This document shows positions 1-64,000 of a DNA stretch of 64,000 nt, one piece after another. Source of the DNA: Burkholderiales bacterium (GTDB taxonomy: Bacteria > Pseudomonadota > Gammaproteobacteria > Burkholderiales > SG8-41); assembly GCA_019744975.1 (NCBI GenBank), contig JAIETP010000004.1:124001-188000 (forward strand), given 5' to 3'. Each line of letters begins with the position of its first letter. The stretch's first letter is position 1. The position numbers were made by a program, and so were the translations under genes. The notes under the pieces are model-generated. The model did not search any database and was not told where the DNA came from. It worked only from the letters and a program-made list of their open reading frames with translations.

Positions 1-90
1 CCGTTGCGATCAGCAAGGGCAGTGTCTACAGTCCGCCCACTTTTCACCCAGGCCACAGCCCGCCCCCCCCAATTCACCCAAGGAAAAAAG

Positions 91-783
91 ATGGGTCACA
101 GCAGCAGTTATCCGGAAATTCGCAAACACTTCGAGCGCACCGCACCGGAATTGGTCGCAGCAGCCCGCGAACTGCCCGCGGCAATACTCGCCGATGTTTA
201 CGGCAGGCGCGGCACCCTGCACGGGCGCATCACCGCGGTATCGCCCACCATGAAAGTCGCCGGACCGGCAATCACCGTCGAAGTACGACCCGGCGACAAC
301 CTGATGATTCATGCGGCGCTGGCCATCGCGCAACCGGGAGACGTCATTGTCGTTGACGGCAAGGGCGACCAGACCTGCGCCCTGATCGGCGAAATCATGA
401 CCACCCAGGCCCAGCAGGCCGGGCTGGCCGGCATGGTGCTTGATGCCGCGGCGCGCGACGTTGAAGCCTTGCGCGCAAACGGCTTCCCCGTATTCTCGGT
501 CGGCGCCAATCCCGCCGGGCCGACCAAATTTGTTCCGGGACGCGTCAACTGGCCGATCGCAATTGCCGGCGTCACCGTCAATCCCGGAGACTTGGTCGTG
601 GGCGACACCGACGGCGTGGTGGTCATAGAACGCGAACGCGTTGCCGAAATGATCGAACTCGGCCGCAAAAAGGTCGCCGATGAAACCGCCCGCATCGCCG
701 CGATCCGCCAGGGCAGGCTGGTGCCGCACTGGCTGGCCGACGCGCTGCGCGCGGCCGGCGTGAAATCCGGAGAGGCGGCCTGA
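91..783 (+). CDS. RraA-like / 4-hydroxy-4-methyl-2-oxoglutarate aldolase family protein
   Basis: A 230-residue protein of the RraA/HMG-aldolase fold. Members include divalent-metal-dependent aldolases/decarboxylases acting on 4-hydroxy-2-oxo acids, and the RNase E regulator RraA. The stretch GLAGMVLDAAARDVEAL (about residues 111-127) matches the family core, with the conserved Arg122-Asp123. I chose the ATG at 91 because an AAGGA-like site lies just before it; the frame stays open further upstream from a TTG at 4, but that extension has no family similarity. The stop overlaps the next start (ATGA), so it is probably translated together with the hydroxyacid dehydrogenase. An enzymatic role in 2-oxo/hydroxy acid metabolism is more likely here than RNase E control, given these neighbours. 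The substrate is not determinable. Confidence 0.85.
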   Translation: MGHSSSYPEIRKHFERTAPELVAAARELPAAILADVYGRRGTLHGRITAVSPTMKVAGPAITVEVRPGDNLMIHAALAIAQPGDVIVVDGKGDQTCALIGEIMTTQAQQAGLAGMVLDAAARDVEALRANGFPVFSVGANPAGPTKFVPGRVNWPIAIAGVTVNPGDLVVGDTDGVVVIERERVAEMIELGRKKVADETARIAAIRQGRLVPHWLADALRAAGVKSGEAA

Positions 784-1733
784 TGCACGCAGCGGCGCGG
801 CAAAAGCCGGCAATCGTTGTAACGGCGGCGGATCTGGCCGATGAAGCCCTCGCCTTGCTGGGCGGCTTTGAAATCGTCTTTGCCGGAAAACAGCCTGACG
901 AACAGAGCCTGATCACACTTTGCGCCCGCCACCAGCCGGTCGCGATCATCGTGCGTTACGGAAGAATCACTGCGCAAATCATCGCCGCGTCATCACAGCT
1001 GCGCGTGATCTCGAAGCACGGCAGCGGAATCGATACGATTGACATCGAAGCGGCCCGCTCGCGCAACGTGGCCGTAAAGGCCGCGACCGCCGTCAACGCC
1101 GGCGCCGTGGCCGAGCATACCTGGGCGCTGATCCTCGCCTGCACCAAATCCATCACGCAGCTGAACGCGCGGATGCATGGAGGGCATTGGGACAAAGCAA
1201 CCCACAAAAGCATCGAACTCGGGGGACGTACGCTGGGACTGATCGGACTGGGGGCCATCGGCCGGCGCGTCGCCGCCATGGGCACGGCGATGGACATGCG
1301 TATCCTCGGACATGATCCTTACATCAAGGAAGCGCCGCCGGACATCGCCATGACGACACTGCCGGAACTGCTGCAGACAGCGGACATCGTGTCATTGCAT
1401 TGCCCGCTGACGGCGGACAACCGGCGCATGATCAACGGAGAAACCCTTTCACGGATGCGCTACGGCGCCATCCTGGTCAATACCGCGCGTGGCGGCCTGG
1501 TCGATGAGGCTGCAGTACGGGACGCACTCGAATCGGGATGCCTGCGGGCCGCAGCCCTTGACAGCTTTGAGACCGAGCCGCCGCCCCCGGAACACCTGCT
1601 GCGCAATGTCACCAACCTGATCATGACGCCACACGTCGGCGGCGTCACTAGGGACGCCTACATCAACATGGGCGTCGCTGCGGCACGCAACATTCTTGCC
1701 GAATTGCAGACGGCGGATTCGACACGAACATAA
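783..1733 (+). CDS. D-2-hydroxyacid dehydrogenase (phosphoglycerate dehydrogenase-like)
   Basis: A 316-residue NAD-dependent D-isomer-specific 2-hydroxyacid dehydrogenase, interconverting a 2-oxo acid and a D-2-hydroxy acid in the cytoplasm. Visible features: nucleotide-binding GLGAIG at 155-160, substrate/cofactor Arg in NTARGG (Arg236), the Glu of the DSFETEP segment (about 263) and catalytic His284 in PHVGG. The length suits a two-domain enzyme without the ACT domain of SerA, so a serine-biosynthesis role is not implied. It starts inside the stop codon of the RraA-like gene and is followed after about 70 bp by a Bug receptor gene, suggesting uptake and processing of one carboxylate. Confidence 0.88.
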   Translation: MHAAARQKPAIVVTAADLADEALALLGGFEIVFAGKQPDEQSLITLCARHQPVAIIVRYGRITAQIIAASSQLRVISKHGSGIDTIDIEAARSRNVAVKAATAVNAGAVAEHTWALILACTKSITQLNARMHGGHWDKATHKSIELGGRTLGLIGLGAIGRRVAAMGTAMDMRILGHDPYIKEAPPDIAMTTLPELLQTADIVSLHCPLTADNRRMINGETLSRMRYGAILVNTARGGLVDEAAVRDALESGCLRAAALDSFETEPPPPEHLLRNVTNLIMTPHVGGVTRDAYINMGVAAARNILAELQTADSTRT

Positions 1734-1805
1734 GGCGCAATACCGGCAGGGCCACCATCCAGCCCGCCACAAACAGCAATATTCCTACAACAACGGAGGA
1801 ACACC

Positions 1806-2771
1806 ATGTCACAAAAACTCAGCGCATATCTGACTGCATTGTTGCTTTGCATGGCCTGCGGGAGCGCAGTCGCGCAATCCGCATACCCGAACAAGCCCAT
1901 TCGTTTCATCGTACCCTTCCCGCCGGGCGGGGGCACCGACATCGTTGCGCGCATCATCACTGCCAGGATGTCTGAAAGTCTCGGCGTGCAGTTCATCGTG
2001 GACAACCGCGGCGGCGCTGGCGGAACCCTGGGCATAGGCACGGCGGCAACGGCAGCCCCTGACGGCTATACGCTGATGATCGGTCAGACCAGCAACCTCG
2101 CCATCGGACCGGCCTTGTATGAAAAACTTCCCTACGACACCTTCCGCGATTTCACCCCGATCAGCCTGGTCTACGAAACGCCGCTCGCGGTGAGCGTTTC
2201 GTCGCGCTCGCCGGTCAAAAATGTCAAGGAACTGATCACAGCCTCGAAATCGAAACCCGGCGGCCTCAATTTCGCGTCGCCCGGCAACGGCACGGTGGCC
2301 CACCTTACCGGCGAACTGATCAAAAAAGCCACCGGCATGTCCTTCGTGCACATCCCCTACAAAGGCGCGGCGCAAGCCATCCCTGACCTGATCGCAGGCC
2401 GGGCCGATTTCTATATTTCCTCGCTCGAAAGTGCGAAACCCCACATGCAATCCGGAACCATCCGTGTACTGGCGGTGACCTCCGTGAAGCGCGCGCCCGA
2501 CGCCCCCGAAGTCGAAACCATCGCCGAAGCAGGATACAAGGGCTTCGAAGCGGTCACCTGGTGGGGATTCCTGGCGCCTGCGGGCACCCCCGCCCCCATA
2601 GTTCAGAAACTGGCCGCCGAAATCGACAAAGCCCTCGACAACCCTGAGACCCTGAAACGCCTGCCGGGCATCAAGGTCATGACCGGCCCAAAGGTTTTCG
2701 CGGAAAAGCTGAAAACCGACTACAAAAAATGGGCCGGCGTCGTCAAGGAATCCGGGGCCAAGGTCAACTGA
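1806..2771 (+). CDS. Bug/TctC-family tripartite tricarboxylate transporter receptor 1
   Basis: A 321-residue periplasmic solute-binding protein of the Bug (TctC) family. A signal peptide ends near residue 24 (SAVAQ, then SAYPNKP), and the mature start PNKPIRFIVPFPPGGGTDI is the family's N-terminal signature. A good ribosome site (GGAGGAA) lies about 10 bases before the ATG. It sits just after the aldolase and hydroxyacid dehydrogenase genes and probably binds a carboxylate processed by them. No tctA/tctB genes are nearby, so it is an orphan receptor that would have to use membrane components encoded elsewhere or act as a sensor. Confidence 0.92.
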   Translation: MSQKLSAYLTALLLCMACGSAVAQSAYPNKPIRFIVPFPPGGGTDIVARIITARMSESLGVQFIVDNRGGAGGTLGIGTAATAAPDGYTLMIGQTSNLAIGPALYEKLPYDTFRDFTPISLVYETPLAVSVSSRSPVKNVKELITASKSKPGGLNFASPGNGTVAHLTGELIKKATGMSFVHIPYKGAAQAIPDLIAGRADFYISSLESAKPHMQSGTIRVLAVTSVKRAPDAPEVETIAEAGYKGFEAVTWWGFLAPAGTPAPIVQKLAAEIDKALDNPETLKRLPGIKVMTGPKVFAEKLKTDYKKWAGVVKESGAKVN

Positions 2772-2827
2772 CCCTGCCTCCCGCCGACTCCGGGCTGAAC
2801 CTCGAACTCAAGTCATTTCCAGGCTCA

Positions 2828-2846
2828 GGCGCTGATCATCAGCGCC
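2828..2846. terminator. Short hairpin between convergent genes
   Basis: An 8-bp perfect stem (GGCGCTGA / TCAGCGCC) with a 3-base loop lies between the end of the first Bug receptor gene and the end of the convergent VWA gene. Its right arm includes the VWA stop codon. No T-run follows, so it may only be an mRNA 3'-end structure. Confidence 0.3.
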
Positions 2847-5346
2847 GCAGCCGCAGGTAAATCTCCGGCAGCTTGTTCGGCAGGCTGTTGATGTGATCCA
2901 GCACCAGGTAATGCCCGGGGCCGAAAATCTGCGGCAGATATTGATTTGCCATGGTGTCGACCGTGACACAGAAGGGGTGCACACCCTTGGCCACGGCCTC
3001 CTTCACCGCCATGCGCGTGTCTTCGTGCAGATAACGCCGGTCACCACCGTCGTCATAATCCTCGGGCCGCCCGTCGGACAGCAGCAACAACAGCCGGCGC
3101 CGGCTTTCGACGCCCTCGAACGACGCCGTGGCATGGCGGATCGCCGCACCCATGCGTGTCGCGAGGCGCCCCGACATGCCGCCGATCTGCGCGCGGACTT
3201 CCTCGGTCAGCTCCTCGTCGAAATCCTTCAGCATGTAATAGCTGACATTGTCGCGGTACTTGGAGCAGAAGCCGGCGATCGAATAGGCATCACCGACTTC
3301 CTCCATGCCCTCGGCGAACAACAGCACCCCCGCACGCACCCGATCGACCAGCCGGCCGCCGCCTTCAGGCAGGTGCTGCATGATCGATGTTGACATGTCG
3401 GCGAGCAGTGTCACCGCCACTTCGCGCTTGCGGACTTCGCGACGTTTGTAGATGTTCGGTCGCGGCGAACGTCCGGCCTTTTTTTCCGCGACATAACCGA
3501 CCACCGCATTGAGATCCATGTCGTCGCCATCGAGCTGCTGCGTCAGCGGCGCGGTGCGTGTCGGTTTCTGCGACTGGATGGCTTTTTTCAGGCGCTTCAG
3601 TGCGTTCGCGTACTGCTTCATCAGCCGGTTGGTCTCGCCCATGTTGGATTCGGCGAGGCGTTTTTCCTGCACCCAGCTCCAGTTGCGCTTGTAACGCAAC
3701 TCGCGGTAATCCCACTCCGGATAAGGAATGCCCTTGTCGCTGCTGCCCTGATTCGCCCCTTCCTTGTCGCTTTGTCCGGAGGCCCGCGCCGACTGGCCCG
3801 AGGAATCGCCGTAACTGGGCATTTCCTTTTTTTCGCCGTCGTCGCGCTGGTCGCCCGATTCGGCGTTCTGCGGTGCCTCGGTTTCTTCGCCCCCCTCTTC
3901 CTGCTGTTCGCTTTTCTGCTCGGAACCGGCCTGCGTCTGCTGCGACTGGTCGTCACTTTCCTGCGGGTGCGCCATGCGCGACGCATTCGGGCTGCGGCCC
4001 GGCAGGTACGCGGCATGGAAGGCTTCGAGATCGGTAACCACGGGCAGCGTCATCGCGCTGTAGATTTTTGCCGCGGCGCGCCAGGCATCGGCAATGGTCG
4101 CGCCCTCGGTGAACAGCGGCGCAAACCGTTCATCGACAGCGCCGCCGGCATAATGCGCCAGCGCCGCCTCGACACTTTCCAGCGCGAGGTCGTAATAAGC
4201 CGCCGTTTCCGGATGGCGCACACCGAGGCCATGCGCGGCATTACGCAGCCGTTTCAGGTAATTCGGCACATTGCGCTGCACGCGGAAATCGACGCGCAGG
4301 TCCTCGCAGATGTCGAGGATCAGTTGGAAGCGCAGCGCATCGTCGCCGAACCGCAGGAACAGCGGCCCCCAGGACACCGGCCCTTTGGCCGGGAAATCAA
4401 CTTTGGCTTCGGCGAACATGGCCTGCATCGCCGTGCGCTCGAAGGTTTGGTAATACATGTGGCCGGCGACATGCAGCACGGCGAGGATGGCCTCCTCGCG
4501 GTCGGCCATCACCGCCGGAAAATAAATGCTCTTGCCGTCGGTCTCGATGAACGGCCGGCCTTTTTCCGGAGACCAGGTACTTTCCTTCAGTTCGAATTCA
4601 CCACCAAACCACACGTCAAGCAGCATGCCCAGCAAACGGTTGCGGTCGGTCAGCCGGTAACCCGGCAGATGTTCCAGCAGCAGTGAAAGAGACTCCTCGG
4701 ATTCGAGACGGAAATAAGCCTCGCCGCGCGCCCGGCCCGACTGCAGGATGTCGGCGCCGCGCGACGCCCAGGGCAGGATCGCCTGCGCGCCAAGGAGGTT
4801 CCGCACGCGGATCGCCCCCGACAGGTACGTCGACAGCATCAGCTTGCGCGATTCGAACAGTTCATCCGCCGGCGTCGCCAGTTGCTCAATCGCAGCGACA
4901 CCGCCGTGGCGTCCGGCAAGCTCCACCACCGGCGTCGCAAAGTAGGCCGCGCCGCTTTCGATCTGCCGCGCGCACCAGCAAAACCCGATTTCCGCCCAAC
5001 GCTCCTCGCCGGCGTGGCCCAGCGTGCCGTAGGCGCGGGCGACATTCGCCATGAAACCTTCCAGCGCGCGCCATGACGCACGCCACTGCATGAAGGCCAG
5101 CGCCTGACCGGTCCACGGCAGCACTTCTTCGGAAACATGTTCGGCCTCGAGGCTGCCGCGGATGAAGGCGCGTCCGGCATCGCGCTCAAAACTCAGCAAG
5201 GCAACGCAGGCTGCGAGCCACTGCAGCGTGACCGCTTCGCCATGCGGCAGGATCGCCGGCAGCACCTGCTCGACTTCGCGGTGCGCGACGGCGCTGAGTT
5301 CCTGGATCTGGCTGACCGTCTTGTCGACGGCGGGGGTATGGGTCAT
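2839..5346 (-). CDS. CbbO/NorD-like von Willebrand factor A domain protein
   Basis: An 835-residue cytoplasmic protein. The last about 190 residues form a VWA domain with a complete MIDAS: DMSTS at 650-654, Thr730 and the LSDGRPEDYDDGG segment near 757-768. Residues about 460-540 are a Gln/Glu/Ser-rich acidic linker, and an HxxxH sequence (HVAGH, 292-296) lies in the N-terminal half. CbbO and NorD proteins work with a CbbQ/NorQ ATPase to remodel a target enzyme (Rubisco or nitric oxide reductase); the ATPase gene is next door. No Rubisco or nor genes occur in this window, so the client is unknown. It is probably co-transcribed with the ATPase gene, with a palindromic repeat between them. Confidence 0.85.
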   Translation of the reverse strand: MTHTPAVDKTVSQIQELSAVAHREVEQVLPAILPHGEAVTLQWLAACVALLSFERDAGRAFIRGSLEAEHVSEEVLPWTGQALAFMQWRASWRALEGFMANVARAYGTLGHAGEERWAEIGFCWCARQIESGAAYFATPVVELAGRHGGVAAIEQLATPADELFESRKLMLSTYLSGAIRVRNLLGAQAILPWASRGADILQSGRARGEAYFRLESEESLSLLLEHLPGYRLTDRNRLLGMLLDVWFGGEFELKESTWSPEKGRPFIETDGKSIYFPAVMADREEAILAVLHVAGHMYYQTFERTAMQAMFAEAKVDFPAKGPVSWGPLFLRFGDDALRFQLILDICEDLRVDFRVQRNVPNYLKRLRNAAHGLGVRHPETAAYYDLALESVEAALAHYAGGAVDERFAPLFTEGATIADAWRAAAKIYSAMTLPVVTDLEAFHAAYLPGRSPNASRMAHPQESDDQSQQTQAGSEQKSEQQEEGGEETEAPQNAESGDQRDDGEKKEMPSYGDSSGQSARASGQSDKEGANQGSSDKGIPYPEWDYRELRYKRNWSWVQEKRLAESNMGETNRLMKQYANALKRLKKAIQSQKPTRTAPLTQQLDGDDMDLNAVVGYVAEKKAGRSPRPNIYKRREVRKREVAVTLLADMSTSIMQHLPEGGGRLVDRVRAGVLLFAEGMEEVGDAYSIAGFCSKYRDNVSYYMLKDFDEELTEEVRAQIGGMSGRLATRMGAAIRHATASFEGVESRRRLLLLLSDGRPEDYDDGGDRRYLHEDTRMAVKEAVAKGVHPFCVTVDTMANQYLPQIFGPGHYLVLDHINSLPNKLPEIYLRLRR

Positions 5347-5379
5347 GTGCTTGATCTAATAAAACTAACTTTGAAAGCA

Positions 5380-5450
5380 CGTCATTCCGGCGAAAGCCGG
5401 AATCCAGGAATTTTTAAAACCTCTGGACCCCGGCTTTTGCCGGGGTGACG
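5380..5450. repeat. Palindromic repeat, CGTCATTCCGGC family (copy 1)
   Basis: A 71-bp element made of two imperfect inverted arms: CGTCATTCCGGCGAAAGCCG and following bases at the left, and a segment ending CCGGGGTGACG at the right. Each arm is itself palindromic. It lies in the gap between the ATPase and VWA genes. Its left 28 bases equal the left end of the GIY-YIG element at 36061. Confidence 0.85.
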
Positions 5451-5461
5451 AGCAAAAGAAA

Positions 5462-6307
5462 TCAGGAGAAATGCGCCTGGACGATTTCCATGAGCGCATC
5501 CGCCAGTTCGACGTCGTCGGTGATCGGATTGACCATCGCCACCTGACAGGCGGTGATCGGGTCGAGCCCGGCGGCCATCATGCTCGCCGCGTAGACCAGC
5601 GCGCGGGTCGATGTTGATTCCTCGAGGCCGTGATCCTTCAGCAGCCGCGCCTTGCGGCCGATGGCCACCAGTTTCTCTGCGATTTCCGGTTTGGTGCCCG
5701 GCACTTCCTTTACCAGAATCTTGCGCTCGACCTCTTCCTGCGGAAAATCGAAATTGATCGCGATGAAGCGCTGCTTGGTCGACGGCTTCAGGTCCTTCAG
5801 CACCGTCTGGTAACCGGGGTTGTAGGAAATCACCAGCATGAAATCCTCGTGCGCGTCGATTTCCTGGCCTTTTTTCTCGATGGTCAGCTTGCGTCGATGA
5901 TCGGTCAGCGAATGGATCACCACCGTCGAGTCGGTGCGTGCTTCGACGATTTCATCGAGATAACACAAGGCGCCGACCTTCACCGCGCGCGTCAGCGGGC
6001 CGTCGTGCCAGACCGTGTCCGCACCTTCCAGCAGGAAGCGGCCGACCAGGTCGGAACTCGTCAGGTCTTCGTGGCAGGACACCGTCACCAGCGGACGCTT
6101 CAGCTGGAAGGCCATGTGTTCCAGGAACCGCGTCTTGCCGCAGCCGGTCGGGCCTTTCAGCATCACGGGCAAACGGCGTTTGTAAGCCGCCTCGAATATC
6201 GCCACTTCATTGCCCTGCGGCTCGTAGTACGGTGCAGCTTCGCCGACCTGCGGCATTTGCACGATGTCGTGTTCGACGCCGCGCACGCGGTTTGTTGCTG
6301 TCTTCAT
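5462..6307 (-). CDS. CbbQ/NirQ/NorQ-family AAA+ ATPase
   Basis: A 281-residue MoxR-branch AAA+ ATPase. Walker A is GPTGCGKT (52-59), Walker B ends in LDEI (117-120), and the C-terminal CbbQ/NirQ region is present. Family members form hexamers that, with a VWA partner, activate a metalloenzyme or Rubisco. The ATG at 6307 is preferred to the adjacent TTG because a GGAG site lies at the right distance. It is the first gene of a two-gene unit with the VWA protein. The absence of nor or cbb structural genes leaves the target open; another metalloenzyme is possible. Confidence 0.88.
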
Positions 6308-6759
6308 CAATGCTCCAGAGTCAGTTCAAGAATTCAACGCGGGACTGCCGGCGGACCTTCACGGATACCACGCGCCCTGCTCCGATATTAATACAGTTGC
6401 CACAGTTCAACGGCGGCGCGGACGGCGCACACCATCGCATCCCTGTATACATCCGCGTTTGCCGCCGCGGACCCCGTCCCTGCGCCACTGCCGCCACGCA
6501 AGCCCGCACGATAAGCCGGCGCGTGTTTTGCGCTCACTAAAATATGTTTAAAAACAAATACTTATAAACTCATTACGCAATACGATCGTCCAGGCCCGGC
6601 GACACCACGCCTGCAACCGAATCACGGCATCCAATCCACGGCATACACATCCCGACCCCGCCTGCGCAACATGCGGACCCCGGCGGGTCGTGACACCTGC
6701 GGCTGGTTATCATCAATCAGCCCCAGTACATCGTCACGCACCCGCCGAAAGGACTCCCG
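6308..6759. other. Intergenic region between divergent genes, 452 bp
   Basis: No convincing gene. It must hold the promoters for the leftward ATPase/VWA unit and the rightward lyase-family gene. The only feature I can name is one copy of the dispersed AT-rich motif at 6539-6566. The short open frames here are GC-driven. Confidence 0.6.
6539..6566 (-). repeat. Dispersed AT-rich motif (copy 1)
   Basis: Read on the minus strand this begins TATAAGTATTTGTTTTTAA, matching the GTATTTGTTTTTATTGATA core of the other copies on its left side and diverging at the right. It is a sharp AT island in GC-rich DNA, about 200 bp before the next rightward gene. Confidence 0.6.
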
Positions 6760-7668
6760 ATGCAACGCGCCACCACCAAGCTCCGCGCCCTGGTCAAAGC
6801 CGGAAAATTTCTTGAGCTGCCCGCCATCCACGACCCGCTGACCGCAAAGCTCGCGGAAAGCATCGGCTTCAAGACCATCTACAACGGCGGCTTCGTCACC
6901 GGTGGCAGCACCACCATCAGCGAACCGCTGCTGTCGATGAACGAACAGATCACCGTCGCCGGCAACATGGCCAACGCGGTGAACATTCCGGTGATCATGG
7001 ATGCAGGAGCCGGCTGGGGTGAACCGCTGCACACCATGCGCACCGTGCGTGAATGCATCCGCGCCGGGATTGCCGGCGTACACATCGAAGACCAGCTGTT
7101 CCCCAAACGCGCGCATTACCACACCTATGTCGCGCACAACATTCCGCTCAACGAGTTCCGCGACAAGATCCGCCTCGCCTGCGTGCAGCGCGATAAAAGT
7201 GACAAGGATTTTGTAATTATTGCCCGCTCGGATGCCTGCCGCGAGCAGGGTTACAAGGAAGCCGTCAAACGCATGCTGGTGGCACGCGACCAGGGTGCCG
7301 ACATGGGCCTGATTTTTCCGCGCACACCCGAAGAAACCAGAAAAGCGCCAAAGCAGTGCAAGCTGCCGATGGTCTACGTACAAAGCCGCGGCAATCGCGA
7401 CGGCCGGCCGCTCTATTCCTTCAAACAGCTTGAAGACATGGGATACGCCGGCAGCATCGACGCCATCCTGTCGGTGGGCGTGCAGTTCCATTTCATGCGC
7501 AAAGCGCTGCTCGAACTGAAAAAGACCGGCGACTACACCGGCATCAGCCAGAAGGAGTATGTGACCGCGCGCAAGGGCATTGAAGACATGATCGGGCTAG
7601 AGGCGTATTACAAAATCGAGGAAGATACGGTGGAGAAGATGTACCGCAAGAAATCCGGAAAGAAATGA
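6760..7668 (+). CDS. Isocitrate lyase/PEP mutase superfamily protein with altered active site
   Basis: A 302-residue TIM-barrel protein of the family that includes methylisocitrate lyase, PEP mutase and oxaloacetate decarboxylase. Fold markers are clear: PAIHDPLTAKL, then MDAGAGWGEP (80-89) where methylisocitrate lyases have a DxDTGxG metal site, and EDQLFPKRAHY (110-120) where lyases have KRCGH. The catalytic Cys is therefore Ala and the second metal Asp is Gly. An AAGGA site precedes the ATG. I expect a C-C or C-P bond enzyme of different specificity, or a decarboxylase, rather than a true methylisocitrate lyase. Confidence 0.85.
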   Translation: MQRATTKLRALVKAGKFLELPAIHDPLTAKLAESIGFKTIYNGGFVTGGSTTISEPLLSMNEQITVAGNMANAVNIPVIMDAGAGWGEPLHTMRTVRECIRAGIAGVHIEDQLFPKRAHYHTYVAHNIPLNEFRDKIRLACVQRDKSDKDFVIIARSDACREQGYKEAVKRMLVARDQGADMGLIFPRTPEETRKAPKQCKLPMVYVQSRGNRDGRPLYSFKQLEDMGYAGSIDAILSVGVQFHFMRKALLELKKTGDYTGISQKEYVTARKGIEDMIGLEAYYKIEEDTVEKMYRKKSGKK

Positions 7669-7686
7669 AGGCACGCACCGGACCAT

Positions 7687-7770
7687 TCGTGTTTCGACAA
7701 GCTCAACACGAACGGCAATAATCACTGTCGGAAATCAACTCAACCGTTCGCCCTGAGCCTGTCGAAGGGC
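7687..7770. repeat. Palindromic repeat, CCGTTCGCCCTGAGC family (copy 1)
   Basis: Two inverted arms (a TTCGACAAGCTCA-type arm and CCGTTCGCCCTGAGCCTGTC and following bases) around a short spacer, in the gap before the isomerase gene. The same family occurs at 22508-22586 and 25725-25790. Confidence 0.8.
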
Positions 7771-7794
7771 TGTTCATCCAAGAAAACCCTGAAC

Positions 7795-8382
7795 ATGAAA
7801 AAAACCGTCCATTACTTCCACTCCCTGTCCTCGCCCTGGGCCTACCTCGGCTGGCCGCGTTTCAAGGCCATCATCGAAAAACACGACCTCGATGTCATCA
7901 TCCGCCCGACACGCATCCAGCCGCCCAACGGCGGCATCCCGCTGCGCAGCCGCCCCGAAGCTCGGCAGAACTACCACGAGGTCGAACTCGACCGCTGGCG
8001 CAAAAAACTCAACATGCCACTGGTGCTGCGGCCGAAACACTATCCGACGCTGAATGAATTCTCCGCACGCATGGTGATCGCCGCAGACAAACTCGGCTGG
8101 GACGCGCTGGCGCTCTCCCACGCGCTGCTGCACGCCCTGTGGAGCGAACAACTGGACGTGAAAGATGCCGCAGTGCGCGTCGCCACCGCCGACAAGCTGG
8201 GCATGGACGGCAAAAAACTGCTGGCGATGCAGGACACCCCGGAAATCATCGCGGCGTGGCGCGCCAGCGAGGAAGAAGCCGTCGAACGCGGCGTGTTCGG
8301 CACGCCGACCTGGATCTACAAGGACACGCTGTTCTGGGGCCAGGACCGGCTCGAATTTCTTGATGAGGCTTTATCCCGATGA
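7795..8382 (+). CDS. 2-hydroxychromene-2-carboxylate isomerase-like (kappa-GST/DsbA fold)
   Basis: A 195-residue protein of the HCCA isomerase family, glutathione-dependent thioredoxin-fold enzymes known from naphthalene/aromatic catabolism. SSPWAYLG near residues 12-19 carries the expected glutathione-interacting Ser, and the C-terminal GVFGTPTW...FWGQDRLEFL block is characteristic. There is no CxxC, so it is not a DsbA-type oxidase. Its stop overlaps the start of the next Bug receptor (ATGA), linking it to uptake of the same or a related compound. The true substrate is unknown. Confidence 0.85.
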   Translation: MKKTVHYFHSLSSPWAYLGWPRFKAIIEKHDLDVIIRPTRIQPPNGGIPLRSRPEARQNYHEVELDRWRKKLNMPLVLRPKHYPTLNEFSARMVIAADKLGWDALALSHALLHALWSEQLDVKDAAVRVATADKLGMDGKKLLAMQDTPEIIAAWRASEEEAVERGVFGTPTWIYKDTLFWGQDRLEFLDEALSR

Positions 8383-9353
8383 CACACAAACTCCTGCTCG
8401 GCAGCATCACCCTCGCCATCTGTGCGTCGTACGCGCCGGCGGCACTGGCCCAGGCCGCCTATCCCGACAAAACCATCCGCCTGGTGGTGCCCTTTTCCGC
8501 CGGTGGTGCGCTCGATGTTGTCGGCCGCATCCTAGCGCAGAAACTCACGGAATCGCTGGGCAAACAGGTGGTGGTCGACAACCGGGTCGGCGCCGGCGGC
8601 AACATCGGCGCGGAATATGTGGCCAAGGCCGCACCCGACGGTTACACACTGCTGATGTCTTCCGTCACCACGATGGCCATCAACATGAACCTTACACCGA
8701 AGCCGCCGTACGACTTCGAGCGCGACTACGCACCGGTCAGTCTCAACGCCGCGGCACCGCTGACTTTGATGACGCATCCTGCCCTGCCCGCGAAGTCGGT
8801 GAAGGAATTCATCGCCATCGCCAAGGCCCGCCCCGGCCAGTTGAATTATTTCTCATCCGGCGTCGGCACCGGCACCCACCTCGCCGCGGTGATTTTTGAC
8901 CAGATGGCCGGCGTCAAAACCATGCACGTGCCGTACAAGGGCGCGGGCCAGGGTGTGACCGACCTGCTGTCCGGACAGATGCAGTTTGCGTTTTCGACCA
9001 TCCAGCTTGCACTGCCTCATGTTCAGAGCGGGCGCCTGCGCATGCTCGGCATCGGATCGCTGAAACGTTATCCGCGCCTGCCCGAACTGCCAGCCATCGC
9101 CGAAACCGTCAAGGGTTACGAAGCCGTGCAGCTCTACGGCGTGGTCGCGCCTCGCGGCACACCGCCGCAGATCGTCAGCAAACTTGCCGGCGAGTTGCGC
9201 ACCATCACTGCCGGCGCCGACGTGCAGGAAAAATTCCTCAGCCAGGGCATCGTGCCCGCGCCGTCAACGCCGGAAGAATTTTCACGCAGCATCAAGCAGA
9301 ACATTGCGCAGTTTGCGAAGGTCATCAAGACCCTGGATCTGAAGGTGGAATAA
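8379..9353 (+). CDS. Bug/TctC-family receptor 2
   Basis: A 324-residue periplasmic binding protein. The signal peptide ends at about residue 25 (PAALAQ, then AAYPDKTIRLVVPFSAGGALD). The usual GGGTD loop is GGALD here, a small change in the ligand-gripping segment. It starts inside the stop codon of the isomerase-like gene. No transporter membrane subunits are adjacent. Confidence 0.9.
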   Translation: MTHKLLLGSITLAICASYAPAALAQAAYPDKTIRLVVPFSAGGALDVVGRILAQKLTESLGKQVVVDNRVGAGGNIGAEYVAKAAPDGYTLLMSSVTTMAINMNLTPKPPYDFERDYAPVSLNAAAPLTLMTHPALPAKSVKEFIAIAKARPGQLNYFSSGVGTGTHLAAVIFDQMAGVKTMHVPYKGAGQGVTDLLSGQMQFAFSTIQLALPHVQSGRLRMLGIGSLKRYPRLPELPAIAETVKGYEAVQLYGVVAPRGTPPQIVSKLAGELRTITAGADVQEKFLSQGIVPAPSTPEEFSRSIKQNIAQFAKVIKTLDLKVE

Positions 9354-9378
9354 CAGTTCACTGCAGGAGGCCTGCCTC

Positions 9379-9747
9379 ATGGGAATAGCCATCACCCTCG
9401 CTGTCCTCGGCATCATCGCCCTCGTCATCGGACTGGTCGTCACCCGTGGCCTGCAGATGAAACAACTGCTTGAGGACGGCATCGACATCGATGGCAAGGT
9501 GATCCGCCAGTTCAAACACAACCCGAAAACGGGATCGCTGTCGACCGATCATTTCCTGCGTTACAGCTACCGCGACAGCGCGGGCCAGGAACACGAATAC
9601 AAGTCCAATGTGAACCGCGATTTCTGGGCGGCGCACCCCGAAGGCAGCGCCATCGCGATCACCTATTCAAAAAGCAAACCTGCGATCAGCGCGCCGCGCT
9701 TCCTGGTGGATGCGGCGCGGAAAGCGATGGCAAAAAAGAAACCGTGA
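9379..9747 (+). CDS. Small DUF3592-like membrane protein
   Basis: A 122-residue protein with one N-terminal membrane helix (about residues 3-25). A soluble part follows with the pattern of DUF3592 proteins: RYSYRDSAGQEHEYKS, then a G/S-x-A-I-x-I-x-Y strand. A strong AGGAGG site lies 10 bases before the ATG. It follows the Bug receptor by 25 bp, so it may share its message. The function is unknown. Confidence 0.65.
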   Translation: MGIAITLAVLGIIALVIGLVVTRGLQMKQLLEDGIDIDGKVIRQFKHNPKTGSLSTDHFLRYSYRDSAGQEHEYKSNVNRDFWAAHPEGSAIAITYSKSKPAISAPRFLVDAARKAMAKKKP

Positions 9748-10202
9748 TCCCCGGCAACCACCATCGCGGGAACTTCGGTGGTGATCTGCGGTCAACTGAA
9801 GTGATCCCCGGTCGCAGCATTGCGGCCACAACTGGAAATTGAAGCTGGAACCTGACGGCAATGAACACGCTGCAAAAATTCATGCGCACCGCTGCACGCC
9901 TGTTTGACGGGCGGGATTTTTTGCGTCTGCAGCCGGCTTTTGCCCTTGTTCCCGCTTTTGTTCCATTAAGTATCACTGCGACGGCACAAAGCCGCCGCAC
10001 ACGGAGACCGGGGGCATCCACCGCCTTTGTCTCCACGGCCCGGTAACCACACCCGCCTCCAGCCATCCTGTCCGGCGGAACGTGTTGCCGGGCTGAATCC
10101 CCCCACCTGAGTGCAGTTGCAACGGTAGCGACAGGCGCCCGCAAGGCGCTGCGCGGCATCTGCTCGTTTTTATTCGCAACACCGCAATACAAGAGGCAAA
10201 CC
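9748..10202. other. Intergenic region upstream of rnk, 455 bp
   Basis: No gene I can support. A GTGATCCCCGG 11-mer occurs twice (9744-9754, overlapping the preceding stop, and 9801-9811). The 61-codon frame at 9861-10046 has no homology I recognise and no good ribosome site. The region presumably contains the rnk promoter. Confidence 0.5.
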
Positions 10203-10625
10203 ATGGAAAAAAATACTGTTATCTGTCTGACCGATCACGATCTGAACCGGCTGCGCCATCTGATCGCCGATCTCACGCGGCAGGCCCGCGGCATGCAGGC
10301 CGGCGTTGATGCGCTGGAAGAAATCCTCGACCTCAGCCGCGTCGTACCGCCGCAGGACATCCCGCGCGACATCGTCACGATGAACTCAAAGGTGGTCTTC
10401 GAAGACCTGGAATCACACGAGCAGCGCGAAGCCGTCATCGCCTACCCGCAGGATGCGGACCCTCATTCGGGGAAAATCTCGGTGCTGTCACCGGTGGGCA
10501 TCGCCCTGCTGGGACTGGCCGCAGGTGCGGAAACCGAACTGCCGCTGCCGCACGGCCGCCTGGCACGCATCCGCATCCGCGAAGTCAGCTACCAGCCGGA
10601 GGCGCACGGCGAATACGCCGTGTAA
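10203..10625 (+). CDS. rnk: Rnk, nucleoside diphosphate kinase regulator (GreA/GreB C-terminal family)
   Basis: A 140-residue protein matching Rnk from end to end. A short N-terminal helical region is followed by the IPRDIVTMNSKVVFEDL segment, the [14 protein letters not shown] motif and the C-terminal YQPEAHGEY signature. Rnk binds RNA polymerase through a Gre-like domain but lacks the long coiled coil needed to reach the active site, and is thought to compete with Gre factors. It stands alone, with a structured region before the convergent hsdR. Confidence 0.93.
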   Translation: MEKNTVICLTDHDLNRLRHLIADLTRQARGMQAGVDALEEILDLSRVVPPQDIPRDIVTMNSKVVFEDLESHEQREAVIAYPQDADPHSGKISVLSPVGIALLGLAAGAETELPLPHGRLARIRIREVSYQPEAHGEYAV

Positions 10626-10632
10626 CTGAGCG

Positions 10633-10702
10633 GAGAAAAACCCGAATCCCCCGGCAGAGCTTCTAAGGCTCGCGCCGGGGATACCAGCCCGGGTTCTTTC
10701 TC
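10633..10702. terminator. Nested hairpin between rnk and hsdR
   Basis: Outer arms GAGAAAAACCCG (10633-10644) and CGGGTTCTTTCTC (10690-10702) pair with a single bulge and enclose an inner CCCCGGC/GCCGGGG stem. The A-rich and T-rich ends would give either direction a U-rich tract, so this could be a bidirectional terminator for the convergent genes. Confidence 0.55.
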
Positions 10703-10738
10703 ATCGCTACCGGGCGGTCGGGCTGATGCATTTTACAG

Positions 10739-13204
10739 TCAGGCCACCGCCTGCTGTTCGTACAGATATTTCTGGAAACCGCTGAACACCTGGCCGATTT
10801 CCTCGGGTTGCCCGAGGTCAGCCACCGCATCCGCCAGAGAATCGCGGTATTTCAGCCGCAGCAGCGGCGTCAGTTTTTCCTGATCCAGCTCCTCGACACC
10901 GACACTGATGTAGTGCGACAACACGAAGTCGATGAACACCTGTTGTTTGCCATTGAAATGCGTGCTGACCACCGCCATTGCCCGGTTCGCGCGTTCCTCG
11001 CGGGTCAGCGGTGCCAGTGCATAAGCGACATGGGCCAACACATCGAACAGGTCGCTTTTCTCGGCATCAATGATTTTCTGCATCTCGGTCAGTTGCTGCC
11101 TGCCGAAGCCTTTCTCGGCCAGCCCCTCCAGCAGCTTCCGCCGCGTATCCGGTGCGCTCCACAACCGGCGCAACTCCTCCTCATCCCGGAAAAACTCCGG
11201 TAGCCTGCCGAACAGCGCTTCCATGAACTGCTGCGCCGACATCGGCGTGCCGTCCGGGTGCCAGAAACTGGTCGAGGTCATGTGCTGGATCGTGCGCGCC
11301 TTGCCATCAGCGAGTTTGACCTTCGCCTTTTTCGGCGGCACATAATCCGGCGGGGTTTGCCTCGCCTTCGGTGGCTGACGCCCGCCACCATCGGGCTTTG
11401 GTGGCTCCGGATCAATCGGCTCGCCATCCCACTCCGGATCACTGAAATGGTGATGCGCCTTCACAAAATCATAAATCGTGAAGTAGTCCTTGCCGTCATA
11501 CAGCCGTGTGCCGCGACCGATGATCTGTTTGAACTCAATCATCGAATTGATCGGCCGCAGCAGCACGATGTTGCGCACATTGCGTGCATCCACACCGGTC
11601 GACAGCTTCTGCGACGTGGTCAGAATGGTGGGGATGGTTTTTTCGTTGTCCTGAAAATCGCGCAGGAACTGCTCGCCCAGTGCGCCGTCGTTGGCCGTCA
11701 CCCGCTCGCAGTAATGCGGATCGCTGCTGGATTTCATCTGGTTGACCAGATCACGGATCGCCAGCGCATGCGCCTGGTTGGCACAGAACACCAACGTCTT
11801 TTCCCGCTGGTCGATCTGCGCCATGAAAATCTCCACCCGCTTTTTCTCGCGCTCGCGGATTTCGATGATCTTGTTGAAGTCCTTTTCCTCGTAACGCCTG
11901 CCCGCCTCGATCTCGCCCTCGACCAGCGTGTCGTCCGGCGTGTAGACGTATTCATCCATCGTCGTCGCGATCTGCTTGACGCGGAACGGCGTCAGGAAGC
12001 CGTCGTTGATGCCTTCGCGCAGCGAATACACATACACCGGATCACCGAAGTAGGCATAGGTGTCGATATTGTCGCGGCGCTTTGGCGTTGCTGTCAGCCC
12101 GAGTTGCACGGCTGGCGCGAAATAATCGAGGATGCCGCGCCAGTTGCTTTCGTCATTGGCGCCGCCACGGTGGCATTCGTCGATGACGATGAAATCAAAA
12201 AAGTCTGGTGGATACTCGCCAAAATACGGCGCTGCGGCAGCCTGCTCAGAGGGCGCGCCACTTGAGCCGTCATTCCGGCGCAAGCCGGAATCCAGTGGTT
12301 TGTCATCAGCCGAACTGGACTCCCGCTTTCCCCCCAAGGGGACTTCCTTCGGGGCGCGCGGGAGTGACGACTCTCCACCACTCATGAAGGTCTGGAATAT
12401 CGTAAAGAAAATACTCCCGTTCTTCGGCACCCGCCCCTTCTTGCGGATGTCGTCCGGCGCGATGCGCACCAGCGAACCCGGCTCAGCGTCCTCAAACGCC
12501 GAAAACGCGTTGTAAGCCTGGTCAGCGAGGATGTTGCGGTCGGCGAGGAACAGGATGCGCGGCCGGCGTTGCGGCTCAGCATCCGACTTGCGGTCCTGCA
12601 GATTCCAGCGGCTGTGATAGAGCTTCCATGCCAGTTGAAAGGCGATGAAGGTTTTGCCGGTGCCGGTGGCCAGCGTCAGCAGCACGCGGTCGCGCCCATC
12701 GGCAATCGCCGCCAGCACGCGATCTATCGCGATGTCCTGGTAATAACGGCCCTGGAAATAACCGCCCTTGTCCTCGAAGGGCACCGCGGCAAAACGGTCA
12801 CGCCAGACATTCCTGGTCGCAAACGTCCGTTTCCATAACTCATCCGGTGACGGAAACTGCGCCACCTCGGCCTCGACGCCGGTGTGCATGTCGATGGAGT
12901 AGATACCCTGGCCGTTGCTGGAATAGGTAAAACGAATTGCCAGCTTGTCCGCGTAATCCTTGGCCTGGCCCACGCCTTCGGTCAGTGGTTTGTCCCAGGC
13001 CTTGGCCTCGACCACGGCCAGCTTGGTATTGCGGTACTCCAGCACGTAATCCGCGGTCAGCGCCTTGCCGCGTTTGCCCGCGCCTTCGATGCGCCCCGGC
13101 GCGATCGGATACTCGCGCCGCACCCTGCTGCCGTCGACCACGCCCCAGCCCGCCGCCTTGAGGGCGGGGTCGATATGTTCGGCGCGGGTTTCGGCTTCGT
13201 TCAT
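10739..13204 (-). CDS. hsdR: Type I restriction enzyme, R (helicase-nuclease) subunit
   Basis: An 821-residue motor and nuclease subunit of a type I restriction-modification complex. The N-terminal PD-(D/E)xK nuclease has Asp52, Glu66 and Lys68 (VVEAKAW). Walker A is ATGTGKT (179-185) and the DEAD-box motif is DECH (342-345); helicase domain 2 and a C-terminal subunit-contact region follow. It translocates DNA and cuts unmodified DNA with HsdM and HsdS. Residues about 279-313 are encoded by an in-frame palindromic repeat between helicase motifs, so this loop is not ancestral. Last gene of the hsdM-hsdS-MNT-HEPN-hsdR cluster. Confidence 0.93.
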   Translation of the reverse strand: MNEAETRAEHIDPALKAAGWGVVDGSRVRREYPIAPGRIEGAGKRGKALTADYVLEYRNTKLAVVEAKAWDKPLTEGVGQAKDYADKLAIRFTYSSNGQGIYSIDMHTGVEAEVAQFPSPDELWKRTFATRNVWRDRFAAVPFEDKGGYFQGRYYQDIAIDRVLAAIADGRDRVLLTLATGTGKTFIAFQLAWKLYHSRWNLQDRKSDAEPQRRPRILFLADRNILADQAYNAFSAFEDAEPGSLVRIAPDDIRKKGRVPKNGSIFFTIFQTFMSGGESSLPRAPKEVPLGGKRESSSADDKPLDSGLRRNDGSSGAPSEQAAAAPYFGEYPPDFFDFIVIDECHRGGANDESNWRGILDYFAPAVQLGLTATPKRRDNIDTYAYFGDPVYVYSLREGINDGFLTPFRVKQIATTMDEYVYTPDDTLVEGEIEAGRRYEEKDFNKIIEIREREKKRVEIFMAQIDQREKTLVFCANQAHALAIRDLVNQMKSSSDPHYCERVTANDGALGEQFLRDFQDNEKTIPTILTTSQKLSTGVDARNVRNIVLLRPINSMIEFKQIIGRGTRLYDGKDYFTIYDFVKAHHHFSDPEWDGEPIDPEPPKPDGGGRQPPKARQTPPDYVPPKKAKVKLADGKARTIQHMTSTSFWHPDGTPMSAQQFMEALFGRLPEFFRDEEELRRLWSAPDTRRKLLEGLAEKGFGRQQLTEMQKIIDAEKSDLFDVLAHVAYALAPLTREERANRAMAVVSTHFNGKQQVFIDFVLSHYISVGVEELDQEKLTPLLRLKYRDSLADAVADLGQPEEIGQVFSGFQKYLYEQQAVA
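12268..12369. repeat. Palindromic repeat inside hsdR, CGTCATTCCGGC family (copy 2)
   Basis: A 102-bp element starting CGTCATTCCGGC and ending GGAGTGACG, lying in frame within hsdR. Its core at 12330-12359 is identical over 30 bases to 21341-21370 in another copy. It encodes an insert containing LDSGLRRNDG. Confidence 0.85.
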
Positions 13205-13214
13205 GCCGGCTTGT

Positions 13215-13634
13215 TCAGGGTTTGATCAGCTTGTCCACATCAGCAATCAATTCAGTCACCAGCGCACACAATTCCGCGATGGTGGACTCCTCCACTTCCA
13301 GAAAACCTTCGTATTCCGCCAGATTGCGCTTGCGGTGCGCTGCATCCAACACCCGCCAGCGCTCCCCCGGCCAGTTCAGCGTATGCGTCAGTGATTGAAA
13401 CACGGTATAGCGGTTTTCGCTGCGATAGCCGTGCCAGCGCAATGCCACCAGTGCCGCCGCATGTCCAGCGCTGTAGGCACAGATAAACCGTGTTGAAGCC
13501 GAAATCGTTGCGACCGCAGCATCCACCAGCAAACCACGCGCCATCATCAGCATACGCCGCACTTCCGCGTCGTTGCGCGGTTCGGCTTTGAGCTGACCGA
13601 TCTTTACCAGGTTATCCAGCGCCGGCAGACTCAT
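13215..13634 (-). CDS. HEPN-domain protein (probable toxin of an MNT-HEPN pair)
   Basis: A 139-residue all-helical protein with the size and layout of HEPN proteins that pair with minimal nucleotidyltransferases. The segment AHRKRNLAEY (99-108) carries the Arg-Asn part of the HEPN RNase motif, but a Tyr stands where many have His (R-x4-6-H), so RNase activity is uncertain. It overlaps the upstream nucleotidyltransferase gene by 23 bp, implying translational coupling. In characterised pairs the MNT enzyme AMPylates the HEPN toxin to silence it. Its place between hsdS and hsdR points to a defence role. Confidence 0.75.
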   Translation of the reverse strand: MSLPALDNLVKIGQLKAEPRNDAEVRRMLMMARGLLVDAAVATISASTRFICAYSAGHAAALVALRWHGYRSENRYTVFQSLTHTLNWPGERWRVLDAAHRKRNLAEYEGFLEVEESTIAELCALVTELIADVDKLIKP

Positions 13635-14202
13635 GCAGTGTCCCGATCAGCGGCAGCACGGTCTGCTCCAGCACGCGGTTGACGAAGGAATCTTTTTCGG
13701 CGCGGCGTTTGGCGAATTCAGCCGGCGTGTAAAGCGTGGGATTGATCTTGCGCCCGAGTTCCATTTCCACCGGCGCCAGCGCCTTCAATACGCGGTTCAG
13801 CGAGAGCTCGTCGCCGACGATCATCACGTCGATATCGCTGTTTGCGGTATCGGTTTGTTTGGCATAGGAACCATAGATCCAGGCCGCCTGCAGATCGGGC
13901 GCCAGCGGCTGCAGCGCATCACGCAGCAGCGGCTCCGCGCCCAGCGTCTTGCGGGTCAGTTCGACCAGTTCTTCGAAAACGGGACTCTGCGGGTTGGCGC
14001 GGAATCGGCGCAGATTGCCCACCCGCTCCGACAGCACCAGACCGGCATCGGCCAGCCGGTTCAGTTCGCGCTGCACGGACGCGCTGCTCAGGCCGGTCAG
14101 CCGGAGCAGTTCATTGAGATGAAACTCACGCTCAGGCTGGCCGAACACCCAGCGGAACACGCGGGACTGGCCTTCAGAAAACAGGGCGCTGGTGATCGAC
14201 AT
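13612..14202 (-). CDS. Winged-helix / nucleotidyltransferase (MNT) fusion, probable antitoxin and repressor
   Basis: A 196-residue two-domain protein. Residues about 10-70 form a winged helix-turn-helix (LNELLRLTGLSSASVQREL). Residues about 100-190 form a minimal nucleotidyltransferase with GSYA (111-114) and SDID (122-125) in the family's GSxAxG...SDxD order. It probably AMPylates and neutralises the HEPN partner and represses its own operon through its DNA-binding domain. Two adjacent palindromes directly upstream (14221-14262) are the likely operators. It lies between hsdS and hsdR, same strand. Confidence 0.8.
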   Translation of the reverse strand: MSITSALFSEGQSRVFRWVFGQPEREFHLNELLRLTGLSSASVQRELNRLADAGLVLSERVGNLRRFRANPQSPVFEELVELTRKTLGAEPLLRDALQPLAPDLQAAWIYGSYAKQTDTANSDIDVMIVGDELSLNRVLKALAPVEMELGRKINPTLYTPAEFAKRRAEKDSFVNRVLEQTVLPLIGTLHESAGAG

Positions 14203-14220
14203 GGCCGGATGCTAGCACGG

Positions 14221-14262
14221 TCATGCTTAAATTGAGCATGATCATGCTAATTTTTAGCATGA
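14221..14262. promoter_or_regulatory. Tandem 21-bp palindromic operators for the MNT-HEPN unit
   Basis: Two abutting 21-bp palindromes at 14221-14241 and 14242-14262. Both have the same 7-bp arms TCATGCT / AGCATGA around AT-rich 7-bp centres. They begin 18 bp before the MNT start codon. The matched arms and tandem spacing of two helical turns fit binding of the winged-helix domain encoded by that gene. Confidence 0.7.
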
Positions 14263-14291
14263 TTTTAATGGGCGCCAGAGCGGGAATTATT

Positions 14292-14319
14292 ATAAGTATT
14301 TGTTTTTATTGATATTTTC
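14292..14319 (+). repeat. Dispersed AT-rich motif (copy 2)
   Basis: Contains GTATTTGTTTTTATTGATA. It lies 10 bp beyond the hsdS stop and is a direct repeat of the copy at 16973-17003 just upstream of hsdM (about 25 of 28 positions equal), so hsdM-hsdS is bracketed. Confidence 0.75.
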
Positions 14320-14328
14320 ATAAGTAAT

Positions 14329-15483
14329 CTACAGCGCACCGCTGAAGGCCTGGTGCAGCAGCGACTGCTTCAGTTCGTCCAGCGCGGCGAGTTTGCGCTG
14401 ATAGATGGATTCAAGACGCCTCGTTTCCTCAGCCATCACATCAAGCGCCGCCGCAATTCGCGCCTGCTCATTAATCGAAGGAAATGACACATCCACTTTC
14501 CTCAAATCACCGATGTTTATTTGCATCAGCGCAGTTCCATAAGTTTTCTCACGAATCTGCCCCTGCACTAAACCAGCAGTCATTAGGTGGTAACCAAAGT
14601 TTTGCAAAACGCGTGCCTCATCAAAACGAATAGGCACAATACCTCTCGTAACGTTTGCACCTAAAAGTTCAGCAGCTGCAATAGAAATCACGCCGGTACT
14701 GCCTCGGACGCAAAGTAGTAGCTCCCCCCCACGCAGCGCTGTCCTTTTATAGCCGGCAGCGAGCTCCGCCTTAATTCTCTTCAGACCATCAAGCTTGATC
14801 AGCTTGGTCGTTAAATCTGTCGGACGAACGATCGGCAATCCATCAGAGCACTCATCACCTGGCTGCACAATTCCATAGGAAAGTGTGCAGCTAGCATCGA
14901 CAACTTCCTCAAGTGTTGAACTCAACCACCCATTACCTGACTGACCAAAAGTGGCATCCAGATGACTTTCAAAAAGCGCGCGGGCGTTTTGGAGGTTCTT
15001 TTCGGCGTTGGCTTTGGCGGTGGCGATGCCGTCAAACGCTTCGTCGAGGATACTGACGATGCGCCGCTGCTCGGCCACTGGAGGCAAAGGAATTGGGATT
15101 TCACGCAAACTGCCTTGCGTAAGCTTGGGCACAGTAAGCCCAGAAACAAACTGCGTTAGGTCAGTGTGAAAAAAATAATGGATTAACCAGTTATCAATTA
15201 ATATTTTTCGATGAGGACGCAGCACATGCGCATGATTATTGACCCAACATTTCCCCTCCACCGAAAAAGCTGTGCTCTCACCAACATCCCATTTGGCACC
15301 ATCCTCTCCAACCAGCACCAAAGGCTCGTCGAATAAAAACCCATCGACATAGTCCTGAATACCTGTTGCGCCGTAGTAAGGGTATTCCCCGGGCTGACGA
15401 TCTTTCTTGGTAATCGGCTTTCGCTGACTATCCAAAACATCACAAAGATTCCCAAGAGCCTCCACTGTCCAACCAGCCCTCAT
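14329..15483 (-). CDS. hsdS: Type I restriction-modification specificity subunit
   Basis: A 384-residue DNA-recognition subunit with two target-recognition domains separated by conserved helical spacers. The first half begins WTVEALGNLCDVLD and ends in PLPPVAEQRRIVSILDEAF; the second ends in INEQARIAAALDVMAEETRR, the paired conserved repeats of HsdS. The C-terminus LDELKQSLLHQAFSGAL is typical. Codon and base use is more AT-rich than the neighbours, as usual for these variable genes. Its start overlaps the hsdM stop (ATGA). It sets the bipartite target sequence, which cannot be read from the protein. Confidence 0.93.
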   Translation of the reverse strand: MRAGWTVEALGNLCDVLDSQRKPITKKDRQPGEYPYYGATGIQDYVDGFLFDEPLVLVGEDGAKWDVGESTAFSVEGKCWVNNHAHVLRPHRKILIDNWLIHYFFHTDLTQFVSGLTVPKLTQGSLREIPIPLPPVAEQRRIVSILDEAFDGIATAKANAEKNLQNARALFESHLDATFGQSGNGWLSSTLEEVVDASCTLSYGIVQPGDECSDGLPIVRPTDLTTKLIKLDGLKRIKAELAAGYKRTALRGGELLLCVRGSTGVISIAAAELLGANVTRGIVPIRFDEARVLQNFGYHLMTAGLVQGQIREKTYGTALMQINIGDLRKVDVSFPSINEQARIAAALDVMAEETRRLESIYQRKLAALDELKQSLLHQAFSGAL

Positions 15484-16931
15484 ACCAGTGCCCTGATCTT
15501 CCCCAGAACCTGCGAACTTTCAGCATCAAGAGCAGCAATCTCTTCCATGATGTCCTGTGGGCTACGGTGAGCAATCACCTCTCCGCCTTCCGGATTCCTT
15601 GTTGACAGATCAAACGTCGCCGGATCAATCCCCGCGATATCCACGCTCCAGCTTTTAGCCGAATCTTCCTTTTTCTTCTGCAGCTTCGAGAACTCAGCCA
15701 GATCGTCATCATTCAGCGGATTGGTCTTGCCCATGTTGCGGCCGGGATCCAGCTGGTAGTACCAGACCTTGCGCGTCTTTGAGCCTTTCTCAAAAAACAG
15801 CACCACGGTTTTCACACCCGCGCCCTGAAAGGTGCCGCCCGGCATGTCGAGCACGGTGTGCAGATTGCAGGATTCGAGCAGTTCCTTACGCAGGCTGACC
15901 GAGGCGTTGTCGGTGTTGGACAGGAAGGTGTTCTTGATTACCACCGCGCCGCGGCCGCCGGCCTTCATCATTTTGATGAAATGCTGCAGGAACAGGAAGG
16001 CGGTCTCTCCCGTGCGGATCGGGAAGTTCTGCTGCACTTCCTTGCGCTCCTTGCCGCCGAAGGGCGGGTTGGCGAGGATGATGTCAAAACGATCTTTCTC
16101 TTGAATATCGGCGAGGTTCTCGGTCAGCGTGTTGGTGTGGATGATGTTGGGCGCTTCGATGCCGTGCAGGATCATGTTCATGATCGCGATCACATAGGCT
16201 AGCGACTTCTTTTCCTTGCCGTAGAAGGTTTTTTCCTGCAGCACATTGCGTGCCGCGGTGGTGGTGGCCTGCGGCAGCAGATGATCGTAAGCCTCGCACA
16301 AAAAACCCGCCGAACCGCAGGCGCCGTCATAGATGCGTTCGCCGACTTTGGGATTGACCACCTTGATCATCGCGCGGATCAGCGGACGCGGCGTGTAGTA
16401 CTCGCCGCCGTTGCGGCCGGCGTTGCCCATGTTCTTGATCTTGGCTTCGTAGAGATGCGACAGCTCGTGTTTCTCGGTCTGTGACCTGAAACGCAGTTCA
16501 TCGACATGGTCGATGATCTCGCGCAGGTTGTAGCCACTGCGGATCTTGTTCTGGATTTCGGCGAAGATTTCGCCGATCTTGTATTCGATGGTGTCGGGCC
16601 CGTCGGCGCGCTGCTTGAAGCCCTGCAGGTACGGCACCAGCTTGCCGTCGACGAATTCGACGAGGTCCTTGCCGCCCTTCGCCTTGTTGTGGTCGATCTT
16701 GCCATCCTTGCCTTTCGGCGCGGCCCAGGATTCCCAGCGGTAATCTTTATCGAGGATGTAGTCGTACTTCTTGCCGCTGAGGCGCGCTTCCGTCGCCTTG
16801 TCCTGCTCCAGGCCGTCGAGGTATTTCAGGAACAGCAACCACGAAGTCTGCTCGGTGTAATCGAGTTCGGTGGTGCAGCCATCCTCTTTCCACAGGATGT
16901 CATCGATATTCTTGAAGGCTTGTTCAAACAT
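15480..16931 (-). CDS. hsdM: Type I restriction-modification N6-adenine methyltransferase subunit
   Basis: A 483-residue methyltransferase. The N-terminal HsdM helical domain is followed by the SAM-binding motif DGACGSAGF (202-210) and the catalytic NPPF (288-291) of N6-adenine methylases. With HsdS it modifies host DNA; with HsdR it forms the restriction complex. First gene of the minus-strand island. Its promoter lies in the 190-bp gap shared with the divergent vapBC genes, where an AT-rich motif copy is found. Confidence 0.95.
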   Translation of the reverse strand: MFEQAFKNIDDILWKEDGCTTELDYTEQTSWLLFLKYLDGLEQDKATEARLSGKKYDYILDKDYRWESWAAPKGKDGKIDHNKAKGGKDLVEFVDGKLVPYLQGFKQRADGPDTIEYKIGEIFAEIQNKIRSGYNLREIIDHVDELRFRSQTEKHELSHLYEAKIKNMGNAGRNGGEYYTPRPLIRAMIKVVNPKVGERIYDGACGSAGFLCEAYDHLLPQATTTAARNVLQEKTFYGKEKKSLAYVIAIMNMILHGIEAPNIIHTNTLTENLADIQEKDRFDIILANPPFGGKERKEVQQNFPIRTGETAFLFLQHFIKMMKAGGRGAVVIKNTFLSNTDNASVSLRKELLESCNLHTVLDMPGGTFQGAGVKTVVLFFEKGSKTRKVWYYQLDPGRNMGKTNPLNDDDLAEFSKLQKKKEDSAKSWSVDIAGIDPATFDLSTRNPEGGEVIAHRSPQDIMEEIAALDAESSQVLGKIRALV

Positions 16932-16972
16932 GTGAGCCCCGGGGGTGTTCGGCGGGAATTCGATGGGTATTC

Positions 16973-17003
16973 ATAAGTATTTGATTTTATTTATATTTTT
17001 ATA
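16973..17003 (+). repeat. Dispersed AT-rich motif (copy 3)
   Basis: Contains GTATTTGATTTTATTTATA. It lies about 40 bp upstream of the hsdM start, in the same orientation as the copy after hsdS. It could also contribute promoter or UP-like sequence for hsdM. Confidence 0.7.
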
Positions 17004-17121
17004 TGGCGTCATAGACGGAATAATGCCCGCCACACGCTGGTCATGCAAGACCGAAAACACCGAAACGAGCGATCGGTATACGAAATTGCCATAATCGTAT
17101 TATCTGGCTATCATCTCTTCC

Positions 17122-17364
17122 ATGAAAACCATTTCCCTGAAACTCCCGGATGAACTGGACCGAAAGCTGACCGCGACCGTCAAACAACGCGGTGTCGCCA
17201 AAAGCGACGTGGTACGCGAAGCGCTTGCGCACTATCTCACCGGTGCGCAGGCTGCACGCAGCGGGTCATTGCTCGCCCTCGCCGCCGACCTCGCCGGCTG
17301 CGTCGATGACGCCGCGCCTGACACCTCCACCAATCCAGAGTACCTCGAAGACTTCGGCCGCTGA
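17122..17364 (+). CDS. VapB-like ribbon-helix-helix antitoxin
   Basis: An 80-residue protein whose first about 45 residues form a CopG/RHH fold (MKTISLKLPDELDRKLTATV, then helices), a DNA-binding dimer that represses its own promoter. The short C-terminal tail should wrap around the toxin. The stop overlaps the toxin start (ATGA). A small palindrome ATAATCGTATTAT at 17091-17103 upstream is a candidate operator. Divergent from hsdM. Confidence 0.82.
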   Translation: MKTISLKLPDELDRKLTATVKQRGVAKSDVVREALAHYLTGAQAARSGSLLALAADLAGCVDDAAPDTSTNPEYLEDFGR

Positions 17365-17780
17365 TGCACCGGGCCATCGTCGATACGGGTCCGCTGGTCG
17401 CGCTGCTGAGTGCGCGTGACACGCATCATCAATGGGCCCGGTCCAGTTTTGCCACCATTGCCCCGCCCGGCATCACCTGCGAAGCCGTGCTGGCGGAAGC
17501 CTGGCACCTGCTGCGCGGCACCGCGCGCGGGCAATCCGCGCTGCTGGAGCTGCTGGCCGGTGGGACATTGACCATCGAGTTCGGACTGATGGCTGAACTG
17601 GCCGCCGTCAGGCGGCTGGTCTCCCGCTATAAAGATCAACCCATGTCGCTGGCTGATGCCTGCATGGTGCGGCTTGCGGAGATTTATGACGAGGCCTCGG
17701 TGATTACGCTTGACCGTGATTTTGCGGTGTACCGCAAGAACGGCCGGCAGGTGATTCCGCTGATTTCGCCTTTTGCGTAG
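17364..17780 (+). CDS. VapC-like PIN-domain ribonuclease toxin
   Basis: A 138-residue PIN-domain protein with acidic residues in the VapC order: Asp7 (VDTGPL), Glu40, Asp98 (LADAC) and Asp117/Asp119 (TLDRDF). VapC toxins are Mg-dependent RNases that cleave tRNA or rRNA. All key residues are present, so it should be active. It is coupled to the antitoxin by an ATGA overlap. Beside a type I system it may stabilise the island or act in defence. Confidence 0.88.
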   Translation: MHRAIVDTGPLVALLSARDTHHQWARSSFATIAPPGITCEAVLAEAWHLLRGTARGQSALLELLAGGTLTIEFGLMAELAAVRRLVSRYKDQPMSLADACMVRLAEIYDEASVITLDRDFAVYRKNGRQVIPLISPFA

Positions 17781-17873
17781 CGGCGGCACCTTGCGAGCTG
17801 TTCAATTCTTTGCGCGATAGTCGGCACTTTCCCGAATTCCGTCCGGACTACAAAAGCAGCCCCCCCCCGATCC

Positions 17874-17958
17874 CGTCATGCCGGCGCACGCCGGCATCCA
17901 GAAAGGTGTAATGGGTTGCGAAATGTTTTTCTGGACCCCGGCTTTCGCCGGGGTGACG
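17874..17958. repeat. Palindromic repeat, CGTCATTCCGGC family (copy 3, diverged)
   Basis: An 85-bp element with arms CGTCATGCCGGCG... and ...CGCCGGGGTGACG, between vapC and the flavoprotein gene. Internal stems are conserved although bases differ from the other copies, so the paired structure appears maintained. Confidence 0.8.
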
Positions 17959-17988
17959 ACACTAAATATATGACACTCGTGGACACCA

Positions 17989-18022
17989 GGCAAAAAGCCG
18001 GAATTCATCCCGGCTTTTTGCC
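17989..18022 (-). terminator. Rho-independent-type terminator after the flavoprotein gene
   Basis: A perfect 13-bp stem GGCAAAAAGCCGG / CCGGCTTTTTGCC with an 8-base loop, 20 bp beyond the stop of the leftward flavoprotein gene. The T-run is inside the descending arm. Confidence 0.7.
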
Positions 18023-18041
18023 TGCATTGCCATAACGATGC

Positions 18042-19607
18042 TTACTTCTTCTTCACCGGCTTGGCCGCTTTCTTCTTCGGCGCTTTTTTAACCGCCGCCT
18101 TCTTCAGAGCTTTACCTTTGGCCTTGCCGCCCACCGCTTCCTTCGCCGCACTCCGCCCCGCAATGCGCCCGAACACCGCCCCCGACATCAGCCCCGTGCC
18201 CAGCGCATAGTTGTAATGGAACAGTCCGCCGACCATCTCGCCGCAGGTGTAGAGACCGGGGATGGGTTTCCAGCCGGTGGAGATAACGCGCGCGTCCTTG
18301 TCGATTTTCAAACCGCCGAAGGTGAAGGTGATGCCGCCGGTGACCGGCCAGGACACATAAGGCGGCGTGTCGAGTTTCTGCGCCCAGTTGGTTTTCGGCG
18401 GCTCGATGCCCTCGGTATGCAGGCCGTCGAGCACCGCGGCGTTGAACGGGCCGCCGTGGCCGCAGGCGGCGTTGTATTCCTTCAGCGTCTGCATCGCCTG
18501 CACTTGATCGACCTTCAACTGCTTGACCAGGCCTTCCAGCGTGTCGGAGCTGAACGGTTCGCTGCTTGAATAACGCGGCTCCAGCAGGTGCATCGTCTTG
18601 GCGTCGAAGATCTGGTAGACCATGCCCTTCGGCTGTTTCAGGATCAGTCCGCCGTATTTGGCGTAGGTGAAAGCCTGGAAATCGACGGCTTCGTCGATCC
18701 AGCGTTTGCCTTCGACGTTGATCATCACGCCGTAGGGGTAGGACAGGCGATTGGTTTTGTCGGTAAGGTCACGCCGGCCATAATCGGGTGCGTCGGTAAC
18801 AATCGGCGTGGCATGGCAACCGCCCCAGTGGCCCCAGGGCATGGCACCCGCCTCGATCGCCATGCGCAGGCCGTCGCCGTAGTTGAAATTGGAGCCGCGC
18901 ACCTTGGCGTGGCCCCACTCCTGACCAAGGAAGTGTGTGCGCCAGGCGGGATTGGTTTCGAAACCGCCGCTGCCGAGAATGACGGCGCGGGCCTTGAGCG
19001 TCTGCAGGCCTTTTTCGCCGCGCACCTTGACGCCGCGCACTGCGCCCTGCCCGTCCATGGCGAGATCAAGCACATGCGCTTCGTAACGGATTTCGATGCC
19101 CATGTCTTCGCAGGTCTTGAACCATTGTTTGGACAACCCGACACCTTCATGCACGGTGCGAATGATCGCGCCACGCGGCCACTTGATCTTGTCACCGACC
19201 TTGATGCCCATCACCGACTTGGCCAGTTCGAAATGATGTTTGCCCACGTCCTGCAGCCAGCAGGTGGTGTCGTACGATTCGTCGATCATCAGCTTCGACA
19301 ACTCGGGATCGGACTTGCCTTCGGTGACGCGCATCAGGTCTTCGGTGAAGGCTGCGTGCGGATAAACCGGCACGCCGCTGCGGAATCCGGGGTATTCGTC
19401 TTCAGCATTAGGCACGAAGCGGTCGAGTTCATCGACATGGTTGAACACGAAACGGAAAATCGCGCCGCTGAAATGAGTGTTGCCGCCGCGTTGTGCCTTG
19501 GGCGCTTTTTCCAGCAACAGTACTTTTTTTGCGCCGTTTTCGCGTGCCGATACGGCTGCTGCGCAGGCTGCGTTGCCGCCGCCGACGACAATGACGTCAT
19601 AATCCAT
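18042..19607 (-). CDS. FAD-dependent dehydrogenase (tricarballylate dehydrogenase TcuA-like) with Lys/Ala-rich tail
   Basis: A 521-residue flavoprotein of the fumarate reductase/TcuA group. The N-terminal dinucleotide site is VIVVGGGNAACAAAVSA followed by LLLEKAP; the GGNTHFSGA and C-terminal GLYTCGEMVGGLFHYNYALGTGL segments complete the FAD domain. TcuA oxidises tricarballylate to cis-aconitate. The last about 29 residues are almost only Lys, Ala, Gly and Pro, like bacterial histone-H1-like tails and not part of the enzyme fold. The start has AGGAG seven bases upstream. A MmgE/PrpD gene lies on the opposite strand beyond it, consistent with tricarboxylate metabolism. The exact substrate is open. 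Confidence 0.85.
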   Translation of the reverse strand: MDYDVIVVGGGNAACAAAVSARENGAKKVLLLEKAPKAQRGGNTHFSGAIFRFVFNHVDELDRFVPNAEDEYPGFRSGVPVYPHAAFTEDLMRVTEGKSDPELSKLMIDESYDTTCWLQDVGKHHFELAKSVMGIKVGDKIKWPRGAIIRTVHEGVGLSKQWFKTCEDMGIEIRYEAHVLDLAMDGQGAVRGVKVRGEKGLQTLKARAVILGSGGFETNPAWRTHFLGQEWGHAKVRGSNFNYGDGLRMAIEAGAMPWGHWGGCHATPIVTDAPDYGRRDLTDKTNRLSYPYGVMINVEGKRWIDEAVDFQAFTYAKYGGLILKQPKGMVYQIFDAKTMHLLEPRYSSSEPFSSDTLEGLVKQLKVDQVQAMQTLKEYNAACGHGGPFNAAVLDGLHTEGIEPPKTNWAQKLDTPPYVSWPVTGGITFTFGGLKIDKDARVISTGWKPIPGLYTCGEMVGGLFHYNYALGTGLMSGAVFGRIAGRSAAKEAVGGKAKGKALKKAAVKKAPKKKAAKPVKKK

Positions 19608-19859
19608 TTATTGGACTCCTGATGGGTGTTTCCGGATATAAAGCGCAGCAAAGTAGCGGACACCTGATGTGTTTTCCACATCACCTCCTCCGGCACTTCA
19701 CCAGCAATTCCAGTATGCGGCGACCGCAGAAATGGTGTCAAGAAAGTCTCCGCGCTTTTTCGTTTGATATGTGGACTAAAAGCGGGACTAAACAAAGCAC
19801 AGCTGCATTGCATCGCGCCTTGCTGGGGTAAACTGCGCGCAGCACACGGAGGAAATCCC

Positions 19860-21251
19860 ATGAATGACGATCGGCGCGCCACGGTTGAGCGCACTGCCGC
19901 TCCCACGCTGGAACTCGCGGCCTGGATCAGCGGATTGAAGTACGAAGACATTCCCGCACGCACGCGAGAAGTCGTGCGCATCGCCATTCTCGATACTCTG
20001 GGTTGCGGCATTTACGGATTCGGCACGCCGTGGGCCGGCATGATGCTGAAATGGGCGCGCGCCGGCAGCAGCGGCAAAGGGGAGGCTACGGTATGGGGTG
20101 AAAAATCTCCGAGCCTTCGGGTTGCCGATGCGGCGATGGTCAACGGATCCGCCGCACACGCCTTCGAACTCGATGATTATCACAATGCCAAGCTGCACGC
20201 CGGTGCGATTGCCGTTCCGGCGGCACTGGCCATGGGTGAAAAACTCGGATCAGATGGCAAGGCGATCATCACTGCCATCGCCGCCGGTTACGAAACCATG
20301 ATCCGCTCCAGCCTCGCCTCGAATCCATCGGCAACACGGCTGCGCGGCTGGCACATCACCGGAATCTACGGCCCCTTCGCCGCCGCCGCGGCCTGCGCGT
20401 CATTGATGAAACTCAATCCCGAACAGACCGCATGGGCGCTGGGCCTCGCCGGCACCCAGGGCGCCGGCACCTGGGCCTTTAATGCCGACGGCACCATGAG
20501 CAAACGCCTGCACGCCGGCAAGGCCGCGCATTCCGGTGTGCTTGCCGCGGAACTCGCCGCGATGGGTTATACCGGACCGACGCAGATTTATGAATTCGCA
20601 GACGGCGGTGTGCTGAAGGCGCATTCCGACAACAGCGACGTATCCTTGCTCACCCGCGACCTTGGGCGCGTCTGGCACACCGACAAGAATTCGATCAAAC
20701 CCTACGCCTGCTGCGCCAGCGCACACGCCTATATCGATGCAGCACTCGCGGTGCGCAAAAAAATCGGCGCGCCGTGGAACACAAAACAGCGCGTCAAGGT
20801 AGGACTGTCGAACGTGGTCGACGTGCAGTGCGGCTTCGACTATGCGCCGGGCAGCGCGCTGAACGCGCAGATGAGCGTGCGTTACGTGATCGCCGCGGCA
20901 CTCGCCGACGGCCAGGTGCTGCCGCCGCAGTTCACCGCCGAACGCATGGCTGATCCGGCGCTGGTCAAACTCGCCGCGCAGCTCGAATGCGAACACGATC
21001 CGAAACTCGATGCGTTGTATCCGGCGCATTTCGCCGGCTGGGTCGCCGTCGAGAAGGACGGCCAGTGGCTGCGCGAAGACATCCTCAATCCCACCGGCTC
21101 GATCGACAACCCGGTCGATGCGCAAGGGGTCACCGAAAAAATCCGCGGCATTCTGCCCGATGCGCCGGTGGATGCCATGGCCAGGGTTGCGCTGAATATC
21201 GAGAATCATTCCGTGCGCGAGTTGCTGGCGCTGGCGGCGCTGCGAGCTTGA
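19860..21251 (+). CDS. MmgE/PrpD family dehydratase/decarboxylase
   Basis: A 463-residue protein of the family containing 2-methylcitrate dehydratase PrpD and cis-aconitate decarboxylase. Family segments visible: ARTREVVRIAILDTLGCGIYG near the start, NGSAAHAFELDDYH (catalytic His/Asp region), GTQGAGTWAFNADGTMSKRLHAGKAA and KPYACCASAHAYIDAA. The ATG at 19860 follows GGAGG at good spacing; the frame is open further upstream without similarity. It faces away from the TcuA-like gene and precedes a ketopantoate-reductase-like gene. No prpB/prpC genes are adjacent, so a methylcitrate cycle role is not supported. Confidence 0.88.
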   Translation: MNDDRRATVERTAAPTLELAAWISGLKYEDIPARTREVVRIAILDTLGCGIYGFGTPWAGMMLKWARAGSSGKGEATVWGEKSPSLRVADAAMVNGSAAHAFELDDYHNAKLHAGAIAVPAALAMGEKLGSDGKAIITAIAAGYETMIRSSLASNPSATRLRGWHITGIYGPFAAAAACASLMKLNPEQTAWALGLAGTQGAGTWAFNADGTMSKRLHAGKAAHSGVLAAELAAMGYTGPTQIYEFADGGVLKAHSDNSDVSLLTRDLGRVWHTDKNSIKPYACCASAHAYIDAALAVRKKIGAPWNTKQRVKVGLSNVVDVQCGFDYAPGSALNAQMSVRYVIAAALADGQVLPPQFTAERMADPALVKLAAQLECEHDPKLDALYPAHFAGWVAVEKDGQWLREDILNPTGSIDNPVDAQGVTEKIRGILPDAPVDAMARVALNIENHSVRELLALAALRA

Positions 21252-21276
21252 TTCGATGCGCCCGCCCATCCTAGGC

Positions 21277-21390
21277 CGTCATTCCGGCGAAAGCCGGAAT
21301 CCAGCGTCCTTGTCTGGCTCACTTCCTGGTTTCCGGCTCGCCCCCCAAGGGGACTTCCTTCGGGGCGCGCTACGCGCGTCCGGAATGACG
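21277..21390. repeat. Palindromic repeat, CGTCATTCCGGC family (copy 4)
   Basis: A 114-bp element with perfect outer arms (CGTCATTCCGG / CCGGAATGACG). Its core 21341-21370 is identical over 30 bases to the core of the copy inside hsdR. It lies between the MmgE/PrpD gene and the reductase gene. Confidence 0.87.
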
Positions 21391-21427
21391 AATCACTAAG
21401 ATTAAATAAATTGAAAACTCTTTTACC

Positions 21428-22462
21428 ATGCCAAAAAAAATAGCCGTAATGGGCGTCGGCGCAATCGGCAGCAGCATCGGGGCCGACCTGACCCAGGCCG
21501 GTTTTGACGTGACGCTGATCGACCAGTGGCCGGCGCATGTCCGGGCCATGAAAACCAACGGTTTGCAGGTGCAGTTCAAGGATTCGCAGTTCCAGGTGCC
21601 GGTGAAGGCGCTGCAGCTTTGCCACATGGCCTCGGCCAGGCTGCAGTTCGACATCGTATTCCTCGCCTGCAAGTCCAACGACACGCGCTGGATGACCGAG
21701 TTCATCAAGCCGCACCTGAAAGCCGACGGCGTCATCGTCGGCACGCAGAACGGCATGAACGACGATGCCATCGCCTCCATCGTCGGCCGCGAACGCGTGA
21801 TAGGCTGCGTGGTCGAGCTGCAGGCGGAGCTGTTCACGCCGGGCCAGATCCAGCGCAACACCACGCGCAAGGGCACCTGGTTCAGCGTCGGTGAGCTCGA
21901 CGGCAGTTACACACCACGGGTCAAAGAGATTGCCGCGATCATGGGCAAGGTTGGCCGCTGCGACGTGACCAACAACATCTACGGCGCGAAGTGGACCAAA
22001 CTCATCGCCAACACCATGACCATGGGGCCGTTCAGCCTGCTCGGGCTGCGCAATTATGAAGCCTGCGCCCTGCCCGGCATGTTCGACATTTCGGTACAGC
22101 TCGGACGCGAAGCCATGGCTGTCGGTGCGGCAATGGGTTACCGCATGGAACCGTTGTTCGGCCTGCGTGCCGACGAGTTCGCGGGATCCAGTGATGAGAA
22201 CCTGATCACCACGATGAAAACCCTGATGTCGCATGTCGGCGGCGGCCGTACCGCGCCGATCCACGATCACCTGAAGGGCCGCAACAGCGAAATCGAATAC
22301 ATCAGCGGCCTGGTCGCGCGCAAGGGGCGGGAACTGGGCATCGCCGCGCCGGCCAACGCAGTGGTGACCGCCCTCGACGACCGAATCAATCGCGGTGAAA
22401 TCGCGATGGATGCCGCGAATTATTCATTGCTGCAAGCGGGAGTGGGCGCCGCTGCAGCGTAA
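21428..22462 (+). CDS. Ketopantoate reductase-like (ApbA/PanE family) oxidoreductase
   Basis: A 344-residue two-domain NAD(P)H oxidoreductase. The Rossmann motif is GVGAIG (9-14) and the family's WxKL signature is at 189-192 with catalytic-type Lys191 and Asn195. It is longer than E. coli PanE (303 residues), and the usual INPLTA segment is replaced by MTMGPFSLLGL. That divergence and the catabolic setting argue for reduction of another 2-oxo acid rather than pantothenate synthesis. Followed after 23 bp by a Bug receptor. Confidence 0.82.
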   Translation: MPKKIAVMGVGAIGSSIGADLTQAGFDVTLIDQWPAHVRAMKTNGLQVQFKDSQFQVPVKALQLCHMASARLQFDIVFLACKSNDTRWMTEFIKPHLKADGVIVGTQNGMNDDAIASIVGRERVIGCVVELQAELFTPGQIQRNTTRKGTWFSVGELDGSYTPRVKEIAAIMGKVGRCDVTNNIYGAKWTKLIANTMTMGPFSLLGLRNYEACALPGMFDISVQLGREAMAVGAAMGYRMEPLFGLRADEFAGSSDENLITTMKTLMSHVGGGRTAPIHDHLKGRNSEIEYISGLVARKGRELGIAAPANAVVTALDDRINRGEIAMDAANYSLLQAGVGAAAA

Positions 22463-22485
22463 GATGGTTTCCGGAGGAGAAAACC

Positions 22486-23553
22486 ATGAACAAAAAATTC
22501 ATAAACACCGTTCGGGCTGAGTCCTTCGACAGGCTCAGGACAGGCCTTGTCGAAGCCCTGCCCTTCGACAGGCTCAGGGCGAACGGTATGCGTTCGTTTA
22601 TAAAAAAATCAGTAATTGCCTTGGCTTGCCTGACCGCCTGCTCCGCCGGCGCCGCCACCTTCCCCGAGCGCCCGGTGCGCATGCTCGCGGCTTCCGCGGC
22701 GGGCGGTGGCACCGACATCATCGCCCGGCTGCTCGCCCAGCAGCTGACCACGGTCTGGGCGCAGCAGGTCATTGTCGACAACCGCCCCGGTGGTGGTGGC
22801 GTGATCGCCACCGACATCGCCGCCAAGGCCGTGCCCGACGGTTACACGCTGCTGCTGCAAAGCGTGGGCATTTCCTATGCGCCGGCACTGTACAAAAACC
22901 TGCCCTTCGACGTGAAGCGCGACATCATGGCGGTGACCATCGTCGGCAGCCAGCCCTTCGTGCTCGCCGTGCATCCTTCGGTACCGGCGAAATCCGTCGC
23001 CGAACTGGTGCAGCTCGCCAAAACCAAACCCGGTGAAATCCGTTTTGCATCGGGCGGCGTCAGCGGCGCCTCCCACCTCGGCTCGGAACTGTTCCGTGTT
23101 ACCGCCGGCGTGAACATGGTGCATGTGCCGTACAAGGGCACGGGCCCCGGCACCACCGCCCTGCTCACCGGCGAGGTGCACATGGTGATTGCCGGCGTCG
23201 GCACGATATTGCCGCATGCAAAAAGCGGCAAGGTGCGCGCGCTGGCGGTCACCGGCGCCAAACGCAGTCCGGCAGCACCGGAACTGCCGACGATCGCCGA
23301 AAACGGCCTGCCCGGTTATGCTTTCGATGTCTGGTACGGTGTGTTTGCGTCGGCGAAAACACCGCGCACGACGCTGAATAAAATCAGTACCGATGCCAAT
23401 ACAGTGCTGCGCGACGCGGAAACCATCAAACGTTTTGCCGGCGCCGGTGTCGATCTGATCGGCGGCAGCGTTGATGAATCCAATAAATACCTGCAGACGG
23501 AAATGACCAAGTGGGCCAAAGTCATCCGCGAAGCAGGCATCAAGGCGGACTGA
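22486..23553 (+). CDS. Bug/TctC-family receptor 3, leader interrupted by an in-frame repeat
   Basis: A 355-residue periplasmic receptor. The body from ATFPERPVRML onward is standard Bug. The start at 22486 has an excellent GGAGGAG site, but residues about 8-34 are encoded by a palindromic repeat (22508-22586). The hydrophobic signal segment follows only at residue 39 (KKSVIALACLTACSAGA). The repeat thus seems inserted into the signal-peptide codons while preserving frame. Export would need either tolerance of a long positively charged n-region or re-initiation at the ATG at 22588, which lacks a ribosome site of its own. Third of three genes after MmgE/PrpD. Confidence 0.85.
   Translation: MNKKFINTVRAESFDRLRTGLVEALPFDRLRANGMRSFIKKSVIALACLTACSAGAATFPERPVRMLAASAAGGGTDIIARLLAQQLTTVWAQQVIVDNRPGGGGVIATDIAAKAVPDGYTLLLQSVGISYAPALYKNLPFDVKRDIMAVTIVGSQPFVLAVHPSVPAKSVAELVQLAKTKPGEIRFASGGVSGASHLGSELFRVTAGVNMVHVPYKGTGPGTTALLTGEVHMVIAGVGTILPHAKSGKVRALAVTGAKRSPAAPELPTIAENGLPGYAFDVWYGVFASAKTPRTTLNKISTDANTVLRDAETIKRFAGAGVDLIGGSVDESNKYLQTEMTKWAKVIREAGIKAD
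22508..22586. repeat. Palindromic repeat inside a receptor leader, CCGTTCGCCCTGAGC family (copy 2)
   Basis: A 79-bp element beginning CCGTTCGGGCTGAG and ending CAGGGCGAACGG, containing three TTCGACAGG/TTGTCGAAG-type boxes. It lies in frame between the ribosome site/start codon and the signal-peptide core of a Bug receptor gene. Confidence 0.85.
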
Positions 23554-23605
23554 AGATCAGGATTGAGGATTGAGGGTTCTGGCACTACAACCGGAGGAGG
23601 CAACA

Positions 23606-24583
23606 ATGAACGGATTCAAACATCTGTCTGCCGTACTGGCCGCAACTGCGGTCTGCGCATTTCCCTTCACGGCCGCGGCTCAAGCCGACAAGTATCCGAA
23701 CAAATCCATACGCATGCTGGTGCCGTTTGCGCCCGGCGGCGGCACCGACATCACGGCGCGGCTGATCGCCCAGAACATGGCCGCCGTGTTCGGCCAGCAG
23801 GTCATCGTCGACAACCGCGCGGGCGGCGGCGGCACCATCGGCGCGGAAACCGCCGTGCGTGCGGCTCCTGACGGCTACACGGTGATCATGGTCTCCGGCA
23901 GTTACGGTACCAACGCGGCGCTCTACAAGCTGCCGTACGATCCGGTGAAAGACATCCAGCCGCTGGTGATGATCGGCGAAAGTGGTTTTGCACTGGCGCT
24001 GCATCCGTCGGTGGCTGCAAAAACGGTGCCGGAGCTGATTGCCTACGCCAAAGCCAATCCCGGCAAGCTCAATTACGCTTCGACCGGCACCGGCGGCATC
24101 ACCCACCTCGCCACTGAACTCTTCGACCTGATGGCCGGCACCAAGATGACCCATATCCCGTACAAGGGCACGGGCCCCGCGCTGAGCGACATCATCGGCG
24201 GCCAGGTGCAGGTGCTGTTCGGTTCGTTTCCAGCGACCGTCCCGCATGTGAAGAGCGGCAAGCTGCGCGCCGTCGGCGTCACAACGGCGAAACGCGCGCC
24301 GGTTTTGCCTGAGGTACCGGCGATCAGCGAAACGGTGAAGGATTACGAAGCCGTGCTGTGGTACGGGTTATGGGCGCCGAAGGGCCTGCCCAAAAACATC
24401 ATCACGCGCTGGAACAGCGAAGTGGCGCGCATCCTGCAAACACCGGAAATGCAAAAACGCCTGGCCGGTGATGGCGTCGAACCTGCCGGAGGCCCACCCG
24501 AGCAATTCCTGAAGGCCATCGCCCGCGACGTCGAGAAATGGAAAAAAGTGGTCAAGGCCGCGAATATCAAAGTCAGCAGCTGA
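23606..24583 (+). CDS. Bug/TctC-family receptor 4
   Basis: A 325-residue periplasmic receptor with a clear signal peptide (cleavage after FTAAAQ, about residue 26). The canonical PNKSIRMLVPFAPGGGTDITAR start of the mature protein follows. The ATG at 23606 follows GGAGGAGG. It is adjacent to and co-oriented with receptor 3; two neighbouring receptors may arise from duplication and recognise related ligands. Confidence 0.92.
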   Translation: MNGFKHLSAVLAATAVCAFPFTAAAQADKYPNKSIRMLVPFAPGGGTDITARLIAQNMAAVFGQQVIVDNRAGGGGTIGAETAVRAAPDGYTVIMVSGSYGTNAALYKLPYDPVKDIQPLVMIGESGFALALHPSVAAKTVPELIAYAKANPGKLNYASTGTGGITHLATELFDLMAGTKMTHIPYKGTGPALSDIIGGQVQVLFGSFPATVPHVKSGKLRAVGVTTAKRAPVLPEVPAISETVKDYEAVLWYGLWAPKGLPKNIITRWNSEVARILQTPEMQKRLAGDGVEPAGGPPEQFLKAIARDVEKWKKVVKAANIKVSS

Positions 24584-24635
24584 TGTGGTAAAAACTGCGG
24601 TGCAGACCATACTTTGTTCGCAAGCCGCTGTTTTT

Positions 24636-24662
24636 AAAAATATTAACAAAAACAATGGTTTA
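24636..24662 (-). repeat. Dispersed AT-rich motif (copy 4, diverged)
   Basis: Its minus strand reads AAACCATTGTTTTTGTTAATA, similar to the GTATTTGTTTTTATTGATA core. It lies about 50 bp after the stop of Bug receptor 4. Confidence 0.5.
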
Positions 24663-24765
24663 CGTAAAAACAGCTGACATGACCGACATAACCTTTTACT
24701 GGCGCGATTGCGCCGGCGCTTTTTAACCTGGCCGCAGAGCCGCATCACTGGAGACCGCAGCAATC

Positions 24766-25215
24766 ATGAAATTCCGCAGAGTCGTCACCGATACCAACAA
24801 GGAAGGCAAGGCTTACATCAAATTCGACAGCGTCATCGATCCGATCCCGATGCGCCCGGGTTTTCACAACATTCCGATGTGGGCCACCAAAAAACTGCCG
24901 GCGGAAATGACCCAGGAAGATCCCAATACCTGGGAACTGGGCACCAGCCTTGCCGGCGGCAGCGTGTTCCGCCTCGCCAAATATGATCCGGGCGTGGCCA
25001 AACGCTGGCACGTCACCGATTCGGTCGACTATGCGATCTGCCTCGCCGGCGAACTGTGGATGCAACTCGACGGCGGCGAAGAAGTACACCTGACGCCGGG
25101 CACCGTGATCATCCAGCGCGCGACCAACCACAACTGGGAAAACCGCGGCAAGGAACCCTGCATCATGGCCTACGTGCTGCTTGCCACCGAGGGTGCGAAA
25201 ACGACGGGCTGGTAA
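24766..25215 (+). CDS. Cupin-domain protein
   Basis: A 149-residue single-domain cupin. The strand pattern GSVFRLAKYDPG, WHVTDSVDYAICLAGELWMQLDGGEEVHLTPGTVIIQR and NHNWEN fits the fold. Only one His of the usual G-x5-H-x-H metal motif is visible (WHVTD), with a second candidate His in NHNW, so metal use is uncertain. It may be an isomerase or sensor for a small acid. It follows Bug receptor 4 after about 180 bp; the function is unassigned. Confidence 0.75.
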   Translation: MKFRRVVTDTNKEGKAYIKFDSVIDPIPMRPGFHNIPMWATKKLPAEMTQEDPNTWELGTSLAGGSVFRLAKYDPGVAKRWHVTDSVDYAICLAGELWMQLDGGEEVHLTPGTVIIQRATNHNWENRGKEPCIMAYVLLATEGAKTTGW

Positions 25216-25223
25216 AACCGTGC

Positions 25224-25267
25224 GGCCGCTCCCGCCTTCAGCACAGACATTGAAGGCAGGAGCGGCC
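25224..25267. terminator. Hairpin after the cupin gene
   Basis: A 17-bp stem with one mismatch (GGCCGCTCC... / ...GGAGCGGCC) and a 10-base loop, 9 bp after the cupin stop. No T-run follows, so a strong 3'-end hairpin is safer than a classical terminator. Confidence 0.5.
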
Positions 25268-25310
25268 CTCCCCGGTAAACTGCACGACACAGACTTACCC
25301 AGGAAAAACC

Positions 25311-25706
25311 ATGTCGTATATCGATGAATCCCTCTCCACCGGCGAAGAAGTTTCCGCCCGATTCAAGCTGCACTGGGTAACGCATATCCCGATGGTGCTG
25401 TGGCTACTCCTCGTCATCACCTTTCCGTTCGCGATTTATGAATACCTGCGCCTGCGCTACACCGAACAGGGTGTCACCAACAAACGCGTGATCTTCAAGA
25501 CCGGCATCATCAGCCGCAAATCCGAGGAAATGAAACTGACGTCGATCGAGACCGTCGAAATCGATCAGGGCGTCTTCGGCCGCATTTTCGGTTTCGGCAA
25601 CGTCAAGGTCTCGGGACGCGGCACCAGCGACGTGTTGCTCCGCACCGTCGCCGATCCGATGGCCGTCAAACGCGCCATTGAAAGCATCAGCCATCCTGTT
25701 GCTTAA
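25311..25706 (+). CDS. Bacterial PH-domain (YdbS/bPH2-like) membrane protein
   Basis: A 131-residue protein with one hydrophobic hairpin/helix (about 27-47, HIPMVLWLLLVITFPFAIYEY). A bPH2 domain follows: YTEQGVTNKRVIFKTGIISRKSEEMKLTSI, then VEIDQGVFGRIFGFGNVKVSG, the typical signature. Such proteins are membrane-attached and of largely unknown function. It is monocistronic, with hairpins on both sides. Confidence 0.82.
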   Translation: MSYIDESLSTGEEVSARFKLHWVTHIPMVLWLLLVITFPFAIYEYLRLRYTEQGVTNKRVIFKTGIISRKSEEMKLTSIETVEIDQGVFGRIFGFGNVKVSGRGTSDVLLRTVADPMAVKRAIESISHPVA

Positions 25707-25724
25707 CGTAGAGAAAATTTAATT

Positions 25725-25790
25725 CCGTTCGCCCTGAGCTTGTCGAAGGGCGCCATTACAAGCGGGCTTCGACAAGCTCAGCCCGAACGG
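25725..25790. repeat. Palindromic repeat, CCGTTCGCCCTGAGC family (copy 3)
   Basis: A 66-bp near-perfect inverted repeat: CCGTTCGCCCTGAGCTTGTC... at the left and ...GACAAGCTCAGCCCGAACGG at the right. It lies between the PH-domain and DoxX genes. Confidence 0.87.
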
Positions 25791-25833
25791 TTTGTAGTTT
25801 AAGAGTTAATAACCATCCACAAGGAGAACCGCC

Positions 25834-26217
25834 ATGAACGACGATATCGGCAAACTGGTACTGCGCCTCACACTGGGCATCCTGATGCTGCTGCACGGCA
25901 TCGCCAAGATGCGTTACGGTGTCAGCGGCATCGAAGGCATGGTGGTGAGCCAGGGCCTGCCGGGATTTTTTGCCTACGGCGTGTTTGTCGGTGAAGTGTT
26001 CGCCCCCCTGCTGGTGATCCTCGGCTTCTATGCGCGCATCGGCGGACTGATCATAGCCTTCAACATGGTGGTGGCCATTGCGCTGGCGCACAGCTCGCAG
26101 TTGCTCAGCATCGGCAAACAAGGCGGCTGGGAACTGGAACTGCAGGGCTTTTTCCTGTTCACCGCGCTCGTTGTTGCGCTGATCGGGCCGGGAAAATTCG
26201 GCATCAACCGAAAATAA
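25834..26217 (+). CDS. DoxX family membrane protein
   Basis: A 127-residue four-helix membrane protein. The DoxX signature LRLTLGILMLLHGIAKM opens the protein, and the FVGEVFAPLLVILGFYARIGGL segment marks helices 2-3. DoxX relatives are linked to thiosulfate oxidation or to redox-stress complexes, but most members have no assigned role. A strong AAGGAG site precedes the start. The sulfatase gene follows 23 bp later, so they may be co-transcribed. Confidence 0.85.
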   Translation: MNDDIGKLVLRLTLGILMLLHGIAKMRYGVSGIEGMVVSQGLPGFFAYGVFVGEVFAPLLVILGFYARIGGLIIAFNMVVAIALAHSSQLLSIGKQGGWELELQGFFLFTALVVALIGPGKFGINRK

Positions 26218-26240
26218 GCCCGGGTTGACCAGGAGCCCGT

Positions 26241-27782
26241 ATGCAAAAAAAACGCCCCAACATCATCCTCATCACCTCGGATCAGCAACGCGCCGACTGC
26301 AACGGTTTTGAAAATCCGGAGGTGCGCACTCCCCACCTTGACCAACTGGCGCGGGATGGCACACGGTTCTCGGCCTGCATGACACCGAACCTGGTCTGCC
26401 AGCCGTCGCGGGCATCGATCCTGACCGGCATGCTGCCGCTGACCCACGGCGTGTGGGACAACGGCGTCGACCTCGAGCCGCGCATCGGCGAAAACGGATT
26501 TGCCGGTACGCTCGCCCGCAACGGCTACCACAGCGCCTTCATCGGCAAGGCGCATTTTTCCACCAAGGCCACCTTTGCGCCGACCGGTACACCTGAATGC
26601 AACAAAAGCCAGGCCAAATACGGCCCGGACTGGTACGGCCCGTACATGGGTTTTGAACATGTTGAACTCAGCGTCTTCGGCCACATGCACCGCACACGGC
26701 CGCTGGACCGCCCGGCGATGGGCCATTACGAACGCTGGTTCCTCAGCCGCGGCAAGGATGAAGAGGCAGTGAAACTGTGGGCCGCCAGCACGCGCCCGGA
26801 ACTCGGCACCGCGCAGACTTGGCATTCGGCGCTGCCGGTGGCCTGGCATAACAGTTCGTGGATCGGCGACCGCGCCATTGATCACCTGTCGCACCACGAC
26901 AAGACCAAACCGCTGGCGATGTGGGTGTCGTTCCCGGATCCGCATCATCCTTTCGACTGCCCGGAACCGTGGAGCCTGATGTACGACCCGAAAAGCCTGA
27001 CGCTGCCCAAACACCGCAAGCCCGATCTCGAACGGCGGCCGTGGTGGCACAAGGCTTCACTCGAAAGCACACCGCAGTTGAAAGATCCGGAGATGCTCAA
27101 GTTCCGCGCCGCGGGCTCGCGGGTGCCGCCGCAGACCGACGCCCAGCTCGCCGACATGACGGCGAACTACTACGGCATGATTTCGCTGATCGACCACAAC
27201 GTCGGCCGCATCCTCGAAGCACTCGACAAGCTCGGCCTGACGGAGGACACGCTGGTGTTCTACAGCACGGACCACGGCGACATGCTCGGCAATCACGGCC
27301 TGTACCTGAAAGGTCCGACGCCGTACGAAGACCTGATGCGGGTGACGATGATCGCGCGTGGGCCCGGCATCGCGGCGGGGAAAGTGATCAACGAACCGGT
27401 CGGCACACTGGACCTGGCCGCAACCTTTTATGACTATGCCGGCATCACGGCACCGCATGACATGCAGAGCCGCAGCCTCGCAAAGCTGCTCGCCGGAAAA
27501 TCTGAAACGCGTGACGCCGCCTACAGCGAATGGCATGTCCATCCATCGCGTTGCGGTGTCGCGCTGCAACTGCGGACGGTGCGCACCAGAACCCACAAGT
27601 GCACGTTTGAACTGGGCTCGGGCGCCGGTGAACTCTACGACCTCTACAACGATCCGGGTGAAATGGACAACCTGTTCAATGATCCGGGCCGGGCAAAAAT
27701 CCGGAAAGAACTGCATGACATGATGCGCGCGCGGCCGGGCAAAATCCGCGACGACCTGGCGGAGCCCGTCGGCATGGCATGA
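26241..27782 (+). CDS. Type I sulfatase/phosphonate monoester hydrolase-like enzyme
   Basis: A 513-residue alkaline-phosphatase-superfamily hydrolase. The formylglycine motif is CQPSR with Cys53, followed by ASILTG as in active sulfatases. Metal residues come from ILITSDQQ (Asp14) and STDHGDMLGNHG. There is no signal peptide, so it is probably cytoplasmic like choline sulfatases and phosphonate monoester hydrolases. It requires conversion of Cys53 to formylglycine; no maturase gene is in the window. The substrate is unknown. AGGAG precedes the start. Confidence 0.88.
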   Translation: MQKKRPNIILITSDQQRADCNGFENPEVRTPHLDQLARDGTRFSACMTPNLVCQPSRASILTGMLPLTHGVWDNGVDLEPRIGENGFAGTLARNGYHSAFIGKAHFSTKATFAPTGTPECNKSQAKYGPDWYGPYMGFEHVELSVFGHMHRTRPLDRPAMGHYERWFLSRGKDEEAVKLWAASTRPELGTAQTWHSALPVAWHNSSWIGDRAIDHLSHHDKTKPLAMWVSFPDPHHPFDCPEPWSLMYDPKSLTLPKHRKPDLERRPWWHKASLESTPQLKDPEMLKFRAAGSRVPPQTDAQLADMTANYYGMISLIDHNVGRILEALDKLGLTEDTLVFYSTDHGDMLGNHGLYLKGPTPYEDLMRVTMIARGPGIAAGKVINEPVGTLDLAATFYDYAGITAPHDMQSRSLAKLLAGKSETRDAAYSEWHVHPSRCGVALQLRTVRTRTHKCTFELGSGAGELYDLYNDPGEMDNLFNDPGRAKIRKELHDMMRARPGKIRDDLAEPVGMA

Positions 27783-27885
27783 TCATGCGCATTTCACCAC
27801 ATCACCGTCGGCGAGCCACCCGCACCCTATAACGCGGGATCCCGCCGAACCACCAATGTGTCGTTAATCCCGAGGAGGAACGTCG

Positions 27886-28854
27886 ATGCGTACCATTTCA
27901 GCTTTGATGCTGCTGGCTTTTTCCCAGATCTCTTTTGTCCAGACCTGCCTTGCGCAGGCCTGGCCGACACGGCCGATTCGCGTGCTGGTCGGATTCGCGC
28001 CGGGCGGCACCACTGATGTGTCGGCGCGCTTCACCAGTGACATCGTGTCGAAGGAACTGGGCCAGTCGGTGATCATTGAGAACCGGCCGGGCGGTGCCGG
28101 CAGCATCGCGCTGGAAGCGCTGGTGCGCGGCCCCCGCGACGGCTACACCATCGTCATCGGCTCCGATTCATCCTTTTACCAGCCGGTGCTGACCCCTGCG
28201 CTGGCCTACCGTCCGGAAAAAGACCTGCTGCCGATCACCATACTCACCTACCAACCCATTGTCATTGCCGTGCATCCGGCGCCCGGCTGGAAGTCGGTCT
28301 CCGATCTGATCAAGGCCGCAAAGGCGCGGCCGGGCCAGATCGCCTACGGACTGTCTTCCGCCACCGGCACACAGGCCGTGGCTGCAGGCATCTTTTTCAA
28401 AATGGCCGGCGTCAAAATGATCGGGGTACCCTACAAGGGCGGCGGACAGGCGGTGGTGGACCTGGTCAGCGGCCAGGTTCCGGTGGCGGTGCTGGGTTCG
28501 GCGCCGCTGATGCCGCAGGTGAACGCTGGCCGGGTCAAACTGCTTGCCGTCACCTCAAAAACCCGGGCCAAGGCGCTGCCCGATGTACCTGCCCTGGCGG
28601 AACTCGGTTACCCCGACATGGATATCGCGCAATGGTTTGGCGCGGTTGCGCCGGCGGGCACGCCGAATGAAATCGTCGCGCGCCTGTCGGCCGCATACAA
28701 CAAGGCACTGTCCGATCCCAAAATGGTGCAGCGCCTGTTTGATGCTGGGCTGGAGACGGTGGGCGGCACACCGGAGAACATGGGCAAACGCATGGCCGCC
28801 GAAACCCTGATCTGGTCAAAAGCCGCCAAAGAGGCTGGACTCGGTAAAAATTAG
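27886..28854 (+). CDS. Bug/TctC-family receptor 5
   Basis: A 322-residue receptor with a signal peptide (VQTCLAQA, about residue 25) and mature start WPTRPIRVLVGFAPGGTTDVSAR. GAGGAGGAA precedes the ATG. It follows the sulfatase by about 100 bp. Its stop codon overlaps the stop of a minus-strand remnant of another receptor gene (28851-28919). Confidence 0.9.
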   Translation: MRTISALMLLAFSQISFVQTCLAQAWPTRPIRVLVGFAPGGTTDVSARFTSDIVSKELGQSVIIENRPGGAGSIALEALVRGPRDGYTIVIGSDSSFYQPVLTPALAYRPEKDLLPITILTYQPIVIAVHPAPGWKSVSDLIKAAKARPGQIAYGLSSATGTQAVAAGIFFKMAGVKMIGVPYKGGGQAVVDLVSGQVPVAVLGSAPLMPQVNAGRVKLLAVTSKTRAKALPDVPALAELGYPDMDIAQWFGAVAPAGTPNEIVARLSAAYNKALSDPKMVQRLFDAGLETVGGTPENMGKRMAAETLIWSKAAKEAGLGKN

Positions 28855-28919
28855 TTTTTTACCGGCTCGATACCCGCCGCCTTGATCACGGCGGCCCATT
28901 TCGCCAGCCCGGCGCGCAT
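28851..28919 (-). pseudogene. 3'-end remnant of a Bug/TctC receptor gene
   Basis: The last 22 codons of this minus-strand frame read RAGLAKWAAVIKAAGIEPVK followed by Asn and TAA, the usual Bug C-terminus (compare the RAEIAKWAGVIRAAGIKPQ ending of the gene at 31549). Nothing upstream continues the homology; the uppP 3' end begins 14 bp away. A rearrangement therefore removed most of a receptor gene and left its tail. Confidence 0.75.
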
Positions 28920-28933
28920 TGGCAAAGCAGCGC

Positions 28934-29731
28934 TCAGGCGTACAGTACAAACAGCACCGCGCCCAGCAGCAGGCGGTAGATCACGAAAGGCAGCATGCCG
29001 ATGCGTTCGATCAGCCCGAGAAATAGGCGGATGCAGAGATAGGCGGCCAGTCCCGAGGCGACGCAGCCGAGCAGCAGTGCATTCCAGTCCACTGCCGCAT
29101 CTGTCGTCACCAGTTCGAAGACCTGCAGGCCGCCGGCGAGGGTAATCACCGGAATCGACAGCAGGAAGGAAAACCGCGCGGCGGCCGTGCGCGACAGGCC
29201 CAGCATCATCGCCGCAGTCATGGTGATGCCGGAGCGCGAGGTGCCGGGAACCAGCGCCAGCGCCTGCGCGATACCGATCACCAGCACATCCCGCCAGCCG
29301 ATGGAATGCTCGTCGCGCATGCCGCGACCTTTCGCATCGGCCCACCACAGCAGCAATGCAAAACCGATGGTTGCGCCTGCGATCACCAATGGCGCACGGA
29401 AGCTTGTCGCCACCGCGTCCTTCAGCAGCAGTCCGGCGAGACCGACCGGCACCGTGGCCCACAGCACCGCCCAGGCCAGACCGCTCTGCCCGGTCGACCG
29501 CCGTATAGCCAGCGAACGGCCGAAATCCCGCAGCAGTACTGCGAGATCGCACCGAAAAAAAGCCACCACCGCGACCAGGCTGCCGACATGCACCGCGACA
29601 TCGAAAGCCAGCCCCTGATCGACCCAGCCCTCGAGCAGCGACAGCAGGATCAGGTGCGCCGAACTGGAAATCGGCAGGAACTCGGTGAAGCCCTGCACCG
29701 CGGCCAGGGCGAGTATCTGCAGCCACTCCAT
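28934..29731 (-). CDS. uppP: Undecaprenyl-diphosphatase UppP (BacA)
   Basis: A 265-residue polytopic membrane enzyme that dephosphorylates undecaprenyl diphosphate to recycle the lipid carrier for peptidoglycan, giving bacitracin tolerance. Both catalytic motifs are intact: E17FLPISSSAH26 and PGTSRSG (162-168). The length is normal. A CorC/HlyC-type gene lies just upstream on the same strand. Its 3' end abuts a receptor-gene remnant. Confidence 0.95.
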   Translation of the reverse strand: MEWLQILALAAVQGFTEFLPISSSAHLILLSLLEGWVDQGLAFDVAVHVGSLVAVVAFFRCDLAVLLRDFGRSLAIRRSTGQSGLAWAVLWATVPVGLAGLLLKDAVATSFRAPLVIAGATIGFALLLWWADAKGRGMRDEHSIGWRDVLVIGIAQALALVPGTSRSGITMTAAMMLGLSRTAAARFSFLLSIPVITLAGGLQVFELVTTDAAVDWNALLLGCVASGLAAYLCIRLFLGLIERIGMLPFVIYRLLLGAVLFVLYA

Positions 29732-29797
29732 CAGCGACGATCCCGCGGTGCACTCATGCCGGAAACCGGGGCCGGCCGCGCCTGCAGCAAGGGGGGG

Positions 29798-31147
29798 TCA
29801 GTCATTCTGCTGCGTCGCCGCTTCCCCGCCTTGGGCGCCGCCATCAGCCGCAGCAGGATCGGACACGATCTGTGCGCGGCTCGCCAGCACCTTGTCGACG
29901 CGTTTGCCGTCAAGGTCGACGACTTCCAGCCGCCAGTTTTCGAGGGTCGCGATATCACCGGTATGCGGCACCCGCCCGAGCAGCCACATCATCAGCCCGC
30001 TCAGCGTGTGGTAACGGCCGCGCTCTTCTTCCGGCGTGCTCCTCAGTTCAAGCTTGTCCTTGAATTCCGGGATCGGAATCAGGCCGTCGAGCAGCCACGA
30101 ACCATCCTCGCGCTGCACCGCCCAGGCATCTTCCTGGTTGCGCGGATTGAACTCGCCGGTCACCGCCTCCAGCACGTCCTGCAGCGTGACCAGTCCCTGC
30201 ACCTCACCGTATTCGTCGACCACCAGCACCATCTGGGTGCCGGAAGCGCGGAAGTGGCGCAGCAGTTCCATGCCGTTCAGCGTCTCCGGCACAAATACCG
30301 CCGGCAATAGCATCGCGGTCAGTTCGGCAGAGCCGCCCTTGAGCGTCTGGTTCAGCAGCTGTTTTGCATTGACGATGCCCAGCACGCTGTGCAGGCCGCC
30401 GCGGCACACCGGGAACCTCGAATGTTCGGATTCGGTCACCCGGTCCAGCATCTGCTGATGTGAATCGGCCACGTCGAGATAGGTGATTTCCGAACGCGGG
30501 ATCATCAGCGACGCGATCTGGCGGTCGTCCAGCCGGAACACGTTGCGCACCATGTCGTGCTCGTGCCGCTCGATCACACCGGCCTCGGACCCTTCTTCGA
30601 GCATTGCGTGTATTTCTTCCTCGGTAACGCTCTGCCCCGGCCGCTCGCGCTGCCCCAGCAGGCGCAGCAGCGTCTCGGTGGAAATCGTCAGCAGGCGGAC
30701 AAAGGGACGGGTGATCAGGGACAGCAACTGCATCGGCCGCGACACGAGGCGCGCGATGCCTTCCGGATTCATCTGCCCGACCCGCTTCGGCACCAGTTCA
30801 CCGATCACGATCGACACATAGGTGATGACCACGACCACCAGCGCCGTGGAAAGGATGCTGCTCACATCCTGTACCATCCCCAGGCTCTGCAGCCACACCG
30901 CAAAGGGGTCCGCGAGGACCGCCTCGCCGACGATGCCGCTGAGAATGCCGATCGAGGTGATGCCGATCTGTACGGTGGACAGAAAGCGGGTCGGCTCGTC
31001 GTGCAACTTGAGCGCCGCCAGCGAGGCGCCGTCACCCTCTTCCGCGAGCCGGGACAGGCGGGAGCGGCGGGCGGTCACCAGGGCGATTTCCGACATCGCG
31101 AAAATGCCGTTGAGCAGAATGAGTGCAACCAGAAAAAGGACTTCCAT
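29798..31147 (-). CDS. CorC/HlyC (CNNM) family transporter with CBS domains
   Basis: A 449-residue membrane protein. The N-terminal DUF21/CNNM domain (about 1-190, three to four helices from MEVLFLVALILLNG) is followed by a CBS pair (about 205-330, including MIPRSEITYLD and FPVCRG) and a C-terminal CorC/HlyC domain ending in LEVVDLDGKRVDKVL. Relatives carry Mg/Co or act as ion-transport regulators rather than hemolysins. The start at 31147 has AGGAGA upstream; the longer frame lacks similarity. Confidence 0.9.
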   Translation of the reverse strand: MEVLFLVALILLNGIFAMSEIALVTARRSRLSRLAEEGDGASLAALKLHDEPTRFLSTVQIGITSIGILSGIVGEAVLADPFAVWLQSLGMVQDVSSILSTALVVVVITYVSIVIGELVPKRVGQMNPEGIARLVSRPMQLLSLITRPFVRLLTISTETLLRLLGQRERPGQSVTEEEIHAMLEEGSEAGVIERHEHDMVRNVFRLDDRQIASLMIPRSEITYLDVADSHQQMLDRVTESEHSRFPVCRGGLHSVLGIVNAKQLLNQTLKGGSAELTAMLLPAVFVPETLNGMELLRHFRASGTQMVLVVDEYGEVQGLVTLQDVLEAVTGEFNPRNQEDAWAVQREDGSWLLDGLIPIPEFKDKLELRSTPEEERGRYHTLSGLMMWLLGRVPHTGDIATLENWRLEVVDLDGKRVDKVLASRAQIVSDPAAADGGAQGGEAATQQND

Positions 31148-31548
31148 GGTATCTCCTGAGGCCGCGGACAATCGCGGCCGGTTCAATGGGCGTATGCGGG
31201 CTGCTCGTTCAGCGCGCCGTCTAACAAATGCACGGACTGCGTGACCGGAAACGCCGGCGGGCGGCGGCAGTTGCCTCCGCCAAGGGGAGTTTTGCGGTAT
31301 CCGGGCGGATCCGCGGAGGAATCGGTTCGGGTTCGGGAACTGCTTTTGTGGCGCATCCTGTTGCGTCTACACATGCCGCGGGACCGGGATCCCGCACTCC
31401 TTTCGTTTTGTCCTGCAAGCGTGACAATTATCCCTTAAACTGTCGGAGATTTGCCGCTGGAGCGGCAGGACGTGCGCATTGCGCAAGGTTCATGCAAGCC
31501 AATGGCGCAAAAAACCGCGAAAAAGCGTCAAAACCGCGTCCTGGAGCA
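31148..31548. other. Intergenic region, about 400 bp
   Basis: It lies between the end of Bug receptor 6 and the start of the CorC-like gene, both leftward. I see no gene, tRNA or strong hairpin. It presumably contains the promoter of the CorC-like gene. Confidence 0.5.
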
Positions 31549-32535
31549 TCAGTTTTCCTGCGGTTTGATGCCGGCCGCCCGGATCACCCCTGCCCATTTG
31601 GCGATTTCCGCGCGCACACGGTCACCCAGTTCGCCGGGCGTCGACGGCGCAATCTCCGCGCCCTGCGCCAGGAAACGTTCGCGCAGCTCGCGCTGGCTGA
31701 ACATCGCGGTGATTTCCGTACTTAGTTTGTTGACCACCACGCCGGAAGTCTGCGCCGGCGCAAACATCGCGAACCAGCCCACGGCTTCGTAATCCGCGAT
31801 ACCCGCCTCCTGCATGGTCGGCACCTGCGGTGCGGCAATCGCGCGTTTGACGCTGGTCACCGCCAGCGCCCGCACCCGTGCCGAGCGCATGTGCAGATGC
31901 GCGGTCGTCAGACTGCCGAACATGATCGACACCTGCCCGCCGACCAGTTCGAAAACCGCCGGCGAACCGCCCTTGTAAGGTACATGGGTCAAAAACAGTC
32001 CGGCGCGCTGGGCGAACAGAACGGCTGCAAGGTGGGCCGAGGTGCCGATACCCGACGATGCGTAATCGAGTTCATGCGGCCGCCGCTTCGCGAACTCAAT
32101 CAACTCGCGCACCGAGCGCACCGGCAGCGAGGGATGCACGATCAGTACGCTGGGCACCGTAGCCACCATCGCCACCGGCGCGAAGTCACGCAGCGTGTCA
32201 TACGGGATTCGCGTCCACAACGAGGGATTGGTGACATGCGAGGTGTAGGCCATCAGCAGCGTATAACCGTCGGGGACAGCCTTGGCCACCATTTCGGAAC
32301 CGATCAGACCGCCGGCGCCGGGCCTGTTGTCGATGATGACCTGCTGACCCCAGGCTTCGGTGAAACCCTGACCAAGCGCGCGCGCGAACACGTCGGTGGC
32401 GCCACCGGCGCTGACCGGCACGACGATACGCACCGTCCGGTTCGGGTAATTCTGCGCAGCGGCATGTGGCGCAATGATGCTTGCGGCAAACGCATACAAC
32501 AGCAGCACGGCGGTTATAGACACAGTGTTTCCCAT
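31549..32535 (-). CDS. Bug/TctC-family receptor 6
   Basis: A receptor of about 328 residues. Signal peptide MGNTVSITAVLLLYAFAAS... is cut near APHAAAQ, then NYPNRTVRIVVPVSAGGATD. The start is uncertain: the ATG at 32535 gives a normal signal peptide but has no clear ribosome site, and the frame extends to 32589. The protein ends in AKWAGVIRAAGIKP, the standard family end. It stands alone. Confidence 0.88.
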   Translation of the reverse strand: MGNTVSITAVLLLYAFAASIIAPHAAAQNYPNRTVRIVVPVSAGGATDVFARALGQGFTEAWGQQVIIDNRPGAGGLIGSEMVAKAVPDGYTLLMAYTSHVTNPSLWTRIPYDTLRDFAPVAMVATVPSVLIVHPSLPVRSVRELIEFAKRRPHELDYASSGIGTSAHLAAVLFAQRAGLFLTHVPYKGGSPAVFELVGGQVSIMFGSLTTAHLHMRSARVRALAVTSVKRAIAAPQVPTMQEAGIADYEAVGWFAMFAPAQTSGVVVNKLSTEITAMFSQRELRERFLAQGAEIAPSTPGELGDRVRAEIAKWAGVIRAAGIKPQEN

Positions 32536-32647
32536 GGAAACATTGTAATCCGCAGGAGCAACGAATCGTGGCAAAGAATCGCGGTACAATCGCCTGCATC
32601 ACACCAGCAGCAATTCCACTTCATTTCCACCTTGCCTTCAATTTGTC

Positions 32648-32902
32648 ATGTCCATGAACACACCAAAGCTGTTTGACGACGAACTCCACGATGCAATGCA
32701 GCAACTCTATGACGAAACCATCGAAGCGATGCAACTCGCCAAGGTGAGTCCGGATCTTGACGATTTGTCGGCGACTTTTGCCGTGGCCCTGCTCAAACTC
32801 GGGCTGGCCACCGGTTTTGTCGAGCAGCGGCATCCCGGGTTTGCGAAAGAGGTTGAGGAAAAACGCCAGCGCGTGATCGCCGCGCTGACCCAGAAACACT
32901 GA
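32648..32902 (+). CDS. Small uncharacterised acidic protein upstream of cysteine desulfurase
   Basis: An 84-residue protein, probably two or three helices, with no signal peptide or known motif. I do not recognise the family. It is plausible because it is helical, in frame without rare codons and only 19 bp before the desulfurase gene in the same direction. No good ribosome site precedes either start candidate (32648 or 32654). Confidence 0.5.
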
Positions 32903-32921
32903 GGTCATCGCACCAAGCCAT

Positions 32922-34079
32922 ATGATCAAAACCCCGATTTACCTCGACAATTCCGCGACTACCCCGCTTGATCCGCACGTGGTCGAGGCCATGCTGCCCT
33001 GGCTCACCGAACAGTTTGGCAATCCGGCGAGCAGTTCGCATGTCTACGGTCATGCCGCCGCCCGTGCCGTTGAAGCTGCACGCGACGAAGTGGCCAAACT
33101 GGTCAACGCCGACCCCCGGGACATCGTTTGGACCTCGGGCGCCACCGAATCCAACAACCTCGCGATCAAGGGCGCAGCACTGGCGGCACAAAAACGCGGC
33201 AGACACCTGGTCACCGTGCAAACTGAACACAAGGCCGTGCTCGATACCATGCAGTGGTTGGAGAAAGAGGGTTTCACAGTCACCAGTCTCGCGCCGCAGA
33301 AAAACGGCCTGCTGGATATCGAAACTTTCCGCGCCGCGTTGCGTCCGGACACCACCCTCGCCTCGGTGATGCTGGTCAACAATGAAATCGGCGTGATCCA
33401 GGACATCGCTGCCCTCGGCGCAATCTGCCGTGAACGCGGCGTGCTGTTCCATGTCGATGCCGCGCAGGCCACCGGCAAAGTGGCGATAAACCTTGCGCAA
33501 CTGCCGGTCGATCTGATGTCGCTGACCGCGCACAAGACTTACGGCCCCAAGGGCATCGGTGCACTGTACGTGCGCCGTTCGCCACAGGTGCGCGTTGAAT
33601 CGCAGATGCACGGCGGCGGCCATGAACGCGGCCTGCGTTCGGGCACGCTGGCCACGCACCAGATTGTCGGCATGGGCACGGCCTTCCGCATCGCCGGTGA
33701 ACTGATGGCGACCGAGGTGCCGCAGCTGCGCGCGCTGCGCGACCGATTCTGGAACCAGATCAAGGATTTGCCCGGCGTGTTGCTTAACGGCGACTTTGAG
33801 CAGCGTATCGCCAACAACCTGAACATCAGCCTCGATATTCCGAATTGTGATTCGCTGGTCACCACGCTGAGCGACATTGCGGTGTCATCGACTTCAGCCT
33901 GTTCCACCGGCGGCGTATCGCATGTGCTGCAGGCGCTGGGTACGGACGCGGCAATGGCCGGCAATTCAATCCGCATCACCGTCGGTCGTTTCAATACCGT
34001 GGAGGAAATCGACTGGGCCGCGGATTACCTGCGCCGCAAGATCGAGGACTGTCGCGCGGGGCGTTTGCGCGCAGCCTGA
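32922..34079 (+). CDS. Cysteine desulfurase (NifS/IscS family)
   Basis: A 385-residue PLP enzyme converting cysteine to alanine and enzyme-bound persulfide. Key residues are all present: His103 (TEHK), Asp179 and Gln182 (HVDAAQ), PLP Lys205 ([11 protein letters not shown]) and the persulfide Cys327 in [10 protein letters not shown]. The loop around Cys327 marks the IscS/NifS group. No iscU/iscA genes adjoin, so this is a stand-alone copy, perhaps for tRNA thiolation or a molybdoenzyme sulfuration pathway. Its TGA is immediately followed by an AT-rich motif copy. Confidence 0.93.
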
Positions 34080-34080
34080 A

Positions 34081-34105
34081 ATTATCAATAAAAACAATAA
34101 CTTAT
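34081..34105 (-). repeat. Dispersed AT-rich motif (copy 5)
   Basis: It starts one base after the desulfurase stop codon. The minus strand reads TAAGTTATTGTTTTTATTGA, so in mRNA sense it begins ATTATCAATAAAAACAATAA. Confidence 0.7.
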
Positions 34106-34121
34106 CGTTTACTCAACCCGG

Positions 34122-34664
34122 TCATTGTGACGGTGTGCGCAAGGCCTCCTGCAGGTTGAGAAAACTGTGGTCGCAGAAACCCGGCTCGGCTGAAGCCTGC
34201 AGTTCCTCGTAAACCGCATCCGGATCGCGCAACACCCGCGCATCAAAGTGGCGCGCATTCACCGAGCCATAGTTGATGCAGTTGCCCTGCGCATCGCGCT
34301 CGAGACAAGCGTAGATTGTCGTCACCACGAACATGCTGCCGCTGCGTTCGATGTAATGCAGATATTTTTTCCCGCGCACCAGCTGCGCATCCCTCGCGCC
34401 GGCGCGCCTGGTATCAATCGAGCGTACGTTGTTGTCGCTTCCCCGCTGGTAATGCGTCAGGGAATCCGAGCGCCCTTCGACCAGCAGCCTGTCGCCGGTT
34501 GCCGGATCGATTTCATACTGCCTGTAGAACGCGCAATGCACGAAGGGGCTGCGCGCGATGGAGTCGAACTGGGTGGTGCCCTGCGCCGCTGCCGGTGCAA
34601 TCGCACCCGCTGCCAGCCACAGCAGGGCACAGCGCCATACTCCGGTTGTCGTGACGGACCTCAT
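34122..34664 (-). CDS. Uncharacterised secreted protein
   Basis: About 180 residues with a clear signal peptide (about 1-28, ending APAAAQG). The mature part is rich in aromatic and charged residues and has four Cys that could form disulfides. I do not recognise the family. The ATG at 34664 or the GTG just before it could be the start. It is convergent with the cysteine desulfurase gene and divergent from the dehydratase genes. Confidence 0.6.
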   Translation of the reverse strand: MRSVTTTGVWRCALLWLAAGAIAPAAAQGTTQFDSIARSPFVHCAFYRQYEIDPATGDRLLVEGRSDSLTHYQRGSDNNVRSIDTRRAGARDAQLVRGKKYLHYIERSGSMFVVTTIYACLERDAQGNCINYGSVNARHFDARVLRDPDAVYEELQASAEPGFCDHSFLNLQEALRTPSQ

Positions 34665-34759
34665 CACGAATCAGTGTGCACCCGTGCTCTGTGGCTGTCC
34701 ATCGCCTTGACAGCACGACGCGGGAAACATAGCCTCGGACAGTCTTTTCCGGAGTCCCG

Positions 34760-36040
34760 ATGTCCTCACCCACCCCCCCGTTGACCGCAGTGGAAAAAGT
34801 GCTGGCCGCCAAAAGCGGACGAAGCACCGTGAAGCCGGGGGATGTGGTCTCCCCCGACCCCGACTTCATCATGATCCATGACGGCGTGGTGATGGGCGCC
34901 AAACGCGAACTCGATGCTCTTGGCATCAATCGCCTGGCGACGCCGGACAAGGTGATGATGGTCACCGATCACGATGTGATCTACGGTAGCCCCCGCGCAG
35001 CCGAACGCGGTGCGTTCAACCGCAAGGCCGCGGCGCAATGGCGCGTGAAAAATTTCTTCGACGTCGGCCGCGGCGGCCACGGCCATATTTTCCCGATGGA
35101 AAGCGGCCTGCTGCTGCCGGGCATGTTTTATTTCGACAACGATCGCCATGCCACCAACGCCGGCGCCATCGGCGCTTTCGGTTTTCGCATGGGCAGCGAG
35201 ATTTCCCGTGTGCTGGCCACCGGCACCAACTGGGTCATGGTGCCGAAAACCGTGCGACTGACGCTGAAGGGACAACTGAAACCGGGCGTACATGCGCGCG
35301 ATGTCGGTTTCCATTTCGCCGCCCTGCTGAAACAGGGAAAACTCACGGCAGATCTTGATTACCGTGTACTCGAATACGCCGGCGACCTCGATCAATTCGA
35401 CCTGGCGTCACGCGCGGCATTGTGTTCCACGCCAACAGAAATTCGCGCTTATGGTGTGTTCGTGCCGCCGTCAAAGGCAATTCTCGAATTCGCCAGATCC
35501 CGTGCACAGCGTCCGTTCACGGCCGTGTATTCCGATGCCGATGCGCGTTACGACGCCGACCTCACTCTCGATATTTCAGCTCTTGAGCCGCAAGTCTCTC
35601 TGCCGGGCAGCGTCGACAACGCAGTCGACGTGTCCGAAGTCGAAGGCACCGCCATCGACCACGCCTTCATCGGCTCCTGCGGCTCCGGCATGTGGGAAGA
35701 CATGACGGCCGCCGCGGCAATACTCAAGGGGCGCCGCCTGGCACCGAATGTGCGGCTGTTCATCGCCCCCGGCACCGAGGCCACCAACCGCCGTCTGGCG
35801 ACAGAAGGTCTGCTCAGCATCTTCATCGAAGCCGGCGCGGTGATGCTGCCGCCGGGCTGTGGCCCCTGCAACGATGCCGTGATCGGGCCGGTGCATAGCG
35901 GTGAAGTTTCGATTTCGACCGCGACCAACAACAACGCGGGGCGTTTTGGCGCCAAGGACGCAAAACTCTATCTCGGCAGCCCGGCGACGGTGGCGGCATC
36001 CGCAGTGGCGGGTAAAATCGCCGATGCACGCAAGTTGTGA
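34760..36040 (+). CDS. Aconitase-superfamily dehydratase, large subunit (LeuC/homoaconitase-like)
   Basis: A 426-residue [4Fe-4S] dehydratase subunit. The opening VEKVLAAKSG and cluster Cys residues are visible (SCGSGMWEDM and PPGCGPCND). The normally conserved DSHT substrate segment reads FDNDRHATNAGAIGAFG, so the active site differs from isopropylmalate isomerase and leucine synthesis is unlikely. The matching small (swivel) subunit is 420 bp downstream at 36462, separated by a GIY-YIG element. A hydro-lyase for another hydroxyacid is inferred. Confidence 0.85.
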   Translation: MSSPTPPLTAVEKVLAAKSGRSTVKPGDVVSPDPDFIMIHDGVVMGAKRELDALGINRLATPDKVMMVTDHDVIYGSPRAAERGAFNRKAAAQWRVKNFFDVGRGGHGHIFPMESGLLLPGMFYFDNDRHATNAGAIGAFGFRMGSEISRVLATGTNWVMVPKTVRLTLKGQLKPGVHARDVGFHFAALLKQGKLTADLDYRVLEYAGDLDQFDLASRAALCSTPTEIRAYGVFVPPSKAILEFARSRAQRPFTAVYSDADARYDADLTLDISALEPQVSLPGSVDNAVDVSEVEGTAIDHAFIGSCGSGMWEDMTAAAAILKGRRLAPNVRLFIAPGTEATNRRLATEGLLSIFIEAGAVMLPPGCGPCNDAVIGPVHSGEVSISTATNNNAGRFGAKDAKLYLGSPATVAASAVAGKIADARKL

Positions 36041-36060
36041 TCCGCGTACCCATAAACCAC

Positions 36061-36426
36061 CGTCATTCCGGCGAAAGCCGGAATCCAGGCCGTGAAGCAT
36101 CCTTGTGTATATCTGCTCGCAAGCCGCAGAAATGGTACTTTGTACATCGGCGTGACATCGGATATCGTCAAACGCATCTGGGAGCACAAAAATGATGCAG
36201 TCGAAGGTTTCACCAAGCGTTACGGTGTGCACATCCTGGTTTGGTGTGAGGCGCACGAAACCATGGAATCAGCCATTACACGTGAAAAAACCATCAAGGG
36301 CTGGAAACGCAGATGGAAACTGGAACTGATTGAGAAGGAAAATCCACAATGGATCGACCTCTACGACAGCATGACTTGACTACTTTTTCACGTGTTTACT
36401 GGATTCCGGCTTACGCCGGAATGACG
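36061..36426. mobile_element. 366-bp element with 28-bp terminal inverted repeats carrying a GIY-YIG nuclease gene
   Basis: The left end 36061-36088 and right end 36399-36426 are inverted copies differing at about one of 28 positions, and belong to the CGTCATTCCGGC palindromic family seen elsewhere as short elements. A 95-codon GIY-YIG gene fills nearly all the space between them. The element separates the large and small subunit genes of one dehydratase, as expected for an insertion. No target-site duplication is obvious. Confidence 0.75.
36092..36379 (+). CDS. GIY-YIG endonuclease domain protein (COG2827-like)
   Basis: A 95-residue single-domain nuclease: VYLLASRRNGTLYIGVTS (6-23) gives the two-strand GIY-YIG core with Tyr7 and Tyr18-Ile-Gly. 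Arg28 and His32 follow on the helix (KRIWEHK), then a TREKTIKGWKR segment with the putative catalytic Glu65 and a NPQWIDL end. It uses GTG as start, three bases after the left terminal repeat. GIY-YIG domains make nicks or breaks in DNA, as in UvrC and homing endonucleases; small free-standing members are uncharacterised. Its position inside terminal repeats suggests a role in spreading or maintaining the repeats. Confidence 0.88.
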   Translation: MKHPCVYLLASRRNGTLYIGVTSDIVKRIWEHKNDAVEGFTKRYGVHILVWCEAHETMESAITREKTIKGWKRRWKLELIEKENPQWIDLYDSMT

Positions 36427-36461
36427 AGCTGGATGATTAGTCGCTTGCGTAAAATACAATC

Positions 36462-36998
36462 ATGAGTGAATTTGCCTGGGTACTCAAAGGCCGCTGCTAC
36501 AAACTCGGCCATGACGTCTGGCATGCCGGCGGCGTGGTGCCGAACTGGCTCATCACCGGTCGCCACTTCGATGCCAAGGACATCATTCCGCATCTCTTTG
36601 AGGAAACCGACCCCGGCTTCCACACCCGCTGCAAGCCCGGTGACATCATCGTCACCGGCCGCAATTTCGGCATGGGTCCGAAAATGAACGGTTATATCGC
36701 AATGCAGGCACTGGGCCTGGGGCTGGTCTGCGAATCGATGCCTTTCCTCGCCTACCGCGCGGCGATCGGCTGCGGCGTGCGGGTGATGACCGACTGCATC
36801 AATGTCACCGAGATGTGTGAAACTGGGGATGAACTTGAAGTCAATTTCCGCGACGGTTTTTTCATCAATCACACGCGCGACTTCCGCCGCGAATATCCGC
36901 CGATTCCCGACACGCTGATGGAAATCGTCGAACTTGGCGGCAATGCGGGATGGCTGCAGCAGTGGCAGGCCAAACGCGGCGCTGCAGCGGCCCCATGA
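36462..36998 (+). CDS. Aconitase-superfamily dehydratase, small (swivel) subunit (LeuD-like)
   Basis: A 178-residue swivelling domain subunit. The segment LITGRHFDAKDIIPHLFEETDPGF aligns with the LeuD start. IIVTGRNFGMGPKMN corresponds to the usual GxNFGxGSSREH, but the Ser-Ser-Arg-Glu loop is altered here (GPKMN), matching the altered large subunit. It lacks a ribosome site, consistent with loss of coupling to the large subunit gene after insertion of the GIY-YIG element. The stop overlaps the next gene (ATGA). Confidence 0.85.
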   Translation: MSEFAWVLKGRCYKLGHDVWHAGGVVPNWLITGRHFDAKDIIPHLFEETDPGFHTRCKPGDIIVTGRNFGMGPKMNGYIAMQALGLGLVCESMPFLAYRAAIGCGVRVMTDCINVTEMCETGDELEVNFRDGFFINHTRDFRREYPPIPDTLMEIVELGGNAGWLQQWQAKRGAAAAP

Positions 36999-37738
36999 CC
37001 ACATACCGTGACCAGTACGGCCAGCCCATTGGTTTCCCGATGACTGGCTGGACGCCGCCGCCGCTGCCGCCACGCACAACGCTGACAGGCAATTATTGTC
37101 GCGTCGAACCGCTGGACGCCGGGCGCCATTCCGCTGATTTCCATTTCGCCAATCAGCTTGAACCCGATGAGCGCGGCTGGACTTACCTGACTTACGGCCC
37201 TTTCACCACGGAAGAGGAATGCCGGCGCTGGGCTGAAGAGTATTCACAGCGCAAGGACTATCTCTTTTACGCCATTATCGATCTCGAAAGCGGCGAGGCC
37301 GCAGGCATGGCCGCCTACATGCGCATTGATGCCGCCAACGGCAGCATTGAAGTGGGCTGCATCAAGTTTACGCCGTTGATCGCGCAGCAGCCGGCCGCCA
37401 CCGAAGCCATGCACCTGATGATGAAAAACGCGTTTGCACTCGGTTACCGCCGCTACGAATGGAAATGTGATGCACTGAATAAGCCTTCCCGAGCAGCGGC
37501 GGAACGACTGGGTTTTTCGTACGAAGGCACGTTCCGGCAGGCGGTGGTCTACAAGAACCGCAACCGCGACACCGCCTGGTATTCAATCACTGATCACGAA
37601 TGGCCCGCACTGCAGGCCATACACGAGCAGTGGCTGGCGCCGGAGAATTTCGACGCGCAAGGTCAACAAGTCGTCAGCCTCTCGGGGCTCACTGCACCGC
37701 TGCTCAGACAGGACGGCACGAACCGGGACCTCGCATGA
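36995..37738 (+). CDS. GNAT-family acetyltransferase (RimJ/RimL-like)
   Basis: A 247-residue N-acyltransferase. The fold is shown by GNYCRVEPLDAGRHSADF, then YAIIDLESGEAAGMAAYMRID, EVGCIKF and the C-terminal YEWKCDALNKPSRAAAERLGFSYEG region, typical of RimJ/RimL-type enzymes using acetyl-CoA. It starts inside the small-subunit stop codon, so it is the third gene of the dehydratase operon. The substrate is unknown; a metabolite or protein N-terminus is possible. Confidence 0.85.
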   Translation: MTTYRDQYGQPIGFPMTGWTPPPLPPRTTLTGNYCRVEPLDAGRHSADFHFANQLEPDERGWTYLTYGPFTTEEECRRWAEEYSQRKDYLFYAIIDLESGEAAGMAAYMRIDAANGSIEVGCIKFTPLIAQQPAATEAMHLMMKNAFALGYRRYEWKCDALNKPSRAAAERLGFSYEGTFRQAVVYKNRNRDTAWYSITDHEWPALQAIHEQWLAPENFDAQGQQVVSLSGLTAPLLRQDGTNRDLA

Positions 37739-37741
37739 AAA

Positions 37742-37769
37742 TTGACGACGTTGGGCAACCGCCTATAAT
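37742..37769 (+). promoter_or_regulatory. Sigma-70-type promoter of the metal-efflux operon
   Basis: TTGACG (37742-37747) and a perfect TATAAT (37764-37769) are separated by 16 bp. The next gene's ATG begins 7 bases after the -10 box, where transcription would normally start, implying a leaderless message. The promoter starts 4 bp after the acetyltransferase stop. Confidence 0.7.
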
Positions 37770-37775
37770 GACGGC

Positions 37776-38126
37776 ATGTATCGAAAGCTGACGGTCACTC
37801 TCCTGTTGCTTGTCATGGCTTTCCAGGCCATGACGTTCCCGCTGCTTTCCTCGTCGCGCGACAACCTCGCCGACATGGCGCATGCGGTCATGCACTGGCA
37901 GCAGGAAGGACACCACCATCATGACTCCGGTGATTACCACGTCGAGGATTCCGACGAATCGACACGTCACCTGATGGCCGATCACAGCGGCGCCCCGGCT
38001 GTACTGCCGGCAGCCAGCCTCGGGTTTTTCCGGCAGGACACCAGCATCCACACGCTGCTGTCCACAAGAACCACGCCTCATCCCTACCTCGAAGGCCTGC
38101 TCAGGCCACCCCGTCCGGCAGCCTGA
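37776..38126 (+). CDS. Small His-rich exported protein, CzcI-like
   Basis: A 116-residue protein with an N-terminal hydrophobic export segment (about 5-22), a His/Asp-rich middle (QQEGHHHHDSGDYHVEDSD, 43-61) and a short proline-rich end. The size, His-rich nature and place at the head of an outer-membrane factor/adaptor/RND operon match CzcI-type accessory proteins of cobalt-zinc-cadmium systems. A role in periplasmic metal binding or regulation is inferred. The strong promoter at 37742 would give a leaderless transcript beginning at this ATG. Confidence 0.65.
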   Translation: MYRKLTVTLLLLVMAFQAMTFPLLSSSRDNLADMAHAVMHWQQEGHHHHDSGDYHVEDSDESTRHLMADHSGAPAVLPAASLGFFRQDTSIHTLLSTRTTPHPYLEGLLRPPRPAA

Positions 38127-38259
38127 AGCACCGGGGCCGGCACGCCTTTGAGCGTGCCCGCCTACCCCGCGGAATCTGCCGGCATGCGCCAATGTCGTGA
38201 TCGACGGTGGTCGCAGTTGCTGCGTTCCATCGTGCAATCCCAACCGGTTCGGGAACAAC

Positions 38260-39516
38260 GTGAACACCATATTCAGGTTTGCCTGCTGCCTCGTCGCAGC
38301 CGGCATTGGCTGCGCCTCCGTCTGGGCGCAGGCGCCAAATCCACCTCAGGCGACATCCACTCCCTCGGGATCAGGACCGGCGTCCGGTCTCGCCGCCGCA
38401 ATCGACGCGGCGTGGCAGCGCGCGGTTGCCACGCGCGAAGCTCTCGGCCAGCAGCAACGCGCCGAGGCTGACCGCACGGCGGCTTCCAGCCTGTGGGCCG
38501 CACCGCCGACCCTTGAACTCAATCACCGCAACGACCGCTGGCAAACCGATGCCGGCCGCCGCGAAACCGAGATCGGCCTTGCCTGGCCGCTATGGCTGCC
38601 GGGACAGCGCGATGCCCGCGGCGCCGTGGCCGAATCCGGGCTGAGTCTCGCGGAGCAGGCGCTGCGCGTCGTACGGCTACGCGTTGCAGGCGAAGTGCGC
38701 GAGAGCGCATGGGCACTGTTCGCGGAGCAGGCCGAGGTCGCACAAGCCGAAGCCCTGCTGCGCTCGCTGAGCGGACTGGCCGACGATGTGGACCGCCGCG
38801 TCAAGGCCGGCGACCTCGCCCGTGCCGATGCCTTGGCCGCGCGATCGGAACTGCTCGGCGCAAGCGCCCGGCTCACCGAGGCCCGCCACAAGGCGCAGCT
38901 TGCCCACTCGCGCTGGACTCTGCTGACCGGCCTCGCTGCACCGGTTTCGGCCGACGAAGCGCCGATCGGCGCAGTGCATGCGTTAACAGAACATCCGGAA
39001 TACCGGCTGGCCGCGGGCGCGGCAGAACATGCCCGCAGGCGCGCGGCACTGGCACGGACCTCGCGCAGCGATCCGCCCGAAGTCATCCTCGGCGTACGCC
39101 AGGACACGCCGGGCCGGATCGAAGCCGCGCAGAACAGCCTGTCGATCGGCATCCGTCTGCCCTTCGGCACCGCCGACCGCAACCGTCCCCTGCAGGCGGC
39201 CGCACTGGCGGAACTGGATGTCGCCGAAACCGTCGAGCAAAGAATGCGCGACCGCCTCGAAGCAGAGGCGGCCACGGCACGTGCCGCGCTGCAGGCCGGC
39301 GAGCAACAGTTGCAGGCCGAGCACAGCCGCGCAAACCTGCTGCGCGAGCGCAGCACACTGATCGACAAATCCTTCCGTGCCGGCGAAAGCGGCCTGCCGG
39401 AACTGCTGCGCGCAATGGCCGCCGCGGCACAGGCCGAAGCCGCACTGGCCAGGCAACAGGCCGCGCTGGGACTTGCCCGCGCCCGACTCCACCAATCTCT
39501 TGGATTACTGCCATGA
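38260..39516 (+). CDS. TolC-family outer membrane efflux protein (CzcC-like)
   Basis: A 418-residue outer-membrane channel subunit. GTG at 38260 gives a good signal peptide (VNTIFRFACCLVAAGIGC...VWAQ). Two repeated long helical halves rich in Ala, Glu and Arg follow, as in the OEP fold. It would form the outer-membrane exit of the tripartite pump. The next gene begins inside its stop codon (ATGA at 39513). Confidence 0.85.
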   Translation: MNTIFRFACCLVAAGIGCASVWAQAPNPPQATSTPSGSGPASGLAAAIDAAWQRAVATREALGQQQRAEADRTAASSLWAAPPTLELNHRNDRWQTDAGRRETEIGLAWPLWLPGQRDARGAVAESGLSLAEQALRVVRLRVAGEVRESAWALFAEQAEVAQAEALLRSLSGLADDVDRRVKAGDLARADALAARSELLGASARLTEARHKAQLAHSRWTLLTGLAAPVSADEAPIGAVHALTEHPEYRLAAGAAEHARRRAALARTSRSDPPEVILGVRQDTPGRIEAAQNSLSIGIRLPFGTADRNRPLQAAALAELDVAETVEQRMRDRLEAEAATARAALQAGEQQLQAEHSRANLLRERSTLIDKSFRAGESGLPELLRAMAAAAQAEAALARQQAALGLARARLHQSLGLLP

Positions 39517-41207
39517 CCTTGATCAACAGAACAGCCCTGATCGCACTGACCTGCAGCCTGCTTCTTTGGCCTCTGCTGTCCGTCTCGTTCGCCGCGCCCG
39601 GCGCCCACGGCCCCGATGGTGAACATCTGGACGGAAAAACCGCCGCTGCGGTGGCGAGCCAGCGTCCGCGCATGGAAGCAAAGTCGGAACTCTTCGAACT
39701 CGTCGCAACCCTCCATGGCAGTGAACTGTCCATCCTCGTCGACCGCTACGAAACCAACGAGCCTGTACTCAATGCGGAACTCGAAATCGAAAGCGGCGGA
39801 TTGAAGGCCAAGGCAAAATTCCACGCCGACCTTGGTGACTACGCGGTTGACGATCCTGCCTTGCTGAAAAAACTGCAGACACCGGGAGAACACGCGCTGG
39901 TCTTCACCATTGTCGCCGGCAAGGACAGCGACCTGCTCGACGGTACTCTGGTCACCGGCGCCGCGGGCACCGGCCACGATCACGATGATCATGGCCATGC
40001 GCTCGAATACGCCGCATGGGCTGGCATCGCGCTGCTGGGTCTGGCCATCGCCGGATTCCTGATCCGGCGTCGCCGCGCACCGGCCGTGATGATGATGGCC
40101 GTGCTGGTGCTGACGCTGGCCCACACCAGCCTCGCCACCGCGGCACCGGGCGCGCATGGCCCCGGTGGCGAACACCTGGATGAACCGGGCGGGACCGTCA
40201 ATGCCAATGGCCTCGCGCGCCTGCCCGACGGCAGCGTCAATCTGCCAAAAGCCGCGCAGCGGCGCATGAGCATCCGTACCGTAATGGCCACGGAAACCGA
40301 AGCCGTTGCGACAATCGAACTGCCCGGCCGCGTCGTCATTGATCCCAATGCAGGCGGACGCGTACAGGCCGTTCACGGCGGACGCATCGAAGCCGGCCCC
40401 AGGGGACTGCCGGTCGCCGGACAGCCGGTGAAACGCGGGGACGTGCTGGCCTATATCCGTCACCATGCCGAACCTTACGCGGCAGGCAGCCAGCAGGCGT
40501 TGCTTGCCGAACTGCGCAGCCAGCGGCAGATCGCCGAACAACGGGTACAGCGTCTGGAATCGCTTGAGGGCACCGTGCCACGCAAGGAAATCGAGGCCGC
40601 GCGCGCCGAAGCGCAAAGCCTGTTGCAGCGCGAACGCAGCATCGGTGCAAGCCTCGTTGCCCGCGAAGCGCTGGTCGCGCCGGTGACCGGCGTCATCGCC
40701 ACTACCCACGCCATCACCGGACAGGTCGTGGAATCACGTGATCTCCTGTTCGAAGTTGTCGATCCGGCGCGCATGCTGGTCGAGGCGACGACGGCCGACC
40801 CTGCTCTGGCGGCACGCATTGCCGGCGCGCAGTTGCAGGGCGTACCCGGCACGACGCTGAGGCTCATCGGCGCCGCGCGCGGCCTGCGCGACGGGCTGCT
40901 GCCGCTGACCTTTTCGCTGCGTGGCGAAAAGAGTACAGATGCCCTGCCGCTGGCCATCGGCCAACCGGTGACGGTCATCGCGATGCTGAAGGAGCGCAGC
41001 AAGGGCATCGTGCTGCCGGCGCAGGCGGTGGTCCGCAATGCCAGCAATGAACCGGTGGTCTGGATCAAGTCCGGCGCCGAGCGCTACCTCCCGCAGCCCG
41101 TTCAGTTCCGGCCGCTGGATGCGCAAACTGTGGTCGTCACCCATGGCCTGGGCGCCGACAACCGCGTCGTGGTCCAGGGCGCAGCGCTGATCGCGCAGAT
41201 ACGCTGA
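39513..41207 (+). CDS. RND efflux periplasmic adaptor (CzcB/CusB-like) fused to an extra N-terminal membrane-anchored domain
   Basis: A 564-residue protein, much longer than usual adaptors. Residues 1-28 are a signal peptide. About 55-150 form a small beta-rich domain ([20 protein letters not shown]...) followed by a His/Asp cluster HDHDDHGH (155-162). About 166-208 hold two membrane segments. From about 225 on is a standard HlyD/CusB adaptor (barrel-sandwich, helical hairpin, beta-barrel). [14 protein letters not shown] (27-40) recurs as [14 protein letters not shown] (210-223), right after each export signal, so two once separate exported proteins seem fused. Adaptors link pump and channel and may bind metal. 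Confidence 0.85.
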
Positions 41208-41220
41208 ACGGAGACACGAC

Positions 41221-44200
41221 ATGTTCAACTGGATTGTCCGTTACAGCCTGCACAACCGGCTGCTGGTACTGGCCGTGGCCGCACTGCTGATGGTTTACGG
41301 AGCGATGACGGCCTGGCGCACGCCGGTCGACGTCTTCCCCGACCTCAACAAGCCCGTGGTGACCGTGCTCACCGAAGCCGGCGGCATGGCCCCCGAGGAA
41401 GTCGAACAACTGGTCACTTTCCCGCTGGAGACGGCGCTCAACGGCATGCCGGGCGTCACGCGGGTGCGCTCCACGTCCGGCATCGGCCTGTCGATCGTCT
41501 ATGCCGAATTCGACTGGAACACCGACATCTACCGCAATCGCCAGCTGGTCGCCGAACGCCTGTCACTGGTGAGGGAACAGCTGCCCGGCGGCATCACGCC
41601 GGTCATGGGCCCCGTGTCCTCGATCATGGGCGAGATCATGCTGATTGCGCTGCCGCTGGGCGGCGGCGACGGCAAGACGCCGGGGGCGAGCCCGATGCAG
41701 GCCCGCAGTTATGCCGATTTCGTGCTGCGGCCGCGGCTGCTGTCCATCCCAGGCGTCTCGCAGGCCATCCCCATCGGCGGCGACTTGCGCCAGTTGCGGG
41801 TGGAGCCCGATACCGCGCGCATGGCCCAGTTTGGCGTTACGCTGAGCCAGGTCGAGCAGGCACTGCGCGGTTTCGCCGGCAACGCCGGCGGCGGCTTCAT
41901 CGACCTCAACAGCCGCGAATACCTGATCCGCCATATCGGCCGCAGCCACCGCGCCGAGGATCTCGCCGGCATCGCGGTCGCCTGGCGCGACGGCCGCCCG
42001 GTACTGCTCGAACAGGTGGCGCGCGTGCAGTTTGCCGCAGGACTCAAGCGCGGTGACGCCGGCTACAACGGCGTGCCCGCGGTGGTGGTCAGCATCCAGA
42101 AACAACCCGCCGCCGACACGGTGAAACTCACGCGCGACATCGAATCCGCGTTGCAGGATCTGAAGAAGGGACTGCCGCCGGGCCTTGCCGAACCGAAAGT
42201 GCTGTTCCGCCAGGCCGACTTCATTCAAGCCTCGATCGGCAACGTCGCCGAAGCCCTGCGCGACGGCGCAATCATGGTCGCCATCGTGCTCTTCGCCTTC
42301 CTGCTGTCGGCGCGCACCACGCTGATCTCGCTGACGGCCATTCCGCTGTCACTGGCGGTGACGGCACTCGTCTTCCAACTGCTCGGCCAGTCGATCAACG
42401 TGATGACGCTGGGCGGACTCGCCATCGCCATCGGCGAACTGGTCGATGACGCGGTGGTCGGTGTCGAGAACATCCTGCGCCGCCTGCGTCAGAACCGCGC
42501 CCTCGCGAACCCGCTGCCGCTGCACACGGTGGTTGAACGCGCCAGCGTCGAGGTGCGTTCCGGCATCCTCTACGCGACGATCATCGTTGTGCTGGTGTTC
42601 GTGCCGCTGTTCGCGCTGCCCGGCATCGAAGGCAGGCTGTTTTCGCCGCTGGGCATCGCCTACATCGTGTCGATCCTCGCCTCGATGCTGGTGTCGATGA
42701 CGGTCACGCCGGTAATGTGTTACTACCTGCTGCCGCGGATGAAACGCCTCGACCACGGCGACACACCCCTGGTCGCCTGGCTCAAACACCAGGACGGACG
42801 GCTGCTGGCCTGGTCTTTCCCCCGCGCGAAGCTGCTGATCGGCGCCGCGCTGCTGGCAGTGGCCTTGACGGCGGCCAGCGTGCCGTTTTTCCCGCGACTG
42901 TTCCTGCCCGCCTTCAACGAGGGCTCGCTGGTGCTGTCGCTGATGCTCAACCCCGGCACCTCGCTCGCCGAGGCCAACCGCGTCGGCGCCGTAGCCGAAA
43001 GCCTGATCCGGGAAGTTCCGGAAGTAACCCAGGTCGGGCGCCGCACCGGCCGCGCTGAACTGGACGAGCATGCCGAAGGCGTGCACTCGGCGGAAATCGA
43101 TGTCGACCTGAAACGTTCGGAGCGCAACCGAGAAACGGTGATGGCCGACATCCGGCAGCGCCTGTCGGTATTGCCGGCACAGGTGGCCATCGGCCAGCCG
43201 ATCTCCCACCGCCTCGATCACCTGCTCTCGGGCGTACGCGCCCAGATCGCGCTGAAAATCTACGGTGACGACACCGACACCCTGCGCGGACTCGCCGAGC
43301 AGATGCGCCGGCAGCTCGGTGCGGTTCCGGGGCTGGTCGATCTCACCGTCGAAAAACAGGTGCTGATCCCGCAGATCACCGTCCGACTCGACCAGCGCAG
43401 GCTGGCGCAGGCCGGCCTCGCACCCGGCGAAGCCCTGCGTGTGCTGCAGGCGCTGACCGACGGCGCCCACAGCGCTCAGATCGTCGAAGGCTCCCGCCGC
43501 TACGAACTGGTACTGCGCCTGCCCGATGACCGGCGCAGCCCGCAGGACCTGTCACGACTGCTGATCGACACACCCTCCGGAAAACTGCCGGTTTCCGCGA
43601 TCGCCACCGTTGAAGAAACCGACGGTCCCAACCAGATCGGCCGTGAGAACGGCCGCCGGCGCATCATCGTCTATGCCAACACCGACGGCTCCGACATGGG
43701 CCGTGTGATCGGCGACATCCGCGGCGTGATCGCGAAGACCACTCTGCCGGAGGGCACCTTCATCAGCCTCGAAGGCCAGTTCCAGGCCCAGGAACAGGCG
43801 ACACAACTGATCCTCGGCCTGTCGCTGGTCTCGCTGATGATGATGTTCCTCGTGCTTTATTCGCGTTACCAGTCCGCGGTGCTGGCCGGCATCGTCATGG
43901 CCAACATCCCGCTGGCGCTGATCGGCAGCGTCGTCGCAATGTGGATCGCCGGCGTCAGCCTGTCGGTGGCCTCGATGGTCGGCTTCATCACGCTCGCCGG
44001 GATTGCCTCGCGCAACGGCATCCTCAAGATCAGCCACTACATCAATCTGTGCAAATTCGAGGGCGAAACCTTCGGCCAGGCAATGATCGTGCGCGGCTCG
44101 CTGGAACGCCTGACCCCCGTGCTGATGACGGCACTGGTCGCCGCCTTCGCGCTGACGCCGCTGCTGTTCGCGGCCGATGCGCCGGGCAAGGAAATCCTGC

Positions 44201-44364
44201 ACCCGGTTGCGGTGGTGATTTTCGGCGGACTGGTCAGCTCAACCATCCTCGATACAATGCTGACGCCGCTGCTCTACGGGCTGCTGGGTGAGAAAGCGAC
44301 CGGCCGCCTGGTCAATGCAAAACCCGAGACCCGGGAAACACAGGGAACCCAGGAAGCCTATTGA
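41221..44364 (+). CDS. Heavy-metal RND efflux pump, CzcA/CusA family
   Basis: A 1047-residue inner-membrane proton-driven pump with twelve helices and two large periplasmic loops. The transmembrane segment 4 motif is [20 protein letters not shown] (398-417); Asp and Glu at the VDD and VEN positions match proton-relay residues of CzcA, but the first position is Glu rather than the DFG of CzcA. It resembles neither the Cus (GAMVDAAIVMIEN) nor Czc motif exactly, so the metal cannot be assigned. It follows the adaptor by 13 bp. Confidence 0.93.
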
Positions 44365-44441
44365 CAGCCCCATCATGTACAACAGGTTCAGCGGCACCGC
44401 CTGACATCAAGGGTGCCCCATCACACCAGGAGAACACTGCA

Positions 44442-44816
44442 ATGATCAAAACCATCCTCACCGCAGTTACGCTGGGACTCGCCGTCGCCGGCACCAACGT
44501 CGCCATGGCCCACGGCGGCGCCAAACCCAAACACGGCGGCATCGTGCAGGCCAGCAGCGATCTGTCTTTCGAACTCGTCGCCAACTCCGACGGCGCCATC
44601 ATTTACGTCGAGGACCACGGCAAGCCGCTGAACCCGGCTGGCATGAGCGGCAAGCTGACGGTGCTGAAGGGTACCGAAAAATCCGAAGCCGACCTCGTGC
44701 CCGCCGGAGACCGGCTGCTCGCCAAGGGCATCACGCTGCAGAGCGGCGCCAAGGTGGTCGCAGCACTGACCACGGCCGGCAAAAAAGCAATCACCGTGCG
44801 ATTCGCCATCAAGTAG
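44442..44816 (+). CDS. Small periplasmic protein of the metal-efflux operon
   Basis: A 124-residue exported protein: signal peptide about 1-23 (cut near VAMAHGG), then His/Lys-rich HGGAKPKHGG and a beta-rich domain of about 90 residues. The start AHGGxxxxHGG and the context suggest a periplasmic metal-binding helper. It resembles the beta domain fused to the adaptor (SFELVANSDGAIIYVEDHGKP versus [20 protein letters not shown]), so both may derive from one ancestor. CAGGAGAA precedes the start. Confidence 0.65.
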   Translation: MIKTILTAVTLGLAVAGTNVAMAHGGAKPKHGGIVQASSDLSFELVANSDGAIIYVEDHGKPLNPAGMSGKLTVLKGTEKSEADLVPAGDRLLAKGITLQSGAKVVAALTTAGKKAITVRFAIK

Positions 44817-44833
44817 CGACGGGAGGAAAAAGC

Positions 44834-45184
44834 ATGACCTGGCTGATCACCAAATATTTCCTGACCGCGCTGATCGTTGTGGCCGTTTCCGAACTGGCCA
44901 AACGCAGCGACAAACTCGGCGGTTTTGTCGCCGCGCTGCCGCTGGTGACCCTTCTCGCGCTGATCTGGCTCTACGTGGAAAACCAGCCGCAGGAGAAAAT
45001 CGCCAACCATGCCTGGTACACCTTCTGGTATGTGCTGCCGACGCTGCCGATGTTCCTGGCTTTCCCGGCGCTGTTGCCGCGGCTGGGCTTCTGGCTGACC
45101 CTGCTCGCCTGCGTGGTGATCACGATCATCTGTTTCGGGCTGTTCGCGCTGCTGCTGCGCCAGTTCGGAATCGAGTTGTTGTAG
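44834..45184 (+). CDS. DUF3147-family membrane protein
   Basis: A 116-residue integral membrane protein with four helices (ITKYFLTALIVVAVSELA, FVAALPLVTLLALIWLY, a central pair and LLACVVITIICFGLFALLL), matching DUF3147. The function is unknown. GGGAGG lies before the start, 17 bp after the preceding gene, so it is probably the last gene of the efflux operon. Confidence 0.8.
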   Translation: MTWLITKYFLTALIVVAVSELAKRSDKLGGFVAALPLVTLLALIWLYVENQPQEKIANHAWYTFWYVLPTLPMFLAFPALLPRLGFWLTLLACVVITIICFGLFALLLRQFGIELL

Positions 45185-45219
45185 TGCGGCGCCAAAAAAC
45201 AGATCGCGTGGATATATTC

Positions 45220-45246
45220 AACTATTTGTTTTTATTGATATTTTTA
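45220..45246 (+). repeat. Dispersed AT-rich motif (copy 6), supplying a stop codon
   Basis: Contains CTATTTGTTTTTATTGATA. On the minus strand it forms the last codons and the TAG of the ATP-grasp gene (the KNINKNK C-terminus). Confidence 0.75.
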
Positions 45247-46259
45247 CGCCCGACACGCAACTGTGCCGCAGCGATGATGCGTTTCAGCGCATCGCCGTAG
45301 GTCACCCCGGCAAAACACACGTTGTTGCCCATCGCGTGTGGATGCAGGTCCGGATTGGCATTGGCTTCGAGGAATACCAGCCGCCCGTCCGGCGTCAGCC
45401 GGTAATCGACGCGGCCGTAATCGCGCAGTTTCAGCGCCTGGAAAATCGCGCGGCTCGCTGATTCCACATCGCGCCGCAGATTGCGCGACAGTTTCGCCAC
45501 CCGCCAGCGTACCCGCCAGCGCGTGCGATAGGCGCCGTCGTTTTTCAGTTTGTACGACGCAAACTCCGGCGCACCCCGCCCCTTGCGGCCGATCACCAGT
45601 TCCACCGCCGGCATCACCTCGGGTGTACTGCCGAGCAGGGCGACATACAGGTCGCAGCCTTCAATAAACTCCTCGCAGATCAGCGGCGCCGCCACACGTT
45701 TGCGCAGCACACGCACGCGCTGCACCAGCTCGCGTTCGTTCTTGACCAGTGAATTGCCCCGCACCTCGTCGGACCCGTCACCGAACTGCGGTTTCACAAT
45801 TAACGGATACGGCACGCGCGGGTTGCGGATCGGGCCGCGCGGCGGAATGACAAAATGCCGCGGCACGCCGACACCAAGGTCGGCAACGATGTGTTTGGAC
45901 AATGCCTTGTCGCGCGCCAGCCTGAGCCCGCTCAATCCGGTCCCTGTGTACGGTATCTGCAGCAGATCGAGCAGGCCGGCAATCGCCGCGTCCAGCCGAC
46001 GATCACCGTCCACGCACTCGGTCAGGTTGAACACCAGCCCCGGTTTCAGCGCGCGCAGTTCGGCAATCACCGGATCCACCTGCGCATCGAAGGGCACCAC
46101 GGTGACATTCAGGCGTTGCGCACGCAGCGCTTCAAGGAGATAAGCCTCGACACTGCTGCGCTCCGGCACAAAATGGCCGGATGCCCGGCGTTCGCCCGCC
46201 TCGGCATCCACCAGCAGCGCAATGTCGCAGCGTTTGTTATCAATCTTCTGTCGCGCCAT
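45222..46259 (-). CDS. ATP-grasp ligase, D-Ala-D-Ala ligase-like
   Basis: A 345-residue ATP-dependent carboxylate-amine ligase with the ATP-grasp segments PLIVKPQFGDGSDEV, CEEFIEGCDLYVALLG and metal-binding FLEANANPDLHPHA. Ddl relatives in peptidoglycan genes differ, and no cell-wall genes adjoin, so it more likely joins another amino acid or peptide. The ATG at 46259 is chosen because homology begins right after it. The last seven residues (KNINKNK) and stop come from an AT-rich repeat, so the natural end was probably altered. Confidence 0.85.
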   Translation of the reverse strand: MARQKIDNKRCDIALLVDAEAGERRASGHFVPERSSVEAYLLEALRAQRLNVTVVPFDAQVDPVIAELRALKPGLVFNLTECVDGDRRLDAAIAGLLDLLQIPYTGTGLSGLRLARDKALSKHIVADLGVGVPRHFVIPPRGPIRNPRVPYPLIVKPQFGDGSDEVRGNSLVKNERELVQRVRVLRKRVAAPLICEEFIEGCDLYVALLGSTPEVMPAVELVIGRKGRGAPEFASYKLKNDGAYRTRWRVRWRVAKLSRNLRRDVESASRAIFQALKLRDYGRVDYRLTPDGRLVFLEANANPDLHPHAMGNNVCFAGVTYGDALKRIIAAAQLRVGRKNINKNK

Positions 46260-46361
46260 GACCGAAATTGTAACCTGCGGCGGGCCGCGCGCCCATGTGA
46301 TGCGGGTGCAGATCAACAACATGCCCGTCGATGGATACAACGTCATCGGCGCCGACAAAAT

Positions 46362-46385
46362 CAACGGGGCCCGCGGGCCCCGTTG
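46362..46385 (-). terminator. Perfect palindrome after the molybdoenzyme genes
   Basis: A 24-base perfect palindrome centred on GGGCCCGCGGGCCC, 36 bp beyond the stop of the large molybdoenzyme subunit, followed on that strand by ATTTTG. A probable terminator, possibly acting in both directions. Confidence 0.65.
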
Positions 46386-46420
46386 TTACGTTAATGCTTC
46401 AAAATCCACCCGATCCGGGC

Positions 46421-48666
46421 TCACGCGATGCTGACACCCGCCTCAGCCATGGCATGCAGCACGCGCTCCGGCAGCAGCGGCTGCTGCCGGAGCCGCACCC
46501 CTGTCAACTGATAGAGCGCATTGGCGATGGCCGAAGGCACCAGCGGCGTCGCCATCTGTCCGGCTCCCGTGGGATGATTGCGTGTCTGCACCAGCTTGAT
46601 GTGAATATTGGGAATATCGCGCATCCGCGGCACGTGATAGTCAAAAAAGTTCGACTGCTTGACCGCGCCATCGACAATATCGATCCGTTCAGTCAGCGCC
46701 AGTCCGAGGCCATAGACAATTGAACTCTCTGTCTGCGCAATGATGTTGTCGGGCTGCACCGCAACCCCGGCGTCAATGACGCACCAGAAATCATGCACCC
46801 GGATACTGCCGTTTTTGGCCAGCGACACTTCGGCAATGCCCGCCACCTGTGTGCCGCTGTAATCGAGATAGGCCATACCGAGTCCACGTCCCTGGCGCTT
46901 GCGCCCCCACCCCGCCATTCGCGCGACCTCTTCAATGGCCTGTTTCGCCCGTTGCGCACGCGGAGTTCCGGCGAGTTGCCGGATGCGGAATTCGACCGGA
47001 TCGACGCCCAGTTTTGCGGCCACTTCATCGATGAACACTTCGTTGGCAAAACTGTTCTGGCCGACGCCGATGGCGCGCAACGGTGCAGTACGCATGCCTG
47101 TGTCCTGCTGCAGTCCCTCCGCCAGCCGGTGCGCGATGTCGTAGGTCGGCAGTTCCGTGCCGCGCATGGCGATATTGTCGCGGCCCTTGGATTCCTTGTA
47201 ACGCACCGGATCCATGAAAGCGAGCACGCGATCGCTGACCACGCGGTGATGCCAGGCGACGATCTTGCCCTGGCTGTCGAGACCGGCGCGGATGCGGTTC
47301 ACGTAGAGCGGGCGGAAGCGGCCGTTATGCACGTCGTCCTCTCGCGTCCATATCACCTTGACCGGTTTGCCGGCCGCTTTCGACATCAGCACCGAATCGA
47401 CGATGAACTCGACGTCACGGTTGCCGCGACGGCCGAACCCGCCGCCGAGCAGCATGCCGTTGAATTTGACTTTCGCTTCGGGAATGCCCAGCGCTTGAGC
47501 CGCAGCAGTGACGGCGACGGTCTGACTTTGCGTACCACACCAGATCTCGCAGCCGTCGGCAGTAACCGCTGCCACTGAATTCAGCGGCTCCATCTGCGCG
47601 TGGTAGGCATAGTCGGCGCGATATTCGCCTTCGAACACGGTCGCTGCCTTGGCGATGGCGCCGGCAGCATCACCCTCCGTTTCCCAGGCCACGCCCTTGG
47701 CGTTCGGGTCCTTGGCCAGGGCGGCAAACTGCACGTAGCCCTTGTCGTTTGAAAACCCCCAGCCGGTGGCCTTGCGCGACCAGCTGACCTTGAGCGCCTT
47801 TTTCGCTTTGAAAGCCGCCCAGGGATTCTGTGCGATCACACCGACACCGAATTTCAGCGGCACAATCTGCAACACACCGTCGATCGCCCGTGCCTCGCGG
47901 TCATCGATTTTCTCCGGCGCGGCACCTTCCATCGGCTCGCGCAGGATCGCGCCATACACCATGCCCGGCACCTGCACGTCAATGCTGTATTGCGCCGAGC
48001 CATTGACCTTGCCGGCAACATCCACCCGCGGCAGATCCCTGCCGATCAGCCGGAACTGCGCCTTGGCCACCGGCTCAACGGTCACCTCGGGAGCCTGCGC
48101 CGGGACTTTGGCAAAAGCCGCGATCTCGCCATACGACAGGCGGCGCCCGCTCCGCGGATGCACTGCGTATCCGGGTTCGCTCGCCACTTCGGCCAGCGGC
48201 ACCCCCCAGCGCTGCGCCGCGTTGTCGAGCAGCACGTAGCGCACCTGGGCGCCGAATTGCCGCAGATTGTTGAAATAGCCGGTTATCGTCGCACTGCCCG
48301 CGGTGTATTGCAGAAAACGGAATGCCGGATTACCGTAGAGTTTGTCGTTGGGCGGTGCGGCAATGATGCGCACCCTGGACCAGTCGGCGTCCATTTCGTC
48401 GGCGACAATCACCGGCAGCGCCGTCAACGAGCCCTGCCCCATCTCCGCTGCAGGCGACATGATCGCCACCGTGCCGTCGGTGAACACCGTGACCCAGTTG
48501 TTGAGCCTCACGCTGCCCGCATTGTTCATCGCAGCGGCTTCAGCGGCGCCCGCCATCAAATGCTGAAGTCCCGGCGTTGCCACAGCAACACCGAAGGTCA
48601 GGCCCGCAGTGCCGACCATGAACCGGCGGCGACCGGCATTGACCGGTTTTTTTGCAGTGTTTATTT

Positions 48667-48670
<4 letters not shown>
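46421..48670 (-). CDS. Isoquinoline 1-oxidoreductase-like molybdopterin-binding subunit (IorB family)
   Basis: A 749-residue large subunit of the xanthine oxidase family. A twin-arginine export signal ([10 protein letters not shown], from residue 14) shows periplasmic location. Molybdopterin-binding [11 protein letters not shown] and two tandem large-subunit domains follow. Enzymes of this type hydroxylate N-heterocycles or oxidise aldehydes and pass electrons to cytochromes. The ATG at 48670 overlaps the stop of the iron-sulfur subunit (ATGA). No XdhC-type maturation gene is adjacent. The substrate is unknown. Confidence 0.9.
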
Positions 48671-49146
<476 letters not shown>

Positions 49147-49277
49147 GTACTCCTCCTTGTGCGCAGCTGAGACGCCCTCGGCACTCGCGCAGTCTGCTGC
49201 CACGCTGAGTCAGATCAGATTCTATTCCAACCATCATCTACAACGCCGGTAAACCGCGCCTCTACCAAGAGGGCCAC

Positions 49278-49306
49278 AAGTAATTGTTTTTATTGATTAA
49301 ATTTTA
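49278..49306 (+). repeat. Dispersed AT-rich motif (copy 7), supplying a stop codon
   Basis: Contains GTAATTGTTTTTATTGATTA. On the minus strand it provides the final codons and TAA of the adjacent M24 gene. Confidence 0.7.
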
Positions 49307-50511
49307 TCTCCGGCGCGAAACAAGCCACGCGGCGCACGGTGCAGGCGCTCACAACCATCACGGGTGATGCGCAGCAACTCGCCAACCTGAACACCGGCAC
49401 GCCGGGATTCGTCACCTTCAGTGCTCACCGGATTGGGCTGCACCACCACCGTCATGTTTTCCTCCAGCGTCATCTGCGGCAGCGCGCGTCCCGCCATGCG
49501 GCTCCTGGTGCCGATGATGGGCTGGAAATAACCACCGCCAAAACCGTGCACCAGATCGTCACAGACGGTGTAACCGCGCTTTTCGATCAGTCCGGTGGCA
49601 TCGATGATGTCCTGCATCGCGGCGCCGTGCCGCAACACCCTGGTCACCGCATCAAAGGTCGCCTCGGCGGTCGCATGCAGATCGGCGTAACGCGGTGTCG
49701 GATCGGCATCCACTGTGAAGGTACGCAGGACCTGCCCCGGATAATCCCACCAATAGGCGGACAGCTCACAAAACACGATGTCACCGGACTGCACCTTGCG
49801 CGGGGAAGGATGCTGCGGCGGCACAAAAATATGCGGTTGCGTCATTGAGGTTACGCCGATGTAGTGGATCATGGTCGTGCCGCCGAGTTTGACGTAAGCG
49901 CTTTCAACCAGCGCTCCGAGTTCGCGCTCATCCATGCCCACGCCTGTGCCGGCCACCAGCGCGCGTAATCCGGCATCGGACAATGCGGCGCCGATGCGCA
50001 GCCAGTCGATTTCCTCCTCCGACTTGCGCATGCGCAACTGCGTGTACTCCGCATCCAGCAACACCATATCGAACACCGCTTCCAGCTGGCGGTACTTGGG
50101 CACCGTCAGCGGGCCGATAATGCCGACCCGTTTTGCGCCGCGATTCTTCAACTCGGCAATGGTTTTGGCGATGCCCTGATGTTCTCCCCAGCGCACATCG
50201 ACATCCCGGGCGATTTTCCGTCCCAGCGGGAAGTGGTTGTACCACTCCATATGCATGAGCATCTGTTCGGCGGGTTTGAAAATGACATAAGCCTCGACCG
50301 TGCCCGGCCAGCCGGTCGCCCATTGCACGGCATTGCCGGTGCGATGGTCAGTCACCACCAGCAGATGATCACAGCCGTGTTTTTCCATGGCGGCTGCCAG
50401 CGCCCGGTGGCGACGCGCGTATTCGGTGTCGGAAAACCGCGGATAGTCCTGCTGCAGGATGGCCTGAAGACGCGGCTCCAGATTCAGCGGATTCACAGCA
50501 GTGGTGTTCAT
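49297..50511 (-). CDS. M24-family (pita-bread fold) protein without canonical metal ligands, creatinase-like
   Basis: A 404-residue protein with the two-domain layout of Xaa-Pro peptidase/creatinase. The His of LVHGFGGG is kept, but positions that are Asp, Asp, Glu and Glu in metallopeptidases read as CELSAYW, YPGQVLRTF, VVVQPNP and GVQVGELL, so the dinuclear metal site is missing. Creatinase and similar hydrolases use this fold without metal. It starts inside the stop of the aldo/keto reductase gene. Its own stop codon lies in an AT-rich repeat. Confidence 0.8.
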   Translation of the reverse strand: MNTTAVNPLNLEPRLQAILQQDYPRFSDTEYARRHRALAAAMEKHGCDHLLVVTDHRTGNAVQWATGWPGTVEAYVIFKPAEQMLMHMEWYNHFPLGRKIARDVDVRWGEHQGIAKTIAELKNRGAKRVGIIGPLTVPKYRQLEAVFDMVLLDAEYTQLRMRKSEEEIDWLRIGAALSDAGLRALVAGTGVGMDERELGALVESAYVKLGGTTMIHYIGVTSMTQPHIFVPPQHPSPRKVQSGDIVFCELSAYWWDYPGQVLRTFTVDADPTPRYADLHATAEATFDAVTRVLRHGAAMQDIIDATGLIEKRGYTVCDDLVHGFGGGYFQPIIGTRSRMAGRALPQMTLEENMTVVVQPNPVSTEGDESRRAGVQVGELLRITRDGCERLHRAPRGLFRAGDKI

Positions 50512-51491
50512 AATCCCATCCCCTTCAAGACCTGCGCCCCGTAGCGTGCACCGGCCCCGGCGCCGATGGCAAAAACCGCATCCAGTTCCGCGCGCACCCC
50601 CGCCGGCAGCTCCAGTTCCGCAGCCGCGGCATTCAGTTCGACGTTTACCGCGCGGTTGGTGCCGGGAATGGCCACCATAAAATCCTGCTGCGCCAGCAAC
50701 CAGGTCAGCGCAAGCTGCGCAGGCGTTGCGTCAATACGCCGCGCAATCGTCTCCAGTTGGCGGACCAGTTCGACATTACGCGCCAGGTTTTCCGGCAGGA
50801 AACGCGGATTGCGCCGCCGCCGGTCGCCTTCCGGCAGATCATCCACGCTTTTGATGTTGCCGGTGAGCAGGCCGCGGCCCAGCGGCGCATACGCCACGTA
50901 ACCGATGCCGAGTTTTTTGCACGCCGGCAGGATCTCCTGCTCCACTTCGCGGTACCACAGCGAATATTCGGTCTGCAGCACCGTCACCGGATGTTCGCGG
51001 TGCGCACGCTGCAAGGTGTTGACACCCGCCTCGCACAGACCGATCCAGCGCACCTTGCCCCGCCTGACCAGTTCTCCCATCGCGCCAACGGTTTCCTCGA
51101 TCGGCACGCCGGGATCAACACGGTGCAGGTAATAGAGGTCGATGACGTCAGTGCCCAGCCGCTGCAGGCTGGCGTCACAACATTCAAAAACATATTCCGG
51201 CCGGCCGTTGGTGCCTTTTTTGCCGTCGGGCAGATCGATGTTGCCGAACTTGGAGGCGATCAGCACCCGATTGCGATGCGGCTTCAGCGCGCGGCCCAGC
51301 AGCACTTCGTGGCGCGCGCCCCAGTAGGCATCGGAGGTGTCGTACAGGTTGATGCCCAGGTCGAAGGCGCGGGCGATGGCCGCGTTGAAGTCCGCTTCCA
51401 GCGGCGTATCGAACTGCACGGGCGTTGCGCCGCGGCCCATGCCGATGGCGGAAACCTCGGGACCCATTTTGCCGAGACGGCGGAATTTCAT
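50508..51491 (-). CDS. Aldo/keto reductase
   Basis: A 327-residue NADPH-dependent TIM-barrel oxidoreductase of the L-galactose dehydrogenase/YajO-like group. The catalytic tetrad is visible: Asp and Tyr in NLYDTSDAYWGARHE, Lys in LIASKFG and His in YYLHRVD. The C-terminal AIPGTNRAVNVELN supports cofactor binding. The ATG at 51491 lies just after a strong terminator of the preceding receptor gene, so it has its own promoter or relies on readthrough. Coupled to the M24 gene by ATGA. Confidence 0.9.
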   Translation of the reverse strand: MKFRRLGKMGPEVSAIGMGRGATPVQFDTPLEADFNAAIARAFDLGINLYDTSDAYWGARHEVLLGRALKPHRNRVLIASKFGNIDLPDGKKGTNGRPEYVFECCDASLQRLGTDVIDLYYLHRVDPGVPIEETVGAMGELVRRGKVRWIGLCEAGVNTLQRAHREHPVTVLQTEYSLWYREVEQEILPACKKLGIGYVAYAPLGRGLLTGNIKSVDDLPEGDRRRRNPRFLPENLARNVELVRQLETIARRIDATPAQLALTWLLAQQDFMVAIPGTNRAVNVELNAAAAELELPAGVRAELDAVFAIGAGAGARYGAQVLKGMGL

Positions 51492-51504
51492 GCTGTGCGC
51501 CCTC

Positions 51505-51537
51505 ACAAAAAACAGGCGGCGCATGCAGCGCCGCCTG
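51505..51537 (-). terminator. Rho-independent terminator of Bug receptor 7
   Basis: Perfect 10-bp stem CAGGCGGCGC / GCGCCGCCTG with a 5-base loop. On the minus strand it is followed by TTTTTTG. It ends the receptor transcript 14 bp before the reductase start codon. Confidence 0.85.
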
Positions 51538-51569
51538 TCGTTGACCGGAGAACCGGCAAACCAGCCGGT

Positions 51570-52532
51570 TTACTGCGGTTTGATGCCGGCTGCCTGCAGC
51601 ACCGTCGCCCCGGTTTTGATTTCCTCGCGCACAAATTTGGCAAACTGCGCTGGCGTCATTTCCATCGGTTCGTTGCCCAGGCCCGCCAGTTTTGCCTTGA
51701 TCACCGGATCATTGCCCGCCGCCTTGATCGAATTGGCGATTTTGGCAATCACCGGCTGCGGCACGCCGGTCGGCGCCCAGATGCCGAACCACAGCGAAAA
51801 CTCGAATCCGGGCACGCCCGATTCGGCGATGGTCGGCACATTGGGCAGTACGCTGCTGCGTTTTGCCGTGCTCACCGCGATGGCGCGGATCTTGCCCGCC
51901 TGCAACTGCCCCTGCATCGTTGACACCGGCGCAAAGTAGAAATCGACGCGACCGCCGACCACGTCGCCCAGCGCCTCGGCCGAACCCTTGTACGGCACAT
52001 GGGTCATGTTGACCTTGGCCATCAGCTTGAGTTTCTCGAGGTTGAGGTGGGTCCCGCTGCCGACGCCCGCCGAGGCAAAATTGAGCGTGCCGGGTTTGGC
52101 CTTGGCCGCCGCCAGCACGTCCTGAACGGTCTTGTACGGCGAACTCGGGTGGGTCACCATGACATTGGGCTGCTGCGCCAGCGGGCCGATATCGACAAAA
52201 TCCTTCAGCGTGTCGAACGGCAACTTGGCGTAGAGCGAGGGATTCACCGTATGGCCGGAAGAATGCATCAGCAGCGTGTAACCGTCCGGCGTAGCCTTCG
52301 CGGCGATCGCGGCGGCGATGGAACCGCCCGCACCCGGACGATTGTCGGCGAGCACGGTCTGCCCCCACATCTCCGTCCATTTCTGGGTATAAAGCCGGCC
52401 GACGATATCCGTCGCACTGCCCGGCGGAAACGCCACGATGAAGCGCACCGGTTTGGTCGGGAAATCCGCCGCCGTCACCTGCGCCGCGGCAGTCGCCAGC
52501 AGCACCAACACCATCTTATTGATTTTATTCAC
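51570..52532 (-). CDS. Bug/TctC-family receptor 7
   Basis: A 320-residue receptor. GTG at 52532 is the likely start because AAGGAGGAGG lies just upstream and a signal peptide follows directly (VNKINKMVLVLLATAAAQVTA, cut near AD). Mature start FPTKPVRFIVAFPPGSATD: the GGGTD loop is GSATD here. Ends AGIKPQ. It lies 40 bp after the 3-hydroxyisobutyrate-dehydrogenase-like gene. Confidence 0.92.
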   Translation of the reverse strand: MNKINKMVLVLLATAAAQVTAADFPTKPVRFIVAFPPGSATDIVGRLYTQKWTEMWGQTVLADNRPGAGGSIAAAIAAKATPDGYTLLMHSSGHTVNPSLYAKLPFDTLKDFVDIGPLAQQPNVMVTHPSSPYKTVQDVLAAAKAKPGTLNFASAGVGSGTHLNLEKLKLMAKVNMTHVPYKGSAEALGDVVGGRVDFYFAPVSTMQGQLQAGKIRAIAVSTAKRSSVLPNVPTIAESGVPGFEFSLWFGIWAPTGVPQPVIAKIANSIKAAGNDPVIKAKLAGLGNEPMEMTPAQFAKFVREEIKTGATVLQAAGIKPQ

Positions 52533-52572
52533 GACAACCTCCTCCTTGATATAAACGATCAGGGCCAAACGA

Positions 52573-53496
52573 TCAGAGCCCGTCACCAATCTCCACATTC
52601 TCCGGCTTGAGTTCGATGCCCGAAGCCCTGGCTTGCAGCAGCAGCAGTTGCGAGAAGTCCTGATCATAACCGTTACCGATCAGGGTTTGCACCATGTCGC
52701 GTGTGACGCTGGTGGTGGGCATCGGCACCCCGTGGGTGCGGCCGGCGGCCAGCCCAAGGTCGATATCCTTGCGCAGCAGTTCCGGGGTAAAAGTCACGTG
52801 GAAATCGAGATTGGACAGCGCCGGCGTCTTGTAGGCGGTGAACATCGAGCCCATCACGCTTTTATTGAGGAAGTCGAGGAAGGCGTGGCGTTTCATGCCG
52901 GTTTTTTCGGCGAGTATGGTGATTTCGCACAGGTTCTGGATCACCACGCCGAGCATCACGTTGTGGCAGATCTTGGCGATGCGCGACAGCTCGCCGTCGC
53001 CGACGTAAGACACGCCGCGGCCGATGGCCTCAAGGTACGGGCTGACGGCATCAAAGGCATCCTGGGGGCCTGAAGCCACTACCGTCAGCTTGCCGGCCTT
53101 GATGACCTTGGCATTGCCGGACACCGGCGAAGCCAGCATCTTGATGCCCTTCTCGCCCAGCTTGGCGCGGATCTCGGCGGATTCCTCCAGCGAAATCGAG
53201 GTGCTGTCGACGATGATTTTTGGTTTGCCGCCCTTGGACATCACGCCATTGGCGCCAAACAATACTTCCTTGACGTCCTTGCCGGTGGACACCATGGTGA
53301 ACACGATGTCGCAGCCCGCGAGGTCGGTCAGATTGTCCGCGACCTTGGCGCCGGATTTCGCCAGCGGCTCGGCCTTCGATTTGGTGCGATTCCACACCGT
53401 GATGTCGCAACCCGCTTTCGCCAGCCGCTCCGCCATTGCATAACCCATGCGACCAATACCGATCCAGCCAAGTTTGTGTTTTTTCATGTTTGCCAT
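52573..53496 (-). CDS. 3-hydroxyisobutyrate dehydrogenase-like beta-hydroxyacid dehydrogenase
   Basis: A 307-residue NAD(P)-dependent enzyme. GWIGIGRMGYAMAERL gives the Rossmann loop, SPVSGNAKVIKAGKLTVVASG the substrate-binding block and KICHNVML the catalytic Lys-x3-Asn. It oxidises a beta-hydroxy acid, for example 3-hydroxyisobutyrate in valine catabolism or a tartronate-semialdehyde-type acid. Being next to the 2-oxo acid dehydrogenase genes fits branched-chain or similar acid breakdown. Confidence 0.88.
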   Translation of the reverse strand: MANMKKHKLGWIGIGRMGYAMAERLAKAGCDITVWNRTKSKAEPLAKSGAKVADNLTDLAGCDIVFTMVSTGKDVKEVLFGANGVMSKGGKPKIIVDSTSISLEESAEIRAKLGEKGIKMLASPVSGNAKVIKAGKLTVVASGPQDAFDAVSPYLEAIGRGVSYVGDGELSRIAKICHNVMLGVVIQNLCEITILAEKTGMKRHAFLDFLNKSVMGSMFTAYKTPALSNLDFHVTFTPELLRKDIDLGLAAGRTHGVPMPTTSVTRDMVQTLIGNGYDQDFSQLLLLQARASGIELKPENVEIGDGL

Positions 53497-53523
53497 TGAA
53501 ATACCCTCGAAAAATCTAAAAAC

Positions 53524-53580
53524 GTGAACGAGTAAACCCACTTTTTACCCGTTCACTCGTTCACTTGTTCACCCGTTCAC
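53524..53580. repeat. GTGAACG/CGTTCAC inverted and tandem repeat (copy 1)
   Basis: GTGAACGAGTAAAC at the left and three GTTCAC boxes at the right, between the E2 and beta-hydroxyacid dehydrogenase genes. The same type recurs at 56987-57103. Confidence 0.7.
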
Positions 53581-53588
53581 TGAATTAC

Positions 53589-54818
53589 TCATGCCGACAG
53601 CGCCTGTTCCCAGTTACGCGTCTCGATCACGTTTTTTACTTCAGCCAGGAATGCCGCCGAGTAGGAACCGTCCACCGCGCGGTGGTCAAAACTCTGCGCC
53701 AGCACACCCACCGGGCGGATGGCAATGGAATCGCCGTCCGCGGCTTCGATCACCACCGGTTTTTTGCGGATGCCGTCGGCGGACAGAATCGCCACCTGCG
53801 GCTGGTTGATGATCGGCGCGGTGATCACGGTACCGAAAGCACCGTTGTTGGTAATCGTGTACGTGCCCTCTGTCATTTCGTCGGGACGGAGTTTTCCGCT
53901 GCGAGCGCGCTGCGCAAGATCGTTGATCTCCTTCGCGATCTGCGGCAGCGATTTGGCCGGCACATCCTTCAGCACCGGCACCAGCAGGCCGTCGAAATTG
54001 AGATCCACCGCGATGCCGATGTTGATGCGGCGATGCAATGCCAGGCCGTCGCCCTGCAAACTGGCGTTGAGCTTGGGGAACTTGCCCAGCGCAATCGACA
54101 CCGCACGCACGATGAACGGCAGATAAGTCAACGCGAAACCTTCGCGGCGTTTCCAGTCGGCGCCATGCAGCTTGCGCGCGGCATCGACACGATGAAAATC
54201 AGCCTCCACCACCTGCAGCACATGCGGCGCGGTATGCCAGGACTTCGCGGTATTTTCGGCGACGCGTTTGCGTACGCTGTTGAAAGCCACGGTCTGTCCT
54301 GCTGCCACCGGCGCAGGCATTGCCGATGGTGCGGCGGCAGGACGCGTACCGCGGCGGGCGATGAATTCGGTGACATCTTCACGGGTAATACGACCGTCGC
54401 GACCAGTGCCTGCGATGTCCGAAGGATTCAGGCTGTGCTCTGCCACGAGTCGCCGCACCACTGGTGACAGGCGATCAGCTGCATTCACTTTCGGCACGGC
54501 CGCAGCACGTGCTGCCACAGGTGCCGCCGCCGTAACCGGCGCAGCACTTGCCGTTGCAACCGGCTTTGCCGCCGCTTTTTCCACGCCAGCTTCACGGATC
54601 ACCGCCAGGCGCACACCAACCTTGGCAGTAATACCCTCGGCGACCACGATCTCGGCCACCACGCCGGCCACCGGCGACGGGATTTCGGTGCTGACCTTGT
54701 CGGTTTCCACATCAAACAAGGTCTCGTCGGCCTTGATCGTATCGCCGACTTTTTTATACCACTTGGTGACTACGCCCTCGGTCACGGTTTCGCCGAGCTG
54801 CGGCATGATGATGTCCAT
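53589..54818 (-). CDS. 2-oxo acid dehydrogenase E2 (dihydrolipoamide acyltransferase)
   Basis: A 409-residue E2. One N-terminal lipoyl domain carries the lipoylated Lys41 in ETDKVSTE. An Ala/Pro-rich linker (about 78-110), a peripheral-subunit binding domain (about 117-153, LSPVVRRLVAEHSLNPSDI) and the catalytic domain with FDHRAVDGSYSAAFL follow. It transfers the acyl group from lipoamide to CoA. E1alpha and E1beta are encoded just upstream; no E3 gene is in the window. Substrate class (pyruvate, branched-chain or acetoin) cannot be fixed; the separate E1 subunits exclude the homodimeric AceE type. Confidence 0.92.
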   Translation of the reverse strand: MDIIMPQLGETVTEGVVTKWYKKVGDTIKADETLFDVETDKVSTEIPSPVAGVVAEIVVAEGITAKVGVRLAVIREAGVEKAAAKPVATASAAPVTAAAPVAARAAAVPKVNAADRLSPVVRRLVAEHSLNPSDIAGTGRDGRITREDVTEFIARRGTRPAAAPSAMPAPVAAGQTVAFNSVRKRVAENTAKSWHTAPHVLQVVEADFHRVDAARKLHGADWKRREGFALTYLPFIVRAVSIALGKFPKLNASLQGDGLALHRRINIGIAVDLNFDGLLVPVLKDVPAKSLPQIAKEINDLAQRARSGKLRPDEMTEGTYTITNNGAFGTVITAPIINQPQVAILSADGIRKKPVVIEAADGDSIAIRPVGVLAQSFDHRAVDGSYSAAFLAEVKNVIETRNWEQALSA

Positions 54819-54868
54819 CTTTTACTCCTGAAAATCTTTATTTACCGCAAAGACGCTAAAACTTTTTT

Positions 54869-54960
54869 ACCGCCAAGACGCCAAGAGCGCCAAGAAGAAC
54901 AAAAGCAAAAACTTTTAATGTTTTAAAAGGTTTTCTTGGCGGCCTTGGCGTCTTGGCGGT
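54869..54960. repeat. Inverted repeat of the ACCGCCAAGACGCCAAG type
   Basis: Two 28-bp arms (54869-54896 and 54933-54960) match at 26 positions around a 36-base AT-rich loop. It lies in the E1beta-E2 gap and would form a very stable hairpin. Confidence 0.85.
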
Positions 54961-54974
54961 TAAATCTTTTGAAT

Positions 54975-55952
54975 TTAATCAATTCTTTCGCTGATCTCGC
55001 GCACGATGCGCTCTACCGACGGGATCGTGTTGTCTTCCAGGCGGTCGGCGGACGGCAGCGGGATATGCGGCGTGGTGATGCGGATGATCGGGCCATCGAG
55101 TTCCCAGAAACACTCGTCAGCGATGATTGATGCGATTTCCGCGCCCCAGCCGCAGAGCCGCGGGTTTTCCTCGATGGTCACCAGTCGACCGGTCGCCGCA
55201 ACCTCGGCAAGAATCGTCACCGTGTCCAGCGGCACCAGCGAACGCACGTCGATCACGGTGCAGGAAATGCCGTGTTCCTTTTCAAGGATTTCGGCGGCGG
55301 CCAGTGCGCGATGCACCATCAGGGCCAGCGCAACAATCGTGCAGTCCTTGCCCCGGCGCAGCACACGTGCCTTGCCCAGTTCATCGACATGTTCACCATC
55401 AGGCACTTCACCCTTCATCGGGTACAACGATTTCTGCTCGAAAATCAGTACCGGATCCTCGTCGCGCACGGCCGCGGCAATCAGGCCTTTGACGTCGGCG
55501 GGAAATGCGGGCGCCACGACCTTGATGCCCGGAATCATCATCGCCCAGTTCTCCACCGACTGTGAGTGCTGCGCGCCGAAACGCGAACCCGCGCCGTTGG
55601 CGGTGCGGATCACCAGCGGCATCTGCACCTGGCCGTTGGTCATGTACCGCGATTTTGCAATTTCGTTGGCGACAATGTCCCAGCACACCGCAAGGAAATC
55701 AGAAAACATGATTTCGGCAATCGGTCGCAATCCGGTCATCGCCGCCCCCATCGCCGCACCCAGAATCGCCTGCTCCGAAATCGGGCAGTCACGCACACGC
55801 TTCTCGCCAAATTTGTCGAGCAGCCCGACCGTCGCCTTGAACACGCCGCCGGCATGCGCCACGTCTTCGCCCAGAAACACCACGCGTTCGTCGCGCTCCA
55901 TTTCCTGCGCGATGCCCGCAGCCACCGCGTCGCGGTAAGTCAGTTCCGCCAT
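54975..55952 (-). CDS. 2-oxo acid dehydrogenase E1 beta subunit
   Basis: A 325-residue transketolase-like subunit that pairs with E1alpha for thiamine-diphosphate-dependent decarboxylation. Family blocks: ERVVFLGEDVAHAGGVFKAT, GLRPIAEIMFSDFLAVCWD, NGAGSRFGAQHSQSVENW and the C-terminal IEENPRLCGWGAEIASII. It overlaps the E1alpha gene by 13 bp, ensuring coupled translation. A 156-bp gap with a large inverted repeat separates it from E2. Confidence 0.93.
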   Translation of the reverse strand: MAELTYRDAVAAGIAQEMERDERVVFLGEDVAHAGGVFKATVGLLDKFGEKRVRDCPISEQAILGAAMGAAMTGLRPIAEIMFSDFLAVCWDIVANEIAKSRYMTNGQVQMPLVIRTANGAGSRFGAQHSQSVENWAMMIPGIKVVAPAFPADVKGLIAAAVRDEDPVLIFEQKSLYPMKGEVPDGEHVDELGKARVLRRGKDCTIVALALMVHRALAAAEILEKEHGISCTVIDVRSLVPLDTVTILAEVAATGRLVTIEENPRLCGWGAEIASIIADECFWELDGPIIRITTPHIPLPSADRLEDNTIPSVERIVREISERID

Positions 55953-56968
55953 GCGGCACCCCCGTCAGCCCACACATGTTGATAAATACCGTCCAGCGAC
56001 GGCGGCGCCGAGGCCTTGGCGGCTTCGGTCGCCTCATTCACCTGCTGCATCACTTCACCCTCGATGTCCGTCAGCGTGGCCTCGACAATGCCCAGGCCGA
56101 GCAGACGTTCGCGGTAAATCTTGATCGGGTCGCGTTCCAGCCATTTTTCCAATTCACCCTCGGGCCGGTATTTTCCCGGGTCTGCGCGCGAGTGGCCCGA
56201 GTGGCGGTAGGTCATCGCCTCGATCAGCGCCGGCCCACCGCCCTTGCGTGCACGTGTTATGTATTTGGTGGCAGTGCGATACATCGCGTCGGCATCGTTG
56301 CCGTCGACGACAATTTTTTCGAGGTTGTATGCCGCCGCCCGATCCGCCGCCGGGTGCTCCACCGCGGTCACCGCACTGATCGGCGTGTATTCCATGTACA
56401 GATTGTTTTCACAGACAAAAATCACCGGCAGCTTCCACACCACGGAGAAATTCAGCGCCTCGTGGAAAGCACCGATGTTGGTGGTGCCGTCACCGAAAAA
56501 ACACACGGCCACCTGTTCGGTGCCGCGGTACTGCGCGCTCCAGGCCGCACCCGCCGCCACCGGCAGATGTGCGCCGATGATGGCGTAGGAACCCATCGCG
56601 CCCTTGCTGACATCGGTCAGGTGCATCGAACCGCCTTTGCCGCCCAAGAGGCCGCATTCTCGGCCCATCAGTTCACCCAGCACGCCGGTCATCGACGCAC
56701 CGCGCGCGAGCGTGTGGGCATGGCCGCGGTAAGTGCAGAAAGTGTAGTCATCGGGCCGCATCGCCACGCCGAAGGCCGCGGCAATCGCCTCCTGCCCCAG
56801 TGACAGATGGCTGGTGCCCTTGATCAGATTCTGCAGGAACAGGTCATAGGCGCGTTTTTCGCACAGCCGCAGTTCCAGCTGCATGCGGAACAGCTCAAGC
56901 CGAATATCGCGACCGATATCGTCTTCTGTCGTACCAGAGGTTTTCTTACGTTTTACTGAGGTATCCAT
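55940..56968 (-). CDS. 2-oxo acid dehydrogenase E1 alpha subunit
   Basis: A 342-residue thiamine-diphosphate-binding subunit. The cofactor motif GDGTTNIGAFHEALNF is complete, and YRHSGHSRADPGKYRPEGE near the C-terminal third is the phosphorylation-loop-like segment of this family. With E1beta it decarboxylates a 2-oxo acid and acylates the E2 lipoyl group. Upstream lies a repeat-rich 139-bp gap after the M24 gene. Confidence 0.93.
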   Translation of the reverse strand: MDTSVKRKKTSGTTEDDIGRDIRLELFRMQLELRLCEKRAYDLFLQNLIKGTSHLSLGQEAIAAAFGVAMRPDDYTFCTYRGHAHTLARGASMTGVLGELMGRECGLLGGKGGSMHLTDVSKGAMGSYAIIGAHLPVAAGAAWSAQYRGTEQVAVCFFGDGTTNIGAFHEALNFSVVWKLPVIFVCENNLYMEYTPISAVTAVEHPAADRAAAYNLEKIVVDGNDADAMYRTATKYITRARKGGGPALIEAMTYRHSGHSRADPGKYRPEGELEKWLERDPIKIYRERLLGLGIVEATLTDIEGEVMQQVNEATEAAKASAPPSLDGIYQHVWADGGAAWRN

Positions 56969-56986
56969 TTTTTATTTCCAAAAATC

Positions 56987-57103
56987 GTGAACGAGTGAAC
57001 GGTGAACGGGTGAACGAGTAAGCCCTGGAAACTCCCTCTCCCCCGGCAGGGGGAGAGGGTTGGGGAGAGGGGGATTTCACCCGTTCACTATTCACCCGTT
57101 CAC
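56987..57103. repeat. GTGAACG/CGTTCAC repeat (copy 2) interrupted by a CCCTCTCCC palindrome
   Basis: Left arm of GTGAAC boxes (from 56987) and right arm of TTCAC boxes (to 57103) enclose a different palindrome at 57034-57059, CCCTCTCCCCCGG... paired with its complement and followed by a tandem GGGGAGAGGG. One repeat family appears inserted into another. Confidence 0.75.
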
Positions 57104-57107
57104 GCAG

Positions 57108-58469
57108 TTAGTATTTATTAGCAATCGGCAATTCCTGCGCCGGGAACAGTGTGATGATCTTCGCGCCATCCGGTGTCAGCACCACTTCCTCTTCAATCCG
57201 CGCCGCCGACACGCCGTCCCTGGCCGGGCAGAAGGTTTCAACCGCGAACACCATGCCGGCCTTCAGTTCGTATGGATCCTTGAACGAGTTCAGGCGCGAG
57301 ATCAGCGGCCGCTCGTGCAGGCCGAGACCCAGGCCGTGACAGAAATTCAAGCCGAAGGCTGCCATCTCGGTCTCGAAACCGATTTCGGTGCATTTCGGAA
57401 ACATTTTTGCGACTGCATCGGTGGATACACCAGGTTTCAGCATGCCGATCGCATCATCCATCCAGCGCCGCGCCCGTTTGTAGGCATCGTGCTGGGCCGG
57501 CGTCGCACTGCCCACCGTAAAGGTGCGGTAGTAACAAGTCTTGTAACCCATATAGGAATGGATCAGGTCGAAGTAGGCCTGGTCGCCGGGACGGATCATC
57601 CTGTCCGTGAAATTATGCGGATGCGGGCTGCAGCGTTCGCCGGCAATGGCATTCACCGCCTCGACGCAGTCCGAACCCATTTCGTAAAAACGTTTGGCCG
57701 CCATCGCCACCACTTCGTTTTCGCGAATACCCGGCTTCAGCGCCTCGAAAATATCCTGATACACACCGTCACCCATCGCCGCCGCGGTGTTGAGCAGGGT
57801 GATTTCGTCGTAACTCTTGATTTCGCGCGCATCGAGCATCACCTGCTGCCCGTCCATCACCTTCAGGCCCAGCTTCTGCAGCGCGAACAGGAAGGGCGGC
57901 TCGACGACGTCGATACCGATCGGCATGTCGGCGACCCCTTCCTGCTTCAGGATGTCGTAAATCTCTTTCGCCGCCGCCTCGAACAACCCCACTTTCGGCG
58001 ACACCGCACCACGCAAACCGGCAAGCCCCGGAATGTTGTGGTTTTTCGGCAGCCAGGGCGCATACAGTTTGTGGTGGCGCACCGCGGAGCCGAAATCCCA
58101 GACCCAGGGTTCGCCGTTGCCGGTCAACAGGCACCAGCGCGTCAGTTTGTCGCGCGCCCATTCGCCGATCACCGTGCTCGAGATGTAACGCATGTTGATC
58201 TGGTCGAACACCAGCAGTGCGCCGAGCTTGGATTTTTTCAGCGCATTGCGCGTGCGCGCCAGCCGATATTCATGCAGGCGGCGGAAATCAACCCGTTCTT
58301 CAAAGTCGACCTGCATGCGACCCGGCGCCTGCAAGGGACGTTCCCAGCGATGCCCCGGATTCGCCGGATCGAACAACACATCCGGCGCCGAAGAAATACG
58401 CTTCTTCGGATCAATGCCCGAGGCCTTGATCTTCTTGGGTTCCACCGGCTTGGCTTTTTTACGCGCCAT
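57108..58469 (-). CDS. M24-family protein, Xaa-Pro peptidase/DddP-like
   Basis: A 453-residue pita-bread-fold protein with a Lys-rich start (MARKKAKPVEPKKIK). The C-terminal domain has DLIHSYMGYKTCYYRTF, CHGLGLGLHERP, FAVETF and RIEEEVVLT: one Asp, the His and both Glu are kept, but the second metal Asp is not (KTCYYRTF). The length and two-domain layout resemble the DMSP lyase DddP as well as aminopeptidase P relatives. Activity on DMSP is only a guess. It lies in the operon with the 2-oxo acid dehydrogenase and a receptor gene, so a role on a small molecule is more likely than peptidase. Confidence 0.75.
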   Translation of the reverse strand: MARKKAKPVEPKKIKASGIDPKKRISSAPDVLFDPANPGHRWERPLQAPGRMQVDFEERVDFRRLHEYRLARTRNALKKSKLGALLVFDQINMRYISSTVIGEWARDKLTRWCLLTGNGEPWVWDFGSAVRHHKLYAPWLPKNHNIPGLAGLRGAVSPKVGLFEAAAKEIYDILKQEGVADMPIGIDVVEPPFLFALQKLGLKVMDGQQVMLDAREIKSYDEITLLNTAAAMGDGVYQDIFEALKPGIRENEVVAMAAKRFYEMGSDCVEAVNAIAGERCSPHPHNFTDRMIRPGDQAYFDLIHSYMGYKTCYYRTFTVGSATPAQHDAYKRARRWMDDAIGMLKPGVSTDAVAKMFPKCTEIGFETEMAAFGLNFCHGLGLGLHERPLISRLNSFKDPYELKAGMVFAVETFCPARDGVSAARIEEEVVLTPDGAKIITLFPAQELPIANKY

Positions 58470-58480
58470 TAAAATTCTCC

Positions 58481-58506
58481 AATTAAATCAAATACTTATA
58501 TAAATA
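58481..58506 (-). repeat. Dispersed AT-rich motif (copy 8)
   Basis: The minus strand reads TATAAGTATTTGATTTAATT. Between Bug receptor 8 and the M24 gene, 11 bp before the latter's start, so it also overlaps its ribosome-site region. Confidence 0.6.
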
Positions 58507-58515
58507 CGCTGTGCG

Positions 58516-58546
58516 CTCATCACTCATCATTCATCACTCAGCACTG
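58516..58546. repeat. Short TCATCACTCA tandem repeat
   Basis: Degenerate tandem copies of TCATCACTCA/TCATTCATC in the gap after Bug receptor 8. Unlike the other repeats it is not clearly palindromic. Confidence 0.5.
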
Positions 58547-58550
58547 TCTT

Positions 58551-59540
58551 TCAGTCCGCCTTGATGCCCGCAGCCTTGATGATCGGCGTCCACTTCGCCA
58601 GTTCGCTTTTGACATAGGCCTGCAGTTCTTCTGGTGTGGTCGGTGAAGCAATCGCACCCCGCTGCAACAACTGCGCCTTGACCTCTTCCGTACTGAGGAT
58701 GCCGGTGATTTCCTTATGCAGTTTGGCGACGATGGGCTTCGGCACTTTGGCCGTGGTGAACAGACCGAACCAGAGTTCCGCTTCCATGCCGGAGATGCCC
58801 GCTTCGACAGTACTCGGAATGTCCGGCGCGCCCGAAAACCGTTCCTTGCTCGACACCGCCAGCGCGCGCACCTTGCCTGATTTCAGTTGCGCATAAGCGG
58901 TGACCGGTGACAGGAAGGAAATCTGTGTCTCGCCGGAGAGGATGGACGTCAGCGCAAAACCCGCGCTCTTGTACGGAATGTGCTGCACATCGACCTTGGC
59001 CACCTGCTTGAACAGTTCACCGGTGAGATGGCTGACCGTGCCGTTGCCGGCGGAGGCATAACTCAGGTTGCGCTGCTTCGACAGGGCCACCAGTTCCGGA
59101 ATGTTTTTTGCCGGCACGGAAGGATGCACCACCAGCACCGTGACGCCGCTCGCCGTCCTGGTGATCGGCGAAAAATCCTTCAGCGGATCGTAGGGCAGGT
59201 TTTTGTACAGGGAAACCGCACTGACCATCGGCCCGGCATGGCCCATGATCAGTGAATAACCGTCAGGCGTCGCCTTGGCCACCACTTCGGCCGCGAGGGT
59301 GCCACCGGCACCGGCGCGGTTGTCGACCACCACCGCCTGGCCCCAACGCTCAGTCAGTCGATGACCGATATAGCGCGACAGGTAATCCGCGGTGCTGCCC
59401 GCGCCCTGACCCATGATGCGGATGGGTTTCGACGGGAACTGGTCGGCCGATTCCGCGGCCAGCGCCGGCACTGCAATCAAAGCAGCACCGAATATCGCAC
59501 CCAGCATCGTGCCCTGCACTGCCAGTTTCAGTTTTTCCAT
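58551..59540 (-). CDS. Bug/TctC-family receptor 8
   Basis: A 329-residue receptor. GGAGGAG precedes the ATG at 59540; the signal peptide (AIFGAALIAVPALAAES, about residues 14-30) is followed by FPSKPIRIMGQGAGSTADYLSRY. The usual VPFxPGGGTD is replaced by MGQGAGSTAD, the most changed ligand loop among the eight receptors here. It follows the NMT1-like binding protein gene by 32 bp in the group behind the GntR regulator. Confidence 0.9.
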   Translation of the reverse strand: MEKLKLAVQGTMLGAIFGAALIAVPALAAESADQFPSKPIRIMGQGAGSTADYLSRYIGHRLTERWGQAVVVDNRAGAGGTLAAEVVAKATPDGYSLIMGHAGPMVSAVSLYKNLPYDPLKDFSPITRTASGVTVLVVHPSVPAKNIPELVALSKQRNLSYASAGNGTVSHLTGELFKQVAKVDVQHIPYKSAGFALTSILSGETQISFLSPVTAYAQLKSGKVRALAVSSKERFSGAPDIPSTVEAGISGMEAELWFGLFTTAKVPKPIVAKLHKEITGILSTEEVKAQLLQRGAIASPTTPEELQAYVKSELAKWTPIIKAAGIKAD

Positions 59541-59572
59541 GATCTCCTCCGGCCAGATTGTTTTGATGAGTT

Positions 59573-60472
59573 TTAAATACCCGCGCGCTGCTGGTAGGAC
59601 AAATCCATGTATTTTTCCGCTGCGCCCTTGGGCAGGGGCAAACCCTCGGCCTGCCAATATACGTCGATCACCTGCTGCAGTCCGGCCGCATCAATCTGCG
59701 GCAATGGTTTTTTGACGAAGGCATCAAAGGCGCGACTGGCCAAGTCTGCGGAAATGTTCAGGCGCTGCGGCAGCAGGGTGATGGCCTCGGCCTTGTGTGC
59801 GGGATCGCGCAACCAGTGACAAGCGACGCGAAAAGCACGGATGAAGGCCACCAGGCGATCGGCATTCTGCGCCGCCCAGGAGCGCCGCGTCGCCGCGATC
59901 GAACCGGGGTACGTCGGAAAAAATGTGGTGGTCGCACCCAGCGAAGCAAAACCCGCCGCAATGAGGTTGCGGTCGAAGGGCGGATTCAACCAGCTCGCGA
60001 TGGCGCGGCCCATTTTCAGCGCATCGAAGCGTTCCTGCGATCCGCCGATTTCGAGGAAGTTGTAATCGTTTTTGCCCATGCCGTTTTCGGCGAGCAGCTT
60101 GCGCAGCAGCAGCGCATAACCGGTATTCGCCCCGTCCACCGCGATGTCGCGGCCGCGCAGGTCTTTCAGGGTTTTGATGCCGGCCGCGACGACCAATGAG
60201 AGTTCCGGCGCATGGCCCTGGGCCATCACGATGCAGAGATCGCTGCCGGTTTCAACGGCGCGCACCACATGATCAGACTGCTGAAAACCGATGTCGTAAC
60301 CGCCGCTGCGCATCTGCTCCAGTTGATGCGTCGAGGATCCGGTCAGCGTGACGTCAACCGCCACGCCTTCGGCCGCAAACAGGTTGCGTCCCTGCGCGAC
60401 ATACAGCGGCCACGCGTTGACGCCCTCGGAAATAACCGCCAGTCTGACCGGCGCAGAACCTGCTGCGGACAT
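59573..60472 (-). CDS. NMT1/THI5-like substrate-binding protein
   Basis: A 299-residue protein of the ABC-type binding family for nitrate, sulfonate, taurine or thiamine precursors (VRLAVISEGVNAWPLYVAQGRNLFAAEGVAVDVTLTG; SGGYDIGFQQSDHVVRA; DIAVDGANTGYA). No signal peptide is visible after the ATG at 60472, which has a GAGGGGA site, so it may be cytoplasmic, a ligand sensor or an enzyme-like relative rather than a transporter part. No ABC permease or ATPase genes adjoin. First gene of the leftward group, divergent from the GntR regulator. Confidence 0.8.
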   Translation of the reverse strand: MSAAGSAPVRLAVISEGVNAWPLYVAQGRNLFAAEGVAVDVTLTGSSTHQLEQMRSGGYDIGFQQSDHVVRAVETGSDLCIVMAQGHAPELSLVVAAGIKTLKDLRGRDIAVDGANTGYALLLRKLLAENGMGKNDYNFLEIGGSQERFDALKMGRAIASWLNPPFDRNLIAAGFASLGATTTFFPTYPGSIAATRRSWAAQNADRLVAFIRAFRVACHWLRDPAHKAEAITLLPQRLNISADLASRAFDAFVKKPLPQIDAAGLQQVIDVYWQAEGLPLPKGAAEKYMDLSYQQRAGI

Positions 60473-60595
60473 GTCCCCTCGCACTGAATTGATTGTTTGA
60501 TTGATGGAATCGCTGCGTTGCGCACCTTTCCGGAACCTTGCGCAACACGACCAAAGCGTCGGGAATCCTAGCCCTGACCCAACCAATAGTCAATC

Positions 60596-60607
60596 ATTTG
60601 GCCAAAT
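60596..60607. promoter_or_regulatory. Palindrome ATTTGGCCAAAT in the divergent control region
   Basis: A perfect 12-bp palindrome with TTGG/CCAA boxes around it (CCAATAGTC, ATTGGTTG), between the binding-protein gene and the GntR gene. A candidate regulator site for the leftward operon. Confidence 0.4.
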
Positions 60608-60740
60608 TGGTTGAATTGACTTGCCTCCGGCGGGAAACGGCCTGACGCAGCGCACAAGAGAGTAAACGACCATCCATTAGCGGACATATACCGATTTATG
60701 GTTGGTGATTACCCGGATTTTATGAACCAATTGACCGGAT

Positions 60741-60751
60741 TGGTCAGACCA
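60741..60751. promoter_or_regulatory. FadR/GntR-type operator TGGTCAGACCA
   Basis: A perfect TGGTnnnACCA palindrome, the consensus class bound by FCD-type GntR regulators. It is 30 bp upstream of the GntR gene's ATG, suggesting autoregulation and control of the divergent operon. Confidence 0.65.
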
Positions 60752-60781
60752 TGCACAATCCGCGCACGACCCGTTACCCTC

Positions 60782-61486
60782 ATGACCACCATCCGCCGAT
60801 CCGAACCCACACCACCACGCCGCAGCGGCAAACGCGACGGCGCGCAGGAAATCCGCGCCTTTCTGCTTGAGGCCGTGGCGCAGGGCGCCGTCGGCCCCGG
60901 CGGCAAACTGCCCACCGAACGTGAACTGGCGACGCGCTTCGCGCTGCCGCGCAATACCGTGCGCAAGACGCTGGCGCAGCTCGAAGCCGAAGGTGCGATC
61001 ACCCGCCATGTCGGCCGCGGCACCTTTCTGGCCGACACCGGCGGTTTTCCCGCCGACAGCATCACCCACACCAGCCCCGCCGAACTGATGGAGGCGCGTA
61101 TGCGGTTGGAGCCGGCGATGGCGGAATTGATCGTCACCAATGCCACGCCAGCCGATTTCGAGCGCATGGAAATCTGCCTCGATCGCGCCGAGCGCGGTAC
61201 CACGCTGGATGACTTCGAAGTCTGGGACGCGGCCCTGCATCAGGCGCTCGCCGCTGCCACGCACAACCGTTTTGTCACCCGCGTCTTCGACATGGCCACC
61301 GCCGTCCGTCACCAGACCGAATGGGGCAAGCTCAAGGATCGCGTCGTCACCCCGGAACGGCGCCTCAAATACCAGCAGGAACACCGCGCCATCGTGACTG
61401 CGCTGAAGGCGCGCGATGCCGAGTCGGCACGCGCCGCCATCCTCACCCATCTGCAGCACGCCCGGCGCAACCTGTTCGGATTCTAA
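60782..61486 (+). CDS. GntR-family (FadR/FCD subfamily) transcriptional regulator
   Basis: A 234-residue regulator. The N-terminal winged helix (about 15-85) has LPTERELATRFALPRNTVRKTLAQLEAEG, and the C-terminal FCD helical ligand domain carries the DAALHQALAAATHNR segment and a late QEHRAIVTAL His. FCD regulators usually sense small carboxylates through a bound metal. The start at 60782 leaves an operator just upstream; an ATG at 60722 is also possible and would place the operator inside the gene. It probably represses the leftward catabolic group. Confidence 0.88.
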   Translation: MTTIRRSEPTPPRRSGKRDGAQEIRAFLLEAVAQGAVGPGGKLPTERELATRFALPRNTVRKTLAQLEAEGAITRHVGRGTFLADTGGFPADSITHTSPAELMEARMRLEPAMAELIVTNATPADFERMEICLDRAERGTTLDDFEVWDAALHQALAAATHNRFVTRVFDMATAVRHQTEWGKLKDRVVTPERRLKYQQEHRAIVTALKARDAESARAAILTHLQHARRNLFGF

Positions 61487-61508
61487 GCCCCTGCAGTAGA
61501 CTGCGGGC

Positions 61509-62108
61509 ATGGACATCTCGCTCGCCTCCGCCACGGTCATCATCCTGCTGGTGATGGATCCGCTGGGCAACATCCCGCTGTTCGTGTCGCTGCTGAAAAA
61601 AGTCCCGCCGCAGCGCCGCAGCCGGGTCATCGTGCGCGAATGCGCCATCGCCTTCGGCCTGCTGCTGTTTTTCGTGTTTTTCGGGCGCTGGTTCCTCATG
61701 TTGCTGGGGCTTTCGGATACTTCGCTCAATATCGCCGGCGGCGTGATCCTGTTCATCATTGCGCTGCGGCTCATTTTCAAACATCCGGAAGGCGTGTTCG
61801 GCGCCGATGAAATCGAAGCCGAACCCTTCATCGTGCCGCTGGCGATTCCCTCGATTGCCGGCCCCTCGGCCATTGCCACGGTGGTCCTGCTGGTGTCACG
61901 CGCCCCCGATCGCATCACCGACTGGATACTCGCCCTGCTCGTCGCCAGCTTGATCACCCTGCTGTTGCTGCTTGCCTCGGGGCGCATTGCGCGCCTGCTC
62001 GGCAGCCGCGGCCTGGCCGCGATGGACCGGCTGATGGGCCTGCTGCTGACCGCGATTGCCGTGGAAATGCTGCTCAAAGGCATCGAAAGCTTCGTACACG
62101 GCCTCTGA
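61509..62108 (+). CDS. MarC-family integral membrane protein
   Basis: A 199-residue membrane protein with six predicted helices. Family signatures: VMDPLGNIPLFVSLL near the start, GGVILFIIALRLIF and PLAIPSIAGPSAIATVVLL in the middle. MarC proteins have no firmly assigned function; the name's link to multiple antibiotic resistance has been withdrawn for E. coli. It lies 22 bp after the GntR gene in the same direction. Confidence 0.9.
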   Translation: MDISLASATVIILLVMDPLGNIPLFVSLLKKVPPQRRSRVIVRECAIAFGLLLFFVFFGRWFLMLLGLSDTSLNIAGGVILFIIALRLIFKHPEGVFGADEIEAEPFIVPLAIPSIAGPSAIATVVLLVSRAPDRITDWILALLVASLITLLLLLASGRIARLLGSRGLAAMDRLMGLLLTAIAVEMLLKGIESFVHGL

Positions 62109-62575
62109 GCTTAGGGCCTGTTAACCCCGCAGCAGCAAAAAATCGACTTAAAAGGTCTTGACAGCCGGATTCCGGAGCATGTTGATATCTCGCATCGAGC
62201 AGCGCTCAAAAGTGGCAAACAAAACAGGGCTGCGAATGTCAACCGGAGATTGCAGCCTCGATCAATGCCACGGGCAAACTGACGCTAAGTGATTGACGCA
62301 AATGGGCTTTTATTAAGGCTTTTTTACAGTGCGCAAATACCTGTTTTTAAAGGGGAATAATTGGTTTTCCCCGTGGCGTTTTTTATGCCGTACTGATAAC
62401 GCTCGTCAACATTGCGGCCTGCAGATTGCAACAGCGCCGGCAGAACTCACCATTCCGGTGCATGCTGTAAAAATTCATTCACAATTTCTGTGGATATGTC
62501 TGTGAGCAACCGCAAAAATCCGCGTATGAACCTGCGCCACGCCCCGGACCACGTTAGATTGCCTATTTTTTCAGC
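62109..62575. other. Intergenic region, 467 bp
   Basis: AT-richer than its surroundings, with no gene I can support. TTGACA at 62159-62164 has GTTGAT 17 bp downstream, a weak promoter candidate. A fragment resembling part of the AT-rich motif occurs near 62335. Confidence 0.45.
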
Positions 62576-63283
62576 ATGCCGGCAGCTTGCGGCGCTTGTC
62601 ACCAGCCTGTGCTGATCGCTCGCCGCATCCGGATTGCACTGGGCCTGCTGGCCTGTTGGGGATGCGCCAGCAACGCTCAGGTTGCAGTTACCACACCCTT
62701 CACCATCGAGAGTCGCCACACAATCAGCGACTTGGCGTCGCAAACGAGTACCGCCTCTGAACTGACCTTGCGCCTGAGCGTCGCCAATATCGATCGCTGG
62801 GACGACGCCGAAGTGACTGCGGCATTGCGCAGCGCGGCAAAATTGCTCGCGCAATGTGAAATCCGGATTTCCGACGCGGAACTGCTGCAGATCAGCGTGC
62901 CGGAAACCCATCGCCATTTCGATACGCCGCGCTCACGCGAACTGGCGCGCGCGCTGGCTCTGCCCAAACCGACGCTGTATTTCACCGCCGGCACCCGCCA
63001 GGTGCCGGCTTTCGACGCTGAAGCCATCGGCCGCGGCAACAGCCGCAGCCGCCCCGAACTCAGCGACACGGTGTGGATCGCCCGCGGCGCGCGCGACCTG
63101 GGGCAGGTCATCGCCCACGAACTGGTGCATGTGCTGATGGACAGCGGCGCACATGACAACAGTCCGGGCAATCTGATGGCGGAGGAGACTTCGCCGCAGA
63201 ATACGCAGCTCAAGGCTGCGCAGTGCATGCAGATGCGCAGCACCGGCACGCGCAACGGCCTGCTGCGACCCGGCGTAAACTGA
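62576..63283 (+). CDS. Putative exported zincin-like metalloprotease
   Basis: A 235-residue protein. A hydrophobic N-terminal segment (about 18-33, IRIALGLLACWGCASNA) suggests export or lipoprotein anchoring (Cys30). HELVHVLMDSGAHD (181-194) gives the zinc motif HExxH with a downstream His/Asp third-ligand candidate. The upstream WDDAEVTAALRSAAKLLAQCEI block is probably the fold core. I do not recognise a named family. The start is uncertain; no ribosome site stands out. The next gene begins 11 bp later. Confidence 0.6.
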   Translation: MPAACGACHQPVLIARRIRIALGLLACWGCASNAQVAVTTPFTIESRHTISDLASQTSTASELTLRLSVANIDRWDDAEVTAALRSAAKLLAQCEIRISDAELLQISVPETHRHFDTPRSRELARALALPKPTLYFTAGTRQVPAFDAEAIGRGNSRSRPELSDTVWIARGARDLGQVIAHELVHVLMDSGAHDNSPGNLMAEETSPQNTQLKAAQCMQMRSTGTRNGLLRPGVN

Positions 63284-63293
63284 ACAGCACGCC

Positions 63294-64000
63294 ATGCACG
63301 ATCTGCCCCAAGACAGCAGTACCGCCCCTGAAGGCCCCTGGAATCCCGGACTGCAATCGCAGATCCCGAAGGATCTGCTGCCGCTGGCCACGCTGTATCG
63401 CCCGGAAAACGTGCTGACCACGTTGCGCCAGGCGCGCGAACTCGCTGACCTGACGGGACTCGCCGCGGAAGACCTGGTGGTGTTCCGCCCGGAACGGCTG
63501 GTGGTGCATGAATTGCTGGCGCGGGTCACCGCGGATTTCAGCGTCGATGACGGCCAGAAAACCGAAGACCTCGGCATCAACTTCCGCCGTATCAGCGAAA
63601 CCATCCTCACCCGCCATATCGCGCCGCACATGGCGGAAATCCGCGATGCCCATGATGCATTGCGCACACAGTTGTTTAATACCGTCGCCACGATGCTCGA
63701 CTACGGTCTGCAGGACAATACACCGGTTGCGCGGCAACCACGCACCGGGTTCTGGTCAACCCTGCTCCGCAGCACGGCAACGGCACCGGTGGAAGAAGCC
63801 GAAGCCAGCGACCTGCGCGCGATCCGCCGCTGGGATGCACGGGCACTCGCCACCAGCGATCCGCTGCAACGGGCAGCATGCATGGCGCTGGCCCGCGTCG
63901 CCTCGGCGATGCACGCACGCCACGGCCGCATCTGGGGTGATCGTGGATTGATTGCGACGGTAGCCACCGACCTTGCCGCCAACGATTACGGCAGCGAGGA
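63294..64000 (+). CDS. Uncharacterised protein, cut off at the window edge
   Basis: Open from ATG 63294 to the end, at least 235 codons (start MHDLPQDSSTAPEGPWNPG). No signal peptide; the visible part is helical and charged, with QIPKDLLPLATLYRPENVL and RPERLVVHELLARVTADFSV segments. I do not recognise the family. It starts 11 bp after the zincin-like gene, so they may form an operon. The 3' end is outside the window. Confidence 0.65.
   Translation, partial: MHDLPQDSSTAPEGPWNPGLQSQIPKDLLPLATLYRPENVLTTLRQARELADLTGLAAEDLVVFRPERLVVHELLARVTADFSVDDGQKTEDLGINFRRISETILTRHIAPHMAEIRDAHDALRTQLFNTVATMLDYGLQDNTPVARQPRTGFWSTLLRSTATAPVEEAEASDLRAIRRWDARALATSDPLQRAACMALARVASAMHARHGRIWGDRGLIATVATDLAANDYGSE

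Follow-up and report, generated by a model that had tools for sequence, protein, structure and literature searches.

REPtrons, the REP-RAYT systems with their REPINs, are the closest described counterparts of the locus reported here. According to the available portions of PMC3733652 and PMC3116915, tagged palindromes (GTAG-REPs) surround one gene, gene-less inverted pairs of them are dispersed, and several enzyme and REP types exist, each enzyme matched to its REP; the available text of PMC3116915 describes RAYTs as single-copy. As far as the accessible sections of Di Nocera et al. 2013 (PMC3733652) tell, the CGTC-REPs are known from five phyla, include the Neisseria dRS3 and the Rickettsia RPE-6/RPE-4 families and 'apparently lack[s] a dedicated transposase'. 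In the same sections no enzyme gene is found flanked by CGTC units and the mode of spread is posed as an open question; 'GIY' is absent from the main text of PMC3733652.

The unit compared here with these systems spans 366 bp (36061-36426) of a 64,000-nucleotide stretch of DNA from a Burkholderiales bacterium, which we call the window. It consists of a REP, a GIY-YIG nuclease gene and an inverted REP, and is flanked by two dehydratase subunit genes. With the CGTC-REP families, as the accessible sections of PMC3733652 present them, the window repeats share tag, stem, loop and tail, but here an enzyme gene lies between the CGTC units. All three REPtron traits named above are present as well. The enzyme, however, is a GIY-YIG nuclease and not an HUH/Y1 tyrosine transposase, the tag reads CGTC and not GTAG, and the nuclease, unlike the single-copy RAYTs, occurs in up to six copies per genome. 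The Y1/HUH tyrosine transposase that defines a REPtron is not found between these REPs, the window protein matching PF01541 only. Since its working would be REPtron-like but without a Y1 enzyme, we regard the unit as a variant of REP systems and not as a RAYT system.

Free-standing GIY-YIG homing endonucleases, such as I-TevI and the Seg type, belong to the same superfamily and share the selfish-looking distribution of the window nuclease; unlike at their loci, no intron or intein was seen, multicopy palindromes flank the gene in place of one cognate site, and the 95-aa model has a single domain. The solved folds nearest to that model are the GIY-YIG domains of UPF0213 proteins, UvrC and Slx1 (1zg2, 1yd6, 7cq3; structure comparison and sequence profile), yet none of eight small genes that look UPF0213-like is REP-flanked, and the window nuclease is smaller than UvrC or Slx1. 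MITEs and IS elements have inverted ends and gene-less derivatives, as the window element does. Unlike them, it has no DDE or HUH transposase inside, its ends are themselves palindromes, and no target duplication was seen.

Structure of the element and dispersed repeats of the same type

The terminal arms of the element, 28 nt each, are 96% complementary at a spacing of 310 nt. The left arm (36061-36088, forward strand) is a CGTC-REP by its sequence and the published class definition (PMC3733652, section 6), with a CGTC tag, a ATTCCGGC/GCCGGAAT stem, a GAAA loop and an inward CCAG tail; the right arm (36399-36426, reverse strand), identified by arm alignment and pattern search, is an inverted CGTC-REP with its tag outwards. 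Between them runs the subfamily-A nuclease gene (36092-36379, forward strand), with 95 codons, a GTG start and a TGA stop, assigned from its PF01541 match, alignment and model. The ORF begins 3 nt past the left arm; its GTG start is predicted and unproven, because the frame stays open through the left REP (107 codons). The host genes on either side, both on the forward strand, encode an aconitase/IPMI-type dehydratase large subunit (34760-36040) and a LeuD/DmdB-type dehydratase small subunit (36462-36998), assignments that are profile matches under the curated cut-offs of those NCBIfam models. No ribosome site was seen by eye ahead of the small-subunit gene (36462). A first-pass annotation of the window had described a 95-codon GIY-YIG gene starting three bases inside inverted 28-bp ends and lying between the two dehydratase subunit genes, and this anatomy was recovered in full, with the start codon a predicted one.

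The window protein matches PF01541 (GIY-YIG) at 5.4e-16 and no other Pfam family. Residues Y7, Y18, G20, R28, H32, E65 and N84 are invariant in all 23 aligned sequences (the window and 22 relatives). The fold and the conserved Tyr, Arg, His, Glu and Asn of the GIY-YIG superfamily are present, and we take these residues to have the catalytic roles of their counterparts in the fold. The AlphaFold2 model of the 95-aa protein is a single compact domain (mean pLDDT 96). A PHROGs search at E 0.001 returned a single match, a homing endonuclease family (5.9e-5). Against four relatives the window nuclease shows dS of about 0.63-2.6, dN of 0.04-0.13 and dN/dS of 0.05-0.08; dN/dS is about 0.07 for the pairs L181/L187 and L114/L129 discussed below, and about 0.23 for L040/L043, which differ by very few changes. 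The protein is under strong purifying selection.

The window repeats agree with CGTC-1 as defined in the accessible sections of PMC3733652: CGTC at one end, an 8-bp stem starting with AT, a 4-nt loop and a CCA tail. A pattern with a perfect 8-bp stem occurs at 13 places in the bacterium's own 3.69-Mb genome, the reversed pattern at 0. A strict detector places 7 of the 11 perfect-stem copies outside the element in head-to-head pairs; repeats that are multicopy and mainly head-to-head dimers, a CGTC-1 trait, are thus found in this genome. Inverted REP pairs are also dispersed as units, in the manner of REPINs: the sequence at 5380-5450 (forward strand) reads as a REP, about 15 nt and an inverted REP, with ends of the element's type and no gene, and there are others. 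Two CGTC-REPs found by pattern search at 12268-12295 and 21277-21304 (both forward strand) are partnerless by the strict detector, with partners that look degenerate by eye. Repeats at 5380, 12268 and 21277 had already been likened to the element's ends, and a pattern search of the own genome returned them. At window positions of about 12272 and 21281 (L021, L022), a repeat, CCCCCCAAGGGGACTTCCTTCGGGG, appears to replace or interrupt the second half of the REP pair. In another genome, G485, we counted by eye 15 head-to-head pairs of another REP type among 50 listed copies of 57, and two more pairs, 362 and 369 bp apart, that each enclose a nuclease gene.

Repeat flanks of the nuclease in other genomes

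Relatives were collected on protein similarity alone. Named genomes and MAGs gave 39 loci; of 398 Pseudomonadota genomes, 103 had matches, a patchy distribution with at most six subfamily-A copies per genome. The phylum-sample loci comprise 30 that came with the search and 80 stretches fetched from further listed matches. Matches with a profile start beyond 15 or a short flank were dropped, which reduced 157 HMM matches to 146 scorable genes, 142 of them unique. For each gene, the 200 bp upstream were locally aligned to the reverse complement of the 200 bp downstream, with a threshold score of >=16. Inverted flanking repeats were found at 96/146 nuclease genes versus 3/1450 same-size control intervals from the same loci. 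After deduplication 94/142 genes were flanked, 78/109 in the phylum sample (window included) and 16/33 among the named records; at least one flanked gene occurs in 24 of the 31 taxonomic families of the phylum sample. By their labels, the records in which the association recurs span many phyla; MAGs labelled Dehalococcoidia, Aminicenantes, Nitrospira, Nitrospinota, Phycisphaerae and Paceibacterota are among the named ones with flanks. The repeats are mostly GTCAT...ATCCA hairpins with many different stems. The flank score was below 16 at 48/142 genes, some of which plainly have imperfect REPs and others nothing. CGTC tags point outward on both sides at 53/142 loci and inward on both sides at 11/142, and by the tag-orientation detector neither side has a REP at 26/142.

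Among 31 viral loci from IMG/VR, 26 were scored after removal of 4 short ones and 1 duplicate; 22/26 nuclease genes were flanked versus 0/260 intervals, several of the contigs being closely related to each other. Since these contigs mostly show the same REP flanks, they are likely host or provirus DNA. Phage cargo was set aside as an explanation on these grounds and because a protein search of a phage collection gave no match; chance pairing of repeats is ruled out by the control intervals (3/1450, 0/260 and, for subfamily B below, 0/300). The first-pass annotation had hinged on whether genes of this family are flanked more often than chance allows and whether homologues elsewhere stand apart from the repeats. 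Flanking exceeds chance in both sets, and the homologues elsewhere show the REP association.

A plasmid collection yielded 33 matching records. Of 10 examined by eye, 8 show a REP-like palindrome at either side of the gene, and these include Neisseria gonorrhoeae, Sinorhizobium meliloti (tag CCTC), Rhizobium, Shinella, Aeromonas and Planktothrix; two records of the Rhizobium tumorigenes group have a palindrome downstream only. The Planktothrix plasmid copy (L208) has an MmeI-type restriction gene on one side and DISARM drmA on the other. In three groups named in the accessible sections of PMC3733652, Neisseria, Sinorhizobium meliloti and Azospirillum lipoferum, the nuclease gene is bracketed by REPs (by eye). 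Sequence outside the REP-nuclease-REP unit resembles inverted ends in MAGs of Nitrospira type and Aminicenantes (L039, L040, L043, L059, L060, L062), GGTTCATCTCC..GTTGCAA upstream where seen and TTGCAACTA..TGGGAGA.GA.CC downstream, which may point to a larger composite element. In Bacteroidia (L065, L066), relatives of the nuclease adjoin apparent tRNA 3' ends, and the palindrome CATCCCGACTTxACGTCGGGAGGGTCG is repeated there.

Another small GIY-YIG gene of the own genome (C16:64463-64738, L009/L279), of a second subfamily (B), is flanked by a CCGTTCGCCCTGAGCCTGTCGAAGGGC-type palindrome. The core of this second repeat class, CCTGAGCCTGTCGAAGG, the class that flanks subfamily B, occurs at 40 places in the genome. 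A core search placed it in the window at 7752-7768 (C4:131752) and 25733-25749 (C4:149733) on the forward strand, and twice in close succession on the reverse strand at 22523-22578 (C4:146523, 146562). Subfamily B is present in 26/398 genomes; 35 matches were listed, and scoring covered the 30 of them available as loci. In the alignment test, 24/30 of its genes have inverted flanking repeats versus 0/300 intervals. Hairpins with CGTC lie near 102/142 A genes (background 53/705) and 0/30 B genes (background 11/150), and TGAG..TCGA hairpins near 27/30 B genes (background 18/150) and 3/142 A genes (background 23/705). Within the 16 genomes that have both subfamilies, A genes are near CGTC hairpins in 13/25 cases and TGAG..TCGA hairpins in 1/25, B genes in 0/20 and 18/20. 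The hairpin motif for the second class is a third version, defined after earlier ones had been seen (a looser first one matched 247/705 background windows), so that the alignment test is the cleaner evidence for subfamily B. Other small GIY-YIG genes, which we take to be UPF0213-like, were drawn from genomes with CCCGC-type REPs, and 0/8 of those scored (8 of 10) have REP flanks.

The type of REP at nuclease flanks varies between genomes and tends to match the type dispersed elsewhere in the same genome. CCCGC-type (ATTCCCGC-type) REPs, nuclease-flank copies subtracted, occur in 12/14 genomes with that flank versus 11/59 others, and ACTTG-loop-type REPs in 9/10 versus 3/64, or 7/7 versus 2/6 inside one family; these tests ignore kinship between genomes. 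Over the 398 genomes, REP presence and nuclease presence are only moderately associated (odds ratio 3.5, p 1.4e-5). The subfamily-A gene is missing at E 1e-15 from 32/63 genomes carrying CCCGC-type REPs. A PF01541 search of the 20 REP-richest of these 32 gave matches in 19, and the scored ones have no REP flanks; G235 (69 REPs, 99% complete) and G520 (21 REPs) have a single PF01541 match each, of UvrC size. Loss after amplification, homing on REPs spread by other means, or another enzyme could explain such genomes.

Y1 transposases show a different pattern. A Y1 match is absent in 25/50 nuclease-bearing genomes, and CGTC ends were seen at 0/33 Y1 loci, where the inverted repeat scoring best up to 450 bp from the Pfam match was judged by eye, partial and duplicate loci included. 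The own genome has four Y1 matches; GTAG-type ends were seen by eye at two of its Y1 loci (L015, L016) and at L238, L239 and L243. Several Y1 genes lacking GTAG-REPs (L226-L235, L245, L246) have GGGGTCAGA-type inverted ends. The proposal of the first-pass annotation that the mechanism differs from that of RAYTs is upheld as far as the separateness of the REP-GIY-YIG association is concerned.

Signs of mobility and the history of the dehydratase site

One unit with defined ends is found at unrelated sites, as expected of a transposable element. In two species of one genus (L181, L187) the same element has 447 identical positions over 511-513 bases, or 87% identity from REP to REP. The flanks are unrelated, and homology ends at CTTCGTC and GACGAAG, the outer ends of the REPs. 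The pair L114/L129 repeats this pattern with boundaries to within a few bases; those of L169/L180 and L183/L185 are less clean. In Azospirillum lipoferum sufB and sufC are separated by the nuclease gene, which has an inverted REP pair at either side, and this element is missing from the three relatives examined. On Sphingobium plasmids, REP-gene-REP is present in four of the strains examined, in one of them with the gene interrupted by a one-base gap. Two others (L212, L213) have at the same site a single palindrome with the CGTC tag at both ends, as expected if a REP pair had collapsed, rather than of an unfilled single REP; in L212 each half of this palindrome corresponds to the outer half of one REP. 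Of the remaining strains, one shows another repeat, and the other has a different hairpin (ATTCCAGC..GCTGGAAT) and no nuclease. Next to the junctions, the Azospirillum and Sphingobium empty sites have diverged too far to show exact insertion points; neither a target-site duplication nor a new insertion was seen.

The copy in the window has a longer history. In 13 junctions the large- and small-subunit genes are 6-137 bp apart; three relatives from the order (L074, L081, L084) have about 1 kb of other sequence between them and no GIY-YIG gene. Adjacency of the two genes, which the first-pass annotation had called normal, is thus not universal. The site is occupied in 4 other distinct loci (L030, L031, L032 and L033, whose sequence L071 repeats). 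It is empty in the same-genus genome G169 (L070, 19-bp spacer) and the same-family genome G131 (L072, 33 bp), and hence the gene is not conserved at this site in all relatives. In a tree of both dehydratase subunits, L070 groups with L031 (0.86), inside the occupied clade. Because of this nesting its empty site is more likely a loss, and probably is one; judged from these trees, the simplest history would be one old gain and one loss, with the window-site element old and mostly inherited. The nuclease tree joins L030 with L031 (0.77) and the dehydratase tree L030 with the window (0.98), the nuclease being too short to decide. A recent insertion at this site is rejected, given the other occupied loci and the nested L070, and the first-pass picture of an element splitting an operon is not supported in the sense of a recent interruption.

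A proposed mechanism and its alternatives

We propose that the 366-bp unit is probably a REP-based mobile element in its nuclease-bearing form, the REP pairs being its gene-less derivatives. Its ends would be the two inverted CGTC-tagged palindromes, tags outward, and its sole gene that of the small GIY-YIG endonuclease. The enzyme would most likely recognise the folded REP, as hairpin or cruciform, through the CGTC tag and the CCA tail, and would nick or cut there. The covalent tyrosine link used by Y1 transposases is not known from GIY-YIG enzymes, and joining would therefore probably be left to host repair, with the REP-bounded segment copied to a new place or into another REP. The dispersed REPINs would consist of these ends alone, lacking the gene and mobilised in trans. 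We infer that the enzyme cuts REPs and that cutting causes their spread; so far, the GIY-YIG nuclease is the best candidate for a mover of CGTC-REPs. Of the earlier suggestion that the short palindromes are non-autonomous derivatives of a GIY-YIG element, one part stands: the REPs belong with the gene and the pairs share its ends (7/11 copies here, 15 pairs in G485). The other part, that the nuclease would move the REPs, belongs to the proposed model.

The nuclease might instead be a homing parasite, cutting REPs and REPINs that something else has spread and letting repair copy the REP-flanked allele into the break, so that it spreads itself only. REP-rich genomes without the gene, the matching of REP types and the palindrome that two Sphingobium strains have at the orthologous site would all follow, and the sole PHROGs match is a homing endonuclease family. 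We nevertheless consider this rather unlikely: it leaves CGTC-REPs without a known spreading enzyme, as half of the 50 searched genomes have no Y1 match and none of the 33 Y1 loci has CGTC ends, and the Sphingobium palindrome, tagged at both ends, fits pair collapse and not an unfilled single REP. Empty sites, together with differing sites in related species and homology bounded by the element, speak against a host-function nuclease, a structure-specific Slx1/UvrC-like enzyme that would process REP cruciforms or act on mRNA ends, the REPs being its sites, with no mobility. Its patchy presence (103/398 genomes) in up to six copies fits such a role poorly as well, and we hold it improbable, although strong purifying selection, the nearness of the model to UPF0213, Slx1 and UvrC among solved structures and inheritance at the dehydratase site are in its favour.

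An indirect association, in which REPs and small mobile genes gather in tolerant intergenic DNA or another transposase moves both, can point to CGTC hairpins not being rare nearby (53/705 background windows). With flanking far above background, a preferred orientation, subfamily-specific repeats and 0/8 flanks at the other small GIY-YIG genes from CCCGC-type REP genomes, it is very improbable. A RAYT acting in trans, with the GIY-YIG gene as cargo of a Y1 transposase that moves the REPs, has in its favour the four Y1 matches of the own genome; two of the Y1 loci there (L015, L016) have GTAG-type ends, half of the searched nuclease-bearing genomes have no Y1 match and 0/33 Y1 loci have CGTC ends, and we give this explanation hardly any credence.

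A link between a GIY-YIG gene and REPs was found in none of the titles and abstract openings of the matches listed in a literature search, outside which bioRxiv preprints and most subscription papers fall, nor did any paper within the same scope pair GIY-YIG with 'repetitive extragenic palindromic', dRS3 or a Neisseria mosaic term; the available portions of PMC3116915 and PMC12306157 do not mention it. Beyond the window, the balance is even as to whether the mobile element proposed here represents a class of mobile DNA widespread in bacteria, with a minimal GIY-YIG nuclease as its only enzyme. That enzyme would act on tagged palindromes, in two or more enzyme/palindrome specificities (CGTC..CCA and TGAG..TCGA). 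Such a class would be the missing engine of the CGTC-REPs, Neisseria dRS3 included, and of a second dispersed palindrome class, by a chemistry unrelated to that of RAYTs. A specific enzyme candidate turns the question of how CGTC-REPs spread into a cleavage assay. If the proposal is true, REP/REPIN systems have had two or more origins, each with an enzyme unrelated to the other.
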